Source of the DNA: an uncultured Bacteroidia bacterium
GTDB taxonomy: Bacteria; Bacteroidota; Bacteroidia; Bacteroidales; F082
Length of the DNA: 32,119 bases
Direction of reading: 5' to 3'
NCBI GenBank assembly: GCA_902770835.1
Contig: CACXUM010000043.1
Span: 1-32,119, forward strand
The position numbers were made by a program, and so were the translations under genes. Positions 1 through 32,119 of this stretch are shown here, piece by piece (position 1 is the stretch's first letter; each line of letters opens with the position of its first letter). The notes under the pieces are model-generated. The model ran no database searches. It saw nothing but the letters and a program-made list of their open reading frames with translations, and had not been told where the DNA came from.

Positions 1-1
1 A

Positions 2-502
2 AGTTGTTGTTCAAAAATCTATCCATCAAAGGACGATTTTCTAACAATTCCTAAAACACAGTATTCAGGAAATGAATTACGGATAGATGGGTTTTTCTAT
101 CGAACATGGGAAAATGGAACAAAGTATTCTGATATTACATTTCTCTATAATAATGGTGTATTGTTTCAAGGAAATGGCGCTGGTGATTTGTCTCAATTAA
201 TGGAATATGCACGAGAAACTCTTCTACATCATAATCAGTTAATAGACAAAAAAGCGTTTTGGGGATTATTTCTCGTTGAAGGCAACAAAATCATGTTTGA
301 GCGATGGAAAGCAACGCAATTAGGCTATCTTGTTTATAGAGAGGAAGGGGTTATTATTAATGACACCACCTTTGTTATGACAGAAGTAAGCAGGATAAAT
401 CAAGGAATTAAGACAGAAACGAAGCCGATAGAATGGACATATTACTTTTGTGAGTTTTCTGCCAAACCCGATAGCACGAATACTGTTATTGGAAACTACT
501 AA
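2..502 (+). CDS. Small putative lipoprotein, 5' end missing
   Basis: The reading frame is open to the left edge, so the gene starts outside the window; 166 residues are visible. The visible N-terminus reads SCCSKIYPSKDD. This looks like the end of a lipoprotein signal peptide, with Cys as the lipidated residue followed by a polar stretch. The remainder is a compact mixed protein of aromatic and charged residues (FFYRTWENG, DITFLYNNGV) with no motif I recognise. The C-terminus ends FSAKPDST plus nine residues. A decayed relative ending FSPKPDST lies at about 891-1050, so this belongs to a small local family. A TTG at 161 could be mistaken for the start, but the coding signal clearly continues upstream. 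It is likely an outer-membrane or periplasmic lipoprotein of unknown function. Confidence 0.7.
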   Translation, partial: SCCSKIYPSKDDFLTIPKTQYSGNELRIDGFFYRTWENGTKYSDITFLYNNGVLFQGNGAGDLSQLMEYARETLLHHNQLIDKKAFWGLFLVEGNKIMFERWKATQLGYLVYREEGVIINDTTFVMTEVSRINQGIKTETKPIEWTYYFCEFSAKPDSTNTVIGNY

Positions 503-560
503 TTGTAAAAGTACTTTTAGCCATTATGTTATGTCAAAACAACAATCAATTATTATCTCA

Positions 561-764
561 ATGAAAATCAAAGTATTATTACTAATCGCATTAATGCTGG
601 GCTTTACAGCATTCGCTCAGCAGGAAACTAAAAATGAGCCTGTCAGTCACAAGAGAGTTAACAACACATTAGGTGTTTGCATGATGGGCAAGACGATGCA
701 GTGTAACGGCATTACCGTGTCGTATATCCCAGTTCCAGCGGATTTGCAATCCGCTGGTTTCTGA
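561..764 (+). CDS. Short secreted peptide, possibly truncated
   Basis: This 67-residue frame starts at an ATG followed by a convincing signal peptide, MKIKVLLLIALMLGFTAFA, with probable cleavage before QQ. The mature part (about 48 residues) has two nearby Cys (GVCMMGKTMQC) and matches no family I know. The last ten residues, VPADLQSAGF, are encoded by the palindromic repeat at 729-758, so the original 3' end may have been replaced when the repeat arrived. An in-frame extension up to 450 overlaps the upstream gene and lacks a signal-like start, so 561 is preferred. It could be a remnant of a longer secreted protein. Confidence 0.4.
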   Translation: MKIKVLLLIALMLGFTAFAQQETKNEPVSHKRVNNTLGVCMMGKTMQCNGITVSYIPVPADLQSAGF

Positions 765-890
765 ATATGAGGATTTGTAATCCGATAACACATTGTATTT
801 CAATTTTATACAATCATTTCACCACCTCCACAATCTTCTCTCCCAACGCCAACTGAATCATGGCAATCGTTTTGCAGGTGAAGTTGTGGC
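729..890. repeat. Repeat unit copy A: palindrome plus antitoxin 3'-end copy
   Basis: This stretch matches 1206-1368 at roughly 90% by eye. It begins with a perfect hairpin, CCAGCGGATT-TGC-AATCCGCTGG, and continues through a second small hairpin (GGATT/AATCC). It ends with about 71 bases homologous to the 3' end of the antitoxin gene at 1292-1579, read on the minus strand. The match stops sharply after GTTGTGGC at 890. No upstream antitoxin coding sequence is attached here, so this is a DNA fragment and not a gene. Confidence 0.8.
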
Positions 891-1050
891 AAAAACATTT
901 CTATTCCCAGTCGGCCAATTCAAAGGTCCTATCCTGAGTGATACCAGTTTCCAAATTATCAGTTTCTTGGAACCTAAGACCGGAATAGTCCAAGAAATAG
1001 ATTACCTGTACCATTTCAAACCTTTCTCCCCCAAGCCCGACAGCACTTAG
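891..1050 (+). pseudogene. Decayed paralogue of the lipoprotein at 2-502 (C-terminal fragment)
   Basis: The translated fragment contains GPILSDTSFQI and ends PFSPKPDST before a stop. This aligns with GVIINDTTFVM and EFSAKPDST in the lipoprotein at 2-502, with similar spacing between the blocks. Nothing corresponding to the signal peptide or the first half remains. The 5' side is directly fused to the antitoxin-tail repeat that ends at 890. I infer that a tandem duplicate of the lipoprotein gene lost its front half when the repeat was inserted or recombined in. Confidence 0.55.
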
Positions 1051-1093
1051 TAAGGGCGGACCCATGTTGTGATGTGTCCGCCCTTATTTTATT
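1051..1093 (+). terminator. Strong intrinsic terminator hairpin
   Basis: A perfect 11-base stem, TAAGGGCGGAC (1051-1061) with GTCCGCCCTTA (1076-1086), is followed by TTTTATT. It sits directly after the decayed lipoprotein remnant, which it would once have terminated. A further half-copy of the arm (TGTCCGCCCT) follows at 1099-1107. Confidence 0.75.
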
Positions 1094-1133
1094 AATATGT
1101 CCGCCCTATTTGTTTGGACGAATACCCTGTTCA

Positions 1134-1154
1134 GGGCGCACACGCGGGTGCGCC
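1134..1154. repeat. Short GC-rich palindrome
   Basis: GGCGCAC (1135-1141) pairs with GTGCGCC (1148-1154) across a six-base loop. It is far more GC-rich than its surroundings and resembles dispersed extragenic palindromes found in many Bacteroidetes genomes. It is not followed by a T-run, so a terminator role is unlikely. Confidence 0.5.
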
Positions 1155-1205
1155 TCAAGCATCAGCATTTGCAATGCGAAAAAAAAGAACTGAGTTCGCC
1201 GCCCA

Positions 1206-1368
1206 CCCAGTTCCAGCGGATTTGCAATCCGCTGGCTTCCGAATATAAGGATTTATAATCCGATAACACATTGTATTTCTTTATTATACATTCACTTCAC
1301 CACCTCCACAATCTTCTCCCCCAAGGCCAACTGAATCAGGGCAATGGTTTTACAGGTGAAGTTGTGGC
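1206..1368. repeat. Repeat unit copy B: palindrome plus genuine antitoxin 3' end
   Basis: This is the counterpart of 729-890. The hairpin CCAGCGGATT-TGC-AATCCGCTGG is at 1207-1235, followed by GGATTTATAATCC, and then the last 77 bases of the intact antitoxin gene. The homology therefore covers about 85 bases of non-coding DNA downstream of the antitoxin stop plus the gene's final codons. The breakpoint is again just after GTTGTGGC. Confidence 0.8.
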
Positions 1369-1579
1369 CGAACATGAACCATCGCGAGACTTCAGACTCT
1401 TTTTTGCCCGTCAAACGAGCCAAATCGCGCTTGGTCATCCCTTTGCTTTGGATAATCTCATAGATGCGCTCCGAAATGCTGAAATTCAGGTCGAAAGCAG
1501 CTCGTTCTTGCGGAGTAATGGCAGCCGTTGCTTCCTCCAAAATAGGGGAATAATACTTTATTTTTGTTTCGGTGTTCAT
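1292..1579 (-). CDS. XRE-family HTH antitoxin-like protein
   Basis: This 95-residue protein has a helix-turn-helix of the XRE/Cro type at about residues 38-75 (SISERIYEIIQSKGMTKRDL, then KKESEVSRW). The layout is the one seen in HigA-type antitoxins, which bind their own promoter and neutralise a RelE/HigB-like toxin. It overlaps the upstream gene by four bases (ATGA), showing translational coupling, with the toxin candidate first as in higBA operons. The last 22 codons are the part duplicated at 814-890 and 2152-2217. The family call is good; the function is inferred from domain and neighbour. Confidence 0.85.
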   Translation of the reverse strand: MNTETKIKYYSPILEEATAAITPQERAAFDLNFSISERIYEIIQSKGMTKRDLARLTGKKESEVSRWFMFGHNFTCKTIALIQLALGEKIVEVVK

Positions 1580-2052
1580 AGTTGGAAAACTTTACCTTCA
1601 ATGCCTGTAATCACATTCTTTTCAATTGTAATGGAGCCGTCTTTTTGGGCTTCCAAAAGTAGTTTGTCAAAGGCTTGCAAGTCCATGACGTAGCCACTCA
1701 ATTCTTCGCTTTCTTCGTAGGTTTTTGTTGTTTTCTCTCCACCATTACCAAGAATCAGGATTTTGTCGGAGATGCGCAAACAGTACAAACGTAGTTTTCG
1801 GGAATCAATCGCCAAAGCCGCCACGCGGTCACTCATTTTTCCTTCAGGTCTGAAAAAGCGTTCAAAAGCGCCAACCGCCACAATTTTCTCGATGGCAAGA
1901 AGAATGGTCTTGTATTCGTTATTGAGCTTGGCGTCTTCTTTGAACTTATGCACAAAAGTTTCATATTCGCTTATGGCATTGCCATCGAAGCAAATGGAGT
2001 AAAGACTAACATTGTCGGTCTGTTCGAGAGTTTTTAAAGTTGCTGTCTTCAT
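1576..2052 (-). CDS. Putative RelE/HigB-like toxin partner
   Basis: This 158-residue protein is encoded directly upstream of the XRE protein, with a 4-base overlap. The central part, FFRPEGKMSDRVAALAID followed by KLRLYCLRISDKILILGNGG, resembles the beta-sheet core of RelE/HigB mRNA interferases, where a basic strand (RLY/RLF) is followed by a hydrophobic strand and a Gly-rich turn. Both the N-terminal 60 residues and the C-terminal 45 residues are extra compared with typical 90-110-residue toxins. I therefore call it toxin-like and not a confirmed family member. A TAnnTTTG box lies 27 bases upstream of the ATG. Confidence 0.55.
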   Translation of the reverse strand: MKTATLKTLEQTDNVSLYSICFDGNAISEYETFVHKFKEDAKLNNEYKTILLAIEKIVAVGAFERFFRPEGKMSDRVAALAIDSRKLRLYCLRISDKILILGNGGEKTTKTYEESEELSGYVMDLQAFDKLLLEAQKDGSITIEKNVITGIEGKVFQL

Positions 2053-2078
2053 CGTTTTTCGTTTTTTGTTTCACAGCG

Positions 2079-2086
2079 CAAAGGTA
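2079..2086 (-). promoter_or_regulatory. Bacteroidetes -7 box for the toxin-antitoxin pair
   Basis: The minus strand reads TACCTTTG, matching TAnnTTTG, with a 26-base leader to the ATG at 2052. No good TTG element is visible at the ideal 19-22 base distance; the nearest TTG-like triplet is about 25 bases away. Confidence 0.5.
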
Positions 2087-2151
2087 GTACATTTTTCCGA
2101 CATATTTAACACAAATGTAAAATTGCTCATAAAATGTTCCTATTTTGGTAT

Positions 2152-2217
2152 ATCCACAATCTTCTCCCCCAAGGCCAACTGAATCAGGGCAATCGTTTTG
2201 CAGGTGAAGTTGTGGCT
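2152..2217. repeat. Third copy of the antitoxin 3' end
   Basis: About 62 bases match the last codons of the antitoxin gene (1307-1368) with only two visible differences. The match again ends exactly after GTTGTGGC. Unlike copies A and B it lacks the downstream palindromes, and its left edge is at about 2152 inside the antitoxin tail. It lies upstream of the toxin gene in the same orientation as the real antitoxin, with no open frame attached. Confidence 0.75.
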
Positions 2218-2287
2218 CGTATGAAAGATTTCAGATGCAAAGTTGCGTTTTTATGTCAGAAATCTGCCAAAAACCACAAAATAATTG

Positions 2288-2295
2288 TAATTTTG
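2288..2295 (+). promoter_or_regulatory. Possible -7 box for the DUF4160-DUF2442-holB operon
   Basis: TAATTTTG matches TAnnTTTG and ends 19 bases before the first ATG at 2315. No TTG element is seen at the expected distance upstream, so this is tentative. Confidence 0.35.
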
Positions 2296-2314
2296 CCATC
2301 AATTAAGCCACGCT

Positions 2315-2563
2315 ATGGGTTCCATATTCGTCATACAAGGCATTCTGATTTACATTTATGGTTTCGACCATAATCCACCGCATATTCATGTGCGTAGTGG
2401 AACTGACGACTTTTCCATCACTATCAAAGACCGTATCATCGAAGGCACGGCGCGTTCAAAAACGGTTGCCATCATCAACCAGTTCATGGATGAACACGAG
2501 AATGAGTTGATGGATTTATGGGAAAAAGCCCAAAATGGAGAAACAATCAAAAAAATACGATAG
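2315..2563 (+). CDS. DUF4160 domain protein
   Basis: This 82-residue protein matches the DUF4160 pattern: a hydrophobic first strand (IFVIQGILIYIYG), then the hallmark NPPHIHVRSG with paired His residues, then a short strand and a C-terminal amphipathic helix (INQFMDEHENELMDLWEKA). In established annotation DUF4160 proteins are usually encoded beside a DUF2442 protein, and the pair is often treated as toxin-antitoxin-like, although the biochemistry is not settled. Here the DUF2442 gene follows after three bases. The His pair suggests metal or nucleic-acid contact, which is inference. The ATG at 2315 is the only start that preserves the full first strand. Confidence 0.85.
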   Translation: MGSIFVIQGILIYIYGFDHNPPHIHVRSGTDDFSITIKDRIIEGTARSKTVAIINQFMDEHENELMDLWEKAQNGETIKKIR

Positions 2564-2566
2564 GTT

Positions 2567-2800
2567 ATGTTATTGACAATCACAGATGTAGAGTACTTAG
2601 GCGATTATTCGCTGCTTTGCTCGTTCAACAACGGCCAGCGGCGTAAGGTGGATTTGACACCGCTGCTTGCCTATCCCGCTTTTGCGGATTTGCGCGACAA
2701 AGGCAATTTCATCCAATTTGGCCTTGATCATACCATTTTTTGGGCCAACGGTGCCGACATTGCTCCCGAATATCTTTATGAACACGGTGTGGAGGCATAA
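2567..2800 (+). CDS. DUF2442 domain protein
   Basis: This 77-residue protein has the DUF2442 pattern: an N-terminal V-EYLGDYSLLCSFNNGQRR segment, then VDLTPLL, an FADLRD element, and a C-terminal IFWANGADIAPEYLYEHG block. The last block is the most recognisable part of the family. It follows DUF4160 after three bases, and its TAA stop directly abuts the ATG of holB, so the three genes are almost certainly co-transcribed and translationally coupled. In DUF4160-DUF2442 pairs this is the presumed antitoxin-like partner; that role is not shown by the sequence. Confidence 0.85.
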   Translation: MLLTITDVEYLGDYSLLCSFNNGQRRKVDLTPLLAYPAFADLRDKGNFIQFGLDHTIFWANGADIAPEYLYEHGVEA

Positions 2801-3934
2801 ATGCAGTTCAAAGACGTCATCGGCCAATCAGCCATAAAACAAAGGCTCATCCAAAGCGTGCGAGAAAACCACGTTTCTCACGCCCAACTCTTTTTGGGTC
2901 CTGCCGGATGCGGGAAACTGCCTTTGGCCTTGGCCTACGCCCAATATATCCTTTGCCCAAATCGCACCGAGACCGACAGTTGCGGCGTTTGCCCCACCTG
3001 CCAAAAGATGCAAAAATTGGTACATCCTGACCTGCATTTCGTTGTGCCGACAGCGGCCACAAAAAAGGTGAAGAAAGACCCAGAATCGGACTTGTTCATG
3101 GAAGAATGGCGCGAGTATGTCGTTCAGAATCAAGGGTATGTCGATACTTCGAGTTGGTACAGTTTCATTGACGTGGAGAACAAGCAGGGCTATATGTCGG
3201 TGCGCGACGCGGCCTCGCTGCTGCGCAAACTGAACATGAAGTCCTACGAGGGCGAATACAAAATCGCCATCATCTGGATGGCAGAGAAGATGCGCGTGGA
3301 CACGGCCAACAAACTGCTGAAACTCCTCGAAGAACCGCCCGAGAAGACCGTTTTCCTCCTCATCGCCGAAGATGGCGAGGAGCTTTTGGCCACTATCAAG
3401 TCGCGGACGGCTTTGGTGAAGATTCCGGCGATTGATATTAATGAGGTGCAATCGGCTTTGGTTGAGCGACTCGGTTGCCCGACGCAACAAGCCCACGATG
3501 CGGCGGTCATTTCGGAAGGCAACTGGCTGAATGCCTGCCACTTCGTGAAGGAATCGGAGGACAGGAAATTTTTCTTCACCACTTTCCAGCAATGGATGCG
3601 CCTCTGTTTCCGTGCGGCCTATCCTGAACTCATCGATTTTTCGGCCAACATCAAGACATTAGGTCGTGAAAAGCAGAAAGAACTGTTGGACTACGGCTTG
3701 CGCATCGTCCGCAATTCACTGTTGTTCAACAACCACCTTGCGGAAATCGTCATGCTTTCCGACGAGGAAAAAACCTTCAACTCGAAGTTTGCGCCTTTCG
3801 TCAATCCAACCAACTTGACCGAAATCGCCGAACTTTTAGACGAGGCCATCCGCCACATCGAGCGCAACGGCAACGCCCAAATCATATTCACTGATGTGGG
3901 TTTCAAAATGGTTGGACTGTTGAAAAAGAAATAG
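2801..3934 (+). CDS. holB: DNA polymerase III delta' subunit (clamp loader)
   Basis: This 377-residue AAA+ protein carries MQFKDVIGQSAIKQRL, a P-loop-like GPAGCGKL at 33-40, and a four-Cys zinc module (Cys52, 61, 64, 67). It also has the clamp-loader signature NKLLKLLEEPPEKT followed by IKSRTALVKIP. Delta' is a rigid stator of the sliding-clamp loader and often does not hydrolyse ATP; here the usual Ser/Thr after the P-loop Lys is Leu, which fits. Residues 86-130 hold an insertion typical of Bacteroidetes homologues. The gene starts at the base after the DUF2442 stop and ends two bases from the convergent DUF4340 gene, with no room for a separate terminator. Confidence 0.95.
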   Translation: MQFKDVIGQSAIKQRLIQSVRENHVSHAQLFLGPAGCGKLPLALAYAQYILCPNRTETDSCGVCPTCQKMQKLVHPDLHFVVPTAATKKVKKDPESDLFMEEWREYVVQNQGYVDTSSWYSFIDVENKQGYMSVRDAASLLRKLNMKSYEGEYKIAIIWMAEKMRVDTANKLLKLLEEPPEKTVFLLIAEDGEELLATIKSRTALVKIPAIDINEVQSALVERLGCPTQQAHDAAVISEGNWLNACHFVKESEDRKFFFTTFQQWMRLCFRAAYPELIDFSANIKTLGREKQKELLDYGLRIVRNSLLFNNHLAEIVMLSDEEKTFNSKFAPFVNPTNLTEIAELLDEAIRHIERNGNAQIIFTDVGFKMVGLLKKK

Positions 3935-3936
3935 CC

Positions 3937-5037
3937 TTATTCCAAAACCTCAATGTAGCCGCCCAACTGGAGTTGGATGGGATTGCCAGCTTCGTAGTAG
4001 CGCACATCGTGGAGCACCTTGTCGAAAACATAGTTTTGGATGAGCACGAAGTCCTTGCCGCCGTCGATGAGGGCGTACATGCGGTCGCGATCCAAGTCGC
4101 CATAATCGCCGCCAAAGTCGGTTACACCATTCAATATCAACTTCTTGAATGTTTTCATGTCTTGGGTTTTGCCGTCCTTGTCGGTCAAAATGACATGATG
4201 CACAAATGGTGAGCCAGTGATGGAGTCGATGCGCTCTTGCGGCAAAGTGTTGGTGAACAGTGCCTCAAAGCGGAGGTCGCTGAACGATGACAGCATATTG
4301 ATGACTTTCAGCGTGTCGTAAGGCAATTCCTTGTTGTCGCAAAGTCGCGTGAGTCTATACTGATGCTTCCCGATGTTATCGATGCGGAAATTGCCCTCTG
4401 GGTCTTCGTTGAAATCAACCTCAACAGACTGAATATCAGTTAAATTCTTCTGAAAAATGGCATGGTCGCGCCAATCATCGGGATTGGCAGTGAAGCGCGT
4501 TGTGATGAAGCCACGGAAGCTGGGAATATAAACGATATATGCCTTGTCGGCACCTTCCTTCAGCATGAAAGTGCCGCTGCTGTCCATAGTGGCATCGCCG
4601 ACATAAAAGACCTTCGTGCGTTTTTCGTGATAGAACAGTTTGATTTTGTCGAACAGGTTGATGCGCGGCACAATTTGGTAAATCTCGACCTTAGTGCTTT
4701 GCGAAGCCAATTGCTTCACGATATTGTCGTGACTGGCCACGCTGACGGGCATCTTGATGCGGATTTTGTACAAAGTGGTCAAAAGGTACTGCACCTGCTT
4801 GGGATGCGCCTTGTAGGTGCCGTTGAGGGTCCAGCCTTGCTCCTGACGCTCCAAAAGCGACTCGCGCTCGCGGCGGTCGGCAAGATAGATTTTCGTTACC
4901 GAAGCCGTGTCCCACACCTGAAAATCAGACGATTCGCCCTGCAAGGTGGAGAGGTAACGGTTGTTCCAAATCAAAACGCCGGCAACGACGACTAACAATG
5001 CGGCAATAATAATGGTGATACGGTTGTTTTTCTTCAT
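3937..5037 (-). CDS. DUF4340 domain membrane-anchored protein
   Basis: This 366-residue protein has one N-terminal membrane segment (ITIIIAALLVVVAGVLIW), so most of it should lie outside the cytoplasm. The core repeats the DUF4340 theme of a strand with a buried Trp or Phe (SVTKIYLADRRERESLLERQ, then GWTLNG) followed by a helix that packs a LTTLYKIRI segment, and a second such unit near residues 210-260. DUF4340 genes commonly sit directly after an ABC-2/GldG-type gene pair. That is the arrangement here: six bases after gldG, third gene of the operon. I infer a periplasmic partner of the GldFG system; its molecular activity is unknown. Confidence 0.85.
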   Translation of the reverse strand: MKKNNRITIIIAALLVVVAGVLIWNNRYLSTLQGESSDFQVWDTASVTKIYLADRRERESLLERQEQGWTLNGTYKAHPKQVQYLLTTLYKIRIKMPVSVASHDNIVKQLASQSTKVEIYQIVPRINLFDKIKLFYHEKRTKVFYVGDATMDSSGTFMLKEGADKAYIVYIPSFRGFITTRFTANPDDWRDHAIFQKNLTDIQSVEVDFNEDPEGNFRIDNIGKHQYRLTRLCDNKELPYDTLKVINMLSSFSDLRFEALFTNTLPQERIDSITGSPFVHHVILTDKDGKTQDMKTFKKLILNGVTDFGGDYGDLDRDRMYALIDGGKDFVLIQNYVFDKVLHDVRYYEAGNPIQLQLGGYIEVLE

Positions 5038-5043
5038 TTCGGA

Positions 5044-6795
5044 TTATTTTTTACTGTATTTCTTTTTCCTGATAAACGCCATGACGAAACCCAAGGCAAT
5101 GATAAAGGCAATAGGAACCAAAGTGTTGATAACCTGCCATTTGCCTCGTTCTTGGTTGACCTTGGTCACATCCAATAGGCGCACTTTCAGTTCGCGGGAG
5201 CGGATGTCAATCAAGCCTTCGCCGTCGACCAAATAACTGATGGCGTTCTCGATAAATTCCTTGTTGGCGTAGGTGTTTTGCGTGTATTGGTCATAGCCCA
5301 AAGGCAACGGTGTCTTGCGCTTGATGTCGATTTGGTTGCGGATAATGTCGCCGTCGGCCACCACGATCATGGCGGTAGGTTTGCTCTCCTCCATGAAGTC
5401 AGTGGCTTGATCATCAACAATTTCCTGCGGGATGCGGTTGGCATACAACGACGGGAAAGTGCCCTTCAGCAGGTAGGCCACATTCTTTCCTTTTGAACTG
5501 AACATACGCCTGTCGGGGGCTTGGCGCAGCATGGCCAAAGTGATGAAAACCGGCGCGCCCGACACCTTAGTATAATCAGAAGTCTTGAGCAACGGAATCT
5601 GTTCGATGCCGTTGGCCGAGGTGGTCGCATCCATCGAACTGACGAAATCAGCCTTGATGGCGTTCATGTGGCGCACCATCGGGTGGTCGGAAGCGGCTTG
5701 CAGCAAGGGGAAATAGAACCAACGGAAAAACTCCAACTGGGCTTGTCCGGCCATCTGACCCGTGCGGACGGGCAAGGCGGCGCAAGTCAAATCAAGAAGC
5801 AGGTCGCGATTGAGGCGCACACCGTATTTGAAAAGCATGTCGTCGAGGTTGAGGTCTTGCTCCAAACCGATGGTCGACTCTTGGCTTTGCAGGCTGTCCA
5901 TTGTGGCATAAACGGGTTCGACCAACCACAACACCTTGCCGCCGTGCATGATATATTGGTCGATGAGGAACTTGTCTTTTTCGTCGAAAGGCTCGGTCGG
6001 CTTGGCGATGATGATGGCGTCATACGAGGGGAAAGCCTTCACATCCTTTTCCTCGTTTTGCGTGCGGTGGATGAGCGCATCGATTTTGCCGTCAATTTGA
6101 ACGCGACCCACATTGTAGTTTTGCGCCAACGACTGCGCAATGTCGTACACTTCTTGTTCGCCCAATTCGCCATGACCTTCAATGAAAGCAATGTTGGGTT
6201 TCATCATCCGCGTCACCTTCTTGACTGCATCAATGAGGCGGAATTCAAGGTTCTGCATCGAGGCGTTAAGCGCGTCCTCCGACGACTTACCCAACTGGTT
6301 TTCAAGCAAATCGATGGCAATTTCAGTATCATTGCGGTAACTCACCAAGGCACCAGGCCAAATCACCAACTCTTGCGAAGAACCATCGTTGTTGCGGACG
6401 CTCACATTGGTAGGATTCAGACCAGCCCTATACAATTGCGTGCGTATTTCCTTGATTTCGGCAGGGTCGTTGCTCTCGGCAGGATTAATAAACTCATAGT
6501 CAATGTATTTCGTGTAGGCACGAAACTCGTCCAACATCTCTTTGGTTTCGCGGCGCAACTTCTTGAAACCAGCCGGAAACTCGCCTTCGAGGTACACCTT
6601 GAAATAAACATAGTCATTAAGTCCGTTGAGAATCTCTTTCGTCGTGGGCGACAAGGTGTAGCGTTTCTCGCTCGTCAAATCGAAGCGGGTGAATACAAAC
6701 GAGCCAATCACATTGACCAGCACGACAATCACCACCGCAACCACGAAGGAAACTATCTGGTTCTTTTTCAAATTCTTACGCTTGTTTTCCATCAT
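5044..6795 (-). CDS. gldG: GldG, gliding-associated ABC system substrate-binding-like subunit
   Basis: This 583-residue protein has an N-terminal membrane helix (IVSFVVAVVIVVLVNVIGS) followed by the GldG signature RFDLTSEKRYTLSPTTKEIL. A long extracytoplasmic region contains the ABC-transporter-auxiliary segment IAFIEGHGELGEQEVYDI and YDAIIIAKPTEPFDEKDKFL, and the protein ends with a membrane helix (LVPIAFIIALGFVMAFI) and a basic tail. In Flavobacterium johnsoniae GldF and GldG work with the ATPase GldA in gliding. In non-gliding Bacteroidales the pair is kept and its job is unclear. It starts eight bases after gldF. No gldA-like ATPase gene is visible in this window. Confidence 0.93.
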   Translation of the reverse strand: MMENKRKNLKKNQIVSFVVAVVIVVLVNVIGSFVFTRFDLTSEKRYTLSPTTKEILNGLNDYVYFKVYLEGEFPAGFKKLRRETKEMLDEFRAYTKYIDYEFINPAESNDPAEIKEIRTQLYRAGLNPTNVSVRNNDGSSQELVIWPGALVSYRNDTEIAIDLLENQLGKSSEDALNASMQNLEFRLIDAVKKVTRMMKPNIAFIEGHGELGEQEVYDIAQSLAQNYNVGRVQIDGKIDALIHRTQNEEKDVKAFPSYDAIIIAKPTEPFDEKDKFLIDQYIMHGGKVLWLVEPVYATMDSLQSQESTIGLEQDLNLDDMLFKYGVRLNRDLLLDLTCAALPVRTGQMAGQAQLEFFRWFYFPLLQAASDHPMVRHMNAIKADFVSSMDATTSANGIEQIPLLKTSDYTKVSGAPVFITLAMLRQAPDRRMFSSKGKNVAYLLKGTFPSLYANRIPQEIVDDQATDFMEESKPTAMIVVADGDIIRNQIDIKRKTPLPLGYDQYTQNTYANKEFIENAISYLVDGEGLIDIRSRELKVRLLDVTKVNQERGKWQVINTLVPIAFIIALGFVMAFIRKKKYSKK

Positions 6796-6803
6796 TCACC
6801 TCC

Positions 6804-7535
6804 TTACCATTTGCGGCTTGCCAAAACCAATTTCGTAGCACTCAAAAAAAGCGCTATCACACTCAAGAAATACAACACATCGCGCGTGTCGACCACGCCA
6901 CGACTCAACGAACTATAGTGCGCGTTCATGCCCAACTGCTGGATGAACAAATCGACTTTTCCGAACAAGGAAAGCGAATAGATGAACTCAAAGCCAATCA
7001 AAAGGAATCCGCAGAGGAAAACCGAGATGATGAAGGCCAATATCTGGTTGTTAGTCAACGAACTACAGAAAATCCCGATGCTTACGAAACTTGAACTCAG
7101 GAGAAACAGGCCGATATAGGAGCCCCAAATGCCGCCGATGTCGAGGTTGCCTTTGGGCAGGCCTAATTGGTAAACCGAGTAATAATAGACGAATGTCGGA
7201 ATCAAAGCCAGCAAAACGAGCGCGACACCCGCCAAAAACTTCGCCCAAATGATTTGCCAGTCCGACAAAGGCTTGGTAGTCAGCATCTCAATAGTGCCCG
7301 TGCGGTTTTCTTCGGCGAAACTGCGCATTGTCACGGCAGGCACAAGGAAAAGGAAGACCCACGGCGCAAGGATGAAAAGGCTGTCGAGGTTGGCGTAACC
7401 ATAGTTCAGCACATTGAAATCGCTTTGGAACACCCAAAGGAACAAGCCTGTGATGAGCAGAAACACCACAATCACCATGATACCTATCAGCGAACTAAGG
7501 AAGTTGCTGATTTCTTTCTTAAATAAGGCGTACAT
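6804..7535 (-). CDS. gldF: GldF, ABC-2 type permease
   Basis: This 243-residue polytopic protein has six hydrophobic segments and the ABC-2 permease pattern: MYALFKKEISNFLSS at the N-terminus, an extracytoplasmic loop around FQSDFNVLNYG, and the cytoplasmic motif FAEENRTGTIEMLTTKPLSD that contacts the ATPase. It is the first gene of the gldF-gldG-DUF4340 operon. Its start region lies back to back with the plus-strand gene at 7636, and a minus-strand TATTTTTG box sits at 7556-7563. The ATPase subunit must be encoded elsewhere. Confidence 0.94.
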   Translation of the reverse strand: MYALFKKEISNFLSSLIGIMVIVVFLLITGLFLWVFQSDFNVLNYGYANLDSLFILAPWVFLFLVPAVTMRSFAEENRTGTIEMLTTKPLSDWQIIWAKFLAGVALVLLALIPTFVYYYSVYQLGLPKGNLDIGGIWGSYIGLFLLSSSFVSIGIFCSSLTNNQILAFIISVFLCGFLLIGFEFIYSLSLFGKVDLFIQQLGMNAHYSSLSRGVVDTRDVLYFLSVIALFLSATKLVLASRKW

Positions 7536-7552
7536 TCAAAAAACTTTTTGGC

Positions 7553-7583
7553 TTGCAAAAATACGAGTTTTTTCCTATTTTTG
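7553..7583 (+). promoter_or_regulatory. Well-formed Bacteroidetes promoter for the 7636 gene
   Basis: TTG at 7553-7555 and TATTTTTG at 7576-7583 are separated by 20 bases, the consensus arrangement for the major sigma factor of Bacteroidetes. Transcription would start near 7590, giving a leader of about 45 bases. Confidence 0.75.
7556..7563 (-). promoter_or_regulatory. -7 box for gldF
   Basis: The minus strand reads TATTTTTG, 20 bases upstream of the gldF ATG. It overlaps the TTG side of the divergent promoter, so the two transcripts start face to face. The nearest TTG partner is 26 bases away, longer than ideal. Confidence 0.45.
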
Positions 7584-7635
7584 CACTCTCAATTTAAAAA
7601 CCAATCCGTTTTACGGAGATTAATTGTAAAAACCT

Positions 7636-7947
7636 ATGTATCAAATTTTTAAAGACCAACTCGAAAAATCGAAACTGATTCTGTCAGGAGTAAAAAGGAA
7701 CCAACGCTTGGGTCGGGAGGCCGGCGTGGAGGAAAGCGTGATACAAAAAATGGAAGAAGACTGCAAGCGCTTGGAAGCCCTTTCTGCCGAAATGGACAAA
7801 ATTCAAGAGGAGTTTCGCAAGAAAGGTGAAGAAGCCCACAAAGCCTTGAACACCTTGAAAGACCGTACCCAAACGGTGAAAAAGGCCATCAAGAACAAGT
7901 ATGACCAAACATGGTGGGTCAAGTTCGGCATCCCCGACAGGAGATAA
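7636..7947 (+). CDS. Small coiled-coil protein of unknown function
   Basis: This 103-residue, highly charged protein is probably mostly alpha-helical. Residues 1-30 hold MYQIFKDQLEKSKLILSG, and residues 37-90 form a continuous heptad-rich segment (MEEDCKRLEALSAEMDKIQ, then FRKKGEEAHKALNTLKDR). It ends with WWVKFGIPDRR. There is no signal peptide or membrane segment. It stands alone with a strong promoter upstream and a terminator at 7972-7997, so it is probably a real single-gene transcription unit. I do not recognise a family. Confidence 0.75.
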   Translation: MYQIFKDQLEKSKLILSGVKRNQRLGREAGVEESVIQKMEEDCKRLEALSAEMDKIQEEFRKKGEEAHKALNTLKDRTQTVKKAIKNKYDQTWWVKFGIPDRR

Positions 7948-7971
7948 CGCCTTCCCCTTCAAGACTTTACA

Positions 7972-8003
7972 GAAACCGCTTCTATTGGGGCGGTTTCTTC
8001 GTT
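7972..8003. terminator. Shared terminator between convergent genes
   Basis: GAAACCGC (7972-7979) pairs with GCGGTTTC (7990-7997), followed by TTCGTTTT on the plus strand. It lies between the convergent 7636 gene and the methyltransferase gene and slightly overlaps the 3' end of the latter. Confidence 0.6.
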
Positions 8004-9151
8004 TTGATGAGTATCTTCTGTTCGCCCTTCAAAGTGGTGGCAAACAAAAACCACTCATCTCCATCGCTGATTTTCAGCGTTTTCCGCAACTCAGCCACCG
8101 AAAGCGGAAAATTGCGCACGGCAATGCTCGCCTTGTCCACATCCTGAAGCAGGGTTTGTTTCACCTTTTTATTATAAGGTGCCCAACCTTCCACCTCGAA
8201 AATGCGACCCGGAAAATCGGAAATCAAGTCTTCAGAAGTGTATAAATTGCTGTTTTTATGCAACTTGAAAACTCCAAAACGCTGGGTTAATAGTTTGAAA
8301 CAACCTGCCTTCATCACGGCGGGATTGGGTTCGTAAAGGTATTTCAACACGCCTTCAGCGAGTTTCCCGGAACTGTTCCGCTCCTCCTCCATCGTAAAAC
8401 GCACTTCTGGCTGCTCCGTCAACAAATTGACGCAAACGAACTGAATTTCACCCTGATAGCCACGCTCCAAGATGAAATCCAACTCCTTGCACTCGTTTGC
8501 GACGGCCACCACATGCAACTCCTTCACATGGTGCAACTCCTCCAAAGCCTTGCTAATATCAAGCATGGGCGACAACTTAACCATCACTTTTTCAGCCTTT
8601 TGCAGAAGCAAGTCCTGCAAATCGGCCACATTGGGCGTGCAGTCGGCAATAGAAACGGTCTTGCGGCCATGTTCATCCCTTCGGGCAGGGTCAATGAAGA
8701 TGCAATCTTTTGGTTCGCAATGGTTTAGATAATCTTCCGCCGTTTCATTGTGAACCTCAATCTTCGTATTCAAGACAGAAAAATTGTGCCTTGCCAAATC
8801 ACAAAGTTCGGTCTGCCGCTCAACATAATCGGTTTTCTGGAAGTGCCTATCTATATAATAGGTGTCGATGCCCAAGCCTCCTGTGAGGTCGGCAAATGTA
8901 TTACCGTTTAGCAAGTTAGCCTTGTAGTTCGCACTCGCTTCAGATGAACATTGCTCAATGGAAAGGTGCGCGGGAAAGAGCAAATCTTCGTTTTCGCTCC
9001 ACTCCGGCACTTTCTTTCGCAACAACTGTCGGGCAGCTATCTGCCTCAGTGCCACTGAAAAGTCAGTGCCGACGGGTGCCTTCTTCAAGGCAAGCGTCGG
9101 CACATCGGCGTTCAGGTTTTCCCTGATAAACTGTTTGGTCGATTCGTTCAA
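7982..9151 (-). CDS. THUMP-like domain class I SAM methyltransferase
   Basis: This protein (389 residues from the preferred start) has the SAM-binding glycine loop FADLTGGLGIDTYYIDRHF, then YVERQTELCDLARHNFSVL, and the catalytic-region motif DCIFIDPARRD. A C-terminal block resembles the THUMP-like domain of Bacteroidetes homologues (PGRIFEVEGWAPYNKKVKQ). The family probably modifies RNA. An ATG at 9196 exists, but it would overlap rluB by 49 bases. A TTG at 9151-9149 overlaps the rluB stop as TTGA, giving standard stop-start coupling and beginning at NESTKQFIREN, where the conserved sequence begins. I prefer that start. The C-terminal end lies in the shared terminator. Confidence 0.88.
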   Translation of the reverse strand: MNESTKQFIRENLNADVPTLALKKAPVGTDFSVALRQIAARQLLRKKVPEWSENEDLLFPAHLSIEQCSSEASANYKANLLNGNTFADLTGGLGIDTYYIDRHFQKTDYVERQTELCDLARHNFSVLNTKIEVHNETAEDYLNHCEPKDCIFIDPARRDEHGRKTVSIADCTPNVADLQDLLLQKAEKVMVKLSPMLDISKALEELHHVKELHVVAVANECKELDFILERGYQGEIQFVCVNLLTEQPEVRFTMEEERNSSGKLAEGVLKYLYEPNPAVMKAGCFKLLTQRFGVFKLHKNSNLYTSEDLISDFPGRIFEVEGWAPYNKKVKQTLLQDVDKASIAVRNFPLSVAELRKTLKISDGDEWFLFATTLKGEQKILIKTKKPPQ

Positions 9152-10587
9152 ATCTTCTTCAAATTGACCACTTCCAAATCGGTGAGGAAACGCCACTCGC
9201 CGCGCGGAAGTTTGTATTTGTCGAGTCCAGCGAACATCACGCGGTCGAGTTTCGTCACTTCGTAGCCAAGGTGTTCAAAAATACGGCGCACGATGCGGTT
9301 GCGGCCCGAATGGAGTTCGATGCCAATACTCTTCTTGCTGTCGTCGTCTTGGTCGTATGCAATGCTGTCGGCGGCAATGGGGCCGTCATCAAGTTCGATG
9401 CCCTCAGAAATGCGAAGCATGTCGTTCTTGGTCAAAGGCTTGTCCAAAATGACATGATACAGCTTCGGGACTTCGCTGCTCGGGTGGGTCAACTTCTTGG
9501 CCAAGTCACCATCGTTGGTAAACAGCAACAAGCCAGTGGTTTGCTTATCCAAACGACCCACGGGATAAACGCGCTCAGGGCATGCGTTCTTCACGAGTTC
9601 CATCACCGTATCGCGCTCATACGGGTCATCGGAAGTGGTGATGTAGCCTTTGGGCTTGTTGAGCAGGATGTAGCGGAGTTTCTCGCGGTTGAGGGTCTGG
9701 CCGCCATACACCACCTTATCCTCAGTCTTCACTTTATAGCCCATCGTGGTAATCACCTCGTCATTCACCATCACGCAGCCGGCCTTGATGAGGTCGTCGG
9801 CTTCGCGGCGTGAGCAGATGCCACAGTCGGCCAAATACTTGTTAAGGCGGATTTCGCCAGTGGCTTTCGGGCGGTCATACAAGGGGTCTTTTTCGCGGAC
9901 ATAGCCCTTGCGGCCACGGCGCGGTTCTTCCTCGTCATCGAAACGGCGACGGTCGCGGGGGCGGTCATCGAAGCGGCGGCCACCACGCGGACGGTCGTCA
10001 TCGAAACGACGCCTTGGACGGTCATCGTCGTCAAAGCGGCGGCGTGGTCTGTCATCGTCATGGAAACGGCGTTCACGCGGTTTGTCGTCATCAAAACGGC
10101 GGCGTGGACGGTCATCATCATCGAATCTGCGACGCGGACGGCCATCGAAACGACGTTCTCCGCGAGGTCTTTCATCATCAAAACGGCGCGACCTTGGGCG
10201 GTCATCGTCATCAAAACGACGGCGCGGACGGTCGTCATCATTGAAACGACGCTCACGCGGCTTGTCATCGTCGAAACGGCGGCGTGGACGGTCATCATCG
10301 TCAAACCTACGACGCGGACGGTCGTCATCATCGAATCTGCGACGTGGGCGGTCATCGTCGTCAAAGCGGCGGCGCGGACGGTCGCCAAACTTGCGGTCGC
10401 CGAAGCGTCGGTCGCCACGGTCATCAAAGCGGCGTTCACCTCTCGGCTTGTCGCCAAATCTTCTCTCTTCTTGCCCTTCCTCGTCACCATCGCGGTGATA
10501 GAATTTGAAGGACCTTCTCTGTTGGAACTCTTCCGGTTCCCCAATTCTGGTGCGCGGACGCTTGCCAGATCTTTCGTTTTCAGTCAT
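9148..10587 (-). CDS. rluB: RluB/RsuA-family pseudouridine synthase with a long Arg/Asp repeat N-terminus
   Basis: The C-terminal 236 residues are a standard large-subunit-type pseudouridine synthase. An S4 RNA-binding domain (IRLNKYLADCGICSRREADD) is followed by the catalytic GRLDKQTTGLLLFTNDG, with catalytic Asp at about residue 347, and HSGRNRIVRRIFEHLGYEV. The first 243 residues are exceptional: a low-complexity tail built from about 19 units of RRFDDDDRPR and variants (residues 42-225), ending in a basic EEPRRGRKGY linker. Bacteroidetes homologues often have some Arg-rich extension. Such tails are thought to help RNA contact or phase behaviour, but that is inference. A TACCTTTG box lies upstream at 10622-10629. 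The downstream methyltransferase is translationally coupled. Confidence 0.93.
   Translation of the reverse strand: MTENERSGKRPRTRIGEPEEFQQRRSFKFYHRDGDEEGQEERRFGDKPRGERRFDDRGDRRFGDRKFGDRPRRRFDDDDRPRRRFDDDDRPRRRFDDDDRPRRRFDDDKPRERRFNDDDRPRRRFDDDDRPRSRRFDDERPRGERRFDGRPRRRFDDDDRPRRRFDDDKPRERRFHDDDRPRRRFDDDDRPRRRFDDDRPRGGRRFDDRPRDRRRFDDEEEPRRGRKGYVREKDPLYDRPKATGEIRLNKYLADCGICSRREADDLIKAGCVMVNDEVITTMGYKVKTEDKVVYGGQTLNREKLRYILLNKPKGYITTSDDPYERDTVMELVKNACPERVYPVGRLDKQTTGLLLFTNDGDLAKKLTHPSSEVPKLYHVILDKPLTKNDMLRISEGIELDDGPIAADSIAYDQDDDSKKSIGIELHSGRNRIVRRIFEHLGYEVTKLDRVMFAGLDKYKLPRGEWRFLTDLEVVNLKKI
9915..10465 (-). repeat. In-frame tandem repeat encoding RRFDDDDRPR units
   Basis: This is a run of about 19 imperfect 30-base units within rluB. 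Some units shorten to 24-27 bases or carry inserts of one to three codons (SRRFDDERPRGE, RRFDGRPR). Unit lengths stay in multiples of three. Adjacent units are near-identical at the DNA level in places, which points to repeat gain and loss by slippage. Confidence 0.9.
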
Positions 10588-10621
10588 TTATTAATGTATT
10601 AGTGTTGTTGAAATTGGGCGG

Positions 10622-10629
10622 CAAAGGTA
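10622..10629 (-). promoter_or_regulatory. -7 box for the rluB operon
   Basis: The minus strand reads TACCTTTG, a match to TAnnTTTG, with a leader of about 34 bases to the ATG. No TTG is seen at the expected distance. Confidence 0.5.
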
Positions 10630-10651
10630 GGAATAATTTGTGAAATTCCCC

Positions 10652-11605
10652 CTATTTGCTCAAATTATTAATGCAAACTCTCGAAAAATCACGTTTCAAG
10701 TCGTTGATTTTCTTTTTCTTCAGTGCCTCAAACTTCCTAAATGCCTCGCTTTCAGGAAATATCGGCCTGTGCTGAAGCATCTGTTTTAATTCATTGGCGG
10801 CTTGCATGGCGGTTTTTTCCTTTGGGTCGATGGCGAAGTCGGTGAAACGTTCCCAAATGTAACGTATCGCCTGTTCTGTGGGATGTACCATGTCTTCTTT
10901 GTAGAAACGATAGTCGCGCAACTCGTCCAAAAGGATTTCGTAAGCGGGGAAATAATGGGCGTTGTCAAATTGCGTACATACTTGATTTACAGCTAACAGC
11001 AAAGCTGCCTTGCTCAGCTGGTTTTCATGCAAGCCGTCTTTCAGATGACGCAAGGGCGACACGGTGAAGATGAATCGCTTGTCGGGATGGGCTTGCAGCA
11101 TTTTTGCGAGACAATCCGCCGACTGCTCCATGGTGAGAAACTCCCTGTCAAATTGTCGGGCAGGCAACTTGTGGCAATTGGCGACCACCTGATGGGTTTC
11201 CTTATGCCGAAACACCCACGAAGTCCCCAAACTGACAATAATCCATCTTGATTCCATGAAATGCTCGTGAGCCGCTTTCAGGTTTTCGTTCACCTGTTCC
11301 AAAAGCGCAGTTTCAGAAACATTCCAAAAAGCCGTGTTGTGGCTGAAAGTGCAGTATTGTCCCTCGCCTACTTTTATCACTTCCTCGGCAACAAATGGCT
11401 TTCCACTATGCAATCGCTCCACCGACTGCGCAATGCTGGCAGGATTATACAGCACACCGAAAGGATTCACCATCGCATTGAAACCCAATCCTTTGCAGAT
11501 GCCGCCCACCTCATCGGCGAAACACGAACCCAAATAGAGCAAACCATCGCCATAAGGGATGGTTTGCTCTAAAGGCTTGATATTTAGTTTGGTTTGGAAT
11601 AGCAT
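10652..11605 (-). CDS. GSCFA domain protein (SGNH-hydrolase-like)
   Basis: This 317-residue protein has the family-naming motif GSCFAD near the N-terminus (YLGSCFADEVGGICKGL), then LGTSWVF, FTVSPLRHLKDG, and YKEDMVHPTEQAIRYIWE. These are the four blocks expected of an SGNH-type esterase fold: Ser in GSC, and Asp/His in the last block. The substrate is unknown. The ATG at 11605 is preferred over one six codons upstream because AAAGGA precedes it and homologues begin close to this point (MLFQTKLNI). The upstream ATG lies inside the repeat at 11616-11658. Confidence 0.9.
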   Translation of the reverse strand: MLFQTKLNIKPLEQTIPYGDGLLYLGSCFADEVGGICKGLGFNAMVNPFGVLYNPASIAQSVERLHSGKPFVAEEVIKVGEGQYCTFSHNTAFWNVSETALLEQVNENLKAAHEHFMESRWIIVSLGTSWVFRHKETHQVVANCHKLPARQFDREFLTMEQSADCLAKMLQAHPDKRFIFTVSPLRHLKDGLHENQLSKAALLLAVNQVCTQFDNAHYFPAYEILLDELRDYRFYKEDMVHPTEQAIRYIWERFTDFAIDPKEKTAMQAANELKQMLQHRPIFPESEAFRKFEALKKKKINDLKRDFSRVCINNLSK

Positions 11606-11615
11606 AGTCCTTTTT

Positions 11616-11658
11616 CCCCTCACCCCCAGCCCCTCTCCATGTGGAGAGGAGGGTGGGC
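11616..11658. repeat. Palindromic repeat, left of the DUF559 gene
   Basis: This reads CCCCTCACCCCCAGCCCCTC followed by the end of a perfect hairpin, CCTCTCCA-TG-TGGAGAGG (11632-11649), then AGGGTGGG. The element at 12034-12076 is the same in inverted orientation. The right end touches the DUF559 stop codon. Confidence 0.8.
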
Positions 11659-12095
11659 TATCGCGGGCTGTTTATCATAGTTTCTATTAATTCGGTGAGA
11701 TGCTTTTTGTCGCAGTCTTCGTTTCTTAACCTGTAGGTTTTTATACCTCTAGACTCAAATACTGAAGTTCGGTATTCATCGTATTCTTTCGCCTCATCGC
11801 TATCGTGAATCGAGCCGTCAATCTCTAATACCACATTCAATTCAGCGCAGTAGAAATCGGCGATAAAACCCTCAATAACCTGCTGCCTCCGCCATTTCAA
11901 GTTTTTAATTTGTCTATTGCGCAACATCTGCCAAACCGCATCTTCACTTTCAGTAGGATTCTTGCGAAAATGCCGAGCAAGTTCAAGTTTCTTAGGATTT
12001 ATCTTCTGATCCCGTATACTAAACCGAGCAGACTCCTCCCCCTCTCCGCCCTGGAGAGAGGGTCGGGGGGTGAGGCCAAAACTGTCCATACCCAT
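11658..12095 (-). CDS. DUF559 domain protein, Vsr/PD-(D/E)XK-like endonuclease fold
   Basis: This 145-residue protein has the DUF559 core ARHFRKNPTESEDAVWQMLR, followed by FKxRRQ-like WRRQQVIEGFIADFYC and VVLEIDGSIHD. These resemble the catalytic strand pair of very-short-patch-repair and restriction-like nucleases. The first ~25 residues (GLTPRPSLQGGEGEES) are encoded by the palindromic repeat at 12034-12076, so the gene takes its start inside the repeat. No other ATG precedes the conserved core. Both ends of the coding region meet inverted copies of one repeat, suggesting the gene and repeats arrived as a unit. Nuclease activity is inferred from the family. Confidence 0.85.
   Translation of the reverse strand: MGMDSFGLTPRPSLQGGEGEESARFSIRDQKINPKKLELARHFRKNPTESEDAVWQMLRNRQIKNLKWRRQQVIEGFIADFYCAELNVVLEIDGSIHDSDEAKEYDEYRTSVFESRGIKTYRLRNEDCDKKHLTELIETMINSPR
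12034..12076. repeat. Palindromic repeat, right of and inside the DUF559 gene start
   Basis: Read on the minus strand this begins CTCACCCCCCGACCCTCTCT and continues into a hairpin with CTCTCC/GGAGAG arms. It aligns with the left element at 11616-11658 and points the opposite way. It also encodes the N-terminal residues of the DUF559 protein. Confidence 0.8.
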
Positions 12096-12098
12096 AAA

Positions 12099-13040
12099 CT
12101 ATTTATTCTCCGCCAAATACCGCTCCACTTCAATCCCAGCCATAGCCCCCGTTCCAGCAGCCACGATGGCCTGACGGTAAATGCGGTCTTGGCAGTCGCC
12201 GCAAGCGAAGATGCCCTCCACATTAGTGGCCGTCGATTTCGGCTTGGTGATGATGTAACCATCCTCATCCATGTCAAGTATGCCCTTGAACGGCGCAGTA
12301 TTGGGCGTGTGGCCAATGGCCTCGAAGAAACCATCCACATAAATGGTGCGCTCCTCCTTGGTGTCGCTGTGGTAGAGGACAGCACCTTTCAGTTTCTTCA
12401 TAAAGCCTTGCTGCTCACCGAAAAGTTCCTTGGTCTGGTGTTTCCACAAGACCTCGATGTTGGGCGTATTCAAAACGCGGTGTTGCATGGCCTTTGAAGC
12501 ACGAAGCACGTCACGACGGACGATGAGATATACCTTGTTGCAGAGCTTGGCCAAATAGGTGGCATCCTCGCAAGCCGTGTCGCCGCCACCAACGACCGCC
12601 ACGTCCTTGCCTTTATAGAAGAAACCGTCGCAAGTGGCGCAGGCTGACACGCCACCGCCCTTGAATTCTTCCTCGGTAGGCAAGCCCAAATAACGCGCCG
12701 CCGCACCCGTGGAAACGATGATAGAGTCGGCTAAAAGTCCGCCGTCGTATTCCGTCGTCACTTTGAAGGGTCGCTGACTGACATCGATACCTGTGACTTC
12801 GCCTTCGCGGATTTCCGCACCAAAGCGCAAGGCCTGCTGACGGATTTCCTCCATCATGTCAGGGCCTTTCACACCGTTGGGATAGCCCGGAAAATTCTCG
12901 ATTTCGGTGGTTTGGGTGAGTTGTCCGCCAGGTTGCATACCCTCATAAACGACGGTTTTCACATCGGCGCGGCATGTGTAGATGGCTGCTGTGTAGCCCG
13001 CTGGGCCTGAGCCAATAATAAGACATTCAACATGTTCCAT
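12099..13040 (-). CDS. trxB: Thioredoxin-disulfide reductase
   Basis: This 313-residue flavoprotein has the FAD-binding GSGPAG at 10-15, the redox-active CATC at 134-137, and the NADPH-binding GGGDTA at 151-156. The C-terminal FAD block has GIFACGDCQD and YRQAIVAAGTGAMAGIEVE. It reduces thioredoxin using NADPH in the cytoplasm. Length and motif order are standard. It has its own promoter at 13088-13119, divergent from the tRNA promoter, and may be co-transcribed with the DUF559 gene, which starts four bases after its stop. Confidence 0.98.
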   Translation of the reverse strand: MEHVECLIIGSGPAGYTAAIYTCRADVKTVVYEGMQPGGQLTQTTEIENFPGYPNGVKGPDMMEEIRQQALRFGAEIREGEVTGIDVSQRPFKVTTEYDGGLLADSIIVSTGAAARYLGLPTEEEFKGGGVSACATCDGFFYKGKDVAVVGGGDTACEDATYLAKLCNKVYLIVRRDVLRASKAMQHRVLNTPNIEVLWKHQTKELFGEQQGFMKKLKGAVLYHSDTKEERTIYVDGFFEAIGHTPNTAPFKGILDMDEDGYIITKPKSTATNVEGIFACGDCQDRIYRQAIVAAGTGAMAGIEVERYLAENK

Positions 13041-13049
13041 ATTTCTAAG

Positions 13050-13077
13050 TTTAGAGTTTAGAGTTTAGGGTTAAGAG
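13050..13077. repeat. Short tandem heptamers in the trxB leader
   Basis: Degenerate TTTAGAG units (TTTAGAG, TTTAGAG, TTTAGGG, TTAAGAG) occupy the trxB 5' leader. This kind of simple repeat is common between Bacteroidetes genes; no function can be assigned. Confidence 0.5.
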
Positions 13078-13087
13078 ATATTTTCGG

Positions 13088-13119
13088 CAAAGGTAACTTT
13101 TTTTTCGGAAAGTGGACAA
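13088..13119 (-). promoter_or_regulatory. trxB promoter
   Basis: The minus strand has TTG at 13119-13117 and TACCTTTG at 13095-13088, about 21 bases apart. The leader to the trxB ATG is roughly 40 bases. Confidence 0.65.
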
Positions 13120-13137
13120 CAATTCAAAAAACATTCG

Positions 13138-13145
13138 TATCTTTG
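13138..13145 (+). promoter_or_regulatory. -7 box for tRNA-Pro
   Basis: TATCTTTG matches TAnnTTTG and ends 39 bases before the tRNA. It is divergent from the trxB promoter, with about 42 bases between the two -7 boxes. Confidence 0.6.
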
Positions 13146-13184
13146 CAGCCGCAAATCGAAAGATTCAACGCAGTTAAATGCAAT

Positions 13185-13258
13185 CGGGGTGTGGTGCAGT
13201 TGGCTAGCATTCTTGCATGGGGTGCAAGCGGTCGCCCGTTCGAGTCGGGCCACTCCGA
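13185..13258 (+). tRNA. tRNA-Pro (anticodon GGG)
   Basis: The full cloverleaf folds by eye. The acceptor stem is CGGGGTG with CACTCCG plus discriminator A, and the D stem is GTGC/GCAT. The anticodon stem is CTTGC/GCAAG with loop ATGGGGT, and the T stem is GCCCG/CGGGC with loop TTCGAGT. The anticodon is at 13219-13221 (GGG, reading CCC/CCU), and G37 follows it as expected for proline tRNAs. The 3' CCA is not encoded. Confidence 0.95.
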
Positions 13259-13264
13259 CAAAAG

Positions 13265-13292
13265 AGCAGCAGATTTCTCTGCTGCTTTTTTT
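13265..13292 (+). terminator. Terminator of tRNA-Pro
   Basis: A nine-base perfect stem, AGCAGCAGA with TCTGCTGCT, has a TTTC loop and a T-run. It starts seven bases after the tRNA. Confidence 0.85.
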
Positions 13293-13321
13293 GTTTTATT
13301 GGTATTGTCGTATGGGCCACG

Positions 13322-13355
13322 AAAAAAGGACACCCACCATTGGATGTCCTTTTTT
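13322..13355. terminator. Bidirectional terminator after gldN
   Basis: AAAAAAGGACA (13322-13332) pairs with TGTCCTTTTTT (13345-13355), with extra CC/GG pairing inside. It lies 20 bases downstream of the gldN stop and ends the secretion gene block; the symmetric A/T arms allow it to work in both directions. Confidence 0.85.
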
Positions 13356-13374
13356 CAAATGAAACTTCAACAAA

Positions 13375-14217
13375 TCAATACTCCCAGAGGCTCTGCTCGA
13401 AATCGAACATCTTGTTCTTGATGCGCTCCGATTCGTAGAGGGCGTCAATGTTGAAGGCGTAGGAGTTGATGTAACGGTCGTACACGTTTTCTTCCTTGAT
13501 GATGTAGCTGTCGAAGATGCGCTTCTGCAACACTTCATCATAGGTGCGGCGCTGAGCCGAGTTGTTGCGGTTGAAAGCGAAAGCCTTGGCCAGCACATCA
13601 CGAGAATCTTCGTAAGGAATCCAGCAGACTTGTGACAAACCGCCGTCGTCGTCGACGACAATGGGACCCAAAGCGATAATGCGAACCAAGAACTGCGACA
13701 ATTTCTTATCGAAGTACCAGTCTTCCTTAATGCGCAAACGGGTCACATTGAGCATACGATCCTTGAAGGCAATCTCATTCGGCACCTCCTCGCCGTCTTT
13801 CCAGATGACGGGCGGGTCACCAATCTTTGTGTTTTCTCTTTCAAAATCAGCCAAAGTCATCGGAGTCACCATGTCGTCGATGTTGTTCTCGACGCGGTAA
13901 GGCGTGATGTCACCGTTTTGGATGCCATCATAAATCACCGTGATGAAGTTTCTCCAGTCTTCGGTCGGATTGATTGGGTAGTAGAACACTTGATTGATCT
14001 TCTGACGGAAATCAATCTCCCTAATCACCGTCTTCTTCCACATGATGTTGGATTCATCAATGATGGGCAGCGGCGAAGGAGCCTTTTCGTTCATGATTTG
14101 CTGCTGGCCGGAGAGGATGCTGTTCTTCGGGGGCTTGATGTCGGTCGTCTGGGCGTTGAGACTCAGGCTGCCGAAGAGCACCGCAAGGGTCAACATGGAA
14201 ACAAGTGTCTTTTTCAT
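13375..14217 (-). CDS. gldN: GldN, type IX secretion core protein
   Basis: This 280-residue protein has a signal peptide (MKKTLVSMLTLAVLFGSLSLNA, cleaved before Q). The mature part carries GldN/PorN features such as WKKTVIREIDFRQKINQVFY, PTEDWRNFITVIYDGI, and LTVTRLRIKEDW-like NVTRLRIKEDWYFDKKLS. GldN/PorN forms a large periplasmic ring with GldK/PorK under the outer membrane. It is the last gene of the gldKLMN operon, 20 bases after gldM, and is followed by the terminator at 13322-13355. Length is in the usual range. Confidence 0.95.
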   Translation of the reverse strand: MKKTLVSMLTLAVLFGSLSLNAQTTDIKPPKNSILSGQQQIMNEKAPSPLPIIDESNIMWKKTVIREIDFRQKINQVFYYPINPTEDWRNFITVIYDGIQNGDITPYRVENNIDDMVTPMTLADFERENTKIGDPPVIWKDGEEVPNEIAFKDRMLNVTRLRIKEDWYFDKKLSQFLVRIIALGPIVVDDDGGLSQVCWIPYEDSRDVLAKAFAFNRNNSAQRRTYDEVLQKRIFDSYIIKEENVYDRYINSYAFNIDALYESERIKNKMFDFEQSLWEY

Positions 14218-14237
14218 CTTATTAGGGTTTAAATTGA

Positions 14238-15956
14238 TTACTTGATTTCAACACCGATAGGCGTTTCAAGAGTCTTGGTCTTGCCGTCGTTACCGCGCAC
14301 CTGAATGGCCGTGAACTGGAACATGTCGCCCACATTGCTCTGGTTGATGGCGGTCTTGATCTCATCGGTGAAGGCACCGCTATTAGCCTTGGCTTCCTTA
14401 GTGGTACCGCTCTTGGTCTTATAACGGAAGGTGTAGCCTACCACATCATATTTGACACCATCGAAGTCGAAGTCCTTCATCTCGGCTTCCACGCGGTTGG
14501 CGGCGAGCAAAGCACTCTTCGACACCTGACCATTCACCACATTGCGGATGATGGCTTCAGGCTTGGGCAGGTCTTTCACGCGGAACTTCATGCTACCAAG
14601 GTTGGAGCCATTCGAACTGACATTGATGGTCACTTCGTTGGCCTCTCCGGGACGCAAGTTATAAGTACCGTTGCCAGTGGGGGTCAGTGAGCCACTGCTG
14701 GCCGAGGCACTGATTGCACCGCCAACACCGCCACCAACGGCAATCGGGTTGTCGATACCGCGATAAACCACATTCATCTTAGTGGCAGAAACCGACACCG
14801 CAGGAGGAGCCACCGTGAAGGAGCCGGAGAACGGGAATTCTTCAATCTGGTTGGTGGAAGGATCGAGCATGTCGATAACACCCGTATAGTTGTGGGTACC
14901 AACGCCTACATTCCATTCCAACGGAATCACGCCTTGGGCATTGCTGGTGTATTCTCTTTCGGCACCGCCATCGAGTTTGACGCGGGCGGTCAATTGTGAG
15001 TTCTTCCAAGCAGTCACCATAGCTTGTGCCTTGTAGGTTTGGCCCGAAAGCAAATAGCCACTTTCAGCGAACACTCTTGCACCGATTTCATCAAAGGTGA
15101 AGTCGGAAGCGTGGATGTCAGACATCAATTCGGTGAGGGCATTCAACTCAGCAGTCTCGGCCTCAGAGATAATCTTGTTCAACAAAGTGACATCAGCAAC
15201 CAACACCGTGTGGTGGAAGTTGTGGTATTCCCAACTGTCCTGAACCGGGTCGGTCATGCCGGGATAGTAGCTGATTTTCGCGCCATAGTAGTTGCCTTCG
15301 AGAGGGAGTTTCTTCATCTGGCTTTCAGCATAGCCGTTTTCTGTGAGATAATCTTTCGTACCATAGATGCTGTCGGTAATCAGGCCGACTTCGTGGAGGT
15401 GTTCAGGACCCATAGCCTTGATGATTTCGCCACGGAAGCGTCTGATTTTCTCGGAAAGCTCGTAAGCCTTGCCGCCATTGCCCGGACCTTCAGGATTGCC
15501 CATCATGTACTCGGTAGGACGGTTGTAGTTGTCTCTCGACTTGACCTTGGCGGTATTGACATTATAGATTTTGCGGCCAAAGCGCACGGTATCGGCTGAT
15601 TTCAGCAGACCATCAGCGAGTGCAGTGGCGGCATCTTTTTCCTCAATCTTCTTCACCAAGTCCCACTTCAATGCCTCAATATAGTTGATGAGGTCGGTGG
15701 CTTCCTCTCTCAGTGCTTGAGCCTGCTCCCAATAGGGGCCGACCTTTTCCTTATCCAAGCCGTATTGCTCTTCAAAGGCGGCGTATTTCTGATTAATCTG
15801 ATTCGAAAGGGTGATGTTGGTGGTCTGTACACCTGCGTTCACTGTGTCGAAGGCATCCAAGATGTCCTTCGAGACATTCATGGCTAACAAGGCAGTATAG
15901 ACCAGGTACATCATACCGATCATTTTCTGTCTTGGGGTTTCTTTTGCGCCTGACAT
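14238..15956 (-). CDS. gldM: GldM, type IX secretion motor/stalk protein
   Basis: This 572-residue protein begins MSGAKETPRQKMIGMMYLVY, with one membrane helix (MIGMMYLVYTALLAMNVS) and then a long periplasmic region. The helix is the GldM segment that inserts into the GldL helix bundle to form the proton-driven motor. The periplasmic part holds the D1-D4 modules; EFPFSGSFTVAPPAVSVSATK marks the conserved fold before the C-terminal immunoglobulin-like domains, which contact the GldK/N ring. A strong Shine-Dalgarno (AAGGAG at 15964-15969) precedes the ATG, unusual in this phylum. It starts 43 bases after gldL. Confidence 0.96.
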   Translation of the reverse strand: MSGAKETPRQKMIGMMYLVYTALLAMNVSKDILDAFDTVNAGVQTTNITLSNQINQKYAAFEEQYGLDKEKVGPYWEQAQALREEATDLINYIEALKWDLVKKIEEKDAATALADGLLKSADTVRFGRKIYNVNTAKVKSRDNYNRPTEYMMGNPEGPGNGGKAYELSEKIRRFRGEIIKAMGPEHLHEVGLITDSIYGTKDYLTENGYAESQMKKLPLEGNYYGAKISYYPGMTDPVQDSWEYHNFHHTVLVADVTLLNKIISEAETAELNALTELMSDIHASDFTFDEIGARVFAESGYLLSGQTYKAQAMVTAWKNSQLTARVKLDGGAEREYTSNAQGVIPLEWNVGVGTHNYTGVIDMLDPSTNQIEEFPFSGSFTVAPPAVSVSATKMNVVYRGIDNPIAVGGGVGGAISASASSGSLTPTGNGTYNLRPGEANEVTINVSSNGSNLGSMKFRVKDLPKPEAIIRNVVNGQVSKSALLAANRVEAEMKDFDFDGVKYDVVGYTFRYKTKSGTTKEAKANSGAFTDEIKTAINQSNVGDMFQFTAIQVRGNDGKTKTLETPIGVEIK

Positions 15957-15963
15957 ATTCTTA

Positions 15964-15969
15964 CTCCTT
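15964..15969 (-). promoter_or_regulatory. Strong Shine-Dalgarno for gldM
   Basis: The minus strand reads AAGGAG seven bases before the gldM ATG, inside AAAAAAGGAG. Most genes in this window have only A-rich leaders, as is usual in Bacteroidetes, so this is a notable exception and confirms the start. Confidence 0.7.
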
Positions 15970-15999
15970 TTTTATGTTAAACAATAGGTTTGAGTAGAA

Positions 16000-16848
16000 T
16001 TATGCCTTGATGTTCATTGCTGACAACATTCCACCATAGACGTTGTTCAAAGCGGTCAAGCGCTGCGACAACTGCGTCAACTGTTGGTTGAGTTGGCCGG
16101 CGTTCTGTGATGAAGCGGTGAGGTTATCCATGTACTTGTTCATAGTTTCAGTCAACTTCTTGCTGGCGGCTGAAGTCTGCTCGGCACCTTGGAGTTGGAG
16201 TTCGTAGATGGAGTTGAGCGACGTCATGCTGCTGGCCACCTTCTTGATGGTGTTGGCATCAAGGGCGCTGAAGTCGAGTTTGCCCAAAGAGTCAGACAAC
16301 TTTTGGTTGGTTTGGACATAGGCCGATGAGAAGTCGGAGATGGACTTCGTGGCGCGATCCATGGCGTTGGCATAATTGGTGGTGGCGGCCATAGCATTGC
16401 TGATGTCAGCCATTTGACCAGCGTTTTCGGCCAATTTGTCGATGCCTCTGCCGAGTTTCTTGAATGTATCTTCGCTGACGTTCATCTTTTCGAACATCTT
16501 GCTCAGCATGGCGTCTTCAGCATCGGTGTGAGCAGCCTTACCGGCACCACCGCCCGTGGTGGCAAACTGAGTACGCGTTTTTCCGTCCCAATCCTCTTCG
16601 AGTTCAACAAAAACATTATCCCAAGCATATTCGACATGCTGAGGTTCGAAAGCCGACATGAAGAAGATTACAGCTTCGATACCTAAACCAAGAGCCAACA
16701 TGAAGTCAGCACCAGGAATGTGGGTCAGTTTGAAGTAAGCACCGACCATAACGACTGCAGCACCCCAACCATAGAGGTAGCCCATAAAGGTTTTGAACTT
16801 TCTCGAAACGAGGAATTGTTGGAATTTGCTAAGTTCTTTTTTTGCCAT
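16000..16848 (-). CDS. gldL: GldL, type IX secretion motor subunit
   Basis: This 282-residue inner-membrane protein has two N-terminal membrane helices (FMGYLYGWGAAVVMVGAYFK, then ADFMLALGLGIEAVIFFMSA) and a Glu within the second. That Glu is the known key residue for proton-driven rotation. A cytoplasmic coiled-coil C-terminal domain follows (DISNAMAATTNYANAMDRAT and the later LNQQLTQLSQRLTALNNVYG). GldL forms the pentamer around the GldM dimer. It lies 61 bases after gldK in the operon. Confidence 0.96.
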   Translation of the reverse strand: MAKKELSKFQQFLVSRKFKTFMGYLYGWGAAVVMVGAYFKLTHIPGADFMLALGLGIEAVIFFMSAFEPQHVEYAWDNVFVELEEDWDGKTRTQFATTGGGAGKAAHTDAEDAMLSKMFEKMNVSEDTFKKLGRGIDKLAENAGQMADISNAMAATTNYANAMDRATKSISDFSSAYVQTNQKLSDSLGKLDFSALDANTIKKVASSMTSLNSIYELQLQGAEQTSAASKKLTETMNKYMDNLTASSQNAGQLNQQLTQLSQRLTALNNVYGGMLSAMNIKA

Positions 16849-16909
16849 GACAATTAATTTTAGTGTTGTTTTTAATTTTGTTTATTTTTAATTTATTGAT
16901 TTTCAAGAT

Positions 16910-18319
16910 TTATCTGTAAACCCTCGACATTCTCGGGTTATCGCCCTTGTTGCGGCCCAAGTAAGGCTGGATGCAACGGAAGCCTGTGTAGCAGTTGGCC
17001 GAATCTTGATACTGGTAGTCGCGGGTTGTGACTTGCAGATAGTACGACACATCTTTCCATGAGCCGCCACGCACAACCTTACGCTTCATGACCGGCGGGT
17101 CGTCGTTCTTGGCGTTGTAGGTGTAGTTGGGGTTCATGTCCCAAGTGAAGTTGTAAGAGTTGGGGTCATAGGCAGTGTTGGTCCATTCGGCCACATTGCC
17201 TGCCATGTCGTAAAGTCCCCAGCCATTGGGTGGATAGCAGCCCACAACAAGGGTGCGCAGACCGCCGTCGGCAAGGTAGTTGCCCCTTCTCGGCTTGAAG
17301 TTGGCCATGAAGCAGCCCTTTGCGTTGCTGGCGTTAGGACCACCCCACGGATAAGGGTTCAGCATCTTGCCGCCACGGGCAGCCCATTCCCATTCGGCCT
17401 CAGTGGGCAGACGGAACTCCGACAAGTCGGCATCCTTGCGAGTACGCAAATAGGCGTTGAGCAACTCGGTGCGCCACACGCAGAAAGCACGAGCCTGCTG
17501 CCATGTGACACCCACCACCGGATAGTTGTCGTAGGCCGGATGCCAGAAATACTTCTCGGTCATCGGGTCGTTAAATGAATAGGCATAATCGTGAATCCAG
17601 CACAAAGTGTCAGGATAGACATTAATCACCTCGGCACGGGCATACACCGAGCGGTCGCTGTAGCCCTGCTTACGGTTCGACCAAGCGCCCTTGCGGTCAA
17701 CATTAATGCCCGCATCGGCTTCGCCAAGTGAATGGTCGTTTTGCACCAACTTGTCGTCGGCGAAATCCTTCTTGGCGGCAGCAACCATGTCGAACCAATA
17801 ATAGGAATAGTACAATTTCCTCGTGTCGATTTCCTTGCGGCGGAAATACCTTTCATGCTCGGGAAGATACATCGGCTCGAGGGCTTCGCGCACCTCGGCG
17901 TCTTTGCCGTTCCATTCGATTTTCTCCTTCCAGTTCAGGTGGACGGGGTCGTAGGCCTCGCCCGACTTGCTCTCGGTAATGGCATACCTGTCCGGGAAGT
18001 TTTCGGCAAGTATTCTTCTTGCGATGGAGTCTCTGACCCAATACACGAATTGGCGGTACTCGTTGTTGGTGATTTCGGTTTCATCCATGAAGAACGCGGA
18101 AACGGAAACCGTCTTTGGCTCGTTGAGGTAGGAACCAGTGATGTCCTCACTGCCCACACCCATAGTAAAGTTGCCTTGCGGGACGAACACCATCCCGTAA
18201 GGGTCAGGTTGGTTGAATGTCTTGTTGGATCTTCTCACTCCAACCAACTCGCCTTGATTTGAATTGCCGCAGGCTGTGAGCAGCAGCGCAACGGAAAACA
18301 CGAACAGTAGTCTTTTCAT
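16910..18319 (-). CDS. gldK: GldK, type IX secretion lipoprotein with FGE-sulfatase fold
   Basis: This lipoprotein (469 residues from the ATG at 18319) has the signal peptide MKRLLFVFSVALLLTAC, with lipidation at Cys17. The body is a formylglycine-generating-enzyme-like domain: PYGMVFVPQGNFTMGVG, LPTEAEWEWAARGG, YDMAGNVAEWT, and VVRGGSWKDVSYYLQVTTRD. The fold is used structurally in GldK, which forms the outer-membrane-associated ring with GldN. An in-frame extension up to 18403 runs across the promoter and is rejected. A probable promoter lies at 18414-18446, giving gldK its own start within the larger block. Confidence 0.96.
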   Translation of the reverse strand: MKRLLFVFSVALLLTACGNSNQGELVGVRRSNKTFNQPDPYGMVFVPQGNFTMGVGSEDITGSYLNEPKTVSVSAFFMDETEITNNEYRQFVYWVRDSIARRILAENFPDRYAITESKSGEAYDPVHLNWKEKIEWNGKDAEVREALEPMYLPEHERYFRRKEIDTRKLYYSYYWFDMVAAAKKDFADDKLVQNDHSLGEADAGINVDRKGAWSNRKQGYSDRSVYARAEVINVYPDTLCWIHDYAYSFNDPMTEKYFWHPAYDNYPVVGVTWQQARAFCVWRTELLNAYLRTRKDADLSEFRLPTEAEWEWAARGGKMLNPYPWGGPNASNAKGCFMANFKPRRGNYLADGGLRTLVVGCYPPNGWGLYDMAGNVAEWTNTAYDPNSYNFTWDMNPNYTYNAKNDDPPVMKRKVVRGGSWKDVSYYLQVTTRDYQYQDSANCYTGFRCIQPYLGRNKGDNPRMSRVYR

Positions 18320-18413
18320 CTTCTTGACAATGAGATAATTACTATTTTTATTTCTTTTTCTTCCTATTGAAATTAGGCGGCCATTGCAGATGGCTATACC
18401 CATTAAGAACCGC

Positions 18414-18446
18414 CAAAATTAGAAAATATTATATTCAATCCCTCAA
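18414..18446 (-). promoter_or_regulatory. Probable promoter for gldKLMN
   Basis: The minus strand has TTG at 18446-18444 and TAATTTTG at 18421-18414, 22 bases apart. The predicted leader to the gldK ATG is about 90 bases. It sits in the 207-base gap after porP. Confidence 0.5.
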
Positions 18447-18526
18447 AATTTCCACATTTTTTCCACTTTTTTATTCCGAAACCGCCATTTGAGCGGTTCA
18501 AACCGACACATTTTTCAACCCATTTC

Positions 18527-19507
18527 TTACAAATATCTGACGCTTCTGTAGTCCCTCGGCGTGCGGTCGAGGTCCAGTTTGAAGCAATAACTCAACCCTA
18601 TCTCGTGCGATCCCGGCACGCCAACAAGACCCATCGTATTAATATCATAGGAGTAAAGCACGGTGATGTCCTTGATGGTCAAGCCTGCCATGAGGCCGAC
18701 AGACTCTTGCGGACGGTAATTGACACCCAACGAGAACAAATTGTTGTAAACCACGCGTACACTGGCGTTTAACTGCGTTGAAGCAATGTTGCTCATCACA
18801 CTGACCGACGGGACGAAAGTGAAGTAAGGCATGTCATCGAACTGGAAGGGGTAGCCCGCCAGCAGATAGAAAGTGCGGTCGGTGATGAAACTCGCGCTGC
18901 TCTCGGCATTGTCGCTCAACGCCTGACTCATGCTTTCCAGCACATTGACCACCGAGAAGCCCAAATAAAACGAATCGGGAATTTGCCAGAACGCGCCCAC
19001 ATTGAAGTCGAACAGCATGGCACTTTCCTCACCCAAGCCCTGCAAAATCGGGTCGCTGGGGTTGTTTGGATTCAGTTTCGAGAAATCGACGGTGCGGTTG
19101 AGCAATGTGCCAGCAAGTCCGATACCCAAGACGGAACCGCCCAAATCAAGATGATAAGAATAGCCCAAGCCGATATTGACATTGTTCTCAAAACCGATTT
19201 TGTCGCGCATGATGGATAATCCCACGCCGCCATGCAGAACACGAATCGGCATGTCGCCCGTCAGGAGGAAAGTTTCGGGAGCCACAGCATTGCCGTCATT
19301 ATCGACGAAACCAGCCCATTGCATACGATATAGTCCGAGCAGATTAATGCCTTCGCTCATGCCGGCAAAGCCCGGATTGGCGTAGGCATACGAATTCGCA
19401 TGATTGGTGAAGATGGGCACCTGCTGTGCCTTGAGGCCAACCGATGCCGCCAGCAACACGGCGATAATGAGGACTTTATATGTGATTCTCTTCTTCAAAC
19501 GCAACAT
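18527..19507 (-). CDS. PorP/SprF-family type IX secretion outer-membrane protein
   Basis: This 326-residue protein has an uncleaved-looking basic start and a hydrophobic segment (VLIIAVLLAASVGLKA, cleaved before QQ). It then has the family signature QVPIFTNHANSYAYANPGFA, MSEGINLLGLYRMQWAGF, and GVGLSIMRDKIG. The rest is beta-barrel-like, with alternating hydrophobic residues and an aromatic girdle, ending YRSVRYL. PorP/SprF-like proteins work with GldJ/K and are often encoded just before gldK, as here. Orthology to PorP versus other SprF-like members cannot be settled from one window. Confidence 0.92.
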   Translation of the reverse strand: MLRLKKRITYKVLIIAVLLAASVGLKAQQVPIFTNHANSYAYANPGFAGMSEGINLLGLYRMQWAGFVDNDGNAVAPETFLLTGDMPIRVLHGGVGLSIMRDKIGFENNVNIGLGYSYHLDLGGSVLGIGLAGTLLNRTVDFSKLNPNNPSDPILQGLGEESAMLFDFNVGAFWQIPDSFYLGFSVVNVLESMSQALSDNAESSASFITDRTFYLLAGYPFQFDDMPYFTFVPSVSVMSNIASTQLNASVRVVYNNLFSLGVNYRPQESVGLMAGLTIKDITVLYSYDINTMGLVGVPGSHEIGLSYCFKLDLDRTPRDYRSVRYL

Positions 19508-19576
19508 TATTGATAGAATTGAAACCGCGAATTTACGGAATTAGTATGAATATGGACAAATTAATTTTCAACTTTT

Positions 19577-21055
19577 TTATCTGAAGAGCCTGATGATGTC
19601 GTTGCCGTTGGCGAGAATGACCAAGCCCAAAACTATAATCAGGCCCACCGTTTCGGCCACTTCCATGAACTTGTCGGAGGGCTTGCGCCGCGTGATGATT
19701 TCGACGAGCAGGAAGAGGATGTGGCCACCGTCCAAGGCCGGGATGGGCAGGATGTTCATCACGGCGAGGGCGATGCTGAGGAAAGCCGTCATGCGCCAGA
19801 AGATGCTCCAAATCCATTGTTCGGGGAAGATGCTGCCAATGGAGATGAAGCCGCCCACGCTCTCGTATGCCTTCGTCTTCGGGTTGAAGATGAGTTTGAC
19901 CTGCTTCCAATAGTCCGAAAGCCCGTCGAAGGTCTTGGTGAAACCTGCCGGAATGGCTTGAATGAAGGTGTACTCCTTGGTTTCAATCTCAAAATAATCA
20001 GGCAGATAGGTTCTTGTGTAGGCTCCAATCACGCCCTCGTCGGGAAGGTGCATGGCCAATGCCAAAGTGTCAGTCTTGCGCAACACCACCACCTGAATAT
20101 CTTGGTTCCTGAACTGTTTGACGTTTTTCACAAAGTCTTGATAATACGGAGTTTCAATGTCATTAATGCCGATGATGACATCGCCTGCCTGCAATCCGCC
20201 CGCCTCGGCTGCTGAGTTTTCCATCACCTTTTCGACGACGAAGGGGAAGCGGTAGGTGATGAAGTTGGCGTCTTGCTTGCCGAGGAGTTTCGTCAAGGCA
20301 TCTTCGGGCAACACTATCGTAGTGTCCCTTCCGTTGCGTTCCACCTCGATGGTCTTGGCCTTTTCGAGGATGATTTGCATGGGAATGTCGGTGAACTTCT
20401 CGATATATTGACCATCGACGGCCAAAATCTTGTCGCCGTCGCGGAGGCCGAACTCGTATGCCAAACTGTCGACGCTGATGCCGTATTTGTTGACCTCGGC
20501 GGTGGGCAGATATTGCTCGCCCTCGTTGGCCAGCAGGCCGATGTAGATGACGAAAGCCAGCACCACATTCATAAACACGCCCGCCACCATGATAATGAAG
20601 CGTTGCCAAGCGGGCTTCGAGCGGAACTCCCACGGCTGCGGAGGCTGCTGCATCGCCGACTTGTCCATCGACTCGTCAATCATGCCGGCAATCTTGTTGT
20701 AGCCACCGAGAGGGAACCACCCAATGCCGTATTCCGTGCTGTCGCTGCGGCGCCAGTCGTCCTTGGGCAGGGTGTTCAGGTCGATGGGTTCGTAGTTTTT
20801 CTGTTTCTTTCCGGCGGCGTCACGATACTCGATGGTCGTGTACTTCTCAGGCACATTCGGCGAGAAAAACTTGAAGCGCCACTTGCCGTTCACCTTCTTG
20901 CAGCGGAAAAGCGAGAAGCCCCAATCAAAGAAGAGGTAGAACTTCTCGACACGGGTCTTGAAAGCCTTGGCAGCAAGGAAATGGCCCAATTCGTGGATGA
21001 AAATCAGGATGGAAAGCGAAAGAAAGAATTGCAATACCTTTATTAATACAGTCAT
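19577..21055 (-). CDS. rseP: RseP, site-2 intramembrane zinc metalloprotease
   Basis: This 492-residue membrane protein has the zinc motif HELGH at 21-25 inside the first membrane segment, and the third-ligand motif LDGGH at 441-445 in a late segment. Two PDZ-like domains lie between them (YEFGLRDGDKILAVDGQYIE and NSAAEAGGLQAGDVIIGIND). RseP cleaves membrane-bound regulators and signal-peptide remnants. A TATCTTTG box at 21085-21092 gives it a promoter just after the M23 gene stop, although read-through from that gene is also possible. Start and length are normal. Confidence 0.97.
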   Translation of the reverse strand: MTVLIKVLQFFLSLSILIFIHELGHFLAAKAFKTRVEKFYLFFDWGFSLFRCKKVNGKWRFKFFSPNVPEKYTTIEYRDAAGKKQKNYEPIDLNTLPKDDWRRSDSTEYGIGWFPLGGYNKIAGMIDESMDKSAMQQPPQPWEFRSKPAWQRFIIMVAGVFMNVVLAFVIYIGLLANEGEQYLPTAEVNKYGISVDSLAYEFGLRDGDKILAVDGQYIEKFTDIPMQIILEKAKTIEVERNGRDTTIVLPEDALTKLLGKQDANFITYRFPFVVEKVMENSAAEAGGLQAGDVIIGINDIETPYYQDFVKNVKQFRNQDIQVVVLRKTDTLALAMHLPDEGVIGAYTRTYLPDYFEIETKEYTFIQAIPAGFTKTFDGLSDYWKQVKLIFNPKTKAYESVGGFISIGSIFPEQWIWSIFWRMTAFLSIALAVMNILPIPALDGGHILFLLVEIITRRKPSDKFMEVAETVGLIIVLGLVILANGNDIIRLFR

Positions 21056-21084
21056 ATTCCAGTTTTTTTGAATGAAAAAGCGTG

Positions 21085-21092
21085 CAAAGATA
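21085..21092 (-). promoter_or_regulatory. -7 box for rseP
   Basis: The minus strand reads TATCTTTG, 29 bases upstream of the rseP ATG and within the 44-base gap after the M23 gene. No TTG partner is seen. Confidence 0.45.
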
Positions 21093-21099
21093 GTGATTT

Positions 21100-22032
21100 T
21101 TAGTTATCGATGGGATTATTAATGGTCATATATTCTGCGGGATTGAGTGCGATGCCGTTGCGCCACAGTTCGAAATGAAGGTGTTCGGCCTGCGAAGTCT
21201 CGCCTGACTCGCCCAAAATGGCGATAGCCTCGCCCGCCTTCACGTATTCGCCTTCCTTTTTCAGCAGAGTTGCATTGTGCTTGTAGACCGAGAAATAACT
21301 GTCTTCATGCTGAATCCCAATGCAATAGCCATTGTTGATGCTCCATGTGGCGAACACCACCGTGCCATCAAGGGTGGCATTAATGATTTGGTCGCCTTCG
21401 GAGGCAATGTCGACACCGTAATGCCCCATGTCGGCATTGAACGTACTGATGACCGTCCCTGTGAGCGGAACGTAGAAATTCTTCACCAGCGTACTCGGCT
21501 TGGTGGGCGGCAGATAGTCGTCGCCGAAGAGGTTGTATTGGTTTTGGGCTTCGTATTCCGCTCTTAGCAGACTGTCTTGCACCGACTTCTTCAGCGTAAT
21601 CGTGTCGGTAACGCCCTTGGGCAGCGGTTCATAGATATTAATCGAGGCCAAGGCACTGTCGGCGGCAAAGTCGTAACCTTCAACGATTTTCTGGAGGTTT
21701 TCGAAATAGATGTCTTTCTTGTGCATTTCGCGGCTGAGCGAGTCGGCACGCAAGTTGAGCAGATAGACCTCGCGGTTGAGGTTGGTGTCGGTGTAGCCTG
21801 GGATGTACTCGCGCAAAGGCGTGAAAGCGATGATAAATGTGGTGATGATGATGAGCAGCAGCGCCAAACCGATGATGACCAAAATCAAGTTGAGGAGGTT
21901 CAACCTGAAATTGAGCATGGGCCGACCGCTCTCATCGTGCGACATGAGAAAATCGTACTTATGGTTTAGTTTCTTCAACGAAACGTTCCGAAGGCTGAAT
22001 TTCCTCGGTTTTTTATCTTTTGTTTCCGTCAT
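21100..22032 (-). CDS. M23 (LytM/lysostaphin-like) peptidase, membrane-anchored
   Basis: This 310-residue protein has a basic cytoplasmic N-terminus with the Bacteroidetes NLKKLNHKYDFLMSH-like segment, then a membrane helix (LLNLILVIIGLALLLIIITT). A coiled linker leads to a C-terminal M23 domain with zinc ligands H204 and D208 (GHYGVDIA) and HLHF at 284-287. M23 enzymes cut peptidoglycan cross-bridges. All metal-binding residues are present, so it is likely active. It is the first gene of the block leading into rseP and the secretion core. A TATTTTTG box is at 22063-22070. Confidence 0.95.
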   Translation of the reverse strand: MTETKDKKPRKFSLRNVSLKKLNHKYDFLMSHDESGRPMLNFRLNLLNLILVIIGLALLLIIITTFIIAFTPLREYIPGYTDTNLNREVYLLNLRADSLSREMHKKDIYFENLQKIVEGYDFAADSALASINIYEPLPKGVTDTITLKKSVQDSLLRAEYEAQNQYNLFGDDYLPPTKPSTLVKNFYVPLTGTVISTFNADMGHYGVDIASEGDQIINATLDGTVVFATWSINNGYCIGIQHEDSYFSVYKHNATLLKKEGEYVKAGEAIAILGESGETSQAEHLHFELWRNGIALNPAEYMTINNPIDN

Positions 22033-22062
22033 TTTGCAGTTTTATAAGGTATTAATAACCTG

Positions 22063-22070
22063 CAAAAATA
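22063..22070 (-). promoter_or_regulatory. -7 box for the M23 gene
   Basis: The minus strand reads TATTTTTG, 30 bases upstream of the ATG. No well-placed TTG is visible. Confidence 0.45.
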
Positions 22071-22114
22071 CAATTTATTGCGGGATAGGTGGAAAAAAGA
22101 GTTAGGGCAAAAAC

Positions 22115-22180
22115 CGAGATTGCGCCAGAAAACTGCATAATTTTTTGGCGCAATCTGACTAAAAATGCGAGATTGCGCCA
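22115..22180. repeat. Three copies of CGAGATTGCGCCA-type motif
   Basis: Direct copies of CGAGATTGCGCCA lie at 22115-22127 and 22168-22180. The inverted copy, TGGCGCAATCT, is at 22146-22156 and pairs perfectly over 11 bases with the first (loop of 18). On the minus strand the hairpin is followed by CGGTTTTTG, so it could act as terminator for the secreted-protein gene; the third copy suggests an operator or repeat element. Confidence 0.65.
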
Positions 22181-22315
22181 AAACCATGTTTGTTTTTATT
22201 GATAATCAGATTGTTATGTTATTCTGATTTTTATCTGATTCAGTTTACCGCAAAAAAGGAAAACAAAATGCCACAAAAAAGGAAAATGAAAGTTGTAAGT
22301 AATTGAAAAACAAAG

Positions 22316-22457
22316 GAAAAGAAATCCCTATTCTTTCACCACTAATCGCGCCGCATGACTTTTTCCATCCGCATCCGTAATGCGCAACAGATAAACCCCT
22401 TCCACCAAACCGCTCAAATCAACCTCATTCGTCCCCCGCACAGTCTTCACCAACTGC
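22316..22457 (-). repeat. 142-base 3' direct repeat, copy 1 (sorting-domain end)
   Basis: This is 140 of 142 bases identical by eye to 24514-24655. It covers the last ~39 codons of a type IX sorting domain plus the bases after its natural stop, and extends to the CACCAACTGC decamer. The sorting-domain codons are in a different frame from the upstream gene. Confidence 0.9.
22328..22447 (-). pseudogene. Out-of-frame end of the type IX sorting domain, gene 1
   Basis: In the alternate frame the sequence reads QLVKTVRGTNEVDLSGLVEG followed by VYLLRITDADGKSHAARLVV and KE, then a stop. This is the conserved second half of a Por-type (type A) sorting domain. The upstream gene enters this region in the wrong frame and stops at 22425, so this part is not translated as annotated. 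Confidence 0.8.
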
Positions 22458-23099
22458 TGGCTGGATGCCTTCAATTATAACTTTCCCTTTGGCAGGATTG
22501 GGGTATAGCGAAACGTGCTGAAGGTATTGCTCTTGAACCGATGTTTCATCAATATAGCAAGTGTTGTATTCTGGGTTCTCAAAGACCTGCTCACCATCTT
22601 TGTATTCGCACAGCAAATTATTCTCACAATCATAGTAATCCAAATATCCTATAGGGAAATTGTTCGGGAAAATGCTCTCACGGAAAGTCAAAGCATCATG
22701 CCACGGAAGATAAGGAAGAGCAAAACGTATCACTTTCCTTCCGTTTTCGAAAGACACGCTTTCTACGACACACGGATGCGCCATCCCCCAACTGTCAATA
22801 TGATAGAAAGTGTCGCCTACTGTCAATGTCATGTCGCAAAGCAACACTTCTTCCTCGTCAATCATGGGGAAATAGCGATATAGTCTTCCCGTCGAGGTTT
22901 CTTCGCGGAAATATAACTCTGCATTTTCAAAAAAGAATCCTCTGGGGGTAGCATGAAGATAATCGTGTCCGTTGACGTGGAGCACATTCAACCGAGTGGA
23001 ATCTGTTCCAAAATAGGATTCATACTCTTGCGCTTGCATCGTCACCCCTCCCGCCATCAGCAGGAGCGCAAGCAGGGTGAAAAGTCTTGTTGCTTTCAT
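22425..23099 (-). CDS. Secreted protein with frame-shifted type IX sorting domain (gene 1)
   Basis: This 224-residue protein begins with the signal peptide MKATRLFTLLALLLMAGG, identical to that of the gene at 24623. Its middle (HVNGHDYLHATPRGFFFE, then HPCVVESVSFENGRKVIRF) resembles small Bacteroidetes secreted proteins of unknown role. The sorting domain begins normally (VSLYPNPAKGKVIIEG) and then runs into PAVGEDCAGDE and stops. Compared with the other copy, the ~10 residues EAKEVKVYNALG appear to be missing. The shift loses the last 39 residues needed for recognition and attachment by the secretion system, so export across the outer membrane is doubtful unless the frame is restored. Confidence 0.8.
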   Translation of the reverse strand: MKATRLFTLLALLLMAGGVTMQAQEYESYFGTDSTRLNVLHVNGHDYLHATPRGFFFENAELYFREETSTGRLYRYFPMIDEEEVLLCDMTLTVGDTFYHIDSWGMAHPCVVESVSFENGRKVIRFALPYLPWHDALTFRESIFPNNFPIGYLDYYDCENNLLCEYKDGEQVFENPEYNTCYIDETSVQEQYLQHVSLYPNPAKGKVIIEGIQPAVGEDCAGDE

Positions 23100-23280
23100 T
23101 TCAAAGTGTTTTTCTGTGTTATGCAGGCAAAATTATTCAAAAAAACCTCCAAAAAAACATCTGTCAAGTCCTAAAATGGTTTTGTCCCTATCTTTTTCGT
23201 TTTTGAAATTTTCAATGTATTGAAATTCAAATATTTATAGAAAAATGGTTTTTGGGCTTGTCCATATTATTTTTTCGGTT
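23046..23280 (-). repeat. 5' direct repeat, copy 1 (signal peptide and upstream region)
   Basis: The first 145 bases (23046-23190) match 26045-26189 with about three differences. The match continues at lower identity to about 23280. It covers the signal peptide codons, the leader and a TAATTTTG box at 23128-23135. Confidence 0.9.
23128..23135 (-). promoter_or_regulatory. -7 box of secreted gene 1
   Basis: The minus strand reads TAATTTTG, 28 bases upstream of the ATG. The identical box is upstream of gene 2 at 26127-26134. No clear TTG is seen at 19-22 bases. Confidence 0.45.
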
Positions 23281-23362
23281 TCAAGGATAATCAAATGCGA
23301 TAATTCCTGCAATTTTGGGCAAAACAAGGTTTGCTTTTGGGATATTGCCTCATTGAGTTGCT

Positions 23363-23417
23363 GAAGGTCAATAACGCAAAAGACCCACCCCTTTCGAGGC
23401 AAGTCTTTTGCTCGTTT
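23363..23417 (-). terminator. Terminator-like hairpin downstream of fic
   Basis: GCAAAAGAC and GTCTTTTGC form the stem around a C-rich loop. It begins within 20 bases of the fic stop at 23421. A nearly identical block is at 26290-26342 after groEL, so it belongs to the duplicated upstream segment of the secreted genes. Confidence 0.6.
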
Positions 23418-23420
23418 GCA

Positions 23421-24344
23421 TTATCCGTTTATCATTTCAAGCATTTCCCTCATTCTGGCCACTAATGCCTCACCAACAATTTTTGTCATAGCTTCAGCCG
23501 ATCCGGTAGTGGCATATTCATCGAATGCATCGTAATAACGCTTCCTGTCAGAAAACTTGATGTTGACCGCCGGCAACCCTGCTTTGATGAGTTGCAGATT
23601 CATCAAAAGCCGGCCTGTGCGGCCATTCCCGTCGATGAACGGGTGGATGCTCTCAAAACGAAGATGGAAAAGCGCGACACATTCCACAATGTGCATTGTT
23701 TTGCGCCAAGTGATGTAATCGTTCAGCAGTTCCTCAATCTTCGGCTCAATCAGATACGGCTGCACGGGATTCGTCAAGCCGCCTGCTATGCGCACATTGA
23801 CCCTGCGGAAGGTTCCTCTGTCTTCCGGTCGGTCGGCCAACACCAAATTGTGAATGCCCTTGATGTCAAATTCGGAAAGCTCCTTGTCTTGTTTTGCCAG
23901 TTCCTCCATATATTGAAATGCTTCTTTGTAACCCACGGCTTCCAAATGGTCTTTAAGGGGTTTCTGGTCGATGGTAACGCCTTGAAGCACAAGGGCGGTT
24001 TCCTGCAAAGTCAAAGTGTTTCCTTCGATGGCATTGCTATTGTAAGTATGCTCGACAAGGAAAACCTCTTTTATAGCCTCCACTTCAGCAGGTGTCAAAG
24101 GACGGCAGGCATCCAACGATTTTTTGAGCGCGTCAACTTGTTCAAGAATTGGCCAGTAAGTCTTTTTGATGGTCTTTTTTGCATAAGTTCTTGCATCTAT
24201 GGGCTGTACTGCATCCTCTGGAATCAAATACAGATTACCCTTTCGCTCCACACCTGCAATGCGGCCTTGTTCGCACAACGCTCTCACTCTCCTTGAGGAA
24301 ATGCCCCATTTTGCGGCGGCTTCCGAAACCTTAATATACTTCAT
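23421..24344 (-). CDS. Fic domain protein with N-terminal HTH
   Basis: This 307-residue protein has two parts. Residues 1-45 form a helix-turn-helix of MerR/excisionase type (SEAAAKWGISSRRVRALCEQ). The rest is a Fic domain with the catalytic motif HPFIDGNGRTGR at 234-245 and an intact inhibitory motif SNAIEGN at 103-109. That motif places it in the self-inhibited class in which an N-terminal helix blocks ATP. Fic enzymes transfer AMP from ATP to proteins. No separate antitoxin is expected. Direct repeats around its promoter suggest self-regulation (see findings). It sits between two secreted-protein genes sharing direct repeats, so it could be lost by recombination. Confidence 0.93.
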   Translation of the reverse strand: MKYIKVSEAAAKWGISSRRVRALCEQGRIAGVERKGNLYLIPEDAVQPIDARTYAKKTIKKTYWPILEQVDALKKSLDACRPLTPAEVEAIKEVFLVEHTYNSNAIEGNTLTLQETALVLQGVTIDQKPLKDHLEAVGYKEAFQYMEELAKQDKELSEFDIKGIHNLVLADRPEDRGTFRRVNVRIAGGLTNPVQPYLIEPKIEELLNDYITWRKTMHIVECVALFHLRFESIHPFIDGNGRTGRLLMNLQLIKAGLPAVNIKFSDRKRYYDAFDEYATTGSAEAMTKIVGEALVARMREMLEMING

Positions 24345-24401
24345 ATCATTCCGATTTTTTGATTTTCACGCCGCAAATATACCGATATTATTCCGATTTT
24401 T
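24343..24401 (-). promoter_or_regulatory. Candidate operator repeats at the fic promoter
   Basis: Two copies of ATAT[C/T]ATTCCGATTTTT (plus-strand reading) lie at 24343-24359 and 24385-24401, 16 of 17 identical and 42 bases apart, four turns of DNA. One overlaps the start codon and the other lies between the TTG and TATATTTG elements, where a bound repressor would block transcription. Confidence 0.55.
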
Positions 24402-24405
24402 GCAA
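24374..24405 (-). promoter_or_regulatory. fic promoter
   Basis: The minus strand has TTG at 24405-24403 and TATATTTG at 24381-24374, 21 bases apart. This is one of the best consensus matches in the window. The leader to the ATG is about 23 bases. Confidence 0.7.
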
Positions 24406-24472
24406 TTTTGGGAATAAAACTGTGGTTTATTAATGGTTTTGCAAGGTTGGGTCATTACGCGACAACCACGAA

Positions 24473-24504
24473 AAAAGGCCAACCGCTTTCGCAGTCAGCC
24501 TTTT
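24473..24504 (-). terminator. Terminator downstream of secreted gene 2
   Basis: AAAAGGC and GCCTTTT close a long stem that continues through TGACTGC/GCGGTTG with wobble pairs to a GAAA tetraloop (minus-strand reading). It lies about 20 bases after the natural end of the sorting domain at 24526. Confidence 0.8.
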
Positions 24505-24513
24505 GTTCGTTTT

Positions 24514-24655
24514 GAAAAGAAATCCCTATTCTTTCACCACTAATCGCGCCGTATGGCTTTTTCCATCCGCATCCGTAATGCGCAACAGATAAACCCCTTC
24601 CACCAAACCGCTCAAATCAACCTCATTCGTCCCCCGCACAGTCTTCACCAACTGC
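24514..24655 (-). repeat. 142-base 3' direct repeat, copy 2 (sorting-domain end)
   Basis: This is the counterpart of 22316-22457, with only two differences (in the GCCG[C/T]ATG[A/G]CTTT segment). It ends at the first copy of the duplicated decamer CACCAACTGC. Confidence 0.9.
24526..24645 (-). pseudogene. Out-of-frame end of the type IX sorting domain, gene 2
   Basis: The alternate frame reads KTVRGTNEVDLSGLVEG, then VYLLRITDADGKSHTARLVV and KE, then a stop. Removing one copy of the duplicated decamer at 24646-24665 joins it in frame to YNALGQLV of the upstream coding region and restores a full sorting domain. Confidence 0.85.
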
Positions 24656-26098
24656 CACCAACTGCCCAAGGGCATTGTAAACCTTCACTTCTTTGGCTTC
24701 AACTCCTTCTATCGTTACCTTCTCATTGGCAGGATTAGGATAACAACCCACAGAATGCTTCACGTTTCCCATTTCAGGAACATCCAAATAACCTTCCGAA
24801 TTAATCTTCACGGCAAACATCATCATCCCTTCCTCACCATTAAGTCCTGTTCCAATTTCTCCAGTCACAAGGCAACCGCCGTCTTGCGTGGCCATCACAT
24901 AGTGAGGTCTAATTCTGTTGTTGAAATCGTAAACCCGCTGCCAAATTACATCCAGCCCTGTGGTCAGTTTTGTGACGCAGAAAGTGGAGTTCCCAACCTC
25001 GCCTGTTTCTAGGTCATAGTCCAATATGCAATAGCAATAGAACAAGTAATCTCCCAATCTGTCCACACCTTTTATTTCCGGCACTATCTCCGTATAATCA
25101 TCGTAGCAGTCTGAGAGAAGAAGTCCGTCAAAGTCATCAACATAGATGTGTAGTAATGTGTCGGAAGGGCTAAGTTTCATCAATACAGATGCGTCAGGAA
25201 CATGTTCAGGATAGGTCCACCCCAATCCTTCAACAGCAATGAAAAGACTACTATCAGGCATCGACAACACGGTGGATTGGTCGTAGCGGCTCATAAAAAG
25301 TATCTCATCAGCATTCTCAAAATGAATGTTTAATGGAATGTTTCGTTGCCCAACAGGTTCAAAATTACGGTTGAGTCGTTGAATAATCGCTTCCCAAGAA
25401 TAACACACACCGTAATCGCCAGAGCCATCTTGGTATTCAAAGATTCCTCCTGTATTAAACAAAGATGTCTGTGTTGTTGTGTCTATGGCCATCACATCAC
25501 CCTCAGAGGAGAGCCGCAAGTACAAATAAGGATGGGTCAGCGGATTGCTGGAATCGTAAAATTCGGTCATGTAAACGATGTCGTTTTGGCTATCCATGAA
25601 CGATTTTTGCTTGAAGAAAAACTTGCAGCAATTATGAGGCAAATCCACTTCCTTCTGCCACACGATATTCAAGTCGGCATCGAACCTAACCAAGAAAGGT
25701 TTGTCATAATGCAAGTCGTTGTCGTGGATTTTTCCTACAACAAGAAAGAGGTCTTCGTTCTCTGGGTCGTGATGGATGCCCGTGACGGTGGAACGGTGGC
25801 CTTCCTCTCCAATGACCATCTCGCCAAGCAACTCCATTTTGGGCGACAATTTGAGTATTCTTGCTGGGGTGTTGTGTTCTTGTTCGTAAGTGAACCAATC
25901 AAACGAAAAATCGAATGCCGAGGCAAGGAAGAAGTGGTTTTCGCTATCATTGTTGCCCACCTCAAGGCAAGGTCCTCCCTCAGAGAATCTGAAATTGGGG
26001 TCTTCATAGGTGAAGTAGGATTCGTTCTGCGCCTTCAAATTAATCCCTCCCGCCATCAGCAGGAGCGCAAGCAGGGTGAAAAGTCTTGTTGCTTTCAT
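24623..26098 (-). CDS. Secreted protein with frame-shifted type IX sorting domain (gene 2)
   Basis: This 491-residue protein begins with the same signal peptide as gene 1 (MKATRLFTLLALLLMAGG). The body looks like a repetitive beta structure, with recurring strand-Asp motifs such as LVRFDADLNIVWQKE and VTKLTTGLDVIWQR. These are typical of large Bacteroidetes secreted proteins with propeller-like repeats. The sorting domain starts normally (YPNPANEKVTIEGVEAKEV, then KVYNALGQLV) and then shifts into AVGEDCAGDE and stops. The cause is an exact 10-base tandem duplication (24646-24665). The correct frame would add 39 residues. The gene is otherwise intact, implying a recent or reversible change. 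Confidence 0.82.
   Translation of the reverse strand: MKATRLFTLLALLLMAGGINLKAQNESYFTYEDPNFRFSEGGPCLEVGNNDSENHFFLASAFDFSFDWFTYEQEHNTPARILKLSPKMELLGEMVIGEEGHRSTVTGIHHDPENEDLFLVVGKIHDNDLHYDKPFLVRFDADLNIVWQKEVDLPHNCCKFFFKQKSFMDSQNDIVYMTEFYDSSNPLTHPYLYLRLSSEGDVMAIDTTTQTSLFNTGGIFEYQDGSGDYGVCYSWEAIIQRLNRNFEPVGQRNIPLNIHFENADEILFMSRYDQSTVLSMPDSSLFIAVEGLGWTYPEHVPDASVLMKLSPSDTLLHIYVDDFDGLLLSDCYDDYTEIVPEIKGVDRLGDYLFYCYCILDYDLETGEVGNSTFCVTKLTTGLDVIWQRVYDFNNRIRPHYVMATQDGGCLVTGEIGTGLNGEEGMMMFAVKINSEGYLDVPEMGNVKHSVGCYPNPANEKVTIEGVEAKEVKVYNALGQLVAVGEDCAGDE
24646..24665 (-). repeat. 10-base tandem duplication breaking the sorting domain
   Basis: CACCAACTGC occurs twice in immediate tandem (24646-24655 and 24656-24665). 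One copy too many shifts the frame by one. Gene 1 has the decamer once at 22448-22457. Confidence 0.9.
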
Positions 26099-26280
26099 TT
26101 CAAAGTGTTTTTCTGTGTTGTGCCCGCAAAATTATTCAAAAAAACCTCCAAAAAAACATCTGTCAAGTCCTAAAATGGTTTTGTCCCTATTATTTTCTGT
26201 TTTGAAATTTTCAATATATTGAAATTCAAATGTTTATGAAAAATCGGTTTTGGGGCTTGTCCATATTTTTTTTTGGTTTC
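26045..26280 (-). repeat. 5' direct repeat, copy 2 (signal peptide and upstream region)
   Basis: This is the counterpart of 23046-23280, 2999 bases away. It is nearly identical for 145 bases and then about 85% similar. The TAATTTTG box is at 26127-26134. Confidence 0.9.
26127..26134 (-). promoter_or_regulatory. -7 box of secreted gene 2
   Basis: The minus strand reads TAATTTTG, identical in sequence and placement to that of gene 1. Confidence 0.45.
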
Positions 26281-26289
26281 AAGAGAAAA

Positions 26290-26342
26290 GAAGGTCAATA
26301 ACGCAAAAGACCCACCCCTTTCGAGGCAGGTCTTTTGCTCGT
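26290..26342 (-). terminator. Terminator-like hairpin downstream of groEL
   Basis: The stem GCAAAAGAC/GTCTTTTGC matches the block at 23363-23417. It lies about 105 bases after the groEL stop and directly before the secreted gene 2 promoter region. Confidence 0.6.
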
Positions 26343-26357
26343 TTCCAAAACTTTTGG

Positions 26358-26399
26358 TCTGGATTGCTTCGTTCCTCGCAATGACGCAAAGCGTGTCAT
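26358..26399. repeat. Dispersed repeat, groEL side
   Basis: TCTGGATTGCTTCGTTCCTC followed by GCAATGACGCAAAGCG matches 28586-28621 with four differences. This is half of a hairpin element widespread in bacterial intergenic DNA. The remaining bases to 26447 are simple repeats of ATTCTGCATTC type. Confidence 0.7.
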
Positions 26400-26447
26400 A
26401 CGAGCGAAGCTATTCTGCATTCCGCATTCATAATTCTGCATTCAAAA

Positions 26448-28094
<1,647 letters not shown>

Positions 28095-28203
28095 TTAATT
28101 GTTGACTGTTGAATTGTTTAATTGTTGGATTCCAAGATTTCATATTTCAAGATTTTTGGCGGGTTGCCAAATTTTGAAATTAGAAATCTTCAAATTTTGA
28201 AAT

Positions 28204-28482
28204 TCAGATGATTGCGATTACATCGTTTTCACGCATAATCATATAATCCTTGCCGTCGAGATGGAACTCGGTGCCAGCGTATTTGCCGTAGATGACTTTG
28301 TCACCCTCTTTCAGGGTCATTTGGTTGTCTTTCGTGCCAGGACCAACGGCCACGACGATGCCTTGTTGGGGTTTCTCTTTGGCGGTGTCGGGGATGATGA
28401 TACCGCTTGCTGTTTTCTGTTCGGCTTCTGCTGGCTCAATGACCACGCGGTCAGCCAAAGGTTTGATTGCTAATTTTGCCAT
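28204..28482 (-). CDS. groS: GroES, 10 kDa co-chaperonin
   Basis: This 92-residue protein has the GroES pattern: [20 protein letters not shown], the mobile-loop [26 protein letters not shown], and [19 protein letters not shown]. It caps the GroEL cavity. It is the first gene of the operon. No TAnnTTTG box or CIRCE element is visible upstream, so how it responds to heat is not evident here. Confidence 0.99.
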
Positions 28483-28535
28483 TTTATTTGATGTTTAATT
28501 GTTGATTGTTTAATCGTTTAACTGTTGTCGATTCG

Positions 28536-28626
28536 CGTCATTTGCAAGGAGGAACGACGAAGCAATCTAAGATCTAAGCTGCTCGTCTGGACTGCTTCGT
28601 ACCTCGCAGTGACGCAAAGCGCGTCA
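28536..28626. repeat. Long imperfect hairpin repeat upstream of groES
   Basis: The arms GCAAGGAGGAACGACGAAGC (28544-28563) and GCTTCGTACCTCGCAGTGAC (28594-28613) pair imperfectly, with CGTCA/TGACG at the base. The right arm matches the repeat at 26358-26399. This is a REP/MITE-like element between groES and the divergent MATE gene. Confidence 0.7.
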
Positions 28627-28720
28627 AAAAGACGACGGCGGGCATTAGTCACATTTCGTGCCAAAGTGGAAAATGGCAGGGTTTTGTCAGTTGGGGTGAC
28701 AAAGTGACACGAAGAATGGC

Positions 28721-28728
28721 TATCTTTG
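28721..28728 (+). promoter_or_regulatory. -7 box for the MATE gene
   Basis: TATCTTTG matches TAnnTTTG, 18 bases upstream of the ATG at 28747. An in-frame TTG at 28726 lies within this box and so is not the start. Confidence 0.6.
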
Positions 28729-28746
28729 CGCCCGATTTTGCTAACT

Positions 28747-30132
28747 ATGTCCAACATCAACGACGAAAGGAAACTCAACGAGCGTTATCGGATGATGACC
28801 GAGCAGCCCGTCAAAAGGCTGATTCTCAAGATGGCCGTGCCAACCATCATCAGTATGCTCGTGACCACCATCTATAATATGGTGGACTCGTTCTTCGTGG
28901 GTCATTTGAGCACGGAGGCGGTGGCAGGCGTGGGTGTTTCGTTTGCTTATATGGCTTTCATCAATGCTTGTGGATTCTTTTTCGGGCATGGCTCGGGCAA
29001 CTATATTTCGCGTGCCTTGGGAGCCAAACATGGCGAAAACGCTGGAAAAATGGCGGCTACGGGCTTTTTCACGCCATTGATTATCGGCACTTTGGCAGGT
29101 GCGGTTTGCCTTGTGTTCATTTCGCCTTTGTCAAGAGCGATGGGTGCCACCGACAGCATCTTGCCCTACGCCAACGACTACCTTCGTTTCATTCTGATAG
29201 CCACGCCTTTCATGATGTCGTCGCTGACCCTCAACAACCAACTGCGACTGCAAGGCAACGCCCGTTTCGGAATGATCGGCATTGCCTCAGGTGCCATCCT
29301 CAACATCCTTCTTGACCCGATTTTTATCTTTGTGCTAGACTTAGGCGTCAGTGGAGCATCGTTGGCCACGGCGGTGAGCCAATGCTTTGGCTGGTGTGTG
29401 TTGCTTTGGGGCACTTCGCGACCGGGTAATGTGCATATCAAGTTCAAGAACTTCACCCCAACCTTATTCTATTACAAGGAAATCACGCGGGGCGGCTTGC
29501 CTTCCTTGGCGCGACAAGCCCTTTCGGTGGTGGCCACCATCAGCCTCAACCGAATGGCTGTTCATTATGCTTTGCCTGGCAATGAAGCCTCCACTGTGGC
29601 AGCTTTCACTATCGTGTCGCGCATCACTTTGTTCTGCTTCGCCATCGTCATCGGGTTCGGGCAAGGGTTCCAGCCTGTTTGCGGCTATAACTTTGGCGCC
29701 AAATTGTATGCCCGCGTCAAGGAAAGTTACTTGTTTTGCATCACGCTTTCCACGGCCTTTCTGATTGTTTTGGCATCGGTGGTCTATATTTTCGCCCCCG
29801 ACATCATCTCATGGTTCCGAGGCGAAGACCCCGAGCTCATCCGCGTAGGCAGTCAGGCCTTGCGCTGGCAGTGCATCGCTTTCCCTTTGATGGGCCTTTG
29901 CACCATGACCAACATGCTGTTCCAAAATATCGGGTACACCTGGCAAGCTACCCTGCTCTCGATGTGTCGCCAAGGCTTGTATTTCCTGCCGGCGGTCTTC
30001 ATCATGCCGTGGCTGTTTGGCATCACAGGTCTCGAAGCCGCCCAAGCCGTCGCTGATGTTTGCACTTTCTTGACTTCTTTGCCGTTTGCTGTTGGGATTA
30101 TCAGGGAACTTGGGGCGAAGGCACTCAACTGA
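28747..30132 (+). CDS. MATE-family multidrug/sodium antiporter
   Basis: This 461-residue membrane protein has about 12 hydrophobic helices in two homologous halves. Family segments include MTEQPVKRLILKMAVPTIIS at the start, MVDSFFVGHLSTEAVAGVG, ASGAILNILLDPIFIFVLDL, and GFGQGFQPVCGYNFGA. MATE proteins export drugs or metabolites in exchange for Na+ or H+; the substrate cannot be read from sequence. The ATG at 28747 is chosen because a longer frame would start inside the promoter. The last eight bases overlap the end of the convergent ATPase gene. Confidence 0.95.
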   Translation: MSNINDERKLNERYRMMTEQPVKRLILKMAVPTIISMLVTTIYNMVDSFFVGHLSTEAVAGVGVSFAYMAFINACGFFFGHGSGNYISRALGAKHGENAGKMAATGFFTPLIIGTLAGAVCLVFISPLSRAMGATDSILPYANDYLRFILIATPFMMSSLTLNNQLRLQGNARFGMIGIASGAILNILLDPIFIFVLDLGVSGASLATAVSQCFGWCVLLWGTSRPGNVHIKFKNFTPTLFYYKEITRGGLPSLARQALSVVATISLNRMAVHYALPGNEASTVAAFTIVSRITLFCFAIVIGFGQGFQPVCGYNFGAKLYARVKESYLFCITLSTAFLIVLASVVYIFAPDIISWFRGEDPELIRVGSQALRWQCIAFPLMGLCTMTNMLFQNIGYTWQATLLSMCRQGLYFLPAVFIMPWLFGITGLEAAQAVADVCTFLTSLPFAVGIIRELGAKALN

Positions 30133-31561
30133 ACAAATCCTCCGCAGTCACCTCCGAGTCCACTATATCTTTGTTAACGCCTTCTGCGACACCGAAAGTG
30201 GTGACGAAAGTGCAATTCAAAGCATAAGCCGTCTTTTCTTTGTCTCTGAATAGTTGCATTCTGCTACGAATCTCTGTTGCATAGTTTTTCTTGATAGTAT
30301 AAGAGCCTACGCAAAACTTCATTTCGCAAAGGTTGATGGTTCGGTCGCCTCTTTCGATGACAAGGTCTATCTGTGCCTTTTTTCCTTTCTCGTTCTTGGG
30401 CGGAGTATAACGCCACGAAGAAGCCGATGTGGAGATACCGGAAATCCCAAGGCTTTTCCTGATTTGCGGCAAGTGTGTAAGGCAGACCAATTCAAAAGCA
30501 TATCCTTGCCATGACTCCACGGAATGGGAATTGTAATTATGTGTCCACCATTGCTCATCTTTGCTATCCAAAGCATCAATGAATTTGTAGTAGAAAAGGG
30601 TATAAAAATCCACCAGCCTATAAAGCGTCCCCCTCGACTTGTTACCATACTGCTGGTACGAAACAATAAAATCACAACGCTCCAAATTCTTCAGCACAAT
30701 GGTCAATCGGTCGCCTTCAAGAGAACTGGATTCCTGAAGTTCTGTATAGGTCATCCCGTCGTGGTTCCAATTCAAAAGAGACACTATCTCAAGGTATTTG
30801 TCGGCTTTATTGAAAACGGCGTTATATAGTTCATCAAACTCGGTTCGAAGTTCCGAATTCTTACGGAAAAACAAACGGTCTATATTTCCAATGAGCGTTT
30901 GTCCTGAATCCAACAGGCTCAAATAGAAAGGAATACCACCCATTACCATATACAACTGAAGAATCTGGTATCTACTCCATCTGATGCCTCGACTGAACAG
31001 ATATTCCTCTGTTTCCTTCAACGTAAAAGGACGAATATAGATGTTGTTGGTGATTCTCGCATGAAGGCCTCCCGGATTATCCACCAATTTATCCATCATC
31101 CAAGAAGAAGCAGAGCCACTGGCAACAAACATGATATCCTTTCTGCGTGCGCCCCAACCATTCCAAAACGACTCCAATGCTTCCACAAACTCCGACTGTG
31201 GCGTGTCAATCCACGGCATCTCATCTATAAAGATCACTTTTCGTTTCTCATCGGGGAGGGATTCAATATATTCCTCCAACGCATCGAAGGCGTCTTCCCA
31301 AGAAGAGAATTTGGGCTGGAGTTTGAGTCCCGCCGCTTTTTTCAAAGCCTTCGCAAATCCACGAAGTTGCTTGACCTTCGACAACTTGTGTCCACCAACG
31401 TATGTAAAATCATACTTCTTGTCAAAAAACGTATCCACAAGGAAAGTCTTGCCCACACGTCTTCGGCCATACACAATCACGAACTCCGAGCGGTTACTTT
31501 CGTAACACCGTTTCAATTCCGCCATTTCCGCCTCACGGGCTATTATCTTGGAAGTTTTCAT
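30125..31561 (-). CDS. AAA ATPase with DUF234 (PD-(D/E)XK-like) C-terminus
   Basis: This 478-residue protein starts with an ATPase domain of the archaeal-type family: Walker A GRRRVGKT at 32-39, then Walker B KVIFIDEMPW near 112. Next comes VASGSASSWMMDKLVDN and a winged-helix-like region (MTYTELQESSSLEGDRL). The end is a DUF234-type domain with QIDLVIERGDRTINLCEMKF, resembling the catalytic D...E-x-K of PD-(D/E)XK nucleases. Bacteroidetes carry many such genes as solitary units; their role is not established. It has a consensus promoter and an unusual inverted repeat just upstream. Confidence 0.92.
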   Translation of the reverse strand: MKTSKIIAREAEMAELKRCYESNRSEFVIVYGRRRVGKTFLVDTFFDKKYDFTYVGGHKLSKVKQLRGFAKALKKAAGLKLQPKFSSWEDAFDALEEYIESLPDEKRKVIFIDEMPWIDTPQSEFVEALESFWNGWGARRKDIMFVASGSASSWMMDKLVDNPGGLHARITNNIYIRPFTLKETEEYLFSRGIRWSRYQILQLYMVMGGIPFYLSLLDSGQTLIGNIDRLFFRKNSELRTEFDELYNAVFNKADKYLEIVSLLNWNHDGMTYTELQESSSLEGDRLTIVLKNLERCDFIVSYQQYGNKSRGTLYRLVDFYTLFYYKFIDALDSKDEQWWTHNYNSHSVESWQGYAFELVCLTHLPQIRKSLGISGISTSASSWRYTPPKNEKGKKAQIDLVIERGDRTINLCEMKFCVGSYTIKKNYATEIRSRMQLFRDKEKTAYALNCTFVTTFGVAEGVNKDIVDSEVTAEDLFS

Positions 31562-31584
31562 GCCAAATGCTTTTTATCACGATG

Positions 31585-31616
31585 CAAAGGTATTGAAAAA
31601 TCCAAACCAAAAACAA
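31585..31616 (-). promoter_or_regulatory. Promoter of the AAA/DUF234 gene
   Basis: The minus strand has TTG at 31616-31614 and TACCTTTG at 31592-31585, 21 bases apart. The leader to the ATG is about 17 bases after the expected start. Confidence 0.7.
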
Positions 31617-31634
31617 AAAAAGTGCGAACTTTTT

Positions 31635-31669
31635 GTACTTTATCTCAAACATTTTTTCAGATAAAGTAC
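31635..31669. repeat. Perfect inverted repeat upstream of the ATPase promoter
   Basis: GTACTTTATCT (31635-31645) and AGATAAAGTAC (31659-31669) are perfect 11-base arms with a 13-base spacer. The element begins 19 bases upstream of the TTG element, a position suited to an operator. Confidence 0.7.
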
Positions 31670-32119
31670 ATTTATCTCATAACTTTTTCTTTTAATAGGT
31701 GATCGATGAAACGCTATCAGAATTACTATTTCCATTGGGAAACAATGAATCCATGTCTTTATCGGCAGAGGTTGTGCCACGCTCCACTTGCCTTTCAGAA
31801 TGGTCATAAATGTGGCACAAACAACCGGCTGCTACAATGTAACAGTCCTACACCATCCCGCCTGGGCTGTGGGGCTGTCGTACCACGGTAGCCGCATGAT
31901 TCATTCGCGCATAGCAATTGCTGATATTCAAGCCTTACGACTTGCAAATTCGGAAGAACGGGTTTAATATTGGGATTATTCGGAAACCAAGGAAAGTCGC
32001 AAAAGTGTCCATAACTCGAAGTTTCCTGACTTCGACAGCTAAGATTTTATGTTTTTCTTATCGATTGATTATCAACCATATCCGATATGATGTGAGAATA
32101 TTTGGGTGAATCGCGTCAC
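31670..32119. other. Unresolved stretch with overlapping short open frames
   Basis: No gene can be named here. Three overlapping frames are open over 31645-31967: plus 31706-31891, plus 31800-31967 (55 residues, containing TVLHHPAWAVGLSYHGSR and ADIQALRLANSEERV), and a minus frame from an ATG at 31807 (KGKWSVAQPLPIKTW). The base composition is more GC-rich than the flanks between about 31760 and 31920. Such multi-frame openness can mark a conserved RNA or remnant of a mobile element. From 31970 to the end I see nothing. Confidence 0.3.

Follow-up and report, generated by a model that had tools for sequence, protein, structure and literature searches.

We propose that two genes for type IX secreted proteins, termed g1 and g2, found in the window (the entire 32,119-nucleotide stretch of DNA analyzed, from an uncultured Bacteroidia bacterium) are probably the product of recombination between constant gene ends in an accessory locus, and that their broken reading frames arose recently as by-products. 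Many Bacteroidota use type IX secretion to dress their surface. Intact sister genes, changed gene order, tails that are typed by array position, tail exchange, and empty versus occupied forms of the same chromosomal gap are all seen in direct comparisons.

The first-pass annotation had described a pair of genes with near-identical ends and unlike middles, and this description holds. In the best 145-base stretch at the 5′ end (starting at 23046 or 23047, with its partner at +2999) 142 bases agree, and this stretch sits within a longer block of 252 bases and 90% identity that covers the upstream region as well, while at the 3′ end 140 of 142 bases agree. A blastn comparison of g1 with g2 gave no match beyond the 5′ block, the 3′ block and a 58-base terminator-like block, and hence none between the bodies. 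The putative N-terminal signal peptide of the pair, as read by eye, is MKATRLFTLLALLLMAGG. The gene order in the window is groEL-g2-Fic-g1-M23 (Table 1), and the 1.1-kb Fic module is 95% identical to one at the same locus in another genome of the genus (G018), where the terminator-like repeat T also brackets the Fic gene.

Table 1. Positions in the window of the g1/g2 pair, its constant blocks, its lesions and the flanking features.
Feature	Positions	Strand	Description
g1	22425-23099	minus	224 aa; signal peptide and body; sorting domain broken
g2	24623-26098	minus	491 aa; signal peptide and body; sorting domain broken near residue 481
3′ constant block of g1	22316-22457	minus	second half of sorting domain, stop and ~12 bases more; 140/142 to 24514-24655
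3′ constant block of g2	24514-24655	minus	140/142 to 22316-22457
5′ constant block of g1	23029-23280	minus	upstream region and signal peptide; 90% to 26028-26279
5′ constant block of g2	26028-26279	minus	partner of g1 5′ block; 252 bases, 90%
Frame break of g2	24646-24665	minus	10-base tandem duplication, GCAGTTGGTG x2; from comparison with sister
Joint in g1 lacking 29 sister bases	22455-22458	minus	2 bases of homology
Joint in g1, 60-base in-frame loss	22977-22982	minus	from comparison with sister
Terminator-like repeat T after groEL	26290-26347	.	58-base block
Terminator-like repeat T after Fic	23363-23420	.	97% to 26290-26347; this pair is not mentioned in the first-pass annotation
Terminator-like repeat T′ after g2	24458-24515	.	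60% to T
Fic/DOC protein	23421-24344	minus	helix-turn-helix start; accessory module between g2 and g1
groEL	26448-28082	minus	one edge of the accessory locus
M23 peptidase	21100-22032	minus	other edge of the accessory locus

In both genes the frame of the sorting domain is lost before its last 39 codons, which stay open in another frame, and both genes run out in the common wrong-frame ending AVGEDCAGDE-stop, as had been annotated. The lesions are of different types, a 10-base tandem duplication in g2 and a 29-base loss in g1, and each shifts the frame by +1 modulo 3, so that the identical wrong frame is a one-in-two coincidence on common sequence. The statement that there were two independent breaks at one site calls for caution. 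This site coincides with the left-hand edge of the shared 3′ block, so that the exchange may itself have left the breaks as its joints. Further sorting domains that are broken or shortened occur at the groEL-M23 locus, in the first gene of G031, the first gene of G092 and, in frame, the third gene of G031. Two further sorting domains of the window's own genome (C8 and C52) are also broken, at another kind of tract.

The breaks are evident in profile scores for the type A sorting domain (PF18962/TIGR04183; PMC10202324, PMC4804311), in that the sister proteins pass the Pfam cut-off and the window proteins do not. The g2 protein scores 25.3 bits with PF18962 (cut-off 27) and 20.7 bits in the NCBIfam profile search (cut-off 23), and for g1 neither Pfam nor NCBIfam gives a match at E 0.1, so both fail the curated cut-off, whereas the copies in the two sister loci (L129 and L128) reach 43.2-46.7 bits. 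At the DNA level the two halves of the split g2 domain are picked up in different frames at just over 23 bits and the half in g1 falls just under, and among the at least 150 TIGR04183 matches in the genome (150 of 164 candidates scored) both window tails are split or partial. The part of a review that treats this domain gives A, B, D, and E as its conserved motifs (PMC10202324), and the later ones should be lost because the window frames exit the domain about half-way. Without an in-frame sorting domain neither protein should carry the export signal, and both would be expected to remain in the periplasm or be degraded. Matches to g2 outside this half domain are all weak (DUF6383, E 0.07; an NCBIfam beta-propeller lipoprotein model, E 5e-4 and 18.9 bits against a cut-off of 400), and searches of Pfam, NCBIfam and PADLOC, within the limits applied, matched neither protein to a toxin family.

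Intact counterparts of both genes are present in relatives. All of the genomes compared in detail are draft assemblies, and both named sister loci are from MAGs. In RUG11504 (L129) the order is groEL-g1-g2-M23, with both genes intact and overlapping (g1 at 6177-7034), and in the second MAG (L128) it is groEL-g2-M23, with g2 intact. The g1 body is 98.7-100% identical to g1 of L129 per 300-base bin, apart from the 29- and 60-base losses, and from 22457 downward the g1 tail and M23 side align with the g2 tail and M23 side of L129. Each 3′ block starts with 90 bases that are exactly those of L129 g1, and its last 60 bases match L129 g2 at 57 of 60, while the upstream region of g1 resembles that of L129 g1 and that of g2 resembles that of L128 g2. 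The idea that the contig joins two species was dropped because closeness to RUG11504 extends to the rest of the window (91-98% over the main stretches, with one short stretch at 100%) and to another contig of the same genome (97-98% in its main stretches). An assembly error, in which repeated ends were misjoined in the draft and the real genes are intact, is unlikely. In its favor, the draft comprises 76 contigs at 85.8% completeness, the repeated ends are 142 and 252 bases long and the sister copies are intact. On the other hand, an overlap-based misjoin would be poorly served by the 2 bases of homology at the g1 joint, and similar broken joints at the same locus in other assemblies would argue for real lesions.

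The wider setting of the pair was examined across the genus with one genome per species. In 44 genomes groEL and M23 share a contig; the gap between them is empty in 24, spans 1.7-7.5 kb in 16 and exceeds 15 kb in four, and type IX genes are found in 13 of the 16 gaps of 1.7-7.5 kb. The genomes read contain from none to four type IX genes in the gap, and among the loci read leader-type arrays are found in only 11 genomes. Five of the 16 gaps of 1.7-7.5 kb (G022, G075, G087, G012, and G115) have type IX genes but lack the terminator pattern.

On the sequences compared, the tails of array genes go with array position rather than with body. A TNKI-type tail ends 11 of the 13 genes that precede another array gene (G111-1 and G031-2 differ), two of these 11 tails being out of frame (G031-1 and G092-1), and a VKE tail ends all 10 of the last or sole genes that were read; both window genes have the VKE-type tail, out of frame. 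The g2 body is in the first gene of G016, the last of L129 and the sole gene of L128, in each case with the tail type of its position. A same-body partner exists for 42 genes; in 25 of them the nearest first half of the sorting domain comes from the same body, and the nearest second half does so in eight. This last value equals the maximum of 1,000 shuffles (mean 1.9), and thus the tail keeps some body ancestry. With the two frame-broken genes set aside, there are 22 same-body pairs whose bodies reach 90% identity; the second half of their sorting domain is below 75% identity in 11 and is kept, at 85% or more, in eight. Among 1478 different-body pairs, 47 show 90% identity or more in the second half and eight at least 95%, this list still including the two frame-broken genes and window g2 contributing to two of the eight. 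The proposal that bodies are swapped between constant ends is supported in relatives, in which the same body occurs with different tails and positions and unrelated bodies occur with near-identical tails. The break site is not the unique crossover point, since the drop in identity in 27 same-body pairs begins on average ~60 bases before it; identity declines across the sorting domain, and a sole crossover at the break site is unsupported.

The groEL-M23 gap would be an accessory locus, occupied in part of the genus by operon-like arrays of genes for type IX secreted proteins. In each of these genes the leader and signal peptide would form a constant 5′ end, and the sorting domain, chiefly its second half, a constant 3′ end. 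Homologous recombination at such ends, presumably of the RecA type, would add, drop and reorder bodies, and the repeated terminators are probably a further substrate. The window lineage may have come to hold g2 and g1 as single-gene units on either side of Fic, through a series of events whose order we infer, and each unit would have a first-gene start and a last-gene tail, which would account for near-identical ends around different middles. The exchange joints, or small indels beside them, would have shifted both tails out of frame. In a more elaborate version, which we consider improbable, position-typed ends would serve a cassette exchange kept up by the genus, with bodies moving among arrays and genomes, and out-of-frame copies such as the window pair would be an undisplayed archive for later re-display. 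A plain gene duplication whose ends were homogenized by gene conversion within one genome, the bodies never moving, would also give a pair with ends more alike than bodies, but it is improbable given that the g2 body changes position and takes the tail of that position, and homogenization within arrays is weak, with the nearest second half lying in the same array for only 5/42 genes.

Recombination between constant ends leaves the fate of these two copies to be considered, and this is likely decay. Both bodies are open, with g1 carrying its second, in-frame loss, and no excess of amino-acid changes relative to the sister was shown by dN/dS or by the change count; dN/dS of the g2 body is 0.22, close to the 0.17 of the intact sister pair, and g1 has five changes over 184 codons. 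A recent loss of function in g1 and g2, with no programmed switch, is most likely. Phase variation at the sorting domain, by which surface display would be switched on and off as the first-pass annotation had suggested, is very improbable and is set aside because the duplicated 21-base pattern occurs in one of 99 genus genomes (at up to one mismatch, such that a duplication in a diverged copy would escape) and the lesions are unlike, those of G031 and G092 being different again, with sister copies intact and the 29-base loss in g1 unable to switch back by itself, even though a 10-base tandem duplication is reversible in principle and frame breaks recur in 4/25 array genes with a visible domain.

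If bodies are indeed swapped in the groEL-M23 gap, uncultured bacteria would have a simple means of changing their surface rapidly, one that is testable in existing metagenomes. It also calls for caution, as a sorting domain that is out of frame in a draft genome may mark an exchange joint and not a switch. A search of openly licensed PMC papers, in the portions of text retrieved, recognized no description of cassette arrays of this kind; the main text of PMC10202324 is without the strings "duplicat," "recombin," and "horizontal," and PMC5831590, which deals with the type IX cellulases of a family of rumen Bacteroidetes, is without "tandem" and "duplicat." In polymorphic toxins (PMC3482391), diversity is created by cassette recombination against a constant part and it is the C-terminal toxin domain that varies, whereas here both ends are constant. 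Another comparable case is Porphyromonas gingivalis, likewise a member of the Bacteroidales with type IX secretion and surface-protein variation, in which recombination and gene conversion have produced a mosaic of surface-protein variants that bears no relation to the SNP phylogeny (PMC5266723). P. gingivalis varies the alleles and adhesin domains of particular surface proteins (PMC5266723), whereas in the arrays described herein, at one chromosomal gap, it is the entire body that varies and the signal-peptide and sorting-domain ends that stay constant.

The window's twin secreted-protein genes, g1 and g2, are arranged on the minus strand in the order groEL, g2, Fic, g1 and M23 peptidase, with groEL and M23 forming the two edges of an accessory locus. 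The likeness of their ends described in the first-pass annotation was confirmed at 142 of 145 bases (5') and 140 of 142 bases (3'), and the 5' similarity extends further upstream to 252 bases (90%), beyond which lies a 58-base terminator-like repeat (97%). Their bodies are indeed unrelated, with no blastn match beyond the shared 5', 3' and terminator-like blocks, and the reported frame break was also found, as each frame departs from the sorting domain at the 3' block's left edge and a different frame stays open through the final 39 codons of the domain. Terminator-like hairpins of the form CGAGCAAAAG...CTTTT are found between the modules of the groEL-M23 gap in the window (26290-26347, 24458-24515 and 23363-23420) and in loci L151 and L165, and these may be recombination arms.

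Genes of the accessory locus and its edges
Feature	Position	Strand	Sequence
groEL	28082-26448	-	window
g2	26098-24623	-	window
Fic	24344-23421	-	window
g1	23099-22425	-	window
M23 peptidase	22032-21100	-	window

Of the 99 genomes of the genus, 86 gave a groEL match and 76 an M23 match at the cut-offs used. The two share a contig in 44, with a gap of 115-401 bases in 24 of these, 1.7-7.5 kb in another 16 and more than 15 kb in the remaining four. Besides the window and its sister locus L129, the gap sequences examined were 14 of the 16 occupied, three of the 24 empty and none of the four wide ones. At least one type IX sorting-domain gene is present in 13 of the 16 occupied gaps (the window, L129 and eleven others, including G115, which has just a short frame), and no type IX sorting-domain match was obtained in those of G018, G066 and G095. 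The G066 gap (L153, 223-1545, reverse complement) holds an unrelated large gene that by eye is AAA-type ATPase-like. Leader-type arrays occur in G021, G111, G031, G105, G003, G092, G002 and G016 (those of G002 and G016 each divided between contigs), as well as in the window, L129 and a second sister locus, L128.

At the DNA level, the 3' constant end, or tail, follows array position. Of the 13 genes that precede another array gene, 11 have a TNKI-type tail, in which the stop codon overlaps the next gene's ATG (the exceptions are G111-1 and G031-2); this tail is out of frame in two of the 11 (G031-1 and G092-1). The VKE-type tail is present in all ten last or sole genes examined. Window g1 and g2 both have VKE tails, both out of frame. 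The position of the g2 body varies: it opens the array in G016, closes it in L129 and stands alone in L128. In G021, G031 and G105 the last place is taken by a body of about 1,050 residues, each time behind different neighbours.

Frames of at least 90 codons with a match to our own sorting-domain model numbered 111 in 35 loci; 100 are full-length, and 60 belong to the GQxV class. With the two frame-broken genes left out there were 52 same-body pairs, 22 of them with bodies at least 90% identical, and among these 22 the identity of the domain's second half falls below 75% in 11 and reaches at least 85% in eight. The nearest neighbour has the same body in 25 of 42 cases by the first half and in eight of 42 by the second, compared with a mean of 1.9 and a maximum of 8 in shuffles of the second half; hence the tail retains some memory of the body, but less than the first half does. 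The mean identity profile (27 pairs) declines across the domain without a drop at one base.

The sister loci reveal the lesions. In L129 (MAG RUG11504; groEL-g1-g2-M23) both g1 (285 residues) and g2 (520 residues) are intact and overlap at ATGA, and L128 (MAG SRR12081298_bin.45) starts with the end of groEL, followed by an intact g2 and then M23 with no intervening g1. All three of these sister proteins score above the Pfam cut-off for the sorting domain, and both window proteins miss it. Relative to L129, window g1 is missing 29 bases at its joint as well as 60 bases, in frame, around residue 40, and window g2 has a 10-base tandem duplication. Each frame shift is +1 modulo 3, so the identical out-of-frame peptide comes from one shared sequence translated in one and the same frame. 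The breaks may be the exchange joints themselves or separate small indels next to them. Between groEL and g1 of L129 (about 5400-6050) are short open frames that, by eye, could be an antitoxin and a truncated PIN-like toxin.

From 22457 downward, the g1 tail and M23 side of the window align to the g2 tail and M23 side of L129 over 5,641 ungapped bases (97.7%; 89.9% in the first bin). In both window 3' blocks the first 90 bases are exactly those of L129 g1 and the last 60 match L129 g2 at 57 positions, so that the g1 tail is of the last-gene type in the window and of the internal type in L129. The region upstream of window g2 is like that upstream of L128 g2, and the region upstream of window g1 is like that upstream of L129 g1. 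The Fic module and terminator repeat (1,137 bases, 95%) are also present at the same locus in G018, where two copies of one 43-base repeat flank the module, and the empty locus of G101 has a single copy. It is plausible that haplotypes recombined at terminators, signal peptides and sorting domains, in an order of events that we infer.

Among the leader-type arrays of these draft genomes, a sorting domain is visible in 25 genes, of which four are frame-broken, namely window g1 and g2 and the first genes of G031 (L156) and G092 (L163); the third gene of G031 (L156) has a domain shortened by in-frame loss, and three more broken domains lie outside such arrays in G023 and G031. In L116 of G031 (2646-2993) the body is gone and the signal-peptide start abuts the sorting-domain end almost directly. 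The window's own genome has two further out-of-frame domains (L049 2770-3325, contig C8 at about 89169; L050 2643-3198, contig C52 at about 23042), where the frame is lost past a tract of CTCAACTCTAAACTCT-like repeats that could slip.

Loss of the 39 codons should abolish export of g1 and g2, judging by analogy across genera. From their sequences the breaks look recent: the g1 body differs from that of L129 by two synonymous and three other changes in 184 codons, the dN/dS of the g2 body is 0.22 against L129 compared with 0.17 between the two intact sister copies, and long decay is not evident from these changes. While the display switch suggested earlier is unsupported, the exchange of bodies between constant ends proposed with it is supported, and the window pair most likely represents a recent and damaged recombination product of an accessory locus that exchanges type IX bodies in this way.
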